Assembly (NCBI GenBank): GCA_023665905.1
Contig: JAMPDA010000012.1
Span: 1 to 49,529 of the forward strand
DNA: 49,529 bases
Direction of reading: 5' to 3'
Origin: Roseburia sp.
GTDB lineage: Bacteria > Bacillota > Clostridia > Christensenellales > Pumilibacteraceae
Shown here: in pieces, positions 1-49,529 of the stretch
Layout: each line of letters begins with the position of its first letter
Numbering within the stretch: the first letter of the stretch is position 1
The notes under the pieces: model-generated
The model's database searches: none
What the model saw: the letters and a program-made list of their open reading frames with translations, nothing else
Told to the model about the DNA's origin: nothing
Position numbers and translations under genes: made by a program

Positions 1-32
1 ACTGATTTCCCATTTTTTAATTGATAATTCAT
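1..32 (-). CDS. 5' end of a gene running off the left edge
   Basis: An ATG on the minus strand (CAT at 30-32) opens a frame that starts MNYQLKNGKS and stays open to the window edge. A GAGGTGG Shine-Dalgarno-like run lies just upstream (about 35-41), and a promoter with an extended -10 is found further upstream at 61-89. Only ten codons are visible, so no function can be assigned. The combination of promoter, ribosome site and start codon is what supports a real gene. Confidence 0.5.
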   Translation of the reverse strand, partial: MNYQLKNGKS

Positions 33-60
33 ACACCACCTCGATATTGTCTATTATTGT

Positions 61-89
61 ATTATAGCACAGCTTAAATAATAATGCAA
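61..89 (-). promoter_or_regulatory. sigma-A promoter of the edge gene
   Basis: On the minus strand TTGCAT (84-89) is followed after 17 bp by TATAAT (61-66). A TGC immediately before the -10 gives an extended -10 element. It points at the partial gene starting at 32, leaving a leader of about 20-25 nt that contains the ribosome site. Confidence 0.6.
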
Positions 90-105
90 TAAACTTTGGC
101 GCTAT

Positions 106-162
106 GGCGGGCGCTTGATATACAACAAGTGCGCCGCTGCGCGACACAATCAAGCACCCGCC
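106..162. repeat. inverted repeat upstream of the edge gene
   Basis: Arms GGCGGGCGCTTGAT (106-119) and ATCAAGCACCCGCC (149-162) pair at 13 of 14 positions around a GC-rich loop. It lies just upstream of the promoter at 61-89. It could be an operator, or a terminator-like remnant without a T-run. Function unknown. Confidence 0.4.
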
Positions 163-288
163 GCAAAGAAACGAACGAACGGAAAACAATCAAAGCGGAC
201 AAAGGCGATCGCCGTAATATCTCCCAAATAATAATGAAGTCGACGCACAGCGACTAATGAAGTAATGAAGCGAAGCGACTAAAGCACC

Positions 289-754
289 GACAAGCGGTGC
301 ATATACGCATTTGGGGTGGATTGCCGCGGATTCGCGGCGGGCTTTGCGTTGCCATATTCCCTACTCGTTACTATTCAACTATCATTAAAAATAAAAGCTC
401 GTTCCGCATCGGACGGCGCAAGCGCCTAACGAACCATGCACGGATAGTGCAACACTTTTCTATATTCACTCATCTTGCCGTGCATGGTCGCACCACCCCC
501 GTCCACCATGAAAAAATCACAGACAAGCGGTGCATATACGCATTTGTGGTGGATTGCCGCGGATTCGCGGCGGGCTTTGCGTTGCCATATTCCCTACTCG
601 TTACTATTCAACTATCATTAAAAATAAAAGCTCGTTCCGCATCGGACGGCGCAAGCGCCTAACGAACCATGCACGGATAGTGCAACACTTTTCTATATTC
701 ACTCATCTTGCCGTGCATGGTCGCACCACCCCCGTCCACCACGAAAAAAGCACC
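289..754. repeat. two tandem 233-bp repeats next to tRNA-Tyr
   Basis: Two near-identical 233-bp units (289-521 and 522-754) are followed by the start of a third, which runs into tRNA-Tyr at 755-790. Each unit contains an inverted repeat CCATGCACGG / CCGTGCATGG (434-443/478-487 and 667-676/711-720). Each also carries a stretch matching the 3' end of the adjacent tRNA-Tyr in inverted orientation (around 491-508 and 724-741), and a GCACCG...CGGTGC hairpin, intact at its junctions with flanking DNA and decayed between the units. The units probably arose by duplication of the tRNA 3' end plus terminator. No coding capacity is convincing. Confidence 0.8.
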
Positions 755-766
755 GACAAGCGGTGC
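744..766 (-). terminator. Rho-independent terminator of the tRNA operon
   Basis: On the minus strand GCACCG-CTTGT-CGGTGC is followed by six Ts, 7 nt after the CCA end of tRNA-Tyr. The hairpin sits inside a longer inverted repeat whose outer arms (about 726-744 and 770-788) include the tRNA-Tyr 3' end. Confidence 0.8.
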
Positions 767-773
767 ATTTTCG

Positions 774-858
774 TGGTGGACGGGGGTGGATTCGAACCAC
801 CGAAAGCGAAGCTGACAGATTTACAGTCTGTTCCCTTTGGCCACTCGGGAACCCGTCC
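774..858 (-). tRNA. tRNA-Tyr (GTA)
   Basis: A class II tRNA on the minus strand with a long variable arm. The acceptor stem GGACGGG/CCCGTCC is perfect, the anticodon loop CTGTAAA gives anticodon GTA, the T-loop GGTTCGAATCC is present, and the CCA is encoded. It is the last gene of the seven-tRNA operon. Confidence 0.95.
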
Positions 859-861
859 TTA

Positions 862-937
862 TGGTGATCCATCCGCGATTCGAACGCGGGACAACTTGAT
901 TAAAAGTCAAGTGCTCTACCGACTGAGCTAATGGACC
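862..937 (-). tRNA. tRNA-Lys (TTT)
   Basis: Minus strand, 76 nt. The acceptor GGTCCAT pairs with ATGGATC, with one G-T wobble. The anticodon loop CTTTTAA reads TTT, and CCA is encoded. It lies 3 nt upstream of tRNA-Tyr in the same transcript. Confidence 0.95.
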
Positions 938-940
938 GTA

Positions 941-1015
941 TGGCTGGGGTAGTAGGATTCGAACCTACGGATAACGGAGTCAGAGTCCGTTGCCTTACCG
1001 CTTGGCGATACCCCA
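941..1015 (-). tRNA. tRNA-Gln (CTG)
   Basis: Minus strand, 75 nt. The acceptor TGGGGTA pairs with TACCCCA, the anticodon loop CTCTGAC reads CTG, and CCA is encoded. It is a sister of the neighbouring tRNA-Gln(TTG), with the same D-arm sequence. Confidence 0.94.
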
Positions 1016-1034
1016 ATATTGTCGGCATGGAGAG

Positions 1035-1109
1035 TGGCAGGGGTAGCAGGATTCGAACCTGCGAGTGCGAAAGTCAAAGTCTCGTGCCTTACCGCTTGGC
1101 GATACCCCT
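1035..1109 (-). tRNA. tRNA-Gln (TTG)
   Basis: Minus strand, 75 nt. The acceptor AGGGGTA pairs with TACCCCT, the anticodon loop CTTTGAC reads TTG, and CCA is encoded. The two Gln isoacceptors look like a local duplication that has diverged. Confidence 0.94.
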
Positions 1110-1112
1110 TCA

Positions 1113-1191
1113 TGGGGTGGGTAAAGGGATTCGAACCCTTGGCCTCTAGAGCCACAATCTAGCGCTCTAACCAAACTGAGCTATACCCACC
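1113..1191 (-). tRNA. tRNA-His (GTG)
   Basis: Minus strand. The acceptor GTGGGTA pairs with TACCCAC, the discriminator base is C, and a G at position -1 (1191) is encoded; both are hallmarks of bacterial tRNA-His. The anticodon loop reads GTG, and CCA is encoded. Confidence 0.95.
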
Positions 1192-1195
1192 ATAA

Positions 1196-1272
1196 TGGCA
1201 CGCCCGGGGGGATTTGAACCCTCGACAAACGCCTTAGAAGGGCGCTGCTCTATCCAGCTGAGCTACGGGCGC
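1196..1272 (-). tRNA. tRNA-Arg (TCT)
   Basis: Minus strand, 77 nt. The acceptor GCGCCCG pairs with CGGGCGT with a terminal G-T pair. The anticodon loop CTTCTAA reads TCT (AGA codons), and CCA is encoded. Confidence 0.94.
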
Positions 1273-1277
1273 ACGGC

Positions 1278-1351
1278 TGGAGCGGGTGATGGGAATCGAA
1301 CCCACGTGGTCGGCTTGGAAGGCCGAAACTCTACCATTGAGCTACACCCGC
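1278..1351 (-). tRNA. tRNA-Gly (TCC)
   Basis: Minus strand, 74 nt. The acceptor GCGGGTG pairs with CACCCGC, the anticodon loop CTTCCAA reads TCC, and CCA is encoded. It is the first gene of the tRNA operon, just downstream of the promoter at 1364-1392. Confidence 0.95.
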
Positions 1352-1363
1352 ACGTGCTTATCA

Positions 1364-1392
1364 AGAATATCATATTCCGTTGCGTTTGTCAA
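1364..1392 (-). promoter_or_regulatory. sigma-A promoter of the tRNA operon
   Basis: On the minus strand TTGACA (1387-1392), 17 bp, then TATTCT (1364-1369). Transcription would start a few bases before tRNA-Gly and run through all seven tRNAs to the terminator at 744-766. Confidence 0.8.
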
Positions 1393-1568
1393 CGATTTTG
1401 ATTGCCTTAATAAAATTAATTATCGATAGTATAATACCTAATTTATTTCCGTCGCAGTATTCGGTGCGCGAGCGGCGTTGCCGCAGGCGTTGATTTAAAC
1501 TTATTTGCGTTTGCGCCGTGCGCTCAAGCGTTCCGCATAAGCGCTTCCCTGCTCTACCGATATATAAA

Positions 1569-2036
1569 CTATACAAAGCCTTCTTTACTGAAGAACATTT
1601 CGCCGTCGCCGGCGACAGCCGCGTACGTGCCGTATGCCCTGCCGTGGAGCGCGCCGGGGTTGATAAAGTGCACGCCGTCTATTATCCTGTCGAAAAACAT
1701 GTGCGTATGCCCGAAAAACACGAGATTGCACTGCATTTGCTTCGCCACTTTGAGGAGCGGCGTGATACTGCGTCTGACGTCGAACTTGTGTCCGTGCGTG
1801 ACGAGCACGCGCGTATTGCCGAGCACCATGCTCGAGATCTCCGGAACGGACGGGTCGAGATCGTTGTTGCCGCGCACGCAGACGATAGGCACGGATATGA
1901 CACTGCGCAAAAGCATGAGATCGCTCACGCCGTCGCCGCAAAATATCAGGTAGTCCGACGCATTTATTATCGGCAAAATACGTTTGAGCCGTAAAAGATC
2001 GTGATGTATATCGGAAATTATAACCAGCTTGTACAA
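1569..2036 (-). CDS. YfcE/MJ0936-type metallophosphodiesterase
   Basis: A 155-residue cytosolic calcineurin-like phosphoesterase that should hydrolyse small phosphodiesters with a dinuclear metal centre. All family motifs are visible: SDIHH at 8-12, CGDG at 33-36, RGNND at 55-59, THGH at 80-83 and GHTH at 109-112, which together supply the Asp, Asn and His metal ligands. Length is normal for the YfcE family. It follows rdgB by 43 bp on the same strand, a pairing common in Firmicutes, so the two are probably co-transcribed. The physiological substrate of this family is generally unknown, so no finer role is offered. Upstream on the plus strand, at 1430-1448, is a stray copy of the 18-bp end motif of the interspersed repeats at 2728 and 17751. 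Confidence 0.88.
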   Translation of the reverse strand: MYKLVIISDIHHDLLRLKRILPIINASDYLIFCGDGVSDLMLLRSVISVPIVCVRGNNDLDPSVPEISSMVLGNTRVLVTHGHKFDVRRSITPLLKVAKQMQCNLVFFGHTHMFFDRIIDGVHFINPGALHGRAYGTYAAVAGDGEMFFSKEGFV

Positions 2037-2079
2037 GATATACGCTCCGTTTTTACTCGCCTCGCGAACGACTTAAGCG

Positions 2080-2655
2080 TCAGTCCGCCCGACCCTCCAA
2101 TTTGCTTTTAAGCGCAGCAAGCGCGCGTGCGCGGTGACTGACCGCGTTCTTTTCCCGTGCGGACGCGACGGCAAACGTCTTGTTGAGATCGTCACTAATG
2201 AATATCGGATCGTAGCCGAAACCGCCGTTGCCTTCTGGCGCGAGCGCTATCCTGCCGTGTGCTTCGCCCGTCGCTTCGACGACGGTGCGCCCGTCGAAAT
2301 AAACTATACAGCAAGCGAAATGCGCCGAACGGTTTGTAATGCCGTCGAGCTCGGACAGAAGCTTGTTGATATTATCCACGTCCGTTCCGCCGCTGTACCG
2401 CGCCGACATGATCCCCGGCGCGCCGCCGAGCGCGTCTACGCACAGTCCGCTGTCGTCCGCCAGCGTCGGCATTTTGCAAACATCGTAAAGCGCGCGAGCT
2501 TTTATGAGCGCGTTCTCGTAAAAATTCGCGCCCGTTTCCTCGACGTCGAACGCGACGCCCAGCTCCTTCGGCGAAACAACGTCGAAGGTCGGCAGCATTT
2601 CTCTGAATTCCTCGAGCTTGCCTTTATTCCCCGTTGCCAAAACGATCTTTTTCAT
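2080..2655 (-). CDS. rdgB: XTP/dITP pyrophosphatase (RdgB/HAM1 family)
   Basis: A 191-residue house-cleaning enzyme that converts non-canonical purine triphosphates (dITP, XTP) to monophosphates plus pyrophosphate, so that deaminated bases are not incorporated. Signature motifs are ATGNKGK (7-13), the metal-binding ADDSGL (66-71), PGIMSARYSG (80-89) and, near the C-terminus, GFGYDPIF and SHRARAL. Length and order are canonical. No Shine-Dalgarno precedes the ATG; instead a promoter -10 ends 8 bp upstream, so the mRNA is probably leaderless. The downstream YfcE-type gene probably shares the transcript. Confidence 0.95.
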   Translation of the reverse strand: MKKIVLATGNKGKLEEFREMLPTFDVVSPKELGVAFDVEETGANFYENALIKARALYDVCKMPTLADDSGLCVDALGGAPGIMSARYSGGTDVDNINKLLSELDGITNRSAHFACCIVYFDGRTVVEATGEAHGRIALAPEGNGGFGYDPIFISDDLNKTFAVASAREKNAVSHRARALAALKSKLEGRAD

Positions 2656-2663
2656 GCAGATAT

Positions 2664-2692
2664 ATTTTACTACTTTTTTTTGCCATTATCAA
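2664..2692 (-). promoter_or_regulatory. promoter of rdgB, predicted leaderless
   Basis: On the minus strand TTGATA (2687-2692), 17 bp, TAAAAT (2664-2669). The ATG of rdgB begins 8 nt after the -10, so transcription should begin at or next to the start codon. Confidence 0.6.
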
Positions 2693-2727
2693 GCGCTATG
2701 CGGCTCAATAACGCAATTTTTTCGATT

Positions 2728-2941
2728 GATTCGAGGAGCAAATTTGCTTGCTTGCAATGGCAAATTTGCGACGACGACAAATTTGGTGTAATACCCCGCC
2801 GCTTGCGGCGGAACACCCGTAGGGTGCTCCAGGGCAAGCATACGCGCAATTACAAGCGAGAACGTAAGCAATGTTTCGTGCAACATTCGGTTGCCGTGCG
2901 GGTCTAGGGCTTGCCCTGGGGTATAATACCTAATTTATTTT
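2728..2941. repeat. interspersed modular repeat, copy A
   Basis: The 350-bp gap between rdgB and tRNA-Leu is filled by a hairpin-rich element. From left to right it has a TTCGAGGAGCAAATTTGCTTG segment, a CCGCCGCTTGCGGCGG hairpin, ACACCCGTAGGGTG, an inverted repeat AGGGCAAGC...GCTTGCCCT enclosing a 60-bp module (GTAAGCAATG...TTGC), and the end motif TATAATACCTAATTTATT. Copy B at 17751-17954 has the same modules in a different order, and copy C begins at about 49386. No ORF is convincing. It resembles a non-autonomous palindromic element or a structured RNA. Confidence 0.75.
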
Positions 2942-2964
2942 CGTCCCCGTATTTACGTATTTAC

Positions 2965-2993
2965 TTGCAAAACGCTACGCCGTGTGATAGAAT
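2965..2993 (+). promoter_or_regulatory. sigma-A promoter of tRNA-Leu
   Basis: TTGCAA (2965-2970), 17 bp, TAGAAT (2988-2993), ending 10 bp before the first base of tRNA-Leu. Confidence 0.75.
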
Positions 2994-3003
2994 ATTCCTG
3001 TAC

Positions 3004-3085
3004 GCGAGCGTGGCGAAATGGCAGACGCGCCGGACTTAGGATCCGGTGGGAAACCGTGCAGGTTCAAGTCCTGTCGCTCGCACCA
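3004..3085 (+). tRNA. tRNA-Leu (TAG)
   Basis: A class II tRNA of 82 nt. The acceptor GCGAGCG/CGCTCGC is perfect, the anticodon loop CTTAGGA reads TAG (CUA codons), the variable arm is long, and CCA is encoded. It is a single-gene transcript from the promoter at 2965-2993. Confidence 0.95.
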
Positions 3086-3219
3086 ACTCTTAATAGCTTG
3101 AACTTCTTTATCGTAAAAAAGACGTTCGGGCTATTTTGCTTATTGGAAAAATTTGAGAACTTTAATAAATGAAAACACACAAATGCAACGATACGTTGCG
3201 TAATGCAAATGCGAAAAAA

Positions 3220-3248
3220 TAGACTTTTATTTGCTGTTATGCTACAAT
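3220..3248 (+). promoter_or_regulatory. promoter of the XRE membrane regulator
   Basis: TAGACT (3220-3225), 17 bp, TACAAT (3243-3248), with TGC giving an extended -10. A perfect inverted repeat GCAACG-ATA-CGTTGC at 3185-3199 lies about 20 bp upstream and is a plausible operator for the encoded HTH protein. Confidence 0.6.
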
Positions 3249-3276
3249 TTTATTGATTAAAGCAGGAGCAAGACAA

Positions 3277-3810
3277 ATGAAACTGTATGAAAAATTATCA
3301 GCCTTGCGAAAAAGTCATAATTATACGCAAGAGCAGTTGGCAAAAAAACTCAGCGTAACGCGCCAAACCGTATCGAAATGGGAAATGGGTATAAGCGAAC
3401 CGTCGTTAGACCTGTTAGATAAAATCGCGGGCATTTACAATTGCACGGTTGACGAATTGATGGGAAGAAGCGATAAGAATATCATTGCCGAAAAACCCAT
3501 AGCCGAAGCAGAGCCTAAATATAATGCACAAACTTATAAGGAACCGTTTTGGAATATTTATAAGGAAGCATTTTTAGTTTTGATTGTAGGCATAATTCTT
3601 ACCGGAATATGTTATTTCGTTAATCGTTATTCGCTAAGTACGCTTTCCATTACAGCTTTTATAGCAATAGAGTGTCCAATATTCATAATCGGCACTATTG
3701 TTACCGTAATAAGCGATGAACGGATTAAGACAAAAAGCGGCATGCTTGATTTGATATTGCCACTTGTATTAGTTGTCGGTGTGCAAATTCTATTCGGCGT
3801 TTTAGCATAG
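3277..3810 (+). CDS. XRE-family HTH regulator with membrane domain
   Basis: A 177-residue protein. Residues about 4-60 are a Cro/C1-type helix-turn-helix (SVTRQTVSKWE recognition region), ending in the common VDELMG boundary. The C-terminal half has about three hydrophobic helices (near 95-111, 122-145 and 155-177). This arrangement, HTH plus a small membrane domain, is common in Firmicutes and usually represses its own gene or a nearby transporter. The start at 3277 is chosen because AGGAG lies 9 bp upstream; an earlier in-frame ATG at 3253 has no ribosome site. It is convergent with the double-HTH regulator at 3955-5430. Target genes are unknown; the palindrome at 3185-3199 suggests autoregulation. 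Confidence 0.85.
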   Translation: MKLYEKLSALRKSHNYTQEQLAKKLSVTRQTVSKWEMGISEPSLDLLDKIAGIYNCTVDELMGRSDKNIIAEKPIAEAEPKYNAQTYKEPFWNIYKEAFLVLIVGIILTGICYFVNRYSLSTLSITAFIAIECPIFIIGTIVTVISDERIKTKSGMLDLILPLVLVVGVQILFGVLA

Positions 3811-3954
3811 CATTATAAAATACAGGCAGAGTGTTTTGGATCTACCTGCCCTGCCGCTCATCTCATTTTTTCTTTACCTATGCCTCCCAAAAATTCAGTC
3901 AAAGCACGACTATCGCTACTGAATACGGTCAGACGCTTAAAGCAAAACGATACG

Positions 3955-5430
3955 CTATTTATGAAAAACGACGAGCCGAGGGCGATCGTCCACCCTCACC
4001 CATTTACCGACGTTACTGTACCAGACGGCTTCGTACCGGTTTACCGCGACATTATCGTCGTTGAACAGATCGCCGTTTGTCGGGTCGTAATTGAGCCACT
4101 CGGATAACGCTTGGTCGAGCATATCCGGCGTAACGAGCGCCGACAAGCTGAAATCGACGCTGCTGCTTGTTTGACCGTACAGCGGATTTACCGCGTCTAT
4201 ATCGGCAACCGTGGTTATGCAGCCGTTGAGCTGTGTGCCCGAAACGACATAGCCCGCAATGCTTCCGCTGTGCTTGACGGGCATGGGATCGTCCGCCGCC
4301 GTCGGACTGCCGTAAACGGACGCGACGTCGCCGTTGTTGACGCTGAACGCCACCGTGCCGCTCGTCATGTAGCCCACGATACCGCCGGCATAGTCGGCGC
4401 ACGATATCGACGCGGTATTCTCGATGTTTCTCAAATTGCCGTAATTGCTGCCTACGACCCCGCCGATATACCTCTGCCCGGGGAGATCGATATTTCCCGA
4501 CACCCACACATTTTCCAAATATCCGTAGTTGGTGACGACCACTCCGCCCACTCTGTCGTTCATGCCGACCGTAGCCGTTATATCGATGTCGAAGTGGACA
4601 TTGCTTATGCGCGCGCCGCCGTGCATATTGCGTATAAACGGCACAGTCAAGCCAGAAACGGAGTATCCCCTGCCGTCGATGACCGCGTTGAAACCGTCGA
4701 TAGTCGCATGCCCATCGGCAATGATGTCGGCGTTGAAAACAAAGTACGCCGATCCGTCCAAAAAGCTGCCCGAATACGACATAAACTCGTCGTATGTGTT
4801 TATGACGATCACATTTTCGGGCTGCGTCGGGGCGTCCTCGGGCTCGGGCGCTTTGACGCCGAAATACACGCCCAAAAATACGCCCACAGCCACGAGCAAT
4901 ACGGCAACTACGGAAGCTATTATCGCAATATGTTTTTTCTCGGTCTTGCGCTCTTGCGCTTTTTCCGCATTGTCAGGCGGCTCGGCGCAGACGTTTCCGA
5001 TAAAAAGGTCGTGCAACGACACGCCCATTATCTCGCAGAGCTTGGGGAATATAGACAGATCGGGAAAGCCCTGTCCGCACTCCCAGCGGCTCACCGCCTG
5101 ATGCCCGACGAATAACTTTTCGGCTAACTCCTTTTGCGTTATTTCGTTGCTCTTGCGCCACTTTTGGACAGTCTTGCCGAACGACGCGAACGTGACGTCG
5201 TAGGCTTCGGCGAGCTCGACTTTTTTGTCCTCGAAAAGCCCGTCGATCCGAATATGAAAGTAATTGGCAAGGTTGATAATCTGCGGGATATCCGGATAGT
5301 AATTTCCGTTCTCCCAGCCGGAAACGGTCTGCGGCGAAACGCGCAGAAAGTCAGCCAACTGCCGCTGACTGACTTTCCGCTCCCTGCGGAGCAAGACAAT
5401 ATTATTCCTGATATTGCTTACTTCTATCAC
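3955..5430 (-). CDS. double-HTH transmembrane regulator with GLUG-like ectodomain
   Basis: A 491-residue protein. Two complete XRE helix-turn-helix domains lie at about 8-65 and 86-145, followed by a charged stretch, one transmembrane helix (about 167-193, positive-inside) and an outer domain (205-491) of short Gly-rich repeats (VGGVV, AGGIVG, SGSIAG) typical of GLUG-type beta-helices. The outer domain aligns along its length with residues 830-1163 of the lipoprotein encoded 12 bp upstream: YDxF near its start, GGYSV/GRGYSV, NVW, IGGVVGS, DYAGGI, WLNY, and WYS near the end. It is the last gene of the lipoprotein/ABC operon. By architecture it is a one-component transmembrane transcription factor that could sense a cell-surface state and act on DNA directly. 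Target and ligand are inferred, not shown. Confidence 0.85.
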   Translation of the reverse strand: MIEVSNIRNNIVLLRRERKVSQRQLADFLRVSPQTVSGWENGNYYPDIPQIINLANYFHIRIDGLFEDKKVELAEAYDVTFASFGKTVQKWRKSNEITQKELAEKLFVGHQAVSRWECGQGFPDLSIFPKLCEIMGVSLHDLFIGNVCAEPPDNAEKAQERKTEKKHIAIIASVVAVLLVAVGVFLGVYFGVKAPEPEDAPTQPENVIVINTYDEFMSYSGSFLDGSAYFVFNADIIADGHATIDGFNAVIDGRGYSVSGLTVPFIRNMHGGARISNVHFDIDITATVGMNDRVGGVVVTNYGYLENVWVSGNIDLPGQRYIGGVVGSNYGNLRNIENTASISCADYAGGIVGYMTSGTVAFSVNNGDVASVYGSPTAADDPMPVKHSGSIAGYVVSGTQLNGCITTVADIDAVNPLYGQTSSSVDFSLSALVTPDMLDQALSEWLNYDPTNGDLFNDDNVAVNRYEAVWYSNVGKWVRVDDRPRLVVFHK

Positions 5431-5442
5431 CGCTTACCTTGT

Positions 5443-8400
5443 TTATCTCCCTTTGAAATACTCGAGTCTGAATTTGCCGTTGTCGCTGTACCAGGTGCCG
5501 CTGTTCTCCGAGAAGAAATCGGGTCCGCCCTGGTCGCCGCTGTCGTCAACGTATCCTGTATTGCCGTTTATTTGACAAGTCAGGCACTTTTCGCCGATCC
5601 TATGGTAATTGAGCCAGTTGTTGAGAATGTCGGCTGTGGAGTTTCTGTCTACGTGATACGTGCCGTTTAATGTGTTGGGCAAGCCGTTCACGCACTTCGG
5701 ACTGCCGTTGCCGCCCATGTAGCCTGCGATCGCCGCCTGCGCATGTCCGTAAGACACATTCTCGTGCAATCCCTCGGTCGTAGTGACGCAAGCGATCACC
5801 CTGTACGGATACGATGTGCTTCCGACCACGCCGCTCGCGTGCTTGTAATACTTGCCCGCCGCGCCGTTTGTACCGTTGTTCCAAGACCCTTGAGTCGCGG
5901 TCATAATACCCTCGTTGACGGAGTATCTTAGTATCTGACCTCCGCTGTTGAGACTTCCCGCAATGCCGCCCGCGTAATCGAGCGCGGTCACGTTTGCGGA
6001 GTTGAGGCAGTTTTCTATTATCGTGTAATTTCTCGTGTCGCTTCCCGACATGCTGCCGACGACGCCGCCGACGAATTTTACGTTGGGAAGGTTGACCGTG
6101 CCGAGCGTCCATACATTGCCTATATATCCGCTGCTATAGCAGGACACTATTCCGACGTACTGCGTGCGCAACGCCGACATTTTAGTTATATTGGCGGTTA
6201 TCTTTGCGCCGATAAACTGCGCGCCTTTTGCAATGCTCTCGAACATCGGCCGAGTTACGCCCGTGACCGAGTACCCGCCGAAATCGACCGAAGCGTTAAG
6301 TTCGGGAAGCAGCTCGTTGCCGCCCGCGCCGAATGCGACGTTTGCCGTGAATTTGTAATACTTGCCCGAAGCGTTGCCCGTTTTGAGAAGGTGCGACGCG
6401 AACTGATCGTAATTGCTTACCGAATACGGCGATCCCTGCGTGCCGCCGCCCGTCACCTGCGAGGACTTATCTTCTATCCAACTGCCGTAGAGAGCAAAGT
6501 CGTCGGTCACATTGTACGATTCGGGGAGCGGATACGTCCTGTCGCTGTCGAGGAACCATTGATTGAACACATATCCGTTTTTGACCGGATTTACAAGGCC
6601 CGTAATATCGCTCTTGGAGCGCGTGCCCTCATAAGCCAGATCGCTTGCGAATACCGATCCATTCATATCGTAGAACACCACGTGCTTGGCTACGCCGGCT
6701 TCCCACATGGGATAGAGCTTGACGTCCGCGACGACAGTCATGCTGTCGGGGAATTTGGTCGTTAGCGCGCTATCGGTGTACCAGCCGACAAACACAAAGC
6801 CTGTGCGCGCATTGGGCTTGGCAAGCTGATTGTATGTCATAGGTCCGCCGTATCTATGCTCCTCGACCTTGAACACCGTGCCGTCATGGTTATAGTATGT
6901 GAAACTGCGCGTTTCCACTTTCTCCCAACCGGCGTACAGTGTTACGACCTGACCGGAAGTCCCCTGCACCCAGTTCTGCGCGCGAACGGTACAGGCGGCG
7001 TCGGTATACCAGCCCGTAAAGCCGTAGCCGTCGCGAAGCACAGTGCTCGAGTTGTCGCTTATAATAGAATAACCGTACGGGTTCTTCCCCACCTGCGTAA
7101 GCTTAGGCAGACGCGGCGAGCAATCGAAGTATACGACATAGTATCCGCTCGGGATAGTTTCGTACTTGGCGTACAGCGTGGTGTCGGTATATATTATTTC
7201 GTCGAAGTCGAACGGAACGTTGCATGCCGCGTCGCGATACCAGCCCTTGAGATACTGCCCGTTCTTTCTCGGGCTGTACAGCAACGGCGAGATCGTTCTG
7301 CCGCTGACAACGCTCACCGTGCGCGACTGCGTTGCGGACACCGTGCCGCCGCAATAGTCGAACGTCACCGTTCTGTCCACGCCTGTGACTATTGCGTTCC
7401 ACTTGGCGTACAGCGTTATATCGCTGCTTATAGGGCTCGAAAAGTCGAACTTGCCTGTACATTCGATATCGGTATACCAGCCTGCGAAATAATAGCCGCT
7501 GTACGACGGATAGTACGGCTCGACGATATACGGCGACGATTTCGACACCGTTTGGCTCGTCACATCCGTGCCGCCGCGCGTATCGAACGTCACTATGTAC
7601 GCGTCATCCCACTTGGCGTAGTACATAGTGTTTGCATTTATAACCTGCGCGCTCACGTTGACGGGCGTACCCGAAACGGTCGTCCAGCCGCAAAAAACCT
7701 TGCCGAGAAGCGTGGGATCTTCCGGCTCGATAGCCGTATCTCCGTGCGAAATGTACTGCGTCGGCACCGACGATCCGTCGCCCACTTCAAAGCCGACTTT
7801 ATGTACTGCGCGCACCTGCAAAACGCCGCTGTCTGCGTCGTAGCTTTGCGTAAGTACGCCGCCGCAGAAGCGATCGAGGCTGAGCCTGCCGTCCGAATCC
7901 CTCACCCAAACGGTGTAATAATCGTCCAAAGAGCTGTTCTTTTCCACACGGCTCGCATTGGAAAGATCGGCGATTACACGCTCGCCGCTTAGGTTGTACG
8001 CCTCGTTGAACGTCCAGCCGCTGCCCAGCACGTACACCTTGCTGTATACGACGAGCACGCGCGAATCGCACAGCGGATTGAACTTATAACCCTTGCGACC
8101 GCTCGCAGGATTGGGCGTTTGGCTGACGTTGTAGTTCCAGCCGTTGAAGTCGCCGACGATCTTGGGTATGCCGAACGTCACGACCGTGCCGTGTTCGGCG
8201 ACAGGTTCTTCGTCGCTCCACTTGGCGTACAGCGTTATGTTGTTCAAAACCGCCGAGTCGAAGTCGTATTCTATATTGTAATTTGTGTCCGTAAACCAGC
8301 CTGCAAAATATTTTTCGTCCTTGTACGGCTCGACCGGATATGTAGCTTTTTCGTTTATCCTGACGAGCTGCTTATCTACTTCACTGCCGCCGCGGCTGTC

Positions 8401-8934
8401 GAAAATGACCGTCTTGACGGCGCTTTCGCTCTCGTAGACCGCATTGATATCCATATTGCGGTCCACGCCGATAATGTCGCTGTTGATTATCATGTCGCCG
8501 CTCGACCAATACGCCACATAGCCGTCGCGCTGCGACAGTATGGGAAATTGCGAATACTTCAGCGTTCCGCCGGCATCGACAGTCTTTTCCGACACCAACT
8601 GCGAATTATTGTAAAATCTAAGAGTGTACTGTACCGTCGTGCCGTCCTGCCAATACGCATGAAGCGTGAGGTCGGACTCGACCGGTCCGCCGTAAAATCT
8701 GTCGGTGTACGCGCTGTCGGTAAACCAACCGGCAAACGTATAGCCGTCGAGCGTGGGGGTCGGCAAGTCGATGTAACCTCCGGCTTCGACCGTCACATCC
8801 GGATCGTTAGTTCCGATAAACGTGACGGTGTACGTCGTATCGTCGGAGCTTTTCTTGCCGCATGCTAATAGCGCCGCACCCGAAAATGCAAGCACTATCG
8901 CAAGAAAAACCGTTAAAAGTCTTTTATTTTTCAT
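5443..8934 (-). CDS. large InlB-repeat surface lipoprotein with GLUG-like C-terminus
   Basis: A 1163-residue lipoprotein. The signal peptide ends in the lipobox LLAC with Cys25 as the lipid-modified residue. About nine InlB B-repeat units (Flg_new type, pattern VTF...GG...FAGWYTD...ITLYAKW) follow, at roughly 35-95, 102-167, 174-239, 378-442, 445-512, 520-590, 598-670, 676-744 and 749-820. Between units three and four (about 245-375) is a different domain carrying GDFNGW (261-266), the hallmark of CBM48/AMPK-type E-set domains. Residues 830-1163 form a GLUG-like domain shared with the adjacent regulator. InlB repeats usually act as spacers or adhesion modules on the outer face of the membrane. 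A dedicated promoter lies at 8970-8998, and ATG is preceded by GGTGGGGA. Confidence 0.88.
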   Translation of the reverse strand: MKNKRLLTVFLAIVLAFSGAALLACGKKSSDDTTYTVTFIGTNDPDVTVEAGGYIDLPTPTLDGYTFAGWFTDSAYTDRFYGGPVESDLTLHAYWQDGTTVQYTLRFYNNSQLVSEKTVDAGGTLKYSQFPILSQRDGYVAYWSSGDMIINSDIIGVDRNMDINAVYESESAVKTVIFDSRGGSEVDKQLVRINEKATYPVEPYKDEKYFAGWFTDTNYNIEYDFDSAVLNNITLYAKWSDEEPVAEHGTVVTFGIPKIVGDFNGWNYNVSQTPNPASGRKGYKFNPLCDSRVLVVYSKVYVLGSGWTFNEAYNLSGERVIADLSNASRVEKNSSLDDYYTVWVRDSDGRLSLDRFCGGVLTQSYDADSGVLQVRAVHKVGFEVGDGSSVPTQYISHGDTAIEPEDPTLLGKVFCGWTTVSGTPVNVSAQVINANTMYYAKWDDAYIVTFDTRGGTDVTSQTVSKSSPYIVEPYYPSYSGYYFAGWYTDIECTGKFDFSSPISSDITLYAKWNAIVTGVDRTVTFDYCGGTVSATQSRTVSVVSGRTISPLLYSPRKNGQYLKGWYRDAACNVPFDFDEIIYTDTTLYAKYETIPSGYYVVYFDCSPRLPKLTQVGKNPYGYSIISDNSSTVLRDGYGFTGWYTDAACTVRAQNWVQGTSGQVVTLYAGWEKVETRSFTYYNHDGTVFKVEEHRYGGPMTYNQLAKPNARTGFVFVGWYTDSALTTKFPDSMTVVADVKLYPMWEAGVAKHVVFYDMNGSVFASDLAYEGTRSKSDITGLVNPVKNGYVFNQWFLDSDRTYPLPESYNVTDDFALYGSWIEDKSSQVTGGGTQGSPYSVSNYDQFASHLLKTGNASGKYYKFTANVAFGAGGNELLPELNASVDFGGYSVTGVTRPMFESIAKGAQFIGAKITANITKMSALRTQYVGIVSCYSSGYIGNVWTLGTVNLPNVKFVGGVVGSMSGSDTRNYTIIENCLNSANVTALDYAGGIAGSLNSGGQILRYSVNEGIMTATQGSWNNGTNGAAGKYYKHASGVVGSTSYPYRVIACVTTTEGLHENVSYGHAQAAIAGYMGGNGSPKCVNGLPNTLNGTYHVDRNSTADILNNWLNYHRIGEKCLTCQINGNTGYVDDSGDQGGPDFFSENSGTWYSDNGKFRLEYFKGR

Positions 8935-8969
8935 TCCCCACCGCCGACATATTTAGTTCATCTGCCGAC

Positions 8970-8998
8970 AGTATAAAATATTTTATACTTTAAGTCAA
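8970..8998 (-). promoter_or_regulatory. promoter with a perfect palindrome, before the large lipoprotein
   Basis: On the minus strand TTGACT (8993-8998), 17 bp, TATACT (8970-8975). The palindrome AGTATAAAATATTTTATACT covers 8970-8989, that is, the -10 and most of the spacer. A regulator bound here would block RNA polymerase. It drives the large lipoprotein and the transmembrane HTH regulator, so autoregulation by the latter is plausible. Confidence 0.6.
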
Positions 8999-9061
8999 TA
9001 TCTATCGCATACGGCGCAAAAGGCATTGCGCAATTTGAACTTGATTTTGTTTATATATCGG

Positions 9062-10498
9062 CTACATATCGATAGAGTAAATACATTTGCCGTAATTGCA
9101 CCAATACGGCGACGTCACATACGCGTCGAGCAGTTCGGACGGGACATAGATCTTTACGTCCGAACCCACGTCGAACAGAAAATGACTGTTCATTATATAC
9201 GGCGGCTCTTTAGCGTAGATGTACAGCTCTTTTAAGTTTGTACAACCGCCGAAAGCGTTGTCGCCTATATACAGACACCCCTCGCCCACGGTGACGCTCT
9301 CGAGCCGCGACATGCCGCGGAATGCGCCGTCGCCTATGCGCGTAACGCTCGAAGGACAGACTATCTCGCGCACATTGTTCCTTACCGTCGCGCTGAGTTC
9401 GGACGCAAAACCGTTGGGAATATTATATGTGTTTTCGGGTAAAGCATATCTGCCCGAACTGCCCGAAAGATTTAACAGCCTGCCGTTATCGGAAACGGTA
9501 ACGCCCTCGCTCGTTATGAGCGACTTTTCCGTCACTGTTATGGGATATATGAACTCGCGTCCCGCAAATTCGATTTTAACGGTGCGATTACCGGGCGTAC
9601 CCGTGTCGAATTCGACTGCCATGCCTTTATTTATCGGCATACCCCACAAAATACTGCCGTCGGAGGCGACGCCCGTCATAAACAGTCCGCGTGTCGAAAA
9701 CACATCGCCGACCTCGTACGTCAAGTCCACTTCATCGCCGATAGACAAGTGTTTATTTTCCATTTCAAAGTCGAAATACCACTCGCCTATATCCTTGTAG
9801 ACCTTGTAAGCAAACTCGGTGTATTCGCCGGCGTAGCACAGCGTGACGCTGCGCGAAACGCATGCCGCCTCCTCTTTGCTGTAGTCTATTTCCAGCCAAT
9901 TCGCATAAAACATGGTATCTTCGGAAATTTTCGTGACATAGTCTATCGGCCTTTTGCACTCCGGATCGAAATACCAACCCTCAAAGTACACGTCGGCGCT
10001 CGGCGCATGCGGCGTCGGTATTTCCGCCTCGGACAGAGGCTCGCCCTTTTTGTGCAGCCTGCGCTGTAACCGCAACTCGTCGCAATCGGGATTTGAAAAA
10101 TACAGATTGACCTGACGGCTCGTAGGCTCGCCCACCCAAGGCTCATAGTCGTAAACGGGCGGCGTAACTTCCACGGTAAAGTCGCTCGTGTCGAAATCGC
10201 CGACTATCATATCGTCCGATACGGCGACGCTGTTTTCGCTTCCGTCGGTATATATAAGCGTAAGATACATTCTCGACGGATCGAAGCTCTCACCCACGAC
10301 GTACGAGGTCTTTTGATATCCGTCCGCCACCGAAATCCTTGCAAGCGACTTTTCGCCGACGCCGAAAACGGGCGCGGACGAACTGTCGGTAAGCGTGCCG
10401 ACGCTTCCGCACGAGCAAAGCAGCAGCGCGCTCGATACGGCGACAAACGCCGACGCTTTGCGCGATATATTCGCGTGACGCTTGCTACACCTTTGCAT
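9062..10498 (-). CDS. lipoprotein with Ig-like, InlB-repeat and BspA-type LRR regions
   Basis: A 478-residue lipoprotein. The signal peptide ends LLLCSC, with Cys30 as the probable lipid-modified residue. Then come a bacterial Ig-like segment (about 50-115, YQKTSYVVGESFDPSRM), one InlB-type unit (about 165-200, FEGWYFDPEC...MFYANW), a beta-rich middle region, and BspA-type leucine-rich repeats (about 365-455, VTRIGDGAFRGMSRLESV). The start codon lies inside the end of the upstream ABC gene (14-nt overlap), so the two are translationally coupled. It probably works on the cell surface with the coupled FtsX-type transporter; a substrate-binding or signalling partner role is inferred. Confidence 0.85.
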   Translation of the reverse strand: MQRCSKRHANISRKASAFVAVSSALLLCSCGSVGTLTDSSSAPVFGVGEKSLARISVADGYQKTSYVVGESFDPSRMYLTLIYTDGSENSVAVSDDMIVGDFDTSDFTVEVTPPVYDYEPWVGEPTSRQVNLYFSNPDCDELRLQRRLHKKGEPLSEAEIPTPHAPSADVYFEGWYFDPECKRPIDYVTKISEDTMFYANWLEIDYSKEEAACVSRSVTLCYAGEYTEFAYKVYKDIGEWYFDFEMENKHLSIGDEVDLTYEVGDVFSTRGLFMTGVASDGSILWGMPINKGMAVEFDTGTPGNRTVKIEFAGREFIYPITVTEKSLITSEGVTVSDNGRLLNLSGSSGRYALPENTYNIPNGFASELSATVRNNVREIVCPSSVTRIGDGAFRGMSRLESVTVGEGCLYIGDNAFGGCTNLKELYIYAKEPPYIMNSHFLFDVGSDVKIYVPSELLDAYVTSPYWCNYGKCIYSIDM

Positions 10499-13088
10499 TT
10501 ATCGCCTCTATCGGGGAGATGTTGTTGTACTTGCGTATAGGCAGCACTATCGAGAACACCGTAACGCCGACCGCAAGAGCCGCCGTTATAAGATACACGT
10601 ACCATTTTATATTGAGTATGGCAAGATACGTGCCGTAGGCGCTCGCGAGTATGGAATTTACTACGGGCCCTGCTATCAGCAGTATCACGACCGAAAGAAC
10701 TATCGATATAAGCGTCACCGCAAATCCCTCGAGCGCGTAAACGGTAAACGTATCCGCCTTTTTTGCGCCGAGCGCGCGCAGTATGCCTATATTCTTGCGC
10801 GTAAGCGTTATCGACGAGGCAATAAAGCTGTACAGCAGCATGAGTATGACGAGCGACATCACAACGGATATTGCGAGTATCACCGCCTTAAACGTCGATA
10901 AAAACGCAAGTACGTCGTTATAACTGCCCATATATTCCGCCTGCAAGGAAAACCCACCGTCATACACCGAGCGAATGAGCGCTTCCGTATCGTCGGCGTC
11001 GCCGTTGTTGACGGCTACAAGCATTCTCGTATAGACCACGTTTTCGAAAATGCCGTCGAGAAGATCGCCCGAAAGCAGTATTCCGTTTGACCCGAAGCCC
11101 GTGCCGCGCATAACGCCCTTTATCTTAAAATCGCGGCTGACATACACCGGCAAACCGTTATAATACAGCGTGAGCTCGCGCGTGCGGTCGGAATTTAAAT
11201 AGTTTATCGTAGTGTATTCGCCCGAGCTTTGGACGCCGAAGCCGTTTTGCAATATGTTTTCCGAGATGATAATATCGCTCGCACTCTTGATTTCCGCCGC
11301 GCCGCCGTCTATATTCGACGTGGAAATATAAAAGTCGTCCGCGTCGTAATACTCCTGCTTCCCCGTCGCGAAGGCGACGTTTTGACGCGCGCCGTAATAG
11401 CCGTTTGCGGCTGTGCTCGTGTAACTGATATGCACCGAAAAACCGTCGTCAAACTGCGCGATGCGGTTTATATAGTCGTCTACGAACCCGCGCTTGACGA
11501 ACAGCTTGTCAAGGAACACTCGGCTGTCCGTTTCGTACTTTGCCGCATCCGCGTCGCCGTAAGAAGTCGGGCTTGCGAATATTCCGCCGACCGTAAAGTT
11601 CTCGTTGTTGAGCATTACGTTGCGCCCGACCGCGTCCGTTATGCCGTCGGCGGCGACAGCGCCGTTTTCGAGCAGCTTTTCGGCGGCATACTGCGAAATT
11701 ATCACCGTGTTGTAGTTTTTCGGGATATCGCTGCCGGCGATCACCGTGTACCCGAAGTCCTTTATGCTGTCAACTTCGTAAACGCCGTCGAAACCGGTGA
11801 ACCCGTTATAAATTTTATATGTAACCGCCATTCCGAGCGAGCGCTGTTCGTAAAACGTGATATCTGAATTTCCGGAGTAAAAATCCGCCGCTTGCGCGTC
11901 GCTTATCTTGCCGAGCTCTCCTCCGCTGTCACGCACTATCGCGACCGTTTTTTCGTTGCCTTTGTTTACCGTTTGCGCGACCGCCTGCGGCAGGTCGTAA
12001 AAGTTAAAACTCATCGCCACGGCGAACAGCACGAACGTAAACACGGAAAGTATGACCGTCAATATCATTTTGAGTTTTTTGACGCTCAAATTGGACAGCC
12101 CGAGCTTTATTTTGCCGCGCACGGGCAAACGGCTGTCTATGAGGTCTATATGCGCGCTTTCGGTCTGCTTTTCGACGTACGGCTTAAAGCCTGCCGTAGC
12201 GCTGTCGCTCCGCACGCTCTCGCCGGCTTGCGGAATAAGCGCTTGAACTTTGAGCGGATCTCTTTCCACAAATACGAACGACTTGCCGCTGTCGTACAGC
12301 GTTTCGTTGAGCTGTCGAACTTCGTCGTCGCCTATCTTTTTTCCGTTTTCGAGCTTTATGAGATTGGGAAGAACAAACGGCGAGTTTTCCTTATCTTCCG
12401 TGCGCGCCGTCGCCTCGCCGCGCTCGACATCGCGATAGACATTTCCGTCGCGCATTTCGATAATGCGGTCGCCGTAAGCCACTGCCTTTTCCATATCGTG
12501 CGTAACGACGACGACGAGCTTTTCTTCGGCGAGAGTGCGGAATATATCCATAACCTCTTCGCCGGTGCGGCTGTCGAGCGCGCCCGTCGGTTCGTCGGCA
12601 AGTATTATTTGCGGTTTCTTTACGAGCGCGCGCGCTATCGCCACGCGCTGTTTTTGTCCGCCCGAAAGGTTGAGCACGCGAGAATGAGCCTTGTCCGACA
12701 TTCCGACAGCCGCGAGCGCGTTTTCCACATTGCCGTCATCGACTTTGCTTTGCAGATCGAGCGCGAGCTTGACGTTGTCAAACACGTTCATCGACGTGAC
12801 GAGGTTAAAGTCTTGGAACACAAAGCCTATGACTGTGTTTCTGTAAGCGTCCACCTGCTTGCCCGTCATCTCCGACACATTGACGTCGCCTACGATTATA
12901 TTGCCGCTGTCCGGCTTATCCAAACCGCCTATGATATTGAGTAGCGTGGATTTGCCGCTGCCGCTCCGCCCGACTATAAACACGAGCCCTTTATCGCCGA
13001 ACGACAGCGACACATCCTTCAGCGCACGGAAAGTAACGCCCGTATCCGTGCCGTAAGTCTTTTTAATATTTTCGAGTTTCAGTAACAT
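10485..13088 (-). CDS. ABC transporter: LolD-type ATPase fused to FtsX/MacB-type permease
   Basis: An 867-residue fusion. Residues 1-220 are an ABC ATPase of the LolD/MacB group: Walker A GRSGSGKST (about 39-47), signature LSGGQKQR, Walker B IILADEPTGALD and switch VVTHD. After a linker come a first membrane helix (about 340-365), a large extracytoplasmic domain, and three C-terminal helices (about 735-860) with the FtsX fold motif NIGILRALGAKK. Members of this group couple ATP hydrolysis to movement of the outer domain rather than moving solutes across the bilayer. The start has a strong ribosome site (AAGGAGGTG at 13095-13103). It is the second of two such genes in tandem, and the next gene overlaps it by 14 nt. 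Confidence 0.92.
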   Translation of the reverse strand: MLLKLENIKKTYGTDTGVTFRALKDVSLSFGDKGLVFIVGRSGSGKSTLLNIIGGLDKPDSGNIIVGDVNVSEMTGKQVDAYRNTVIGFVFQDFNLVTSMNVFDNVKLALDLQSKVDDGNVENALAAVGMSDKAHSRVLNLSGGQKQRVAIARALVKKPQIILADEPTGALDSRTGEEVMDIFRTLAEEKLVVVVTHDMEKAVAYGDRIIEMRDGNVYRDVERGEATARTEDKENSPFVLPNLIKLENGKKIGDDEVRQLNETLYDSGKSFVFVERDPLKVQALIPQAGESVRSDSATAGFKPYVEKQTESAHIDLIDSRLPVRGKIKLGLSNLSVKKLKMILTVILSVFTFVLFAVAMSFNFYDLPQAVAQTVNKGNEKTVAIVRDSGGELGKISDAQAADFYSGNSDITFYEQRSLGMAVTYKIYNGFTGFDGVYEVDSIKDFGYTVIAGSDIPKNYNTVIISQYAAEKLLENGAVAADGITDAVGRNVMLNNENFTVGGIFASPTSYGDADAAKYETDSRVFLDKLFVKRGFVDDYINRIAQFDDGFSVHISYTSTAANGYYGARQNVAFATGKQEYYDADDFYISTSNIDGGAAEIKSASDIIISENILQNGFGVQSSGEYTTINYLNSDRTRELTLYYNGLPVYVSRDFKIKGVMRGTGFGSNGILLSGDLLDGIFENVVYTRMLVAVNNGDADDTEALIRSVYDGGFSLQAEYMGSYNDVLAFLSTFKAVILAISVVMSLVILMLLYSFIASSITLTRKNIGILRALGAKKADTFTVYALEGFAVTLISIVLSVVILLIAGPVVNSILASAYGTYLAILNIKWYVYLITAALAVGVTVFSIVLPIRKYNNISPIEAINAKV

Positions 13089-13100
13089 GTTGGCACCTCC

Positions 13101-13264
13101 TTAAGGGCATTTGGTCGATCGACACGTCGAGATTGCGAAGAAAATTTACGTGATACGAAGGATATTCGTTGTGGTCGTAGTGGAGCTACGTCCGCAACGA
13201 ATAGACGAACGTAGCGCGGAAATTTACAGCAAGATCGGCGCACGAGATCGAGCAAATGCCCTAA
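13101..13264. repeat. 164-bp imperfect palindrome between the two ABC genes
   Basis: The whole gap between the two ABC genes is one long inverted repeat. The left arm starts TTAAGGGCATTTGGTCGATC and the right arm ends GATCGAGCAAATGCCCTAA. Similarity continues inward for about 80 bp per arm (AAATTT, ACG, TATTCGTTG, CGTAG), with only a few bases of loop around 13180. It abuts the Shine-Dalgarno of the downstream gene and includes the stop codon of the upstream gene. As RNA it would fold into a long hairpin that could affect message stability or expression; as DNA it resembles a small palindromic insertion. Confidence 0.8.
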
Positions 13265-16023
13265 ATCATCTTGAGCGCGTCTACGGGCTTTTTGCGCACA
13301 ATATTGAGTATGGGTATAAACAGGCTGACCGCGACGAACAGCAGGCACACGACAAATATAAGCGGCACATGCCAAAACTTAAAGCTTATCAGCCCGAACG
13401 TTATGTTAAACGACGCCAGCATTATCCCCGATATAAGCTCGTTCAACAGCGCCGCCGCGAGCGCGGAAAGTACGGACGCGACTACCGTCGTTATAACGGC
13501 TATAAACAGACCCTCTATCAAAAACATTTTGGATATGTCGGTCCCGCGCGCGCCTATTATTCGGTACACCGCTATTTCCTTGGTGCGGAACTTTATCGAC
13601 TGCGAAACATAGTTGAACATAAACAGCAGCGCAAACACCGCAAAAGCTATCGTAATGTACAGGCTGATTTTCGACAGCATGCTCACCGCGTCATCGATCG
13701 CCACGACCGACTGCGCAGGCGCCGCCGCCGTCGTCACGAGATATCCTTTATCCGACAGTCTGTTTATTCTGCGCGTCAGTCCGCTCTCGGACGAGCCGCT
13801 ATCGAAGTACACCGAATTTACTGCGGTATTGCTCGAATACAGCGTCTTTACGTCGTCCTCGCTAAGCAGCAGTCTGTCGCCTGCCTCGTCGGGATCGTTG
13901 AACTTGGGGTCGAGAACTCCCACCACTTTTACGCCGTCCATGCGCTTGAAAATTCCGCCCGAACCGTCGTAGAACGTGACTGTCACCGTGGAATTGATAA
14001 GACGAGTGAAGCTCGCGTCACGCAATATAGCCTGACTGTCGCCCTCGTAGTAGGCGTCGAGTTTGCCCAATATCTTAGCCGTATCGAAAGCCGACAGCAC
14101 GATCTGATCTCGGCCCAATGCTTCGAGCGACGTTACGTTGTCTTTGTTCCACAAAAACGCGCTCGCGCCCGACGTAGTTACGAGCGAATCGACCGAGTCT
14201 TCGGAGTACATGAGCTGCGACAGCGCGCGAGCGCCGGCGGACGTAATGCCATCGAACGACACCGAAAACGACATCGTACTCTCGCCGTTGCCGCTCATCG
14301 ACGCGAAAGCGGACGGGAACTCGCCGTGCGCAAACACTTTGGAGTATATAAAATTGCTGTTCTGAACGAACTCGGCTTTATCGTGCTCGGCGGAGCTGTC
14401 GAGGCTGCTCGCCGAGGTAATGCCCGAATAGTTTTCGTGATCGGTGTCGAACACGCCGACTATTTTATACGTCGCGCCCGTCTGATAGATTTTTACTCGA
14501 CAGCCGATAAGCTCGGCGACGCTATCCACCTCGCAAATGCCGTACTCGCCGCCGTTTTTGTTCCCCACAAAACCGCTCCGTATCAGCTCAAACGCCGCGA
14601 GATCGGAAATTATTATTTCGTCGGTGTTGACGCATTTGTCGGCGCCCGTAACGCCGAGCCCGATATCGCGCGGCGAGCCGGCGATGATCCCCGTAAAATA
14701 ATCGAAGCCGTACGTGCCGTCGCTACCGTCAGCATTGCGGTCGATAGAAGTCTGCTTATGCGCAAAAACAGGGCTCAGCTTGTTTGAGTAGTGCTTTAGG
14801 ACGGGCTTGCCCACCGCCTCTGACACCGCCGAAACGTCGCTGTCAGCGAGTGCGACGAGGCTTTTTCCGTCGTCCGTTTCTATCAGCTTGGAAACGGAAA
14901 CCTGTCCGCCGTTGCCGCCGTCGAACACGGTGCTCGACACGAGTTGCGCCGACGACAGCGTGGACAATATAAATGAAATTATCATAAACACAAACGCAAT
15001 AGATGTAAACGCTATCAAAAAGATAAACTTGCGCTTTGTTCGCTTTATGTTGGACACCGCCATGGAAAACGCGTCCTTAAATTTAAGCCTTCCCTCTTTC
15101 AGCTTAAACTGTACGTCGTTCGTTTCTTCCGCACTTTCCGTCGGCGCAAAATCGGAGCTGTTCTCTCCATCGCGGTCGTCTGTCGCTTTCAATATTTCGG
15201 GGTACGCCGCAGAAAGCCTGTCGCGGTCTTGATAAATGCCGACGTAATTCACACCCTTTTTGAGCTTGCCGTTTACGTCGTCCGCCGTGACGGAAGCGCC
15301 GCAATCGACCTGAAGCACGTTGGCGCTAAGAGCCGTCACTTTGCCGCTCTTTTCGGTGCGCGTCTTGTCCGACACGATCTCGCCGTCCACGATCTCTACA
15401 ATGCGGTCGCCGTAGGAATACGCGAGCTCGCGATCGTGAGTTACGACGACAACAAGCTTATCGCGCGCTATCTTTTTGAGCGTATCGAATATGTATTCGC
15501 CTGTAGCGAAGTCGAGCGCGCCCGTCGGCTCGTCGGCGAGAATGATCTCGGGATTTTTTATGAGCGCACGCGCTATCGCCACGCGCTGACGCTGTCCGCC
15601 GGAAAGCTCCGTCGGCTTGCGATAGCCCATATTGGCTAAGCCCACGGCGGCAAGCGCGTCGTCTATCCTGCTGAGCTCCGGACTGTCCGTTTGAAGCCGC
15701 AGCGATATCGCTATGTTTTCGGCGAGCGTGATCTCGTCTATGAGGTTAAATTCCTGAAAGACCATGCCGACATAGGTGTTGCGATAAAAATCATAGTCCT
15801 TCGGCGCGAACTCCGCTGTCGATCTTCCGTCGATTATTATTTCGCCCGAGCTCGCCCTATCGAGCCCGCCCATAATGTTGAGAAGCGTGGACTTGCCGCT
15901 GCCCGATTTTCCGAGAATTATCACGAGCCCTTCGGTCGGGAAATCGATAGAAACGCCTTTTAGCGCAGTAAATGCGTTTTTACCCTTGCCGTAGGTCTTT
16001 GTAACGTTATTTAGGCGTAGCAT
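13261..16023 (-). CDS. ABC transporter: LolD-type ATPase fused to FtsX/MacB-type permease (first copy)
   Basis: A 920-residue fusion with the same design as its downstream neighbour. An ABC ATPase at 1-220 (GKSGSGKST, LSGGQRQR, IILADEPTGALD, VVTHD) is followed by a first membrane helix near 335-360, a large outer domain and three C-terminal helices containing the FtsX-like AVYRIIGARG. The start at 16023 is preferred over 16044 because GGGGAG lies in place upstream and MLRLNNVTK is the usual family N-terminus; this puts the ATG 2 nt after the stop of the lipoprotein gene. The two ABC proteins are diverged enough to suggest a heterodimer or two separate substrates. Lipoprotein export, release or mechanosignalling are candidate roles, by analogy only. 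Confidence 0.92.
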   Translation of the reverse strand: MLRLNNVTKTYGKGKNAFTALKGVSIDFPTEGLVIILGKSGSGKSTLLNIMGGLDRASSGEIIIDGRSTAEFAPKDYDFYRNTYVGMVFQEFNLIDEITLAENIAISLRLQTDSPELSRIDDALAAVGLANMGYRKPTELSGGQRQRVAIARALIKNPEIILADEPTGALDFATGEYIFDTLKKIARDKLVVVVTHDRELAYSYGDRIVEIVDGEIVSDKTRTEKSGKVTALSANVLQVDCGASVTADDVNGKLKKGVNYVGIYQDRDRLSAAYPEILKATDDRDGENSSDFAPTESAEETNDVQFKLKEGRLKFKDAFSMAVSNIKRTKRKFIFLIAFTSIAFVFMIISFILSTLSSAQLVSSTVFDGGNGGQVSVSKLIETDDGKSLVALADSDVSAVSEAVGKPVLKHYSNKLSPVFAHKQTSIDRNADGSDGTYGFDYFTGIIAGSPRDIGLGVTGADKCVNTDEIIISDLAAFELIRSGFVGNKNGGEYGICEVDSVAELIGCRVKIYQTGATYKIVGVFDTDHENYSGITSASSLDSSAEHDKAEFVQNSNFIYSKVFAHGEFPSAFASMSGNGESTMSFSVSFDGITSAGARALSQLMYSEDSVDSLVTTSGASAFLWNKDNVTSLEALGRDQIVLSAFDTAKILGKLDAYYEGDSQAILRDASFTRLINSTVTVTFYDGSGGIFKRMDGVKVVGVLDPKFNDPDEAGDRLLLSEDDVKTLYSSNTAVNSVYFDSGSSESGLTRRINRLSDKGYLVTTAAAPAQSVVAIDDAVSMLSKISLYITIAFAVFALLFMFNYVSQSIKFRTKEIAVYRIIGARGTDISKMFLIEGLFIAVITTVVASVLSALAAALLNELISGIMLASFNITFGLISFKFWHVPLIFVVCLLFVAVSLFIPILNIVRKKPVDALKMI

Positions 16024-16025
16024 CG

Positions 16026-17528
16026 TTACAGTCTCCCCGCCCATTCCGCCATTTGACGTTTGATCTCGTCGTCACGCGCTTTTTCCGCCGCCGACGTCCT
16101 TTCGGCTATGTACGCGGCGTCGCCGCACTTGGACTTTTCGATAAACACAAGTACGCCCGTGCCGCCGTTGTTGCCGTTTTCGTTGTAATAGAACTCCTTG
16201 GCGTAGAGTGCGGCGTACTCGTCGATGTACTCGTCTGGCACGATAAACCGCACGTTTATTGTTTGCAGTATGCTTATATCGAGCCGATTTTTCGGCGCAC
16301 CGTCTATCTCGAACGCCGTTACGGCGGCTATGCCCAAGCCGTCGAACCTTAGCCGCGAATCGGACGAATCGCACTCGACAAATATTTTTGTGCCGTCGTT
16401 CCTTATAGGCACTATCGCGCCGTCGATTTTTTTCGGCACGTAGTTCAGCCGGTAATACGCGTCGTCCTCGTTGCTGTATACGCAGCCTGCGTATGTCGTG
16501 TAATCGCGACCGCCGCGTCCGCCGACAACACATTCGAGATTTTCCATAAGGTCGAGCGCATCCGAAACGGGCTTGTTCAATGTGTTCGACAGCACGACCT
16601 TTTTAATGCCCGACAGATCGACCGCGTTTGCGCCGCTCGTATTGAGCTCTGAAATGAAAAAGCGACCTATCTTGCCGCCGTCGGCTCTGATATCGGGAAT
16701 GACCAACGTGTCGCCGATACTCGAGATCGCTTCGGGCTTAATGCCGGTAATGCGCTCGTAGTCGCCCTCTTTGGAGCCGTAATAAAACGCGTCGGACGAA
16801 GTGTGCCTGTAGAACTTGGCGTAAAGCGTGACGTCGGCCACGATCGGCTGCGTTTCGTCGTAGAACTCACTCAGCGCGCTGTCCGTACACCACTCGCCAA
16901 GGGTGTAGCCGTCCGTTAAAATGTTCGGCAGAACGGCGACGGCGTTTTCCTCGACCTCTATCGGCTCCGGCGCCGTGCCCATATTCGACACAAACGACAC
17001 GGTGTACAGCTTCGCCCAATGCGCAAAGTATGTAATATCCCCGTCTATGACCGTTTCGGCAGTCGCGGCGTCGGCGCCGTCGCGCTCGAACCAACCCTTG
17101 AAAATATATCCGCCGCAAACGGGATCGGTGGGCGGCGTAAACTTTTCCCCGACCCTGACCGTAAGTCCGCTCGGCGCTTCGGAGGGATAGACGCCGTCGG
17201 CAGGCAAGTTCAGGTCAAAGCTTACAGCCGCAACTCCGTCCTCCGACCAATGCGCATATATCACCGTATCTTTCGTCACAGGCTTGAAAAAATCAAACAG
17301 CTCGCCGCCCGTCGGAGCAGTCCACCACCCGTCGAATATGCAGCCGTCCTTTGTCGGCGCTTGCGGAACATCGACGATATCTCCGCTATCGACGGTTATC
17401 GTGCCGTAACTCGCCTCTCCGCCGTTGAGCTCGACCGTGACCGAAACCTTTTCGGAGCACGCAAAAAGCATGAGCGCCGAAACCGTCGCAGCGGCTGTCA
17501 AAACAAAATAGCGCAAATGTTTTCTCAT
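16026..17528 (-). CDS. InlB-repeat lipoprotein, first gene of the ABC operon
   Basis: A 500-residue lipoprotein with lipobox LFAC (Cys24). Three InlB-type units follow: about 30-93 (GCIFDGWWTAP...VIYAHW), 98-170 (GYIFKGWFERD...YFAHW) and 173-240 (GYTLGEWCTDS...TLYAKF). The C-terminal half (about 245-470) has irregular leucine-rich, BspA-like features, and the last 30 residues are charged and helical. It opens the operon from the promoter at 17561-17589 and is followed after 2 nt by the first ABC fusion gene. Placement suggests a surface partner of the transporter. No enzymatic motif is visible. Confidence 0.85.
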   Translation of the reverse strand: MRKHLRYFVLTAAATVSALMLFACSEKVSVTVELNGGEASYGTITVDSGDIVDVPQAPTKDGCIFDGWWTAPTGGELFDFFKPVTKDTVIYAHWSEDGVAAVSFDLNLPADGVYPSEAPSGLTVRVGEKFTPPTDPVCGGYIFKGWFERDGADAATAETVIDGDITYFAHWAKLYTVSFVSNMGTAPEPIEVEENAVAVLPNILTDGYTLGEWCTDSALSEFYDETQPIVADVTLYAKFYRHTSSDAFYYGSKEGDYERITGIKPEAISSIGDTLVIPDIRADGGKIGRFFISELNTSGANAVDLSGIKKVVLSNTLNKPVSDALDLMENLECVVGGRGGRDYTTYAGCVYSNEDDAYYRLNYVPKKIDGAIVPIRNDGTKIFVECDSSDSRLRFDGLGIAAVTAFEIDGAPKNRLDISILQTINVRFIVPDEYIDEYAALYAKEFYYNENGNNGGTGVLVFIEKSKCGDAAYIAERTSAAEKARDDEIKRQMAEWAGRL

Positions 17529-17560
17529 CGATCACTCCGATATTGAATTACTGCATTATC

Positions 17561-17589
17561 AGCATACACTATAAAGATTTGACAGTCAA
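17561..17589 (-). promoter_or_regulatory. main promoter of the lipoprotein/ABC operon
   Basis: On the minus strand TTGACT (17584-17589), 17 bp, TATGCT (17561-17566). The -35 and its flank (AGTCAAT on the plus strand) are identical to those of the internal operon promoter at 8970-8998. The gene's ATG at 17528 has CGGAGTG upstream. Confidence 0.6.
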
Positions 17590-17750
17590 TACCTGCACCC
17601 TACGGCGCAAAATGAACCGCTCAACGCAAACTTGACCCCATATGCGAGCTTATTTATCCTCTCTTAACCCCTTCCACACAAGCTGACGCGTTCCGCCGTC
17701 CCGCGTTTCGCGCATACACAAAGTAATCGGCGATCTTAAGCAACGAGTTT

Positions 17751-17954
17751 ATTCGAGGAGCGAATTTGCTTGCCTGCACAATCACAGATTGAGTTTTATT
17801 AATTACGTATTCTAATGAAGTGAGTGAGTAAGCAATGGGTCGCGCAGCATTTGGCTACCGACGTGGACAAATTAGGCAATATACACCGCCGCTTGCGACG
17901 GTACACCCGTAGGGTGCTCAAGGGCTTGCCCTTGAGTATAATACCTAATTTATT
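17751..17954. repeat. interspersed modular repeat, copy B
   Basis: The gap 17590-18006 has no gene; this element occupies half of it. It shares with copy A (2728-2941) the left segment (ATTCGAGGAGC...AATTTGCTTGC), the GTAAGCAATG module, the CCGCCGCTTGCGACGG hairpin, ACACCCGTAGGGTG, the AAGGGCTTGCCCTT hairpin and the end motif TATAATACCTAATTTATT. Here the GTAAGCAATG module lies outside the AGGGC hairpin instead of inside it. The remaining 160 bp (17590-17750) show nothing recognisable. Confidence 0.75.
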
Positions 17955-17965
17955 GAAAAATGCAC

Positions 17966-17998
17966 GAAAAATCCCCGTTTTCTACTGAAAACGGGGAT
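17966..17998 (-). terminator. terminator of the nitroreductase gene
   Basis: On the minus strand ATCCCCGTTTTC-AGTA-GAAAACGGGGAT is a perfect 12-bp stem followed by TTTTT, just beyond the stop codon at 18007. Confidence 0.85.
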
Positions 17999-18006
17999 CG
18001 TTCTGT

Positions 18007-18525
18007 TTACTTATAACTCAACACGACTTCGGATAATGGCTTTCGTGGAGTTCTTGCATTGCTTTCTCGCAAAGGGTATCCGAGTGAGATTATAGCCATT
18101 AAGTCGTAGCGTTGACTGTCGATTTGTAGCAACTCCTTGACTTCGGCTTGCTTGTCTAATATCTCGCCTATCCAGCACGAACCGATACCGAGCGAAGTTG
18201 CAGTGAGCAACATATTCTCTATGCACGCACCTATCGACTGACAGTCCTTTGTATAGTCGAAAGCACTGTTTTTATCTAAGAATACGCATATAAGGCAGTC
18301 GGCGTTACGCACGAATTTACTGCGCTCCATTAAGTCGGCTATGTTATGTAGCAATTCTTTATCTTGTTGCACTACTACAAACCGCCACGGCTGTATATTC
18401 TTTGCGCTCGGCGCGAGAATAGCGGATTGGAGAATTGTATCGAGCTTTTCCTGCTCGATAGGCTGTTTTTTATATAGTCGAAAGGATGTTCGAGATTGAA
18501 GCATCTCAATCATATCAATATTCAT
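18007..18525 (-). CDS. nitroreductase-family flavoprotein
   Basis: A 172-residue member of the FMN-dependent nitroreductase superfamily, cytosolic, using NAD(P)H to reduce nitro compounds or quinones. Visible are the N-terminal SRTSFRLYKKQPI phosphate-binding region, LAPSAKNIQPWRF, and the C-terminal IGSCWIGEI and IISLGYP segments. Start 18525 (MNIDMIEML) is preferred over 18564 because GAGGTG precedes it. It lies downstream of a membrane-protein gene with an intervening hairpin, so it may be separately expressed. Substrate unknown. Confidence 0.9.
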   Translation of the reverse strand: MNIDMIEMLQSRTSFRLYKKQPIEQEKLDTILQSAILAPSAKNIQPWRFVVVQQDKELLHNIADLMERSKFVRNADCLICVFLDKNSAFDYTKDCQSIGACIENMLLTATSLGIGSCWIGEILDKQAEVKELLQIDSQRYDLMAIISLGYPLRESNARTPRKPLSEVVLSYK

Positions 18526-18550
18526 ATTCACCTCATCGGATATTTTAGAT

Positions 18551-18577
18551 AACGGCCACCGCAATACGGTAGCCGTT
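18551..18577. terminator. intergenic hairpin, possible terminator or processing site
   Basis: AACGGCCACCG-CAATA-CGGTAGCCGTT forms an 11-bp stem with one wobble, between the stop of the PH-like protein gene and the nitroreductase start. No T-run follows on either strand, so attenuation or RNA processing is as likely as termination. Confidence 0.4.
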
Positions 18578-18585
18578 AAACTTTG

Positions 18586-19083
18586 TTATTTCAACTTCAG
18601 CTGTCCCATTTTTTCTTCGGTTAGTCCGATTATGGGCTGCTGTATATACTGCTTTACTACGTCATAATTTTTTTGCGTGAGTTGCAATTGTATGAGATTC
18701 TTAATTTTAGTTATTTTCCAATACGATAATCCTTGTATAGATTTTGTTTGTGAGAATGTCAAAAAAGGCATACCGCTTTCAAAATAGCTTATCTCGTATA
18801 TCTCGTCCCATTTCATAGAGAGCTTAAAAAATACGCCGAATGCTACCCTGGAAATTCCTTTCTCACTTATCGTGATCACTGAAAAGCAACGTCGCGCTCC
18901 TAATACAATAAGCAACAAGGCTCCTCCACTACACAATAAAGACGCTATGATTAACAAACCTGTTCCAAGTCTATTATAAGGATATAGCGCGAAGAACAAA
19001 TTACAGCCAATCAATAACAAAATTGTCATAACTACAACACCAAGCAGTAGAGGAGACATTACTGTTTTCCGCAACTTATTCAA
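18586..19083 (-). CDS. small membrane protein with PH-like domain
   Basis: A 165-residue protein. Two transmembrane helices at about 12-32 and 40-62 form a hairpin, followed by a soluble beta-rich region (about 68-130, CFSVITISEKGISRV...KWDEIYEISYF) that resembles bacterial PH-like domains. It probably sits in the cytoplasmic membrane with the domain inside. Start is TTG at 19083, with AAAGGAG 11 nt upstream; no ATG is available before it in frame. The gene is more A+T-rich than its neighbours. No function is assigned. Confidence 0.7.
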   Translation of the reverse strand: MNKLRKTVMSPLLLGVVVMTILLLIGCNLFFALYPYNRLGTGLLIIASLLCSGGALLLIVLGARRCFSVITISEKGISRVAFGVFFKLSMKWDEIYEISYFESGMPFLTFSQTKSIQGLSYWKITKIKNLIQLQLTQKNYDVVKQYIQQPIIGLTEEKMGQLKLK

Positions 19084-19169
19084 AATGACTTACACTCCTT
19101 TATAAAACTTTTTCCACAAAGCATTGGGAAGCCTAATAGTTTATTATTTAGTTCTCCTAAACTGTATAC

Positions 19170-19199
19170 ATACTATCAAAATCGCACCCGTGCTGTCAA
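19170..19199 (-). promoter_or_regulatory. promoter of the PH-like membrane protein gene
   Basis: On the minus strand TTGACA (19194-19199), 18 bp, TAGTAT (19170-19175). The leader of about 80 nt contains the AAAGGAG before the TTG start. Confidence 0.5.
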
Positions 19200-19248
19200 G
19201 TAGTGCTATAATATTTCCCTATCACACATTCAACATTCGTCAAATTGC

Positions 19249-19277
19249 TTGCAATATAACAGCAAAAACGGTATTAT
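19249..19277 (+). promoter_or_regulatory. promoter of the TfoX-like gene, predicted leaderless
   Basis: TTGCAA (19249-19254), 17 bp, TATTAT (19272-19277). The ATG at 19285 begins 7 nt later and no Shine-Dalgarno exists, so the start codon would be the first transcribed codon. Confidence 0.55.
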
Positions 19278-19284
19278 ACATTAT

Positions 19285-19596
19285 ATGGCTACGAGTGTTG
19301 ATTATATCGAATTTATATGCGAACAGATCCACGGCGACTACGCCGTGCGATATAAAAAAATGTTCGGTGAATATATGGTTTATTTAAACGATAAGCCCGT
19401 TTTGCTTGTTTGCGACAACACGGTATATGTGAAGAAGATCGCCGAACTTGCGGAACTTATGCAAGACGCCGAGTGCGGCTTGCCTTACGCCGGCGCGAAA
19501 GAACATTATATTTTGGACATGGAGAACGCGGAGCTTACAGGCAAAGTTTTAGATGTTTTATATAAAGCAACGCCTTTACCGAAAAAGAAAAAGTAA
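19285..19596 (+). CDS. TfoX N-terminal-domain protein
   Basis: A 103-residue protein made of one TfoX_N-like domain: MATSVDYIEFICEQI, then the family-typical VRYKKMFGEYMVYLNDKPVL and VKK segments. In gamma-proteobacteria the domain is part of a competence regulator; stand-alone copies in Firmicutes have no established role. The start at 19285 is chosen because the preceding in-frame ATG at 19249 lies in the promoter. The tail ends in four lysines. It is convergent with the lysR gene, 9 bp apart. Confidence 0.8.
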   Translation: MATSVDYIEFICEQIHGDYAVRYKKMFGEYMVYLNDKPVLLVCDNTVYVKKIAELAELMQDAECGLPYAGAKEHYILDMENAELTGKVLDVLYKATPLPKKKK

Positions 19597-19605
19597 ACTA
19601 CCGCA

Positions 19606-20478
19606 CTAAAACCTGTTTTGCAAAGTCTTTAAAAACAGCTCGCTCGCCTTTGAAAACACCTGATATTTCTTCCAGGCGATAAACAGGTCGGCTTTCATTA
19701 TCGGCTCAAGCCTACGGAACGTCAGCTCCGTTCCGCTCGTGTTTATAAGATTTTCTATAGACAGCGCGCAGCCCAGACCGGCTTTTACCATAAGCGCGGC
19801 GTTGTAGACAAGATTATGCGTGGACAGGATATCGAGCTTTGAAAGGTCCGTGCCGAGCCAGCCCGAAAGCTCGTTTGAATGGAGCGCCTGCCGCGAACAA
19901 AGTATCGGAACGGTTTTCATATCTTCCGGCTTTACCGTTTCGTTCTGCGCGAGCGGACAGTCGTTGCGCATCAAAAGTCCCCATATGTCCGACACCGGCA
20001 GTCGGATATTATCGTACTTTTCAAGGCTGGTCCTGCCGACAAACAGCCCGAAATCGACAAGACCTTTGTCGAGCCTTTCCGACACGTCCTCGTCGTTGCC
20101 GCTGTACAGGTGGAAACGTATATCGGGATACTTTTCGGTCATTTCTTTTATCACGTCGATGACGAATGTCATACCCTCCGTTTCGCCGCAGCCTATAAAC
20201 ACATCGCCCGTGACCGTATCTTCGGACGCAACGAACGCCGACTGCGTTTTATCCGCCAATTCCACTATTTCCTGCGCTCTGCGGAACAAAAACATTCCGT
20301 CGTCCGTGAGCGTGGTTTTTCGCTTGCCGCGAACAAAAAGCCGCTTGCCGAGCTCTGCTTCCAAGTCGGCGAGCTGTTTGGACAGCGTCGGCTGCGTGAC
20401 GTGCAGACGTTCCGACGCCGCAGTTATGTTCTGCTCTCTCGCCACTTCTATAAAATAACGCAATACTCTAAGTTCCAT
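19606..20478 (-). CDS. LysR-family transcriptional regulator
   Basis: A 290-residue protein with a LysR winged helix at 1-60 (MELRVLRYFIEVAREQN, ASERLHVTQPTLSKQLADLE) and a two-lobed periplasmic-binding-type effector domain (about 88-290). It is divergent from the small-protein/hydrolase/redox-lipoprotein operon starting at 20587, the usual arrangement for a LysR activator and its target. Its promoter overlaps a palindrome GTTTATCA-N13-TGATAAAC (20496-20524), which would give autoregulation. No Shine-Dalgarno is present; the -10 ends 6 nt before the ATG, so the mRNA is probably leaderless. Effector unknown; the target genes suggest redox or xenobiotic stress. Confidence 0.92.
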   Translation of the reverse strand: MELRVLRYFIEVAREQNITAASERLHVTQPTLSKQLADLEAELGKRLFVRGKRKTTLTDDGMFLFRRAQEIVELADKTQSAFVASEDTVTGDVFIGCGETEGMTFVIDVIKEMTEKYPDIRFHLYSGNDEDVSERLDKGLVDFGLFVGRTSLEKYDNIRLPVSDIWGLLMRNDCPLAQNETVKPEDMKTVPILCSRQALHSNELSGWLGTDLSKLDILSTHNLVYNAALMVKAGLGCALSIENLINTSGTELTFRRLEPIMKADLFIAWKKYQVFSKASELFLKTLQNRF

Positions 20479-20484
20479 AAGCGC

Positions 20485-20524
20485 ATTATATCACGGTTTA
20501 TCATTCCTGTCAACTATGATAAAC
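20485..20524 (-). promoter_or_regulatory. lysR promoter overlapped by a LysR-type operator
   Basis: On the minus strand TTGACA (20508-20513), 17 bp, TATAAT (20485-20490) is a consensus promoter. The inverted repeat GTTTATCA (20496-20503) / TGATAAAC (20517-20524) spans the -35 and spacer. It is placed to repress lysR and to activate the divergent promoter at 20541-20569. Confidence 0.75.
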
Positions 20525-20540
20525 AATAGAAAATAAGTAT

Positions 20541-20569
20541 TTGCTATTATCACTCAAAACAGTTAAAAT
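20541..20569 (+). promoter_or_regulatory. promoter of the LysR-controlled operon
   Basis: TTGCTA (20541-20546), 17 bp, TAAAAT (20564-20569). The short leader carries AAGAGG (20575-20580) six bases before the ATG at 20587. The LysR operator lies 17 bp upstream of the -35. Confidence 0.65.
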
Positions 20570-20586
20570 ATATCAAGAGGCACAAG

Positions 20587-20805
20587 ATGGAACGCAACGT
20601 ATTACTGCAAAACCTGACAGACGCCGGCTGCGGCGAGAGTTTGGCAGACGAGATCACTGCGCTACTCGACAGGAACAAAACGAGCGAAGCGCTGTCGGCG
20701 CTTGCAAAGCACCGCAAAGCCGTTTTGGACAACTGCCACGCGGAGCAAAAGAAGATAGACTGCTTGGACTATCTCGTCTATCGGCTCAAAAAAGAAAATT
20801 CTTAA
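20587..20805 (+). CDS. small helical protein of unknown function
   Basis: A 72-residue, mostly helical, cytosolic protein (MERNVLLQNLTDAGCGE...), with two cysteines near 15 and 50 and a third near 59. It is the first gene of the LysR-controlled operon and lies 15 bp before the hydrolase. The ribosome site AAGAGG and promoter support it. Small proteins of this length and pattern accompany LysR-linked redox operons in Firmicutes, as I recall, but no function is established. Confidence 0.75.
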   Translation: MERNVLLQNLTDAGCGESLADEITALLDRNKTSEALSALAKHRKAVLDNCHAEQKKIDCLDYLVYRLKKENS

Positions 20806-20820
20806 AAGGACGGATATATC

Positions 20821-21813
20821 ATGGAAAACTTAAAGCTTTCGACCGAATGGGACAAGACTTTCCCGAAAAGCGACAAGGTCGATCACAAAAAGGTCACCTT
20901 TCACAACCGCTACGGCATTACCCTCGCCGCCGACATGTACGCGCCGAAAAACATTCGCGGCAAGCTCGCCGCCATTGCCGTTTGCGGTCCATTCGGCGCG
21001 GTCAAGGAGCAAGCCGCAGGGCTTTACGCGCAGACGATGGCGGAGCGCGGCTTTATAACTATAGCGTTCGACCCGTCGTTTACGGGCGAAAGCGGCGGAC
21101 TTCCCAGATACATGGCTTCGCCCGACATCAACACCGAGGACTTTCAAGCCGCGGTGGACTTCCTTTCCGTGCAGGATAACGTTGACGCGAATAAGATCGG
21201 CATAATCGGCATTTGCGGTTGGGGTGGCTTAGCTATAAACGCGGCGGCGCTCGACACGCGCATCAAAGCGACGGTCGCGTCCACCATGTACGACATGACG
21301 CGCGTAAACGCCAACGGATATTTCGACGCCGAAAATTCCGAAGAAGCGAGATACGAAAAGAAAAAGGCGCTCAACTCTCAGCGCATTGCCGATTACAAAA
21401 ACGGCAGTTACGCGCTCGGCGGCGGCGTGGTCGATCCGCTCCCCGACGACGCGCCTTTCTTCGTGAAGGACTTCTACGACTATTACAAGACCAAACGCGG
21501 CTATCACAAGCGCTCGCTCAACTCCAACGGCGGTTGGAACGCGATAGGCTGCATGTCGTTTATGAACCAGCCTATACTTAAATACAGCAACGAGATACGC
21601 GGCGCCGTTCTCGTTATGCACGGCGAAAAGGCGCACTCCTGCTATTTCAGCCGCGACGCGTATGCCGCCATGATAAACGGCAGTCGCTATGCGGGCAACA
21701 AAGAATTGCTCATTATCCCCGACGCGGTCCACACCGACCTGTACGACGGCGGCGGCAAGAATGCTATACCGTTCGACAAGCTCGCGGAATTTTTTGCCGC
21801 CAACCTCGCATAG
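20821..21813 (+). CDS. alpha/beta hydrolase (dienelactone hydrolase/YcjY-like)
   Basis: A 330-residue alpha/beta hydrolase. The nucleophile elbow reads IGICGWGG (about 133-140), with cysteine in place of the usual serine, as in dienelactone hydrolases and the YcjY-like family. The oxyanion region is AAIAVCGPFGAVKEQA, the acid is probably the Asp in the GAVLVMHGEKAHS region, and the catalytic His lies in IPDAVHTDLYD. It should act on an ester, thioester or lactone in the cytosol. It is the second gene of the operon divergent from lysR, and the fusion lipoprotein follows after 2 nt. Substrate unknown. Confidence 0.88.
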   Translation: MENLKLSTEWDKTFPKSDKVDHKKVTFHNRYGITLAADMYAPKNIRGKLAAIAVCGPFGAVKEQAAGLYAQTMAERGFITIAFDPSFTGESGGLPRYMASPDINTEDFQAAVDFLSVQDNVDANKIGIIGICGWGGLAINAAALDTRIKATVASTMYDMTRVNANGYFDAENSEEARYEKKKALNSQRIADYKNGSYALGGGVVDPLPDDAPFFVKDFYDYYKTKRGYHKRSLNSNGGWNAIGCMSFMNQPILKYSNEIRGAVLVMHGEKAHSCYFSRDAYAAMINGSRYAGNKELLIIPDAVHTDLYDGGGKNAIPFDKLAEFFAANLA

Positions 21814-21815
21814 CC

Positions 21816-23636
21816 ATGATGAAAAAACTGCTTGTTATATTAGCGACGTTTTTGATGCTTATGCTCGGTCCGTCGGCATGCTCGAATAAGCCGACCGGCG
21901 GAACGAACGGCACGAACACCCCGAGCAGTACGACGGTCGCGGCAAGCGACGAAGTGCTGGTCGCCTACTTTTCCTGCACGAACACCACGGAAGGAATAGC
22001 CGATAGTATCGTCGAAATAACTGGCGGCACGCGCTATCGCATACAGCCGAAGGTCCCGTACACCGAGGACGATCTGAGATACTACACCGACGGCAGAGCC
22101 GACCGAGAACAAGCCGATCCCACCGCGCGGCCGGAGATCGACGGGAGCGTCGAGGACATGAACACATACAAAATAGTGTTCCTCGGCTACCCTATTTGGC
22201 ACGGTCAAGCGCCGAAGATAATTTACACGTTCTTGGAAAGCTACGATTTTTCGGGCAAGACAATAGTGCCGTTCTGCACCTCGCACAGCAGCGGCATCGG
22301 CTCGAGCGACACGAATCTGCACTCGCTCGCGCCGAACGCCGAATGGAAAGACGGCAAACGGTTCGCTGCCGGCGCGATGGAAGAAAGCGTGAACGACTGG
22401 ATCGACAGCCTCGATATAAAAATAGGACAGGTTTCTCAAAGTATGAAATTTTATTTTACGATAGGCTCTACGCACCTCGCCGCCGAGTTCGAGGACAATG
22501 CGGCGACGGCAGCATTGAAGGAACGGCTGAAAACCTCGCCCGTCACGATAGAGATGAGCGAGTACGGCGGCTTTGAAAAGGTCGGCGACTTGGGCTTTTC
22601 TCTCCCCACCGACAACAAGCAAATTACGACGCAGCCCTGCGATTTCGTCCTGTATCAGGGCGACAAGCTCGTCATATTTTACGGTTCGAACAGCTGGAGC
22701 TATACTCGGCTCGGCAAAATTACGGGCGTCACCGCCGACGAACTGCACAGCATACTCGGCAGCGGCAGCACGACCGTAACGCTGTCGCTGTCGAGCGTCG
22801 CGAATTTCGATCTGAAAAGCGGCGTGAACGGCAAAGCGCCCACTGTCATTCTCAGCAGCGGCTACGAAATGCCGGTGCTCGGGATAGGCACCTATTCCCT
22901 GCACGGCGAAACCTGCGTCAATTCCGTTCTTTCGGCGCTCGAAAGCGGCGTCCGCCTTATCGACACCGCTTACATGTACGGGAACGAAGAACAGGTCGGG
23001 CAAGCCGTTCGGCAGTCCGGAATACCGCGCGAGGAAATTTTCGTCATTACTAAGATCTATCCCGGCGAGCAGTTTTTAAACCCCGAAAAAGCAATACAAG
23101 ACGCGCTCGACAATCTCGATATCGGGTACATCGATATGATGCTCCTGCACCACCCCGGCACAAACGACGTGCAGGCGTACAAGGCGATCGAAAAATTCGT
23201 CGCACAGGGCAAGATACGCTCTATCGGGCTGTCGAACTGGTACGTCGAAGAAATCGACGACTTTATATCGAAAGTGGATATCAAACCGGCGCTCGTGCAA
23301 AACGAGATCCACCCCTACTATCAGGAAAAGACCGTCGTGCCGTACATGCACGATCTCGGCATCGTCATGCAAGCCTGGTACCCGTTCGGCGGCAGAGGCT
23401 ACACCGGCGCGCTGCTTTCCGACCAAACGATAGTCGGCATAGCAAACGCGCATAACGTATCGGCGGCGCAAGTCATTCTGCGCTGGCACTTACAGCGCGG
23501 CGTAGTGGCGATACCCGGGTCGAGCAATCCCGCGCATATCCTCGAAAACATATCTGTGTTTGACTTCGAGCTCACAGCAAGCGAAATGAACGCCATAGCG
23601 GCGCTCGACAGGAACGAAAAACACGACTGGTATTAA
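21816..23636 (+). CDS. lipoprotein fusion: flavodoxin, cyclophilin-like, aldo/keto reductase
   Basis: A 606-residue protein with three enzymatic or binding domains behind a lipoprotein signal (PSAC, Cys22). Residues about 46-200 are a flavodoxin-like FMN domain (VLVAYFSCTNTTEGIA phosphate loop, FLGYPIWHGQAP). Residues about 208-325 are a cyclophilin-like fold of the type fused to such flavodoxins (MKFYFTIGSTHL...LVIFYGSNSWSYTRLGKI). Residues about 335-606 are an aldo/keto reductase with a full tetrad: Asp and Tyr in DTAYMYGN, Lys in VITKIYPG, His in MLLHHPG. The AKR C-terminal phosphate site IPGSSNPAHI is present. It begins 2 nt after the hydrolase stop. A surface-anchored reductase is implied, which is odd because AKRs need NAD(P)H. 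Confidence 0.9.
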   Translation: MMKKLLVILATFLMLMLGPSACSNKPTGGTNGTNTPSSTTVAASDEVLVAYFSCTNTTEGIADSIVEITGGTRYRIQPKVPYTEDDLRYYTDGRADREQADPTARPEIDGSVEDMNTYKIVFLGYPIWHGQAPKIIYTFLESYDFSGKTIVPFCTSHSSGIGSSDTNLHSLAPNAEWKDGKRFAAGAMEESVNDWIDSLDIKIGQVSQSMKFYFTIGSTHLAAEFEDNAATAALKERLKTSPVTIEMSEYGGFEKVGDLGFSLPTDNKQITTQPCDFVLYQGDKLVIFYGSNSWSYTRLGKITGVTADELHSILGSGSTTVTLSLSSVANFDLKSGVNGKAPTVILSSGYEMPVLGIGTYSLHGETCVNSVLSALESGVRLIDTAYMYGNEEQVGQAVRQSGIPREEIFVITKIYPGEQFLNPEKAIQDALDNLDIGYIDMMLLHHPGTNDVQAYKAIEKFVAQGKIRSIGLSNWYVEEIDDFISKVDIKPALVQNEIHPYYQEKTVVPYMHDLGIVMQAWYPFGGRGYTGALLSDQTIVGIANAHNVSAAQVILRWHLQRGVVAIPGSSNPAHILENISVFDFELTASEMNAIAALDRNEKHDWY

Positions 23637-23655
23637 TTACAACAAATTACTAGCA

Positions 23656-23693
23656 GAGCCGTTGCAGTCAAAAACAACGGCTCTATTTTGTTT
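23656..23693 (+). terminator. terminator of the LysR-controlled operon
   Basis: AGAGCCGTTG (23656-23665) and CAACGGCTCT (23676-23685) form a perfect 10-bp stem followed by ATTTTGTTT, just after the fusion lipoprotein gene. Confidence 0.85.
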
Positions 23694-23713
23694 ATTAATA
23701 TAAGCTTTCGCTT

Positions 23714-24616
23714 TTAGTCAGTGTTTGCGCTTGACGTGGCGCCTGCTTTTTCCGCGATGTCGCGCACGTACGCTTCGGCGTTCAGTCCTATAACTATTAT
23801 CGCGATCGTTATAAACGACAGCCCGACGAAAATGCCTGCCAATGCGTTTATAGCCACGACGATAAGCGTAAGCGCTATCGATATTACAAAAATCAAAAAA
23901 TTCGTCAGCACGTACAGTCCGATATTTTTCAGGTTTACGACCTCTCGCAAACCGATTTTTTTAAAGCCGTACAGCAAATACGCCTGCGCAAGTTCCGAAA
24001 TGCCCACAAGCAGTAACGCGATCACGACGGAAATGTATATGCTGTTCTGCCACACCGCAAAGGCAAAAATGCAGGCTACGACGAGCGCGGTCGAAAACAA
24101 CGCGTTCAGTGCGTACGCGAGCACGAATTTCCACAGCGAGCGCCGCGCGACATTTCGGCGTATAAGAACTTTTATAAGCGCGAAGCCGGCGAGAAAACCA
24201 AGCGCCCAAAACACGAAAAACACGACTATGCCGGCTATCATCTGCGCCGCAAACGCGCTCGCAAGCTCGAATATCCTGTCCTGAAACGCGTCGAGGTCCG
24301 TCCCCAGCAGGTTCTTGAGCGACACTTCCAATATGTCGTTGATCCTGTCCGCGTCGAACAGCGCTTTCAACGCTTGGTCGGGCGCGCTCCAATCGAGCGT
24401 TTTTATCGACGCCCATATCTCGGAACTCATTACGCCGAAGTCCAAATTGACGTCGTTCGTAATGCTCTTTATCCCGTCAACGAGCTCCGTCACAGCGGAA
24501 ACGGCGCCCGACCACAGCACCGAAAAACCGATTATCATGCCCAAAAACATCGTACCGAGCGGCGTAAAGATGTATTTTAGGCTTACGAAATAATTTTTTA
24601 ATCCCTGTTTTATCAT
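23714..24616 (-). CDS. polytopic membrane protein of the ABC-2 operon
   Basis: A 300-residue protein with about six transmembrane helices: one near 20-42, a soluble region of about 90 residues, then a pair near 125-150 and 170-195 and three more to about 285. No family is recognised with confidence. Start at 24616 (MIKQGLKNYF) follows the permease stop by 1 nt, so it is translationally coupled to the ABC-2 permease and is the third gene of the transporter operon. It may be an accessory membrane component. The C-terminus ends in a short Ala/Ser-rich tail. Confidence 0.75.
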   Translation of the reverse strand: MIKQGLKNYFVSLKYIFTPLGTMFLGMIIGFSVLWSGAVSAVTELVDGIKSITNDVNLDFGVMSSEIWASIKTLDWSAPDQALKALFDADRINDILEVSLKNLLGTDLDAFQDRIFELASAFAAQMIAGIVVFFVFWALGFLAGFALIKVLIRRNVARRSLWKFVLAYALNALFSTALVVACIFAFAVWQNSIYISVVIALLLVGISELAQAYLLYGFKKIGLREVVNLKNIGLYVLTNFLIFVISIALTLIVVAINALAGIFVGLSFITIAIIVIGLNAEAYVRDIAEKAGATSSANTD

Positions 24617-24617
24617 G

Positions 24618-25364
24618 TCAGTTTTCTTGTCTTTTGTTGATAAAGCAGCCCACCGCGACAAACGCCGCCGCATACACGGCCGTCAGCACGACGCAGACCG
24701 CAAGTCGCGAGCTTGCCGTAGACAGCGACGACAGGTCGTTCAAAAAGCCGTCCAGCCAATAACTGCTCATCTTGAAGCCGTCGATCTTCAAAACGGCGTC
24801 TACAAGGCTCAACGCCGTGCCGATGAGCGACGGACCGAGAATGGCGAGCGCTATCGAAACACCCACACGTTTAACGGCTATTCCGACGGCAAAAACAAAC
24901 GCGGCATAAGCTATACAGTAGAGCAACTGCCCTGCGATAAGCGCGGCATAATTCCCGCTCTCGGCAGTTCCGTCGAACATGGCGCCGCCGACCGCGTATG
25001 TAAACAACAACGTTGCCGCAAACATTACGAGCACCGCAACGACGCTCGCTACGAGCTTAGCAAAGTACACTGTGTTGCGCGAAAATCCGCGCGCATAAAC
25101 GTTCTTTATTGTCTGCTGATCGTAGTCGGCGCAAACAAACAACGCAACGAAAATACCGCTCACCATGGTGAAGTTGGACGAACTCACTGCAGTAAGGAGC
25201 GACGACATTGCCGTCGGCATGGCTATTTCCAACTGCTCGTTTTGCGCGAGGGCCTTTGATATCATAAGCCCTATAAGCGACATCGCAAGCATGACCGCAC
25301 CGCACACATAAAAGCTCTTTTGCCTAAAAAGCTTGCGAAATTCGAATTTCAGCAGATTTATCAT
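24618..25364 (-). CDS. ABC-2 type transporter permease
   Basis: A 248-residue membrane protein with six predicted helices in the ABC-2 pattern: an N-terminal amphipathic stretch MINLLKFEFRKLFRQKSFYV, a first helix, then RGFSRNTVYFAKLVAS before helix three. It forms the membrane channel for the ATPase encoded just upstream. Start 25364 overlaps the ATPase stop (ATGA). Related systems export peptides or confer antibiotic tolerance (BcrAB-like), but the substrate cannot be read from sequence. Confidence 0.85.
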   Translation of the reverse strand: MINLLKFEFRKLFRQKSFYVCGAVMLAMSLIGLMISKALAQNEQLEIAMPTAMSSLLTAVSSSNFTMVSGIFVALFVCADYDQQTIKNVYARGFSRNTVYFAKLVASVVAVLVMFAATLLFTYAVGGAMFDGTAESGNYAALIAGQLLYCIAYAAFVFAVGIAVKRVGVSIALAILGPSLIGTALSLVDAVLKIDGFKMSSYWLDGFLNDLSSLSTASSRLAVCVVLTAVYAAAFVAVGCFINKRQEN

Positions 25365-26251
25365 CTTCCCAACCTCTCTATGAAGTATTCTTCGAATCCA
25401 CTCTCGGAAAGCCCGATCTCGCCCACCCAAAAGCCGCTTTCCACCAACAGTTTATTTATCCTTGCGGTCTGATCGAAATGATCGGACAGATATACGCCGT
25501 CGGCGCGTAGCTCCGCGTTCATATCGGAAAACCTGCTTTTTAAAAACGCGCACGCTCTGTCGTTATCGTCCGTGACGATCCTAACGCTTTTGCGACAACG
25601 CCTGCTCAAATCGCGCGCCGTCACTTCCTCGGCAAGACTGCCGTCGGTTATAATGCCGTAAGTAGTGACTACCTTTGCAAGCTCGTCGAGAAGGTGCGAA
25701 GAAATGACGAACGTTACGCCCTCGCGATTTAATCCCGTTATGATATCGCGTATCTCTTTTATACCCGCCGGATCGAGCCCGTTTATAGGCTCGTCCAAAA
25801 TGAGGATCTCGGGGTGCGCGAGCAACGCTATCGCTATGCCCAAACGCTGACGCATGCCGAGAGAAAACTCGCCTGCCTTTTTTGCTCCGACGCCGCCGAG
25901 CCCGACGCGCTCCAACAGCGGTTTTATATCGTTCTTGTCCGCGCCGTACAGCACCGAAAAACGATACATGTTTTCCTGCGCCGTGCAGTTTTTATACAGT
26001 CCCGGGGACTCTATAAGCGAGCCGATCTTCTTCCTGCCTTCATTCAAGCTTTGATTGCCGAACAGCAAAATTTTGCCTTTCGTCGGTGCGGTAAGTCCCA
26101 ATACCAACTTCATGAGCGTGGTCTTGCCTGCGCCGTTCTTGCCTATCAAGCCATATATGTCGCCGCGCTTGACGTGGACCGACACATCGTTCAAGGCAAG
26201 TTTGGTCTTATACTGCTTTACCAGCCCTTGCGTTTCGATGACGTATTCCAT
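25361..26251 (-). CDS. ABC transporter ATPase (BcrA/YxlF-like)
   Basis: A 296-residue ATPase with Walker A GKNGAGKTT, Q-loop, signature FSLGMRQRLGIA, Walker B LILDEPINGLDP and switch SSHLL, plus a C-terminal regulatory extension of about 90 residues. It powers the ABC-2 permease that overlaps its stop. Start 26251 is preferred over 26275 because GGGAG lies 5 nt upstream. Its promoter region contains a TetR-type operator, and the divergent tetR gene suggests induction by the exported compound. Confidence 0.92.
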   Translation of the reverse strand: MEYVIETQGLVKQYKTKLALNDVSVHVKRGDIYGLIGKNGAGKTTLMKLVLGLTAPTKGKILLFGNQSLNEGRKKIGSLIESPGLYKNCTAQENMYRFSVLYGADKNDIKPLLERVGLGGVGAKKAGEFSLGMRQRLGIAIALLAHPEILILDEPINGLDPAGIKEIRDIITGLNREGVTFVISSHLLDELAKVVTTYGIITDGSLAEEVTARDLSRRCRKSVRIVTDDNDRACAFLKSRFSDMNAELRADGVYLSDHFDQTARINKLLVESGFWVGEIGLSESGFEEYFIERLGR

Positions 26252-26313
26252 ACTGCTCCCGATAAGATCCCTCATTCGCTTGACATGTGCGGCGTTTTGG
26301 GATAGTATTATCT

Positions 26314-26370
26314 AAAGTATACATAGATACTTTCGTATCGATTATATATTTCAGGCTCAAGACTTGTCAA
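26314..26370 (-). promoter_or_regulatory. promoter of the ABC-2 operon with a TetR-type operator
   Basis: On the minus strand TTGACA (26365-26370), 18 bp, TATAAT (26341-26346). The inverted repeat AAAGTAT-N6-ATACTTT (26314-26333) lies just downstream of the -10, across the likely start site. That is the right place for repression by the divergently encoded TetR protein. Confidence 0.65.
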
Positions 26371-26465
26371 CGGTTTGCCGAAGCGTCTGCCGAAATTTAG
26401 ACTTTTTTGCCGCGCAGGCGCAAAGAGATACCAAATCGAACAAAAGTATCACGGGAGTAATTCAT

Positions 26466-26987
26466 ATGCCTAACAGCGTCAAGGTCACGGAGTTCTTAAA
26501 AGAATGTATAGCAGACGCCATACTGAAACTTTTGGAAACAAAGCCCATAGACAAGATAACGGCGAATGAGATAAGCGAGCTTTCGGGCGTCGGCAGAGCG
26601 ACGTATTTTCGATATTTCAAGAGCAAGACCGAACCCCTCGTATTCAAGCTGAACAAGATGTGGGAGCGTTGGGCGAACGAGCACGGCGTTAAAGTGCGCG
26701 ATAAATTCGATATCGAAAACGGAAAAACGTACTTCGAGTATCATTTGAGCATAAAGGATATCACTTCCCTGTTATATCGCTGCGGGCTGCAGCGCGTATG
26801 CTTGGAGTCGATATACAAAACCATGTCGGCGCACGGCAACGCTTCGCCTCCGAACTGTTATGCCGACAGTTTTTATGCCCTCGGACTGTACGGCATATTG
26901 GATACCTGGATAAAGCGCGGCTATGCGGAAACGCCCGACGAGATGCTCGAATATATACGCAAATTCGCATCACGGAACGACCGATAG
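26466..26987 (+). CDS. TetR-family repressor of the ABC-2 operon
   Basis: A 173-residue regulator. The N-terminal HTH (about 8-55) has ITANEISELSGVGRATYFRYFKSK, the standard TetR recognition helix and its boundary. The C-terminal helical domain (60-173) should bind the inducer. Start 26466 (MPNSVKVTEF) has GGGAG nine bases upstream; upstream in-frame ATGs lie in the promoter region. It is divergent from the ABC-2 operon, whose promoter carries the likely operator. Confidence 0.9.
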   Translation: MPNSVKVTEFLKECIADAILKLLETKPIDKITANEISELSGVGRATYFRYFKSKTEPLVFKLNKMWERWANEHGVKVRDKFDIENGKTYFEYHLSIKDITSLLYRCGLQRVCLESIYKTMSAHGNASPPNCYADSFYALGLYGILDTWIKRGYAETPDEMLEYIRKFASRNDR

Positions 26988-27010
26988 CGGCAGCGCCGCT
27001 CACGAGGAAA

Positions 27011-27043
27011 ACGTAATTGTGCCGCTTACGCCGAGAATTACGT
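27011..27043. repeat. inverted repeat between tetR and the sigma gene
   Basis: ACGTAATT (27011-27018) and AATTACGT (27036-27043) are perfect 8-bp arms with a 17-bp spacer. It could be a binding site; no T-run follows, so it is not a canonical terminator. Confidence 0.35.
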
Positions 27044-27081
27044 ATTGAGGATTTGAGAAAGCATAATCTATAAAAAATATC

Positions 27082-27108
27082 GAACCGGGTGACGGTCATA
27101 TACGACTA
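27082..27108 (+). promoter_or_regulatory. candidate ECF-type promoter
   Basis: GAACC (27082-27086), 16 bp, CGACTA (27103-27108). The GAACC box resembles ECF sigma -35 elements, and the site lies 43 bp before an ECF sigma gene, as expected for autoregulation. Tentative. Confidence 0.35.
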
Positions 27109-27150
27109 TATATATGAAGACGTTTTCAACAATACAGAGGAGGTCGCGGC

Positions 27151-28422
27151 ATGGATGATTTTGAGCGTCTGCTTAATGCCAATTTGATGCCGCTACGGCG
27201 TTTTATCAACTTCAAAATCAACGATAGATACGACGCCGAAGATGTGTTTCAAGACGTTTGTCTTACGGCAACGGTCAAATTTGATACTCTTAAAAACACC
27301 GATGTGTTTAAAGCCTGGCTGATAGGCATTGCGAAACACAAATGCAACGACTATTACAGGAAAAAATCGAGAGATCTATTCGTTCCTTTGGAGTCGTTAT
27401 CCGAATACGCGTTGAGTACAAGCAGGTTCGGGTTTTGCGAACAAAGCATTGTACGCCACGCATTGGACCGGCTCGACTGCAAAGACAAGTATATCCTGCA
27501 GCTGTATTACTATGACGATCTATCGACGGCGAAGATCGCGGAAATGCTGTCCGTACCCGTCGGCACGGTAAAAAGTCGGTTGTATTACGCAAAAGAAAAA
27601 TTCAAGCGCAACTTCCCCTATAATAACACACAAAAAGGAGTAAAAACAATGAAAAAATTACCTCGATCGCTGCCCGAATATAAGATAACCAAATCCGATA
27701 GCGCACCTTTCCCCGTCAAGTGGGAGGAGCTTCAAGGTTGGTTCGTAATTCCGCGTTTGGGCGAAAAACTTACTTGGGGAGCATATGATAGTCCGTCGCA
27801 CGAATTGACCGAATATACCGATATGGAAGTCGTCGGAAAAGCGGAAATTCACGGCATTGACGGCATAGAAATACGCGCAGAGCAAAACTATTTCGAAAAC
27901 GGCAAAACGACAAAAACGGAACGCCGTTTCGTAGCACAGCTGACAGATACGCACAGCAGATATCTTGCGGAAAGTCACATCGAGGACGGCGTACGCAAGC
28001 TGTTCACCTTTCTCGACGGCGACGAATTCACGAACAACTGGGGATTCGGCGAGGATAACTGCGGAAATGAAACTTCGGTTTACGCAAAAGGCTCGATAGC
28101 GCGTGACGGCAACGCCGTATTCGTTACGTCCGATAAGGAGATGATAGACGTCGTCGGAAGATACACCGTCACTATATGCGGAAAATCATATGACACTGTG
28201 TGCGTAATGGATATCCAATGCTATAACGAAGGCGTGGCGTCGGAACAATATATAGATAAAAACGGGCGCACCGTGCTTTGGCGAAGGTTCAACAAAAACG
28301 ACTACGCAAGCGACCGGCATAAAAAACCGTGGACGGAATTACTGCCCGACAACGAACGGCTTACCGTAAACGGCGAAACATACGTACATTGGTACGACTG
28401 TATAACGACTTATATCGTTTGA
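27151..28422 (+). CDS. ECF sigma factor fused to an unknown C-terminal domain
   Basis: A 423-residue protein. Residues 1-165 are an ECF sigma factor: region 2 (about 8-75, YDAEDVFQDVCLTA and KAWLIGIAKHKCNDYYRKK) and region 4 (about 108-160, LDRLDCKDKYILQLYYYDDLS...VPVGTVKSRLYYAKEKFKRN). Residues 167-423 are a beta-rich, Trp- and Tyr-rich domain that I do not recognise. Between them lies an intact ribosome site, AAGGAG (27635-27640), eight bases before an in-frame ATG (27649), so the second part looks like a former separate gene. It may be made both as a fusion and alone. SD for the sigma start is GGAGGTC. The C-terminal part may sense a signal or restrain the sigma domain; this is inference. 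Confidence 0.85.
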   Translation: MDDFERLLNANLMPLRRFINFKINDRYDAEDVFQDVCLTATVKFDTLKNTDVFKAWLIGIAKHKCNDYYRKKSRDLFVPLESLSEYALSTSRFGFCEQSIVRHALDRLDCKDKYILQLYYYDDLSTAKIAEMLSVPVGTVKSRLYYAKEKFKRNFPYNNTQKGVKTMKKLPRSLPEYKITKSDSAPFPVKWEELQGWFVIPRLGEKLTWGAYDSPSHELTEYTDMEVVGKAEIHGIDGIEIRAEQNYFENGKTTKTERRFVAQLTDTHSRYLAESHIEDGVRKLFTFLDGDEFTNNWGFGEDNCGNETSVYAKGSIARDGNAVFVTSDKEMIDVVGRYTVTICGKSYDTVCVMDIQCYNEGVASEQYIDKNGRTVLWRRFNKNDYASDRHKKPWTELLPDNERLTVNGETYVHWYDCITTYIV

Positions 28423-28426
28423 AGCG

Positions 28427-28467
28427 AAAAAACACGCCGAAGTTCATCGACTTTCGGCGTGCTTTTT
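28427..28467. terminator. bidirectional terminator
   Basis: CACGCCGAAG (28433-28442) pairs with CTTTCGGCGTG (28451-28461), with GAAAAAA before it and CTTTTT after it. It serves the sigma gene on the plus strand and the ABC exporter operon on the minus strand. Confidence 0.8.
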
Positions 28468-28496
28468 CGTGAATTTACTTATGTTTGACGCGAGGT

Positions 28497-30422
28497 CTAT
28501 TCCAACTCAAATGCGCCGGTATAGAGCCTGTAATACTGACCTTTCTGTTCGATAAGCTTTTCGTGGCTGCCGCGCTCGATTATCCTGCCGTGGTCGAGCA
28601 CGATTATCACGTCCGAGTTCTTGACGGTGGACAGTCTGTGCGCGATCACGAACACCGTTCTGCCCTGCATGAGCGCGTCCATGCCGCGCGACACTATGGC
28701 TTCCGTGCGCGTATCGATGGAGGACGTGGCTTCGTCGAGTATCATTACCGGCGGATCGGCGACGGCGGCGCGAGCTATCGAAACGAGCTGGCGCTGACCC
28801 TGCGACAGATTGGAGCCGTTACCCGTCAGCATGGTGTTGTAGCCTTCCGGCAGGCGTGTGATAAAGTCGTCCGCGCCGACGAGCTTTGCGGCGGCTACAC
28901 ATTCCTCGTCCGTCGCGTCGAGCTTGCCGTAGCGAATGTTGTCCATCACCGTGCCGGTGAACAGGTTGGTGTCCTGCAAGACTATTCCGAGCGAGCGGCG
29001 CAGGTCCGCCTTTTTGATCTTATTTATATTTATTCCGTCGTAGCGTATCTTGCCGTCGGCTATATCGTAGAACCGATTTATAAGGTTTGTTATGGTCGTC
29101 TTGCCTGCGCCCGTAGCGCCGACGAACGCGACCTTTTGCCCGGGCTTGGCGTAAATGGACACATCGTGCAGTACGGGCTTGCCTTCCTCGTACTCGAAGT
29201 CCACTTCAGTCATTACAACGTCGCCTTCGAGCTTGGTGTACGTTACGGAGCCGTCGTGGTGCGGATGCTTCCACGCCCAAACGTGCGTGCGCTCCTCGCA
29301 CTCCACGAGCTCGCCGTCCACTTCTTTCGCGTTCACGAGCGTAACGTAGCCGTCGTCCACCTCCGGCTTTTCGTCGATGAGCGCGAACAGCCGCCCTGCG
29401 CCGGCGACGCCCATGATGACCGAGTTGAGCTGATTGGAAACCTGATTGATATTGTTGCAGAACTGCCGCGTCATTTGCAAAAACGCTATGACGAGCTCGA
29501 TGCCGAAAACGGCGAGCGACGCGTCGAAAAGCACGCCGAACGATACGTTTGATACGCCGTTGACTATGAATACGCCGCCGAGAAGCGCCACCGTAACGTA
29601 CAGCACGTGCCCGATATTGCCGAGTATGGGCATGAGCATGTTGGCATAGCGGTTGGCTCTGTTGGACTGATCGCACAAAAAGTCGTTCACTTTGTCGAAA
29701 TCGGCTTTCGCCTCTTCCTCGTGGCAGAACACCTTTACGACCTTCTGCCCGTTCATCATTTCCTCGACAAAACCTTCGGCTTTACCGACGGCGCGCTGCT
29801 GCGCTACAAAATACTTGCCCGCACCGCCGCCTATGGTCTTGGTGACGAACGTTATCAATACTATTCCGACAATGACTACGCACAGTAGCCAAAGGCTGTA
29901 CCACACCATTATGGCAAACAGGGTTATCACCATTACCGACGAGGTCAACAGGTTGGGAAGCGACTGAGCTATCATCTGTCGGAGCGCGTCGATATCGTTG
30001 GTGTAATAGCTCATTATATCGCCGTGGCTGTTGGTGTCGAAATACTTGACGGGAAGATCCTGCATGCCGTTGAACATGCGGTCGCGCATTTTGCACAAAA
30101 ATCCCTGCGTGATAATAGCCATGAGCTGTTTGTCTATCGCGCCGGACAGCAGCGAAAGCACGTACAGCCCGATAAGCGTGAGCATGTACGCGACTATTTT
30201 ACTTCCGTATTCCGCCCAGCCGCTCGAAACCTCGAGCGCTTCGCCGACCACTTTGAACACCCGTTCCATAAATATCGACGGGAGCGAGCTGACGACGGCA
30301 TTGAACACTATGCACAGCAGCGTCAATGTCATCATTTTCGGATAACAACGGAACAGCTCTTTGAGCGTGCGACCGAGCACGCCTTTTTTCATCTTTCTTT
30401 TCGGGGTATTATTCTTGCTCAT
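28497..30422 (-). CDS. ABC exporter half-transporter, catalytic subunit
   Basis: A 641-residue MsbA/BmrD-type protein: six transmembrane helices (to about residue 335), an insertion of about 55 residues before the ATPase (charged, with HVWAWKHPHHDG), and an ATPase with Walker A GATGAGKTT, signature LSQGQRQ, Walker B MILDEATSS and switch IAHRLS. All catalytic residues are consensus. It overlaps the partner gene by 14 nt (start 30422, with AGGGGG upstream), so the two make a heterodimer. Multidrug, lipid or peptide export are typical functions. Insertions before the nucleotide-binding domain occur in heterodimeric exporters. Confidence 0.93.
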   Translation of the reverse strand: MSKNNTPKRKMKKGVLGRTLKELFRCYPKMMTLTLLCIVFNAVVSSLPSIFMERVFKVVGEALEVSSGWAEYGSKIVAYMLTLIGLYVLSLLSGAIDKQLMAIITQGFLCKMRDRMFNGMQDLPVKYFDTNSHGDIMSYYTNDIDALRQMIAQSLPNLLTSSVMVITLFAIMVWYSLWLLCVVIVGIVLITFVTKTIGGGAGKYFVAQQRAVGKAEGFVEEMMNGQKVVKVFCHEEEAKADFDKVNDFLCDQSNRANRYANMLMPILGNIGHVLYVTVALLGGVFIVNGVSNVSFGVLFDASLAVFGIELVIAFLQMTRQFCNNINQVSNQLNSVIMGVAGAGRLFALIDEKPEVDDGYVTLVNAKEVDGELVECEERTHVWAWKHPHHDGSVTYTKLEGDVVMTEVDFEYEEGKPVLHDVSIYAKPGQKVAFVGATGAGKTTITNLINRFYDIADGKIRYDGININKIKKADLRRSLGIVLQDTNLFTGTVMDNIRYGKLDATDEECVAAAKLVGADDFITRLPEGYNTMLTGNGSNLSQGQRQLVSIARAAVADPPVMILDEATSSIDTRTEAIVSRGMDALMQGRTVFVIAHRLSTVKNSDVIIVLDHGRIIERGSHEKLIEQKGQYYRLYTGAFELE

Positions 30423-32169
30423 CGTCCGCATGCCCCCTATTCTGTGTCGTGTATACTTCCGTGTAGATAGGATCGACGCCGAGCAGCTCTTTGTGTGTGC
30501 CGACAGCCGTGATCTTTCCGCCGTCCATTATGACGATGCGATCGGCGTCCTCGACGGACGAAGTGCGTTGCGCTATGATTATCTTGGTCGTTTCGGGGAT
30601 ATACTCCTTGAACGCCTTGCGTATGAGCGCGTCGGTGTGCGTATCCACCGCGCTCGTCGAGTCGTCGAGTATGAGTATTTTCGGCTTTTTCAAAAGCGCG
30701 CGCGCTATACACAGGCGCTGCTTCTGTCCGCCGGACACGTTGGCGCCGCCCTGCTCTATATGCGTGTCGTAGCCGTTCGGGAAGCTTCGGATAAACTCGT
30801 CCGCCTGCGCGAGCTTGCACGCTTCTACGAGCTCCTCGTCCGTCGCATTGGGATCTCCCCAGCGCAGGTTCTCTTTTATACTGCCCGAAAACAGCTCGTT
30901 CTTTTGAAGAACGACGGACACCTGATTGCGAAGCGCCGTAAGGTCGTAATCTTTTACGTCGCGTCCGCCCACTTTTACTGTGCCTTCCGTCACGTCGTAC
31001 AGGCGCGACACGAGATTGACGAGCGACGTTTTGCTCGAGCCCGTTCCGCCTATTATGCCTATCGTTTCGCCGGAGCGAATGTGCAGGTCTATGCCCTCGA
31101 GCACGTTGCGCTCGGCGGTCGCGGAATACTTAAAGCTTACGCCGTCGAAATCTATCGAACCGTCGGCGACTTCCGTGATCGCGTTTTCGGGACTTTTGAT
31201 AGTGCTCTCCTCTCTGAGTATCTCGCAAATACGACCGGCGCTTTCGACCGACATGGTTATCATGACGAAGACCATGGAAAGCATCATGAGCGACGAGAGT
31301 ATCTGCATGCCGTACACGATAAGCTGCGACACGCCGGCGACGTTTATTTTCGCACCGCCCGTTTTGAGTATCATGTACGAACCGACAAACAGCGTGGTGC
31401 TCAGCACGGTGTAAAAGAAAAACTGCATGACGGGGTTGTTCCAGGCGATTATGCGTTCCGCCGTTGTAAAGTCGGTCTTGAGCTCGCCCGATGCGCGCGA
31501 GAACTTTTCCTTTTCGTAATCTTCGCGCACGAACGACTTTACTACGCGCACGCCGCGCACGTTTTCCTGTACCGACTCGTTGAGGTTGTCGTACTTTTTA
31601 AACACGCGATGGAACAGCGGCATGACCTTTTTTGCGATCAAAAACAGTATGAGAGCAAGCGGAGGTATGACGGCGACGAATATCCAGCCGAGGCTTCCGC
31701 CCATTATAAAAGTCATTACGAGCGAAAATATCATCATCAACGGGCAACGCACCGCTATGCGTATTATCATCATGTACGACATCTGCACGTTGGTCACATC
31801 CGTCGTCATGCGCGTGACGAGCGACGGCGTGGAAAACTTGTCTATATTCTCGAAAGAAAACTCCTGCACCTTGTAGTACAGGTCCTTGCGCAAATTCTTG
31901 GCAAAGCCCGTAGACGCTTTGGCGCAAAAAAGTCCTGAAAGCGCGCCGCAAATAAGCGACGCTATGGACATTCCTATAAGGACGCCGCCGTACGCGAGTA
32001 TTTTGGAAATTTCTATCGACTGCGCGTCATCGACGTCTATCACTCCGATAAGAAGCGTTATGACATACGGCAAAAGACACTCGAGAACGACCTCGAGCGA
32101 CACGAAAATTGGCGTCAGTATCGATGAAAGCTTATATTCTCTTATGCTTTTCGAAAGTTCTTTTATCAT
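30409..32169 (-). CDS. ABC exporter half-transporter, degenerate-site subunit
   Basis: A 586-residue partner of the preceding exporter half. It has six transmembrane helices and an ATPase with Walker A GGTGSSKTS, signature VSGGQKQR, Walker B LILDDSTSAVD (Asp in place of the catalytic Glu) and switch IAQRTSS (Gln in place of His). These changes are those of the degenerate site in heterodimeric exporters such as TM287/288 and BmrCD, so only one of the two ATP sites should hydrolyse efficiently. Start is ATG at 32169 with a weak ribosome site. The promoter is at 32205-32233. Confidence 0.92.
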   Translation of the reverse strand: MIKELSKSIREYKLSSILTPIFVSLEVVLECLLPYVITLLIGVIDVDDAQSIEISKILAYGGVLIGMSIASLICGALSGLFCAKASTGFAKNLRKDLYYKVQEFSFENIDKFSTPSLVTRMTTDVTNVQMSYMMIIRIAVRCPLMMIFSLVMTFIMGGSLGWIFVAVIPPLALILFLIAKKVMPLFHRVFKKYDNLNESVQENVRGVRVVKSFVREDYEKEKFSRASGELKTDFTTAERIIAWNNPVMQFFFYTVLSTTLFVGSYMILKTGGAKINVAGVSQLIVYGMQILSSLMMLSMVFVMITMSVESAGRICEILREESTIKSPENAITEVADGSIDFDGVSFKYSATAERNVLEGIDLHIRSGETIGIIGGTGSSKTSLVNLVSRLYDVTEGTVKVGGRDVKDYDLTALRNQVSVVLQKNELFSGSIKENLRWGDPNATDEELVEACKLAQADEFIRSFPNGYDTHIEQGGANVSGGQKQRLCIARALLKKPKILILDDSTSAVDTHTDALIRKAFKEYIPETTKIIIAQRTSSVEDADRIVIMDGGKITAVGTHKELLGVDPIYTEVYTTQNRGHADDEQE

Positions 32170-32204
32170 TATATCGACCGCTTTTCTTTAAAGATAATAC
32201 TATA

Positions 32205-32233
32205 ATGTTATCACTTTAATTTAACGATGTCAA
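32205..32233 (-). promoter_or_regulatory. promoter of the ABC exporter operon
   Basis: On the minus strand TTGACA (32228-32233), 17 bp, TAACAT (32205-32210), about 35 bp before the ATG. The leader contains an imperfect inverted repeat GATAAT/GTTATC around 32193-32212 that could be an operator. Confidence 0.55.
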
Positions 32234-32256
32234 ACGAATTACGGGTGTTATTGTCT

Positions 32257-32299
32257 ACAAAAAACGGCGTATACGCAGGCATTTACGTATACGCCGTTT
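32257..32299 (-). terminator. terminator of spoIVA
   Basis: On the minus strand AAACGGCGTATACG pairs with CGTATACGCCGTTT (14 bp, arms 32286-32299 and 32262-32275) and runs into TTTTTTG. It is 20 bp after the spoIVA stop. Confidence 0.85.
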
Positions 32300-32320
32300 C
32301 ACAATATCGTTTCGCAGTAT

Positions 32321-33799
32321 TTAGAGCAGTATGCAGATAATTCCGCCGCGACCCTCGTTGATTATGCGCGACAGGGTCTTTCGCATTTTCTTTTGCGTTT
32401 CCGCGGGCATTGCCGACAGCTTGCTGTTTAGGTTTTCGTTGACCAAACTGTCGAGCGACTTGCCGAACATATTGGTCTGCCATATCCCCTTGGGGTTTTG
32501 CTCGAACTCGCTAAGCAGATAGTTGACAAGGTCCTCGCTCTGCTGCTCCGTGCCCACGACGGGACACACTTCGGTGTCGATATCCACGCGCATGATGTGA
32601 AGGCTGGGAGCCGACGCCTTGAGCTTTACGCCGAAGCGCGAGCCCTGCTTGAATATCTGCGGCTCCTGCAACGTCATTTCGTCGAGCGTCGGCGCAACCA
32701 CACCGTAGCCCGTTTCGGCGACGTCGTTCAGCGCGGCGGACAGCTTGTCGAAGGAGCGCTTCGCTTTGGCGAGCTCGCCGAGCGACGCCATCAAGTCGAA
32801 CTCGTCTTTGATATCCACGCCGCACTCTTCCTTGAGCGCACGATAGAACAGCCCTTCGCGTTCTTTTACGGCGTAAACCGCTCTGCCTTTATTGAGCTCC
32901 AGGCTCTTGAGCGTGACGCACGGCTCGAAAAACTCGCTCTCGCCTATTTCCGCGTCGTCTATGCAATCGCACATCTTTGTGCGCTCGGCGGCAACCGTCG
33001 CGCACTTTTCCAAAAGATCGACCACTATGGGATTGGACTTATCGAGCGCACGTATCCAATTAGCCGTTTCGATGTACACGTCGCGGAGCGGAAACTCGTA
33101 CAGCACCGTTTCAAACAACTTGACGATATCCGCTTTTCCGAGCCCTGCGACGTTGAGCGGGATCACCGCATTTTCGTACTTTTCGGACAGCGATTTGGCG
33201 AGCTTTTTCGTTTCCGCCGACGACGGCACGGACGAATTCAAAACTATGACGAACGGCTTGCCGAGCGCCTTGAGTTCGCTCACCGTGCGCTCCTCCGCCT
33301 CGACGTACGCGTCGCGCGGAAGCTCGGTCTTTATTGAGCCGTCGCACGTCATCACCACGCCGATAGTCGAGTGGTCCGCTATCACCTTGCGCGTGCCTAT
33401 TTCCGCCGCGCGCTCGAACGGCATGGGCTCGTCGCTCCAAGGCGTCTTGACCATGCGCGCCTCGTCGCCGTCCCTGTGACCGGTCGCGCCGTCTATCATA
33501 TAGCCAACGCAGTCTACAAGCCGCACGGATATCTCGGCGGTTTCGTTTAGACTGACCGTAACCGCCTCGCTCGGAACGAACTTGGGTTGCGTAGTCATGA
33601 CGGCTTTGCCTGCCGCGCTCTGCGGCAGTTCGTCGCGCATGCGCTCGAGTTCGTAGCCGCTCGCCGACGGAATTACAAACGTGTTCATAAAGTTTGTTAT
33701 GAACGTCGATTTGCCCGAACGAACCGGACCGACTACTCCGATATAAATATCACCGCCCGTCCTCTCGGCGATATCGTTGTAAATGTCGTATTCTTCCAT
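32321..33799 (-). CDS. spoIVA: stage IV sporulation protein A (spore coat/cortex ATPase)
   Basis: A 492-residue protein, as I recall the same length as in B. subtilis. SpoIVA polymerises on the outer forespore membrane in the mother cell, hydrolysing ATP, and forms the base of the coat. Walker A is GPVRSGKST (24-32), the VDCVGYMIDGA segment near 96 is the switch region, and the C-terminus (RIINEGRGGIICILL) is the conserved tail that contacts SpoVM. It has its own terminator and a matching sigma-E promoter (33839-33867), with GGGAGGT as ribosome site. In Bacillus and many Clostridia it follows der-(plsY)-gpsA; here gpsA is absent and an ESCRT-like cassette occupies that place. Confidence 0.97.
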   Translation of the reverse strand: MEEYDIYNDIAERTGGDIYIGVVGPVRSGKSTFITNFMNTFVIPSASGYELERMRDELPQSAAGKAVMTTQPKFVPSEAVTVSLNETAEISVRLVDCVGYMIDGATGHRDGDEARMVKTPWSDEPMPFERAAEIGTRKVIADHSTIGVVMTCDGSIKTELPRDAYVEAEERTVSELKALGKPFVIVLNSSVPSSAETKKLAKSLSEKYENAVIPLNVAGLGKADIVKLFETVLYEFPLRDVYIETANWIRALDKSNPIVVDLLEKCATVAAERTKMCDCIDDAEIGESEFFEPCVTLKSLELNKGRAVYAVKEREGLFYRALKEECGVDIKDEFDLMASLGELAKAKRSFDKLSAALNDVAETGYGVVAPTLDEMTLQEPQIFKQGSRFGVKLKASAPSLHIMRVDIDTEVCPVVGTEQQSEDLVNYLLSEFEQNPKGIWQTNMFGKSLDSLVNENLNSKLSAMPAETQKKMRKTLSRIINEGRGGIICILL

Positions 33800-33838
33800 A
33801 ATACCTCCCGTCCGATGCTCTCGGTCCTCTGCTAAACG

Positions 33839-33867
33839 ATTATATGCCGCAGTCTGTCCGATTATGC
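33839..33867 (-). promoter_or_regulatory. sigma-E promoter of spoIVA
   Basis: On the minus strand GCATAAT (33861-33867), 14 bp, CATATAAT (33839-33846). These fit the sigma-E consensus KMATATT and CATACAHT with one mismatch each. spoIVA is sigma-E dependent in known spore formers, and sigE itself is in this window. Confidence 0.7.
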
Positions 33868-33905
33868 CGACAATCGAATACGCTTTAATCTATGCGAAAA
33901 CAAAC

Positions 33906-33934
33906 AAAAAAAGAACGGCATATCCGTCCTTTTT
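33906..33934. terminator. terminator after the ESCRT-like cassette
   Basis: AAAAAG-A-ACGG, loop CATAT, CCGT-C-CTTTTT: a stem with one mismatch flanked by A- and T-runs, so active on either strand. It lies about 30 bp beyond the stop of the Vps4-like gene and before the spoIVA promoter, separating the two units. Confidence 0.55.
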
Positions 33935-33965
33935 GCATGTATGTTTATACATTCGTTTTTAAGTC

Positions 33966-35045
33966 TTATCTTGCTTTTGCGCGCTTTGCTATTATATCGA
34001 GCAGAGCGTCGGATAACGGCGAAGAAAGCGCGGCAAGCCCTGCGTCGCGTGCCGCGAGCGCGCTTTTAAGCTCGAGCGCGGCTTGCGCTATATCCCTGCC
34101 CGAAAACCCTTCCGACGCGTCAGCCGCCGCCTGTAAGTCGAGCGCGGCAAAGTCGGCGGCGTCGAGCATTTTGAGCTTAGCGCCGAACATTCTCATGCGC
34201 TCCTCGCCCGTCGGCAGAGGAATGTTTATCACGTTGCGAAACCTGCTCAATATCGCAGGGTCGAGCGTGTTTTTTATATTGGTCGCCGCTATCAGAACTA
34301 TGTCGTCCGAACCGGAGGAAAAGCCGTCCATCTGCTTGATGAGCGCAGGCACCGCTTCGGCGGCGGTCTTGTTTTCGCCGCCGCGCTTTTGCGCCAGATA
34401 GTCTATCTCGTCCAAAAACAGCACTACGGGCGTGCCGTTCCGCCGCGACAGAACGCGCGCGGACTCGAACATCCTGTCGATATTCTTTCCCGTCTTGCCT
34501 ATATACGAATCCACGAGCGAATTTGCGTCAACGTCCGCAAACGGCACGTCGAGCTCGCTCGCCGCCGCCTTTGCGAAAGTGGTCTTGCCCGTGCCCGGCG
34601 GACCTTCGAGCAGTATGAAGCCGCCGGCTTTGATGCCGTATTTGGAATACGCCTGCGGATTGTTGAGCGGATCTATCAGCAGCCTGTGTATTGCCGCCTT
34701 CGCCTCGTCGAGCCCTATTATATCGTCGAAAGCGACCTTTTCGTTGGGTTTTGAAAAGTGCATAAAACTCGGAGCTTCGGTCTGCGCTTGCTCGGGCTCG
34801 GACTTGGCGTCCGCGCCGAGCGACGCTTGCGCCGTCAGGTTTTCCGCTATATATTTGAGCTTTTGCGCGCGTTCTTTGCGCGTTACATCGAGCGGCGGAT
34901 CGCTGTTATCCGCAATGCTTTCCATAAGTTCGGCGGCGCGCATAAAATATCGCTTTGCGGCGGCGACGTCGCCGCTTGCGTTTGCCGCAGCGGCTTTATC
35001 GTACGCCTCTTTGAACATGTCGAGCTCCAAAACGTTGTCGCGCAT
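33966..35045 (-). CDS. Vps4-like AAA+ ATPase with MIT-like N-terminal domain
   Basis: A 359-residue classical AAA+ ATPase. Residues about 8-70 form three amphipathic helices with the MIT pattern (AYDKAAAANASGDVAAAKRYFMRAAELM...KLKYIAENL), followed by a Gln/Ala/Pro linker. The AAA module has FDDIIGLDEAK (106-116), Walker A GPPGTGKT (148-155), pore-loop segment SYIGKTGKNIDRMF (180-193), Walker B VVLFLDEID (207-215), sensor 1 AATN (253-256), arginine finger region DPAILSRFR (262-270) and a sensor 2-like SGRDIA. Order and spacing match Vps4/katanin rather than FtsH or ClpX. It starts 2 nt after the ESCRT-III-like gene. Vps4 disassembles ESCRT-III polymers, and a like role is inferred here. I see no insertion resembling the Vps4 beta domain. 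Confidence 0.85.
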   Translation of the reverse strand: MRDNVLELDMFKEAYDKAAAANASGDVAAAKRYFMRAAELMESIADNSDPPLDVTRKERAQKLKYIAENLTAQASLGADAKSEPEQAQTEAPSFMHFSKPNEKVAFDDIIGLDEAKAAIHRLLIDPLNNPQAYSKYGIKAGGFILLEGPPGTGKTTFAKAAASELDVPFADVDANSLVDSYIGKTGKNIDRMFESARVLSRRNGTPVVLFLDEIDYLAQKRGGENKTAAEAVPALIKQMDGFSSGSDDIVLIAATNIKNTLDPAILSRFRNVINIPLPTGEERMRMFGAKLKMLDAADFAALDLQAAADASEGFSGRDIAQAALELKSALAARDAGLAALSSPLSDALLDIIAKRAKAR

Positions 35046-35047
35046 CG

Positions 35048-35623
35048 CTACACTTCTCCGTCCACCCGACCGTTCTTTATCTTGCGCTCCAAAGCCGCTA
35101 TCTCGTCGTCTATGGACGCACCGCCGCCCATCTGCGCGTCTATGAGCCTGTCTATCTCGTCGTCGGCTATACCGCCGCTTTCGGCAAAGCCCGAAAAACC
35201 GCTCTGCGTAGCGTCCAAAAACGCATCCGACTCGGCTTGCTTCATCTGCGTGGATATCATCGCCTTGTTCATTTGGTTCGCGACCTTTTCGAACTTGAGC
35301 CCGTTTGCGGTGTCAGTTATCGAGCCGGAAAGCATTTTCATGCCGTCGGCAAACGATTTGGTCATTTCCGAAACGTCCTTTATCTGCGCGCTTATCTGCA
35401 AGTTGAGCAACATTTGCTCCACCACCGTTTTTTGCGCAGTGACTATTCTTATCGCGTTGCGCGCGAGGTTGTACTGCGAAGTTATACCCTCGGACTTTGC
35501 CGTCGCCGCCGCCGCGATGTATTTTTTTCTGCTCGCTTCGAGATCGCTCAGTTGCTTTTTAACCGACGCGACGGCGGAATTTACGAGCATTTGCTCCTTT
35601 ATGCGCTTCTTCTCTTTGCTCAT
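35048..35623 (-). CDS. ESCRT-III/Snf7-like coiled-coil protein
   Basis: A 191-residue soluble helical protein. It has a basic N-terminal helix (KEKKRIKEQ), a long helical hairpin (about 10-85: LEASRKKYIAAAATAKSEG, QYNLARNAIRIVTAQK, EQMLLNLQIS), a further helix with MTKSFADGMKMLSGSI (87-102), and FEKVANQMNKAM (111-122) linked to an acidic C-terminus, DDEIDRL, ending in the helix DDEIAALERKIK (172-183 region). Helix order, length, the basic-to-acidic polarity and the short terminal amphipathic helix are those of CHMP1/CHMP2-type ESCRT-III; the last helix partly fits the MIM1 motif. Start 35623 is set by a 4-nt ATGA overlap with the upstream gene. It would polymerise on membranes under control of the adjacent Vps4-like ATPase. 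Confidence 0.8.
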   Translation of the reverse strand: MSKEKKRIKEQMLVNSAVASVKKQLSDLEASRKKYIAAAATAKSEGITSQYNLARNAIRIVTAQKTVVEQMLLNLQISAQIKDVSEMTKSFADGMKMLSGSITDTANGLKFEKVANQMNKAMISTQMKQAESDAFLDATQSGFSGFAESGGIADDEIDRLIDAQMGGGASIDDEIAALERKIKNGRVDGEV

Positions 35624-37101
35624 AGTACATTCACCTTCAGCGCGGCGGTCGCGCGTTTTATATCGGTATCGGAAATACGCGGCGCGAGTATTTTGCGTCC
35701 GCGGAAGATAAACTCGCCCACTCCCGTCAGCTTTTCCGCGCCTGCAGTTCCGTACAGCAACACGCTGTCCGCTTCCGTGGCGGTCCTGAACGCTATCACG
35801 GCGTCGGCATTGGCTTTTATGCCGCCCGTCACCGTCTTTGCCGTAAGATCGCGCGTGCAGACGACCGTGAATATGCCCGCGCTCGCCGCACTGCGGCACA
35901 GCGCCGCATACTCGCGCTCGAAAGCCGGCATGAGCATGTCGTACTCGTCGAACACGACCGCTATGTACGGCATACGCTCCTCGGCAGACTTGTTGTACTG
36001 TTCTATATTACGCACGCCGCGCCCGTTAAAGGCGGCGTAGCGCCTTTCTATCTCGTCGGATAGCGCGGAAAGCGCAGCCGAAACGTTTTCGGCGCCGCTT
36101 ATAGCGTCCGCCGCCGCGTGCGCCGTTCCGTTGTATGCGGACAGCTCGCCGTCGCCCGAATCTATGAGCAACAGCCGAAGCTCCTTTGACGAATGTGCCG
36201 ACAAAAGCGAACAGATAATATGGTGCAACAGCCGACTCTTGCCGCTGCCGAGCATGCCGCCTATGAGTATATTCGGCGTTTCCGAAAAATCTATTTCCGC
36301 GCTGTTGCCGTCGCCGTCCGTTCCTATCTCGACCGCTGCGGCTTTCCGCGTCGCGAAAAACCGCGCCGACGGCGGAGGTTCGACCGCGCCGAAGCGGAAC
36401 ACCCCGTCGGGCGACGGGAAAGGCGTTGCGACAGCCTGTTGCGGCGCGCTCTGCGGCTCGGGCGACGGCGCGGCACTTGCCGCGTCATCTACGCCTACGC
36501 TCGCCTGCATGCGCGCTTGCGGCGTTTCGGAAACGTCTGCGACACGAGGCGAAGCGACGCCGATAGCGTCTATCTCTGCGTCCAAAAACAGCTCTTTTTC
36601 GGACAGCTTGCCGTCCACCAGCTTGTCTATCTGCTCGTCGGTCAGTGAGCCCGTTACGGACGATATCGCCGCGAACGCCGCGTCCGAATTTTGCAGGAAC
36701 ACGTCCAAGCCGGCTTGAGCTTCTTCCATGCCGGACAGCGCTTTTTCTATCTCCTTTTGCAGTTTGACAAAATCCGACTGCTTGTTGACCTTGCTTATGC
36801 GCTTGGCGATGACGGACATGCCCGTCAAAAAGTCGGCGTTAGTTTCGTCCATCTTTTGGAGCTCCGCCGTTATCTCGATATTTAGCAGCATTTCTTTGGC
36901 GCGCTTGATCTGCGACAGCGTGGCGTTGAGCCCGCTCTTGGCAAGGCTATACGATGCGGATTCGCCGCGCGCTTTGGCGTCCGTCGCCTTTTTGAGATAC
37001 TCGGCTTTCATGCGCTCGAGCTTTGCGACAGTCTGCTCTATCTTGGCTATTGTGCGCCGCACTTTTACGTTGCGCTCGGCGCGAGCTTTGATGTTTGCCA
37101 T
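35620..37101 (-). CDS. ESCRT-III-like domain fused to FtsK/SpoIIIE-type ATPase
   Basis: A 493-residue fusion. Residues 1-185 are helical and paralogous to the downstream ESCRT-III-like protein: LERMKAEYLKKATDAKARG, YSLAKSGLNA, MLLNIEI, FLTGM, DVFL, TDEQIDKLVDGK and DAEIDAI occur in the same order. A Pro/Ala/Gln-rich linker (190-250) leads to a RecA-like motor (about 255-493) with Walker A GGMLGSGKS (281-289), Walker B IAVVFDEYDML (380-390) and the FtsK-typical GGIKANADAVIAFRT and GAEKLTGVGEFIF. There is no membrane domain and no gamma (DNA-reading) domain. It is 19 bp after plsY. It may couple a motor to membrane polymer assembly, or bring DNA translocation to the fission site; both are hypotheses. 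Confidence 0.82.
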   Translation of the reverse strand: MANIKARAERNVKVRRTIAKIEQTVAKLERMKAEYLKKATDAKARGESASYSLAKSGLNATLSQIKRAKEMLLNIEITAELQKMDETNADFLTGMSVIAKRISKVNKQSDFVKLQKEIEKALSGMEEAQAGLDVFLQNSDAAFAAISSVTGSLTDEQIDKLVDGKLSEKELFLDAEIDAIGVASPRVADVSETPQARMQASVGVDDAASAAPSPEPQSAPQQAVATPFPSPDGVFRFGAVEPPPSARFFATRKAAAVEIGTDGDGNSAEIDFSETPNILIGGMLGSGKSRLLHHIICSLLSAHSSKELRLLLIDSGDGELSAYNGTAHAAADAISGAENVSAALSALSDEIERRYAAFNGRGVRNIEQYNKSAEERMPYIAVVFDEYDMLMPAFEREYAALCRSAASAGIFTVVCTRDLTAKTVTGGIKANADAVIAFRTATEADSVLLYGTAGAEKLTGVGEFIFRGRKILAPRISDTDIKRATAALKVNVL

Positions 37102-37120
37102 TACTCCTCCGTTTTTATCG

Positions 37121-37837
37121 CTATTCGACGACCGTAGGCAAATCGAACACGGTCGCGCGGTCCGTTGCGACCTTGACCTTTTTCGATTTTTTAAGCACCA
37201 CTCTGCCCTCGTTGCCCGAAAACAGTTTTACGAGGTTCTTTCTGTGCGCGAACAGGCTGAGCGCGTACATCAAAAACAGTATCACGGCGCAGTACACGCC
37301 GAGCGGCTGACTTGCCGCGCGCAATCCCTCTACAGTGAGCGGTGCGCTTATCATTATAAACGACGTAAGCGAGCCTATTTTGAATACGAACAAAAACACC
37401 ACGCCGAGCGCGAAAAAGCCGAGCGTGTACAGCGGTTGCATCGTCAGGCACACGCCTATTATGGTCGCCGCGCCCTTTCCGCCCTTGAACTTCATCGCCG
37501 CAGGATAGATGTGCCCGAGCGTCGTGCAAAAGCCTGCTACGTACATTCCCATACGGTCCGCGCCGAGGCGCAAAAATTCGCCCGTGCCCATAAACAGCCA
37601 ACCCAAAAGACAGGGTATCACGCCCTTCAAAACGTCCAGAACAAGCGTAAGCGCGCCCATGGGTTTTCCGAATGTGCGTATCATATTCATCGTGCCCGGA
37701 TTGCCGCTGCCGCACTTGCGAATATCCTTGCCCTTAAGCTTGCTTATGGCGATCGCGGTATTGATGTTGCCTATAAAGTATGCGCCGAGCGCAACAAGCA
37801 CACCCGTAATTATTTCCATATGTAAAGGGATAGTCAT
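37121..37837 (-). CDS. plsY: acyl-phosphate:glycerol-3-phosphate acyltransferase PlsY
   Basis: A 238-residue integral membrane enzyme that acylates glycerol-3-phosphate with acyl-phosphate, the first step of phospholipid synthesis. Family motifs are clear: GSGNPGTMN (near 43-51), HIYPAAMKFKGGKGAAT (near 108-124) and a hydrophobic profile with about six helices. It is slightly longer than the usual 190-210 residues owing to a basic cytoplasmic C-terminal tail (KKSKKVKVATDRATVFD...). The start overlaps the der stop (ATGA) with GGGAGGGGAG upstream. Downstream, 19 bp away, begins the ESCRT-like cassette. Confidence 0.96.
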   Translation of the reverse strand: MTIPLHMEIITGVLVALGAYFIGNINTAIAISKLKGKDIRKCGSGNPGTMNMIRTFGKPMGALTLVLDVLKGVIPCLLGWLFMGTGEFLRLGADRMGMYVAGFCTTLGHIYPAAMKFKGGKGAATIIGVCLTMQPLYTLGFFALGVVFLFVFKIGSLTSFIMISAPLTVEGLRAASQPLGVYCAVILFLMYALSLFAHRKNLVKLFSGNEGRVVLKKSKKVKVATDRATVFDLPTVVE

Positions 37838-39144
37838 TCTTCTCCCCTCCCGACAAACTTTAAGCGTATTGGCGTGCCCGAAAAATCGAACGCTCTGCGC
37901 AGCGAATTTTCGAGATAGCGCTCGTACGAAAAATGTATCAAGCTCGCGTCGTTGACTTTAAACACAAACAGCGGCGGACACACGTCCGGCTGCGTCGCAT
38001 AAAATATCTTTGCGCGTCTGCCCTTGCGCGCGGTCGGCTCAGTCGCGGCGACCGCCTGCCCGACAAGCTCGTTCAAAAGTCCTGTGGATATCCGCCGCGA
38101 AGCGTTGCTCCACGAAGCGCTCGCCATTTCGAGCAGTTTTTCGACGCGCTTGCCCGTTGCGGCAGACACCGCAATGCTCGTAAAATAGCTCATAAACGCC
38201 AGCTTTTCTTTGAGCTCTACCGTCTTTTGCTCGAGCGTATACGCGTCCTTTTCCACCGCGTCCCATTTATTGAGAACTATTACCGACGGCTTGCCCGCTT
38301 CGTGCACAAGACCGGCGATCTTTTCGTCCTGCTCCGTAAGCTCGCAAGTGGCGTCAACGACCACCAAAACGACGTCGGCGCGCTTTATCGCGGCGATGGA
38401 CCGAACGACCGAATACCTCTCCACGGAAGCCTTTTCGATATCGCGTTTACGGCGTATCCCTGCCGTATCTATGAGCACGTAATCGACGCCGCCCACCGTT
38501 ATAGGCGTATCCACCGCGTCGCGCGTCGTTCCGGCTATGTCGGAAACAATGCTGCGCTCATAGCCCGACAGCCTGTTTACGAGCGACGACTTGCCGACGT
38601 TGGGCTTGCCGACTACGGCTATGGAAAGCGGCTTTTCCGACTGCGCGCTCTCGCTCGCGGAAAAGTGTCCGCACACGGCGTCCAGCAGATCGCCGACGCC
38701 GCTGCCGTGCGCCGCCGAAACGGGCTGCGGCTCGCCCAATCCCAAAGAGTAAAACTCGTAAATATTGTCGCGCGCCGACGTATCCGCCTTGTTGACCGCG
38801 AGCACGATAGGCTTGCTGCTTTTTCGCAGTACATCGGCTATTTCGCGGTCGCCAGAAAGCACGCCCTGCTTGACGTCCACGACAAATATGACGACGTCGC
38901 AAAGCTCCACCGCGTCGAGCGCCTGACGCTTGACCGATACGGATATATCGTCCGAAGCGTCGTCTATTCCGCCCGTGTCGATGAGCGTGAACTCCTTGCC
39001 GCACCACTCGCAATCGGCATACAGCCTGTCCCGTGTGACGCCCGGCATATCGTCCACTATGGCGACGCGCCTGCCGCTTATTCTGTTTATCAATGTGGAC
39101 TTGCCCACATTAGGGCGTCCGACAATGGCAACAGTAGGTTTCAT
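37834..39144 (-). CDS. der: ribosome assembly GTPase Der (EngA)
   Basis: A 436-residue protein (B. subtilis length) with two tandem GTPase domains and a KH-like C-terminus; it is needed for maturation of the 50S subunit. G1 motifs are GRPNVGKST and GKPNVGKSS, G3 DTGG and DTAG, G4 NKAD and NKWD. The start at 39144 gives the standard N-terminus MKPTVAIVG; ATGs at 39150 and 39198 are also open but add residues absent in the family. There is no clear Shine-Dalgarno. It is first in the transcript der-plsY-ESCRT cassette, from the promoter at 39203-39231. Confidence 0.97.
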   Translation of the reverse strand: MKPTVAIVGRPNVGKSTLINRISGRRVAIVDDMPGVTRDRLYADCEWCGKEFTLIDTGGIDDASDDISVSVKRQALDAVELCDVVIFVVDVKQGVLSGDREIADVLRKSSKPIVLAVNKADTSARDNIYEFYSLGLGEPQPVSAAHGSGVGDLLDAVCGHFSASESAQSEKPLSIAVVGKPNVGKSSLVNRLSGYERSIVSDIAGTTRDAVDTPITVGGVDYVLIDTAGIRRKRDIEKASVERYSVVRSIAAIKRADVVLVVVDATCELTEQDEKIAGLVHEAGKPSVIVLNKWDAVEKDAYTLEQKTVELKEKLAFMSYFTSIAVSAATGKRVEKLLEMASASWSNASRRISTGLLNELVGQAVAATEPTARKGRRAKIFYATQPDVCPPLFVFKVNDASLIHFSYERYLENSLRRAFDFSGTPIRLKFVGRGEE

Positions 39145-39202
39145 ACGCATTATCGCGGTCGCAGTATAAATTTGCACATAACGCGCATACGACCGCATGA
39201 TA

Positions 39203-39231
39203 ATTATATCACAATATATCCGATTTGTAAA
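39203..39231 (-). promoter_or_regulatory. sigma-A promoter of der-plsY-ESCRT operon
   Basis: On the minus strand TTTACA (39226-39231), 17 bp, TATAAT (39203-39208). The leader to the der start at 39144 would be about 50 nt. Confidence 0.7.
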
Positions 39232-39279
39232 CAGATTTTGATTAATTGCGAATATAGCGGGCGCCGCGCCCTGCCGCCG

Positions 39280-39948
39280 TCATTCGTCGAAGTATTTTTT
39301 ATACTCGTCGGGATCGAATTCCTCCGCAGTTTCGGCAAGCCCAACGTTTACCGCGGCGGCGCGCTTATTCATCGTGCGCTTTATCGCCGACACCGCTTCG
39401 AAAAGCACCACCGCAAACACCGCGGAAAGGATCACCGCGTCGAACATGGCGGCAGAGCCGAACTGCACGGGTGTTCCGTATATCGCGGCGCTTACCATAG
39501 ACGATATCGCCTCGCCTATCGGCAGTCCGAAAAACACTGCCGCAAGCGCCGCGAGCTTGGTCTTTGCGACCAAAAAGCCTATTGCGCCGCACAGGAAGCC
39601 CACTATAAGGACTGTTACCGTTTCGTTTGTTATTGGCTCTATGAGCAGCCATACGGCTATGAACATTGCGGCGACCGCCGTCGCCGTCACCGCCGCGCGC
39701 CATATCTCGCGCGAACGCGCGCACAGCGTTATGAATATCGCCGCAAACACGAGCGGCGCAATAAATCCCGCTACGTTAAACGACACTGCGCCTATCGAAA
39801 ACGACGGGATAAACGCGCTGCCTATTAGCGCGCCGACGAGCACGAACGCCAGCCAATACGTTATTCCGAAGCTTTTGAACACCTGCTCGGCTACTCCGAA
39901 AAACAGCAGCACGGCAACCAAGCCGCATAATACAAGACCGATTATCAT
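39280..39948 (-). CDS. polytopic membrane protein, DUF1614-like
   Basis: About 222 residues with seven or so hydrophobic helices. A Gly/Pro-rich core (IGSAFIPSFSIGAVSFNVAG, then a helix PLVFAAIFI) resembles DUF1614 membrane proteins of Firmicutes. The acidic tail (EEFDPDEYKKYFDE) is cytoplasmic or external. Start is uncertain: 39948 (MIIGLVLCGL) removes a stretch that lies over a terminator palindrome; 40005 or 40032 would include part of it. No function is known for the family. It lies 48 bp upstream of the der promoter region. Confidence 0.7.
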   Translation of the reverse strand: MIIGLVLCGLVAVLLFFGVAEQVFKSFGITYWLAFVLVGALIGSAFIPSFSIGAVSFNVAGFIAPLVFAAIFITLCARSREIWRAAVTATAVAAMFIAVWLLIEPITNETVTVLIVGFLCGAIGFLVAKTKLAALAAVFFGLPIGEAISSMVSAAIYGTPVQFGSAAMFDAVILSAVFAVVLFEAVSAIKRTMNKRAAAVNVGLAETAEEFDPDEYKKYFDE

Positions 39949-40004
39949 GCCCTGTATTATTGCCGTAGGCGGCGCGCGGCATACCGAAAAGATAATTTTA
40001 CACA

Positions 40005-40034
40005 TAAAATATGCGGCGCATATGCGCCGCATAT
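40005..40034 (-). terminator. 26-bp perfect palindrome acting as terminator
   Basis: A perfect 26-bp palindrome (40009-40034, centred on GGCGCAT/ATGCGCC) followed on the minus strand by TTTT. It is 20 bp past the stop of the cyclophilin-like gene and before the next gene. Confidence 0.65.
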
Positions 40035-40053
40035 GGGGTCACCACCCGTAAGT

Positions 40054-41049
40054 CTAAACCTGTCCAGTCCAGCCTCTCAACCTATTGGCGCCTTCCTCGC
40101 TCATATAGTCGATAAAGTCGAAATCGCGCCACTTTTTGTTGTCGAGATTGTACACCTTTACGCTCGATATATAAATATTCGGCGTGGGCGGATACCAAAT
40201 ATACCCCGACGACGCGCGCGTATTCTGCTCGGCAAGCTCGCTTATCGCAACGATGTTTTCCACCGTTTTGTCGTTAAGCGCGTGCCCGACCATGGTGGAC
40301 TTGAGCGTCTGTCTGGACATCGTGCCGTCCGTCGCAATGCTCGTCACCTGATTGTTCGCCTGCTCCCGATACGAAAATTGGAACTCCGTGCTCGTGTCGG
40401 AATACAGATACGTCAAAACGCCTTTCTGCTCTAATAACGCCGTTTTTTCGCCGTTGCTGTCGGCATAGAGATTGTAGCCGAACTTGTTTACGTTTTTTTC
40501 AAACCTGCTATTGGGGAGCGCGGAGAACTTATCGCAGTATGTCGCATTGTGCGCGTGATGAAAAGTCATATTGTAATCGGGCGACATGCTCGCGGAAGAA
40601 TACGGCTGCTGCTCGTAGCCGCCGAAACGCAGCCATCCCTCCTGCGCGTCGAAAAACACGGTGTTGTCGAAATATCCGTTTTTGGCGAGGAAGATAAAGT
40701 TGGTCGCCGCAATGTCGTATTCGTCCTCCTCTATCACGTACTCGAGCACCATGCCGTTGGAAAGCTTAAAGCGCGCGATCACGTCGTCGTAGCCGCTGTA
40801 CGGGTTTACGAGATACGACACGACCGGCACTATCAGCGCGACGAGAACGAGCAATACCGCAACGCACAGGCTTGCGCCCACGATGATAGCGGACCTTCGC
40901 GAGCGTTTTTGCGACGTCAGCATCGCAAGCTCCGCCGACTCGCGCGATGTCGCCTCCGACGGCGATACGTTAGAGCTCTTGTGCTCTTGCGCGCGGCGCT
41001 TTTCCTTGCGCTCTTTTGCTGTGAGGGAATAATTACGTTTCTGCTTCAA
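40054..41049 (-). CDS. membrane-anchored divergent cyclophilin-like protein
   Basis: A 331-residue protein. A basic cytoplasmic N-terminus (1-52) is followed by one transmembrane helix (about 53-80) and an outer domain. The start of that domain follows the cyclophilin-type prolyl isomerase pattern: IARFKLSNGMVLEYVIEED, AATNFIFLAKNGYFDNTVFFDAQEGWLRFGGY. The catalytic arginine of the F-H-R motif is missing (FFDAQ), and about 100 residues are inserted afterwards, so isomerase activity is doubtful. It may be a chaperone or scaffold at the membrane. The DUF975 gene lies 6 bp upstream on the same strand, so they are co-transcribed. Confidence 0.75.
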   Translation of the reverse strand: MKQKRNYSLTAKERKEKRRAQEHKSSNVSPSEATSRESAELAMLTSQKRSRRSAIIVGASLCVAVLLVLVALIVPVVSYLVNPYSGYDDVIARFKLSNGMVLEYVIEEDEYDIAATNFIFLAKNGYFDNTVFFDAQEGWLRFGGYEQQPYSSASMSPDYNMTFHHAHNATYCDKFSALPNSRFEKNVNKFGYNLYADSNGEKTALLEQKGVLTYLYSDTSTEFQFSYREQANNQVTSIATDGTMSRQTLKSTMVGHALNDKTVENIVAISELAEQNTRASSGYIWYPPTPNIYISSVKVYNLDNKKWRDFDFIDYMSEEGANRLRGWTGQV

Positions 41050-41055
41050 GTTGCC

Positions 41056-42636
41056 CTACTGTTTTCTTAAATTTTTAAGCCGCTCCTCGTAGTCGCGCCT
41101 TACGCGCTCCGCACGGCTCATCGCAGCGTCGGAATTTTGAGCGGACGCGCCGGCAGCGGCTCTGTCGGCATTTGACGGGCGCGCGCCTGCCGCCCTTTCG
41201 CGCAATGCATCGGCGCTGTCGCCGCGCGACGCGCGCTCGGCGGCACGGGCACGTATGCGGTCCGCCATGGAAATATTCGGCGCAGGCTCTTCCGCAGCGG
41301 CGTCTGTTGCGATAGGCTCTACGGTAAACGCGTCGGCGGTTACGGGATCGACCGTAAACGGGTCGGCGGCAAAATCGTCCGAGACTGTTCCGCCTGCCGC
41401 TCCGCCGTCCGCGGACGCATCGTCGGACGTTCCGAAATCGTCCATAAACTGCGCAAGCAAGTCGTCTTCGTTCAGTTCGCCCGTGACGAAATCGTTGGGA
41501 GCCTGATTGCCGGTCACGGATATATAGTCGCGACCGGACGCGGTATTTTGCGTCGAACGGGTGTACATATCGTTAAAACGACTGCTGATATCGTCGGTTT
41601 GTTCGAGCTCCGCCGTCGTGAGCGTGCGCTCCTTTATGCCCGTATCGCCGAGCTCGGTCACTTCCGGTTCTATAGCCGGCTGTACTTCCTGCGGCTGCGA
41701 CTGTGCCGCGTTCTTCTGCGACGTGGCGACGGGTTTTAGCGGTATTTCCGGAACATCCGCGCCGCCTGCGCCGAAGTCGCGCATTGCCATATCCATTTCC
41801 ATAACGTCGGAACCGTCGAGCGTATCTATGGGCGCCATCCCTTCCTGCACGAGGTCTTCCGCGCGCATGGGTTTTTGCCGGTCCGCCGCTTCCGCTTCTA
41901 CGGGTCTTGCGGCGCCGTTTCCCTGAACAGCGTCGGTCGGCGCGAATACGGGCGGAGATACGGGCTGAATGGCGATATTGTATACCGCCTTGTCGCCTTG
42001 CAGATTACGCTTATAGTATACCGATTTGACGAGATTTAAGTACGGCGCTATAAAAATAAACCCGAGCCCGAGCGTCAGCACTCCGAGCACTTTCCAGCCC
42101 AAGAGCGACATGCTGAGCGAAAAGTACGCGCCCGTCTTTCCGCTCATGACCTTGTTCGACGCCGAAAGCGCCGTCGAAGCTTTCATATTGGGGTTCGCTA
42201 TCAACAGGTGGTTTGCCATAGACGTGCGTATAATGTATATCACGCCCGGCGCGATAAGGCACAGCAACAGCAGGAACGACAGAAGAGTGCGTTTTACGCT
42301 CATAAGCAGCACTTTTACTATTCCGCTCCTCGCAAGCGTATCGCCGAGCCGCCGCACATTATACGGCTTGCACTTGTACGAAGCGATGTAAAAATCGACC
42401 ATCGCGTAATTGATAGTCCCGAATCCGATAACGGCGATCAGTCCGAGCAAAACGCCGTAACACACCATTACGATACCGGCAATGGTATTGACCGTCTTTA
42501 AACACATGCATGCCAAAACCACGAGCGCGACAAGTGTGACGAATATCACAAACTCGACCGTGTAAAGTATTATCGCTTGGTGCATATTGAGGGCGAGCTT
42601 CTGCCGCGCCTCCGATTTTATGTCTTTATTGCTCAT
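41056..42636 (-). CDS. DUF975 membrane protein with MIM1-like C-terminal tail
   Basis: A 526-residue protein. Residues 1-225 are a DUF975 domain with about six transmembrane helices (PGVIYIIRTSMANHLL is the conserved stretch). The rest is cytoplasmic, low-complexity, acidic and rich in Ala, Asp and Pro, ending in a basic helix RAERVRRDYEERLKNLRKQ. The last residues, EERLKNLR, fit the MIM1 motif (LxxRLxxL[K/R]) by which eukaryotic ESCRT-III tails bind Vps4 MIT domains. Start is ATG 42636 (GTG 42639 is possible); a consensus promoter ends 8 bp before it, predicting a leaderless mRNA. DUF975 has no established function. A link to the MIT-AAA ATPase encoded at 33966 is inferred. Confidence 0.82.
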   Translation of the reverse strand: MSNKDIKSEARQKLALNMHQAIILYTVEFVIFVTLVALVVLACMCLKTVNTIAGIVMVCYGVLLGLIAVIGFGTINYAMVDFYIASYKCKPYNVRRLGDTLARSGIVKVLLMSVKRTLLSFLLLLCLIAPGVIYIIRTSMANHLLIANPNMKASTALSASNKVMSGKTGAYFSLSMSLLGWKVLGVLTLGLGFIFIAPYLNLVKSVYYKRNLQGDKAVYNIAIQPVSPPVFAPTDAVQGNGAARPVEAEAADRQKPMRAEDLVQEGMAPIDTLDGSDVMEMDMAMRDFGAGGADVPEIPLKPVATSQKNAAQSQPQEVQPAIEPEVTELGDTGIKERTLTTAELEQTDDISSRFNDMYTRSTQNTASGRDYISVTGNQAPNDFVTGELNEDDLLAQFMDDFGTSDDASADGGAAGGTVSDDFAADPFTVDPVTADAFTVEPIATDAAAEEPAPNISMADRIRARAAERASRGDSADALRERAAGARPSNADRAAAGASAQNSDAAMSRAERVRRDYEERLKNLRKQ

Positions 42637-42644
42637 CACATTAT

Positions 42645-42673
42645 ATTTTACAGTATTCGACCAATTTTGTCAA
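42645..42673 (-). promoter_or_regulatory. promoter of the DUF975 gene, predicted leaderless
   Basis: On the minus strand TTGACA (42668-42673), 17 bp, TAAAAT (42645-42650). The ATG at 42636 is 8 nt beyond the -10 and has no Shine-Dalgarno. Confidence 0.75.
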
Positions 42674-42706
42674 TACATTTTATATATACGGCGCACATAC
42701 ATAGAA

Positions 42707-43555
42707 TCACTTTTTTCGCAAAAACCCGAGGTCGAATCGGCTTTGCGTTTCGAAGCACTTGCCGTTGAGATATTCGAGCCCGTTGCCGAGATCGGAAAAT
42801 TCGAGTTCTATGGCGGCCAACATCTGCGTATCGGGCGCGCCGTCGATGCGTTCCGCGTCTTTACGAATGTACTTGTGCTCGCCCACTATCGGATAACCCG
42901 CAAAGCACAGATGCGCGCGTATTTGGTGCGTTCTGCCGGTGTGCGGAAATACGCGAAGGACAGCCACATCGCCTATCCGCTCCTTTACGAAGTATTCCGT
43001 TATCATTCTTCTGTATTTATCCTTGGGATACGCGACAACGCGCGCGATGTTGCACCTGTGGTCGAGCTTTGTATAAGCCACAAGCACTTCGTTGTCTTTT
43101 TCGGGCGACGGATAAACTACCGTTTCGTAGATCTTGCGGACGTTCCGCTGTTTGAACGCGGACGAAAGCTCGCCGAGCGCGCGTTCCGTCTTTGCGAAAA
43201 CGATAAGACCCGTCGTGTTGGTATCCAGCCGGTGAACAGCAAAAAGCGGAGCGCCGTACAGCTCGGGCAATGCGTCGTATGCGACGCGCTTGGGCTTGTC
43301 GAACACGACTATTTCATCGTCCTCGTACACCGTTTTCAACTCGGTCTTTACGTACACGTCGTCCGGCACGAAAACGGTAACGACGTCGCCGCGCGTGAGC
43401 GCCGCATTGGAGCGCCTTTTTACACCGTTCACGCGCACTTCGCCGCTCTTTATAAGCAAATCCGCTTTTGCTCGCGTAAGACCTGCAACGGCGTTCGACA
43501 AGAACACTACCGCGCTCTCGTCCTTTTCGATATGGAATTCCATCTTTTTTCCCAT
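42707..43555 (-). CDS. RluA-family pseudouridine synthase
   Basis: A 282-residue enzyme that isomerises uridine to pseudouridine in RNA. It has an N-terminal S4-like RNA-binding domain (about 15-70, LTRAKADLLIKSGEVRVNGV), then the catalytic domain with HRLDTNTTGL (catalytic Asp, near 108-117) and the C-terminal HTGRTHQIRAHL. It belongs to the RluA/RluC/RluD group; the exact rRNA or tRNA site cannot be told from sequence. Start 43555 has AAGGGG six bases upstream. It lies 17 bp after feoB. Confidence 0.93.
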   Translation of the reverse strand: MGKKMEFHIEKDESAVVFLSNAVAGLTRAKADLLIKSGEVRVNGVKRRSNAALTRGDVVTVFVPDDVYVKTELKTVYEDDEIVVFDKPKRVAYDALPELYGAPLFAVHRLDTNTTGLIVFAKTERALGELSSAFKQRNVRKIYETVVYPSPEKDNEVLVAYTKLDHRCNIARVVAYPKDKYRRMITEYFVKERIGDVAVLRVFPHTGRTHQIRAHLCFAGYPIVGEHKYIRKDAERIDGAPDTQMLAAIELEFSDLGNGLEYLNGKCFETQSRFDLGFLRKK

Positions 43556-43571
43556 GTTTTTCCCCTTACGA

Positions 43572-45593
43572 TCAAGTTTTTCCGCATGCCGCCGAGCGTT
43601 TTCTTTTGTGCCCTACTGCGACAAATACAGCCGCTAAGGCGCACACCGCCGCGGCGACGCACGGCAGTACCGTAAAAAACAATCTTTTGTCCGCGCCGTA
43701 CATGAGCGCGAACCGATAAAACAAAAACGATATCGCATACGCGACGACGGTGTGCACCGCTACTGAAAGCAGTGCGCTTTTTACGCCGTTCTCTTGGGCG
43801 ATAGCGCCGAGCGTAGCAACGCACGGCACGTACAGGCTTGTGAATATCAAAAACGACACGGCGGCGGCGACCGAACCGAAAACCGCGTCGAAGCCGCCGA
43901 GCGCGGCTATTACCGACACCACCGTTTCTTTCGCCGCTATCCCCGAAATAAGGGCGGACACCGCGCGCCAAGAGCCGAAGCCCAGCGGAACGAATATCGG
44001 CGCAAGTAAATTCGACAGTGTGCACAGTATGCTCGTTTCTCCGCCGCCCGTAAATCCGTACGAAAGCGAAAAGTTTGCAAGCACCCACACTATAACGCTT
44101 ACGCACAGCACGATCGAACCGACCCTGCCGATAAACGCCGCGACATTACGATACACAAGACTCCAAATGCGCTTGGGCGACGGCACGCGATACGGCGGCA
44201 TTTCCATCAGCAGTTTTTCCTCTTCCGCCGCAGGGCGAACAATTTGCATGACTTTGAGCGTCGCAAGCGCCGCCGCTATGCCCAAAACATACAGCGCGGC
44301 TACGACTATTCCCGAAAGTCCGAAATATCCCGTCACCGCCGTAAAGACCGCAAGGCGCGCGCTGCACGGGCAGAACGGCGTCACGAACGCCGTGCGGCGG
44401 CGCGCCGCAGGGTCGGATATACCGCGCGTCGAAAGCACCGCCGTCGCCGAACAGCCCAAGCCGAGTATGAGCGAAAACGCCGCTCTGCCGCTCAGTCCGA
44501 ACTTTTTGAAAAAGCCGTCCGACGCGTACGCGACCCTGCTCATATATCCGCTGTCCTGCAATACGGCCGTCAGCAAAAACAGCAGCAGCACCTGCGGCAA
44601 AAACGCGAGCACAGCGCCCACGCCGGATATTACGCCGTCGGCGAGCAAAGAACTAAACCATTCGGGGATATCCGCCGTCCGCACGGGCGCTGCCGCCACC
44701 GCGGCGAGCGCTGAAAGCCTGTCCGACAGCGGTCTTCCGACCTCGAACGTTATGACGAACACCGCCGCCATGACGATAAGAAACAGCGGAAGCGCCGCTC
44801 TACCCAAAACCACTCGGTCTATCCTTTCCGTGCGCTTATGCTCCGCCTTTTTTTCTATCACGCCGTCGAGAATACCGTCCACAAAGGCGTAGCGTAGCCG
44901 TGCCGGCAAGTCCCTATCCGCCGAGCCGGCGTAGCAGCCCGAACAGCCGACGCACGCCGCGGCGGACTTTACGCCTATTCTTTCGGCGACATGCGCGTCG
45001 CCCTCCATTATTTTGAGTGCGGCAAAAGTAGGCGCGAGTCCGACATTTGCCGACTCCGCGCATATACCGAGCGACAAAGCCGAAACGCGCGCGTCCGCGG
45101 CGTACGGCACTTTCGCCGCAGGCTTTTCGGCGGCTTCCCGCGCCGCGGAAACGACTGCCGACCTCGGATTTTCGTATCTGTCCGACGCGCCCAGCACGGG
45201 TATGCCGAGCCGCGAAGAAAGCAAGTCGAGATCGATCTTGCCTTTCGCCTCGTCCATCATGTTTACGACGAGCGCCGTCTTTTTGCCTGCTTCCATTATC
45301 TGCGTGAGAAGATACAGATTGCGGCGCAGATTGTTGACCTCCGCGACGCAAACTATTACGTCATGATCGCCGTACAGCACTTCGTCGCGCGTTACGGCTT
45401 CCTCGTTAGTCCTTGCGGTCAGCGAATACGCGCCGGGCAGATCCGAAAGCTCCGCGCCCTCGGCGCGCATGCGCTTGGTGCGCACGTCCACCGTTACGCC
45501 GTGCCAATTTCCCACGGGCGCGTCCGATCGCGTCATGCGATTATACAGCGTCGTCTTGCCGACGTTTGGATTTCCGCAAAGCGCTATCTTCAT
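43572..45593 (-). CDS. feoB: ferrous iron transporter FeoB
   Basis: A 673-residue Fe(II) importer. The N-terminal G domain has G1 GNPNVGKTT, G3 DLPG and G4 NMMD. A helical insertion domain carries a Cys-rich motif (ACVGCSGCYAG). The membrane part has two Gate regions (GFLPQ-like AFLPQVLLLFLLTAVLQDSGYMSR and the CSARLAVF segment). Start 45593 (MKIALCGNPNVGK) overlaps the feoA stop (ATGA); the ORF extends upstream without a ribosome site. Slightly short at the C-terminus relative to enterobacterial FeoB (no long tail). Confidence 0.96.
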   Translation of the reverse strand: MKIALCGNPNVGKTTLYNRMTRSDAPVGNWHGVTVDVRTKRMRAEGAELSDLPGAYSLTARTNEEAVTRDEVLYGDHDVIVCVAEVNNLRRNLYLLTQIMEAGKKTALVVNMMDEAKGKIDLDLLSSRLGIPVLGASDRYENPRSAVVSAAREAAEKPAAKVPYAADARVSALSLGICAESANVGLAPTFAALKIMEGDAHVAERIGVKSAAACVGCSGCYAGSADRDLPARLRYAFVDGILDGVIEKKAEHKRTERIDRVVLGRAALPLFLIVMAAVFVITFEVGRPLSDRLSALAAVAAAPVRTADIPEWFSSLLADGVISGVGAVLAFLPQVLLLFLLTAVLQDSGYMSRVAYASDGFFKKFGLSGRAAFSLILGLGCSATAVLSTRGISDPAARRRTAFVTPFCPCSARLAVFTAVTGYFGLSGIVVAALYVLGIAAALATLKVMQIVRPAAEEEKLLMEMPPYRVPSPKRIWSLVYRNVAAFIGRVGSIVLCVSVIVWVLANFSLSYGFTGGGETSILCTLSNLLAPIFVPLGFGSWRAVSALISGIAAKETVVSVIAALGGFDAVFGSVAAAVSFLIFTSLYVPCVATLGAIAQENGVKSALLSVAVHTVVAYAISFLFYRFALMYGADKRLFFTVLPCVAAAVCALAAVFVAVGHKRKRSAACGKT

Positions 45594-45805
45594 AGCCTTG
45601 CGACCGTTTCTATACATCTTGCGGCGGACTCGCAAACGACCGCCGAAAAATCGCCGAAATCCGCAAGCAGCGCGTTTTCCCTGCGCGATCTCACTGTGAA
45701 CCGCGCGTCCAAAAGTCCCATATCCACAAGCCGCCTGTGCGTTTGCTCGTCGCCGCCTATGGACCTGATAAAGCCGCTATTTACGTTGCGATCGAAAAGT
45801 GTCAT
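45590..45805 (-). CDS. feoA: FeoA-like protein
   Basis: A 71-residue SH3-like FeoA domain that assists FeoB in iron uptake (RLVDMGLLDARFTV is the family pattern). It overlaps feoB by 4 nt and begins 6 nt after nrdR on the same strand. The copy is weakly conserved in its N-terminal strand (MTLFDRNVNSGFIRSIGGDEQ). Confidence 0.88.
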   Translation of the reverse strand: MTLFDRNVNSGFIRSIGGDEQTHRRLVDMGLLDARFTVRSRRENALLADFGDFSAVVCESAARCIETVARL

Positions 45806-45811
45806 TACCGC

Positions 45812-46258
45812 CTACTTAAATGCATTGATAAATTCTATAAACGACGTGACGTCGCGGAAATCGCGATACACCGACGCAAAACGCACATACGCGATCTGAT
45901 CCAATTCCTTAAGCCGCTCCATAACCATTTCGCCTATCTTCTGCGAAGTTATCTCCTGCTCGAGCGAATTGTAGATCTGCTTTTCCACCGACGTCACCAA
46001 AGCGTCGATATCGCGTATTGCGACGGGTCGCTTTTCACACGCCTTGATAACGCCGTTCTTGACCTTTATCGGGTCGAACGGCTGACGCGTTCCGTCGTGC
46101 TTTACGACCAACACGGGCGTTGACTCGATGACCTCGTATGTAGTAAACCGTTTTCCGCATTGGAGGCACTCGCGACGGCGACGTATGCTGTTGCCCTCGT
46201 CGGTGGAGCGCGAGTCTACCACCTTGCTTTCCGCGTTACCGCAATAGATACATTTCAT
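45812..46258 (-). CDS. nrdR: ribonucleotide reductase repressor NrdR
   Basis: A 148-residue regulator. It has an N-terminal zinc ribbon with C3, C6, C31 and C34 (MKCIYCG...RECLQCGKRF) and an ATP-cone domain (about 49-139, TPVLVVKHDGTRQPFD). It represses ribonucleotide reductase genes when dATP is high. In Firmicutes it commonly lies near the sigG/ylmC cluster, as here. A sigma-A promoter is at 46324-46352, and AAGGAC serves as ribosome site. It appears to share its transcript with feoA and feoB. Confidence 0.97.
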   Translation of the reverse strand: MKCIYCGNAESKVVDSRSTDEGNSIRRRRECLQCGKRFTTYEVIESTPVLVVKHDGTRQPFDPIKVKNGVIKACEKRPVAIRDIDALVTSVEKQIYNSLEQEITSQKIGEMVMERLKELDQIAYVRFASVYRDFRDVTSFIEFINAFK

Positions 46259-46323
46259 AATACGCTTGTCCTTGGAAAATTATGAATCGATCGCTTATGC
46301 TACCCGCGTCGATCCACTTTTGT

Positions 46324-46352
46324 ATTATATCATATAGCGCGCAAAAAATCAA
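46324..46352 (-). promoter_or_regulatory. promoter of nrdR-feoAB
   Basis: On the minus strand TTGATT (46347-46352), 17 bp, TATAAT (46324-46329). The -35 sits in a palindrome AAAAAATC-AAA-GATTTTTT (46343-46361), which could also end transcription of the upstream ylmC gene. Confidence 0.65.
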
Positions 46353-46443
46353 AGATTTTTTAGGGTGCGTTTAAATGCCGATTTTGCTAAATCGTATTGT
46401 TTTAAAACGACAACGCGCCCGACGAAAAACATTTTGGGAGCTG

Positions 46444-46836
46444 CTATTCCGCCGAAGTTTCCCAGCGCCCCGCGCAGTCGAAAAGCATGCACTTTTCACA
46501 CTTACCGTCGCAGTCCGCGTTCTTTTTACCCTTTTTGGGCGGCTCGGGCAGTCGCTCCGGCTTGGACGTCGCGGAACAAGTGGGCATGCCGGAACCGAGG
46601 TCGCATATCTCGACGAGTATGACGTCCTCGCCGATCTTCTGCACGCACTGCCAGGGCACGAAAAGGTCCTGCGACTTTTGAAAAACGCCGCGCTTGCCGT
46701 ACGGGAGTATTATGCCCTTGATCCTTCCGCTCTCCACGGAAAATATCATATCCACGATATGACCCATGCGCTTGCCGTCGCTGCCGTTTATTACCTCGCG
46801 ACGTCTGAGCTCGCAAAACGATAATTCGGTATCCAT
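46444..46836 (-). CDS. YlmC/YmxH-family PRC-barrel protein with Cys-rich tail
   Basis: A 130-residue protein. Residues 1-80 are a PRC-barrel of the YlmC/YmxH family (FCELRRREVINGSDGKRMGHIVDMIF, GRIKGIILPYG), normally encoded next to sigG in spore formers and annotated as sporulation related. The C-terminal 45 residues have a basic linker (PKKGKKN) and four cysteines (CDGKCEKCMLFDC), which may bind metal and are not part of the usual family fold. It is on the minus strand, while sigG next door is on the plus strand. Role unproven. Confidence 0.9.
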   Translation of the reverse strand: MDTELSFCELRRREVINGSDGKRMGHIVDMIFSVESGRIKGIILPYGKRGVFQKSQDLFVPWQCVQKIGEDVILVEICDLGSGMPTCSATSKPERLPEPPKKGKKNADCDGKCEKCMLFDCAGRWETSAE

Positions 46837-46869
46837 AATCGGTATATATGCGCTTTACGCCGTTTTTGC

Positions 46870-46898
46870 GCATAAAAACTTGCGCGGCGGAAAAAATC
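46870..46898 (+). promoter_or_regulatory. candidate forespore (sigma-F type) promoter of sigG
   Basis: GCATA (46870-46874), 14 bp, GGAAAAAATC (46889-46898), close to the sigma-F consensus GYATA and GGnnAnAHT. It lies about 140 bp before the sigG start, which has AGAGGT as ribosome site. Spacing is one short of typical, so tentative. Confidence 0.4.
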
Positions 46899-47039
46899 TT
46901 GTGCGTTTTCGACAAAATATGCGGCTCTTACTCCCGCGCGACACAAATATCGAGAATAAAGCCGCCGCACAATCGCCAAACTTATTATGCGGCAATGCGC
47001 CGAAATTCCGCTGTCACAGGCGTAACAAAAGAGGTCCGT

Positions 47040-47810
47040 ATGAAAACAAGAGTGGATATTTGCGGCTTGGACACATCATCCCTGCCGAAGCTGAAACACG
47101 AACAGATGATGGAGCTCATCAAAAAAGCGCAGAACGGCGACGAAGCCGCGCGCGAACAGTTTATCATGGCGAACCTGCGCCTTGTGCTGTCCGTGACGCA
47201 ACGCTTTGCCGCAAAAAAACAGAGCGTTGACGACATCTTTCAAGTGGGCTGTATCGGACTTATCAAGGCGATGGAAAACTTCAACGTGTCGTACAATCTG
47301 CGCTTTTCCACTTACGCCGTGCCCATGATAATCGGCGAGATACGCAGGTTTTTGCGCGACTGCTCGCCTCTCCGCGTTTCGCGGTCGGTGCGCGACACGG
47401 CGTATCACGCGCTTCAGGCGCGCCAGAAAATAGAATACGAAACGGGCGACGTCGCGTCCGTGGAGGATATCGCCGCCGCGCTGAATGTGCCCGTTTCCGA
47501 TGTGGTGTACGCGCTCGACGGCATTTCCGACCCCATATCGCTGTACGAGCCGGTGTATCACGACGGCGACGACGCGGTGCTCGTTATGGACCAGCTTTCC
47601 GACAGCTCGGACGACAACAGGCTGAGCCGTATCGATATAGACGACGCGGTGGAGCGGCTCGGCGAGCGCGAACGCAGAATATTGATGATGCGATTTTACG
47701 AGGGCAAGACGCAGATGGAAGTGTCGCGCGAAATAGGCATTTCGCAAGCGCAGGTCAGCCGTCTCGAAAAGACGGCTATCGCGGCTATCCATAAAAAAGT
47801 TGCCGACTGA
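47040..47810 (+). CDS. sigG: late forespore sigma factor SigG
   Basis: A 256-residue sigma-70 factor that directs late forespore genes. The N-terminus RVDICGLDTSSLPKL and the stretches FQVGCIGLIKAMENFN, RFSTYAVPMIIGEIRRFLRD, LRVSRSVRDTAYHAL, ISDPISLYEPVYHDG and EGKTQMEVSREIGISQAQVSRLEKTAI are specific to SigG rather than SigF or SigE. Start 47040 follows AGAGGT. It is convergent with sigE, four bases apart, while in most spore formers sigG follows sigE in the same direction. Confidence 0.97.
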   Translation: MKTRVDICGLDTSSLPKLKHEQMMELIKKAQNGDEAAREQFIMANLRLVLSVTQRFAAKKQSVDDIFQVGCIGLIKAMENFNVSYNLRFSTYAVPMIIGEIRRFLRDCSPLRVSRSVRDTAYHALQARQKIEYETGDVASVEDIAAALNVPVSDVVYALDGISDPISLYEPVYHDGDDAVLVMDQLSDSSDDNRLSRIDIDDAVERLGERERRILMMRFYEGKTQMEVSREIGISQAQVSRLEKTAIAAIHKKVAD

Positions 47811-47814
47811 GATG

Positions 47815-48531
47815 TCAGCAACTGAGCGCCTTTGTTATATCTTTTTTTAAGCGATATATTATCTTCTTTTCCAGCCGCGAAATGTACGACTGCGATATCC
47901 CGAGCAGGTCCGCGACTTCCTTTTGCGTTTTTTCGCTCGCGCCGCCCAAGCCGAATCGCATTTGCATTATCACGCGTTCGCGCTTACTTAGCCTTTCGAG
48001 CGCCTCGTTGAGCAATCGGCACTCCGCCTCGTTTTCGAGCTCTTTGCCCACCGTATCGGGGTCTGTGCCGAGTATATCCGCCATAACGAGCTCGTTGCCC
48101 TCGTAGTCCACATTGAGCGGCTCGTCCAAGGAAACCTCCACGCGCATGCGCACCACGCGACGCAAGTGCATTAGTATTTCGTTCTCGATACAGCGCGAGG
48201 CGTAAGTCGCGAGCTTGATATTCTTTTCGGGATCGAACGAATTGACCGCTTTTATCAAGCCGACCGTGCCTATGGATATCAGATCTTCCACGTCCACGCC
48301 CGTATTGTCGAACTTGCGCGCGATATAGACGACAAGCCTGAGATTGTGCTCTATCAAAAGCGTCCTGACCGACGGATCGGACTTAAGCCGCGAAAGCGCG
48401 TCCGCCTCCTCCTGCGGCTCAAGCGGATGCGGCAATCCCTCGCCCGACGTTATGTACTCGAGGCTGTTTTCACAGCCGTCGAGCGATCTTACGATACGGC
48501 TTATCTTTTTAAGCAGATCCAAAAGCTTCAT
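47815..48531 (-). CDS. sigE: mother-cell sigma factor SigE (pro-form)
   Basis: A 238-residue sigma-70 factor made as an inactive precursor. The N-terminal pro-sequence (about 1-28) is basic and amphipathic; region 2 has [36 protein letters not shown], and region 4 ends [16 protein letters not shown]. It controls early mother-cell genes including spoIVA, whose promoter here fits its consensus. The start overlaps the spoIIGA stop (ATGA), so protease and substrate are co-translated. No terminator separates it from sigG. Confidence 0.97.
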
Positions 48532-49361
48532 AGTCCCTCCGTCATCGCCGCCGGATTGAGCAGCAGTTCGTGCGCCGCGGAAAACGCGCTCGTTTTTCCG
48601 CCGCTCACCAATCCCAGCACTGCTTCTATAGTATGTCCGCGCCTGTCCGAATAGACCGTGACGCCCGTCGGTTTGATTATATACGCCGATGTTTTCCCTG
48701 CCGCGGTGCTGACGTCGAGCTTTCGGAACTCGTGCAAATGCTTCAAAAATTCGCGCGACGCGCTTTCATTAAGCTTTGCCGCAAACCGTTCCGCATCGGT
48801 TATGATAACGGGCAAGCCCGACCTGTCGTCGAAAACGCAGTTGCCCGTATCCAAAAACGCCGAAAAGCGCAAGGTCGTCCCAAACACATCCACACACACC
48901 GCATACTCGTACGGCGCGCGTGCACGCGGCGCGCGCAATCTGCCCACTATGTACCGCGCGCACAGAAAAACCGCCGCACCCGTGCCGAGCGTTATAAACA
49001 GCGGACACTTTAGACAGAACGCGGTCGCCGCCGACGCGCTCGAATACAGCGCCAGCCCGAGCGCATAGTTTGCGCCGCCGAAAGCGAACGTGCAACCGAA
49101 AAACATCAGGCTCGACGCTATAGGTCTTTCGGTCTTTAAAAACACTATCACGCACAGTACTATCCCCAGCGACAGCTTTACGGCGAGCTGTGCCGCTGCG
49201 TTCAGACGCATGTACGGATAAAACACCGCGACCACAGTGCCGACCGTCGCCGCGGCAAGCAGTCTCCACACATTGGCGCGCTTGTGACACATCATTGCGG
49301 CGCATGCGCCGGCAAGATATGTCAACAGAAAATTATCGGCAATGACAAACTCGATGTACAT
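48528..49361 (-). CDS. spoIIGA: pro-sigma-E processing protease SpoIIGA
   Basis: A 277-residue membrane aspartic protease that cleaves the SigE pro-sequence after a forespore signal (SpoIIR). The N-terminal half has five hydrophobic helices. The C-terminal half carries the active-site FLDTGN (near 172-177), followed by GLPVIITD and, near the C-terminus, the [11 protein letters not shown] segment. Ribosome site GAGGTCGGGTG precedes the ATG. It is in operon with sigE, as in all known spore formers. Confidence 0.96.
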
Positions 49362-49385
49362 TCACCCGACCTCAATGGAATCATT

Positions 49386-49529
49386 TTTATGGGCAAATTG
49401 CGGGCAACCAAATGCTGCGCGACACTTTGCCTGCGTTCTCACTTCTATATAGCGAGCGACTACCATAGTGTCAGCCTGTGGCTGTCGTTCGACGCACCAC
49501 AGTGGGTGCGACTCGCTCCGTTTCGCACG
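49386..49529. repeat. interspersed modular repeat, copy C (cut by window end)
   Basis: A segment GGGCAACCAAATGCTGCGCG, then TTTGC and GCGTTCTCACTTC, matches the GTAAGCAATG module of copies A and B on the opposite strand. It continues through an ACGCACCAC/GTGGGTGCG hairpin to the end of the window. It lies directly upstream of spoIIGA. The remaining modules, if present, are beyond the edge. Confidence 0.55.

Follow-up and report, generated by a model that had tools for sequence, protein, structure and literature searches.

The window, which is the whole 49,529-nucleotide stretch of DNA analysed here, contains three consecutive, closely coupled genes on the minus strand, downstream of plsY. These genes and their flanking features are as follows.

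37121..37837, minus strand: plsY (Pfam G3P_acyltransf, E 1.7e-42; TIGR00023, 130.4 bits with a cut-off of 137.2)
35620..37101, minus strand: 493-aa fusion of an ESCRT-III-like N-terminal domain, a linker and an FtsK/SpoIIIE motor domain (open reading frame, Pfam, paralogy)
36541..37101, minus strand: residues 1-187 of the 493-aa protein, the ESCRT-III-like domain (hhalign against Snf7/CHMP)
35767..36348, minus strand: FtsK/SpoIIIE motor domain, Walker A GMLGSGKS, Walker B AVVFDE (Pfam, motifs)
35048..35623, minus strand: 191-aa ESCRT-III-like protein (open reading frame, family-level Snf7/CHMP match, model, Foldseek)
35075..35110, minus strand: MIM1-like amphipathic C-terminal helix, residues 172-183 of the 191-aa protein (predicted helix, tail pattern)
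33966..35045, minus strand: 359-aa ATPase with a MIT-like N-terminus and a single classical AAA domain (open reading frame, Pfam, CdvC score, structure prediction)
34842..35033, minus strand: MIT-like predicted three-helix bundle, residues 5-68 of the ATPase (structure prediction, CdvC score gain)
34215..34616, minus strand: AAA core (PF00004), residues 144-277, with Walker A GPPGTGKT, Walker B VLFLDE and YIG at the pore-loop place
33905..33934, minus strand: hairpin and T run ending the cassette, resembling an intrinsic terminator (sequence; a 66-base stretch folds at -16.4 kcal/mol)
32321..33799, minus strand: spoIVA, the first core gene past the cassette (TIGR02836, 656.6 bits)

The 493-aa and 191-aa reading frames share four bases (ATGA) and two bases separate the 191-aa and 359-aa frames, in agreement with the coupling proposed in a preliminary description of this DNA. 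The cassette begins 19 bp downstream of plsY, and the two are likely to be on one transcript. Third-position GC is 0.68-0.71 in all three cassette genes and 0.68-0.74 in the surrounding core genes. The host bacterium is likely to be an animal-gut dweller.

The 191-aa protein and residues 1-187 of the 493-aa protein belong to one helical family (26% identity, E 1.6e-18). When 25 family members were compared with six eukaryotic ESCRT-III sequences, hhalign returned 93.9% and a pairwise E-value of 1.6e-7 over 146 columns, where E-values refer to a single pair and not to a database. Reversed-sequence controls of this profile gave 0.4-0.5% against Snf7/CHMP, and a 74-member profile led to the same outcome as the 25-member one. 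The match holds at the level of the family, as the window's own subgroup by itself reaches 30%; the subgroup of FtsK-type N-terminal domains reaches 64.3% (reversed control, 0.2%). Among the 32 gene families present in at least six of the gathered loci, only those of the 191-aa protein (95.1%) and the fusion (87.0%, 158 columns) exceed 5% against Snf7/CHMP, and the other 30 conserved families all fall below that value. Judged by family profiles, the helical proteins are thus homologous to Snf7/CHMP.

Among Pfam families, Snf7 also has the largest number of matching members (6 of 25 at E <= 1, the best at 6e-6, under the curated cut-off), and two more fusion proteins match it at 1e-5 and 6.2e-4. 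The six Snf7 alignments with known coordinates are collinear along most of the profile; these coordinates cover three of the six matching members, because ten of the 25 were scanned individually. Other coiled-coil families score near Snf7, and all of these scores lie below curated cut-offs. When the 191-aa protein was scanned as a single sequence, Pfam and NCBIfam gave weak GreA-type coiled-coil matches and no Snf7. The 25-member profile, searched against PDB sequences, returned five chance-level matches, none of them an ESCRT-III chain. A homologue 76% identical to the 191-aa protein is found in Anaerocaecibacter muris, whose full species name, lacking the "Candidatus" prefix, suggests that it may have been cultured.

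The folds of the cassette proteins are predicted. AlphaFold2 places helices of the 191-aa protein at residues 3-45, 48-105, 111-149, 154-165 and 172-183, with a mean pLDDT of only 66. The predicted layout, with a long alpha1-alpha2/3 hairpin, then alpha4 and alpha5, and finally a separate helix at the C-terminus, agrees with the CHMP-like order proposed in the preliminary description. The sequence FADGMKMLSGSI, also assigned there to a helix, occupies residues 91-102. Likewise, the proposed basic first helix and acidic C-terminus correspond to net charges of +6 over residues 1-45 and -6 over 151-191, and the fusion's domain carries +8 over 1-47 and -5 over 151-187. With this moderate-confidence model, Foldseek ranked ESCRT-III superfamily structures 1 to 21 among 335 PDB matches, none at E <= 0.001. 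VIA-align did not discriminate, as SerRS hairpins tie with ESCRT-III. The claim of two ESCRT-III-like helical domains is supported, with Snf7/CHMP and not PspA as the matching profile.

A tail pattern, acid-x2-[IL]-x2-h-x3-h, occurs in 69 of 79 distinct family tails (mean 4.3 and maximum 12 after shuffling); it is MIM1-like with non-canonical spacing, and was picked after the tails had been inspected. Canonical MIM1 is mostly missing from the family, its consensus core being present in 3 of 80 distinct tails.

The preliminary description covered residues 1-185 alone of the 493-aa protein, and missed the FtsK/SpoIIIE domain at residues 252-445 (PF01580, E 4.9e-29), in which both Walker motifs are intact. 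Neither FtsK_alpha nor FtsK_gamma is listed for this protein at E <= 1. Two related fusions carry FtsK_alpha, with no FtsK_gamma listed at E <= 0.01, and the best NCBIfam match of one of them is DNA translocase FtsK (271.7 bits). We rejected an EssC (type VII secretion) assignment, because this fuller relative scores only 99.9 bits with EssC; the corresponding scores of the 493-aa protein itself lie close together (FtsK 93.4, EssC 86.7). Elsewhere in the host genome, an open frame of 1126 aa encodes another, separate FtsK. The FtsK-type subunit has been lost from one close relative and survives only as a decayed copy in another, so it appears to be optional. In two other genomes, the ESCRT-like domain is fused to RuvB-like AAA and nuclease domains.

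The 359-aa ATPase is predicted to be Vps4-like in build. Its N-terminus is modelled as a three-helix bundle (residues 5-23, 27-46 and 52-68), in a block from residue 11 to 70 with pLDDT 91-97. The best NCBIfam model for the whole protein is CdvC, at 157.7 bits with a cut-off of 650. The score without the MIT-like part is 144.2 bits, a difference of 13.5, and three other proteins score 209.0, 212.4 and 132.2 bits with this part and 194.3, 209.3 and 118.6 without it. In the same four proteins, the MIT-like part shifts CDC48, PAN and FtsH scores by at most 1.3 bits and IteA scores by up to 2.7. Pfam detects MIT in one of 14 N-termini (E 0.073) and TPR_8 in five, and hhalign does not separate the two. 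The MIT-like N-terminus of the preliminary description is therefore retained as a predicted three-helix bundle, whose sequence does not tell MIT from TPR.

R268 and G183 are invariant in a 31-row AAA alignment, and YIG occupies residues 181-183 of the 359-aa protein; we take these to be the arginine finger and the aromatic pore loop. The preliminary assignment of the AAA domain to the Vps4 type is not supported in the sense of a clade. In two small trees (36 and 30 rows, with long branches flagged and no archaeal CdvC, katanin or PAN among the rows), VPS4 clusters with p97, apart from the window's AAA type. Constraining VPS4 to group with this type gives a p-AU of 0.04, and with the host's second AAA type 0.20. 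Vps4_C is absent from the best 25 of 34 Pfam families for the 359-aa ATPase; in one relative it is found at E 6e-4 (20.2 of 21.3 bits). VIA-align covered the AAA part only, and scored PAN, Vps4, Rpt and FtsH nearly equally.

The helical gene is patchily distributed, occurring in 22 of 74 genomes of the host's family. It is paired with an AAA gene, which lies beside it in 21 of these 22 genomes and is present in 47 of 49 named, mostly Clostridia, loci (directly adjacent in 34). The two sets overlap in part, so these counts are not independent. Of 17 genomes in the host's genus, 13 have an empty plsY-spoIVA junction. A class survey detected the gene in 4 of 391 genomes (the host and three of the same order), and a phylum survey in 2 of 398 (the host and one weak match).

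Many relatives have wider operons that the preliminary description missed. SPFH proteins occur in 41 of the 49 named loci and TIR proteins in 35, as detected by home-made profiles built from three SPFH seeds and four TIR seeds (of which Pfam assigns three to TIR_2); the source genomes of two TIR seeds and one SPFH seed are also represented among the 49 loci. A second helical protein, "X", is found in 45. It was rejected as an ESCRT-III candidate, as hhalign gave 1.1% against Snf7 and 5.4% against the 191-aa family (reversed, 0.3%), and the host's own member alone stayed below 2%.

These partners raise the possibility that the cassette is one form of a conflict, or immune-like, system of gut Clostridia, in which TIR-LRR or TIR-TPR sensors and an SPFH platform would act with an ESCRT-III-like polymer and its ATPase. 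The polymer and ATPase might seal entry sites of foreign DNA, from phage or other sources, while subunits fused to FtsK or RuvB-nuclease domains act on the DNA. Besides the frequency of TIR proteins at the named loci, this idea draws on a second locus of the host, where TIR, SPFH, helical proteins and a MIT-like AAA protein are encoded side by side, on trypsin-like proteases adjoining the genes in two relatives, on the RuvB-nuclease fusions, on the patchy occurrence within the host's family, and on the presence or absence at one chromosomal site. However, the window's cassette sits among der, plsY and spoIVA, with no TIR, SPFH, protease or nuclease gene adjoining it. Among 27 own-family stretches, only 4 contain TIR, and three of those are seeds of the TIR profile; PADLOC yielded only general AAA- and FtsK-type matches, with none for a helical, TIR or SPFH protein. 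We consider this explanation unlikely.

If an AAA unfoldase used the helical proteins simply as coiled-coil adaptors or as substrates, their resemblance to ESCRT-III would reflect nothing but long helical hairpins. The VIA-align tie, the scores below cut-off with other coiled-coil families nearby, and the PDB search speak for this reading. The contrast between the two cassette families (87-95%) and both the reversed controls and 30 other families (under 5%), the collinear Snf7 alignments, and the CdvC-like N-terminus of the adjoining ATPase make it distinctly improbable. Less probable still is a phage-shock, PspA-like envelope-stress module, whose scaffold would steady a leaky membrane while the ATPase merely recycles it, without fission. 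The SPFH partners do resemble B. subtilis PspA, which, according to the accessible text, needs the SPFH protein YdjI to reach the membrane (PMC10936438, PMC8581546). Two-AAA proteins at relatives' loci also recall the PspA gene adjoining a two-AAA protein in the accessible part of Ravi et al. 2024 (PMC11237479). Moreover, the host genome has no PspA/IM30 over cut-off (PF04012 gives only a 13.9-bit match elsewhere in it), and therefore that place may be free. Nevertheless, PspA/Vipp1 membership was rejected on profile comparison (0.7% with 25 members, 3.5% with 74), and none of six family subgroups exceeds 2%.

On balance, we favour the interpretation that the cassette encodes a bacterial ESCRT-III/Vps4-type membrane-remodelling machine with a DNA-motor subunit. 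In such a machine, a putative ATPase hexamer would capture the acidic, amphipathic C-terminal helices of the ESCRT-III-like proteins through its MIT-like bundle and thread the subunits through its pore. The putative filament, remodelled in this way, might constrict, seal or repair the membrane. The FtsK-type subunit, presumably optional, would put a putative DNA pump within the filament, and could clear DNA that spans the membrane at a site of closure or damage while that site is being sealed.

In human cells, the ESCRT-III/Vps4 machine cuts and mends membranes, and an abscission check deals with trapped chromatin. A broader proposal, which we regard as rather doubtful, is that the host's order has a true ESCRT-III/Vps4-type machine of its own, with DNA motors (an FtsK pump, or a RuvB-like helicase and nuclease) inside its filaments, such that sealing and the clearing or destruction of DNA are a single act. 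The SPFH platforms and TIR sensors that accompany it would make it a bacterial counterpart of both ESCRT membrane-repair immunity and the abscission check.

If a bacterial Snf7-type polymer is indeed served by a MIT-like AAA protein, then the pairing is older than supposed, was transferred or arose twice, and the sequences found here allow each origin to be tested. Membrane remodelling would be directly linked with DNA handling by the fusions, whether to an FtsK/SpoIIIE motor or, in other genomes, to RuvB-like AAA plus nuclease domains. A 2024 survey, in its accessible text, confines the ESCRT-III and Vps4 pairing to archaea and eukaryotes, and the available part of PMC10936438 describes it as their invention, with bacteria having PspA/Vipp1 only. 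The preliminary statement that bacteria lack such a pairing needs care, since the accessible text of Ravi et al. 2024 (PMC11237479) predicts AAA+ ATPase partners for some bacterial PspA/Snf7 proteins. In the accessible open-licence PMC literature, preprints excluded, we found neither a Clostridia Snf7-type gene adjoining a MIT-bearing AAA gene nor an ESCRT-III fusion to FtsK, RuvB-like AAA or a nuclease.

Like archaeal CdvB/CdvC and eukaryotic CHMP/Snf7 with VPS4, the cassette combines a Snf7-type core, a basic start and an acidic end with an ATPase that has a predicted three-helix N-terminus and one AAA domain. It also shares their amphipathic C-terminal helix, although its MIM motif is non-canonical. 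Unlike these systems, it is bacterial, its AAA domain lies outside the Vps4 group in small trees, it has an FtsK/SpoIIIE-fused subunit, and its relatives add SPFH and TIR partners. With PspA/Vipp1 and their AAA+ partners it shares membership in the bacterial ESCRT-III superfamily and, in relatives, SPFH partners and some AAA neighbours, but its profile is Snf7-like and its ATPase has a MIT-like N-terminus. The fusion has the Walker-bearing motor domain of FtsK/SpoIIIE translocases, and FtsK_alpha in two relatives, whereas its N-terminal part is ESCRT-III-like and FtsK_gamma is not listed.

The window is contig C3 of the host's draft genome (1.82 Mb, 97.6% complete), and the cassette lies at 33966-37101. 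The gene order of the region is:

minus strand: der, plsY, the gene for the 493-aa protein, the gene for the 191-aa protein, the gene for the 359-aa AAA ATPase, spoIVA

The first cassette gene follows plsY by 19 bp, the cassette genes meet in a 4-base overlap or a 2-base gap, and a hairpin and T run lie 3' of the last. Clostridiales MAGs and Anaerocaecibacter muris (family Pumilibacteraceae; 76% identity) supply the named homologues, by which the host would be a member of the Clostridia and probably lives in an animal gut. The window also carries an array of seven tRNA genes at 774-1351 on the minus strand, and an eighth tRNA gene (Leu) at 3004-3085 on the plus strand.

A clear der-plsY locus is found in 17 of 20 genomes of the host's genus; PlsY is matched in 18, the match in genome G003 being weak and lacking der, and hence outside the 17. 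spoIVA follows plsY by 159-385 bp with no cassette between them in 13 of the 17, and the cassette separates the two genes in four (the host, G016, G017 and G012), with extra genes between cassette and spoIVA in G016 and G017. The cassette is an accessory unit outside the core genome. At this site in a close relative (locus L029, 11390-14713, plus strand), a protein that by eye resembles TIR-NB-ARC-propeller proteins is encoded between cassette and spoIVA; it was one seed of our home-made TIR profile.

Two ESCRT-III-like helical domains had been claimed in a preliminary description, and profile comparison supports them. The 191-aa protein is paralogous to the N-terminal domain (residues 1-187) of the 493-aa protein. 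An alignment of 25 family members, taken from the window, relatives and a protein search, matched six eukaryotic ESCRT-III sequences with an hhalign probability of 93.9% (pairwise E 1.6e-7, 146 columns); with either side reversed the value was 0.4-0.5%, and the PspA/Vipp1 profile gave no match (0.7%). For comparison, the accepted homologues Snf7 and PspA score a mere 9.4% against each other. A 74-member alignment reached 94.0% against Snf7, and six subgroups 30-84% (reversed, <1%), the lowest being the window's own at 30%, with two of the six aligning across only ~50 columns. As an empirical control, the same comparison was made for each of the 32 gene families that six or more gathered loci share; just two exceeded 5%, namely the 191-aa family (95.1%) and the family of fusions to an FtsK/SpoIIIE motor (87.0%), and the next scored 4.4%. 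A Snf7 HMM run on 872 ORFs from 15 loci placed cassette proteins in all of the top six ranks, with clear significance for the first only (E 1e-5; others 0.012 to 0.084). Among Pfam families, Snf7 is the one that the largest number of the 25 members match, six of them at E <= 1 (best 6e-6, slightly below the curated cut-off), and two more fusion proteins match it as well (1e-5 and 6.2e-4); six Snf7 matches were examined by coordinates and are collinear across most of the profile. Single members also match unrelated coiled-coil families (E 4.6e-5 or 8.4e-5), so single Pfam matches are little proof. The weight rests on the profile comparison and its controls, by which the helical proteins of the cassette are Snf7-like.

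An AlphaFold2 model of the 191-aa protein, of moderate confidence (mean pLDDT 66), has its helices in ESCRT-III order, as the preliminary description proposed. Foldseek returned 335 matches in the PDB, and ranks 1 to 21 all belong to the ESCRT-III superfamily, including CHMP2A/CHMP3, Vipp1, Asgard ESCRT-IIIB, Shrub, CHMP1B, Snf7 and PspA; the top E is 7.7e-3, with no match at E <= 0.001. VIA-align scored ESCRT-III chains and other hairpins without separation. Tails of the helical proteins close with an amphipathic helix, acidic to basic. Among 80 distinct tails, three have the canonical MIM1 core (in shuffled tails, 0.4 on average and 3 at most). A MIM1-related pattern with spacing i, i+3, i+7, picked after inspection of the tails, occurs in 69 of 79 (in shuffled tails, 4.3 on average and 12 at most).

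The preliminary description of the 493-aa protein omitted an FtsK_SpoIIIE domain at residues 252-445 (4.9e-29), in which Walker A and Walker B are both present. Two fuller fusions from relatives carry an FtsK_alpha domain ahead of the motor, and the best NCBIfam model for one that was scanned is DNA translocase FtsK, with EssC far lower. The host genome has one other FtsK gene. Fusions with an intact Walker A are found in 7 of 22 own-family genomes having the helical gene; the motor part is decayed in G012, and in G016 the motor is absent in frame after the helical domain. At locus L030 (7888-9177, plus strand), the FtsK part is decayed and lacks Walker A, and the rest of the cassette is intact. 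In two further genomes the fusion partners of the ESCRT-like domain are a RuvB-like AAA domain and a nuclease domain, of NERD or TnsA-like type. The RuvB-type fusions, with a winged helix beside the RuvB-like AAA, are:

L129, 1480-3726, plus strand
L132, 1301-4186, plus strand

That the domain is fused to DNA motors of two kinds is the family's oddest feature.

In the 359-aa ATPase, a predicted three-helix N-terminus precedes a single classical AAA domain whose motifs are intact. Its best NCBIfam match is the archaeal cell-division model CdvC (157.7 bits, far under the cut-off of 650); without the N-terminus, PAN (144.9 bits), CdvC (144.2) and FtsH (141.1) tie. Across four different cassette ATPases, the N-terminus adds 13.5, 14.7, 3.1 and 13.6 bits to the CdvC score and changes those of CDC48, PAN and FtsH by at most 1.3 bits (IteA, up to 2.7); CDC48 remains the top model in two of the four (L042, the host's second locus, and L032). 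This gain is evidence for a CdvC-like, and hence MIT-like, N-terminus. Against it, Pfam and hhalign give no separation of MIT from TPR for this region. Two trees, one of 36 rows and one of 30 and both built without archaeal CdvC, place VPS4 with p97 and apart from the cassette AAAs. Constraining VPS4 with the window-type AAA is weakly rejected (p-AU 0.04), and with the AAA type of the host's second locus is not rejected (p-AU 0.20). The ATPase is thus Vps4-like by build, with a start predicted to be MIT-like as claimed earlier, and these trees do not support its membership of a VPS4 clade.

The proposed association of helical and ATPase genes recurs in other genomes. Within the host's family the helical gene is present in 22 of 74 genomes, and an AAA gene of this kind lies beside it, on the same strand and within 430 bp, in 21 of these (exception, G492). 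The helical gene was detected in 4 of 391 genomes across the class, all from the same order, and in 2 of 398 across the phylum (the host and one weak match). When named genomes were scanned with the subgroup that adjoins double-AAA genes, 49 loci were obtained, 44 of them labelled Clostridia, Clostridiales, Christensenellaceae or Candidatus Coproplasma, the rest being two 'uncultured bacterium', one Eubacteriales, one Bacilli and one Christensenella sp. The fetched stretch includes an AAA gene in 47 of the 49 (directly adjacent in 34), an SPFH protein in 41, a second helical protein in 45 and a TIR protein in 35. The ATPase has at least 640 aa in 25 of the 49. ATPases of ~700 aa are encoded at:

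L034, 6287-8377, minus strand
L036 and L041
L075-L123 (the 49 loci), of which 25 have an ATPase of similar length

These ~700-aa ATPases have a MIT-like start, a SpoVK/CbbX/EccA-like AAA and a Cdc48/CdvC-like AAA, in that order, with both Walker A motifs intact in all three examined. L034, the sole protein of the at-least-640-aa type scanned, showed a MIT-like start, a SpoVK/EccA-like AAA and a Cdc48/CdvC-like AAA.

The host genome itself contains a second cassette:

L042 (G000:C49:40000-57208), 5309-10639, plus strand

Its gene row comprises a TIR-TPR protein (816 aa), an SPFH protein with zinc ribbons, helical proteins of 109 aa and 200 aa, and a 362-aa AAA protein that is MIT-like and, by eye, has a C-terminus like that of VPS4. 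A second helical family (L075 9353-9985, plus strand, and 50 relatives; ~200 aa) is encoded between SPFH and the ESCRT-III-like gene; most members begin MWPFKSKY or alike, an N-terminus that recalls yeast Snf7, and its profile matches are weak. Loci L033, L126, L127 and L128 have an operon with three ESCRT-III-like domains (one fused, two free), SPFH and a MIT-like AAA, and that of L033 additionally encodes a trypsin-like protease.

Most likely, the two helical subunits would form an ESCRT-III-type co-polymer on the cytoplasmic side of the membrane, which the MIT-like ATPase would remodel via the C-terminal tails of the subunits and to which the FtsK-type subunit might supply a DNA pump. Candidate jobs are closing the septum or the forespore, repairing the membrane or, where larger operons add TIR sensors, an immune-like sealing. 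plsY functions in phospholipid synthesis and spoIVA in spore coat assembly; their positions upstream and downstream are compatible with a membrane role, as weak evidence, both being core genes.

Ravi et al. (2024, PMC11237479) describe VPS4-like genes as transferred to bacteria without Snf7 and bacterial PspA as adjoining two-AAA proteins, and they predict ATP-driven remodelling where a PspA or Snf7 protein has an AAA partner. The present system is set apart by a profile like that of Snf7 rather than PspA, an ATPase with a MIT-like N-terminus, fusions to DNA motors and a TIR/SPFH setting.
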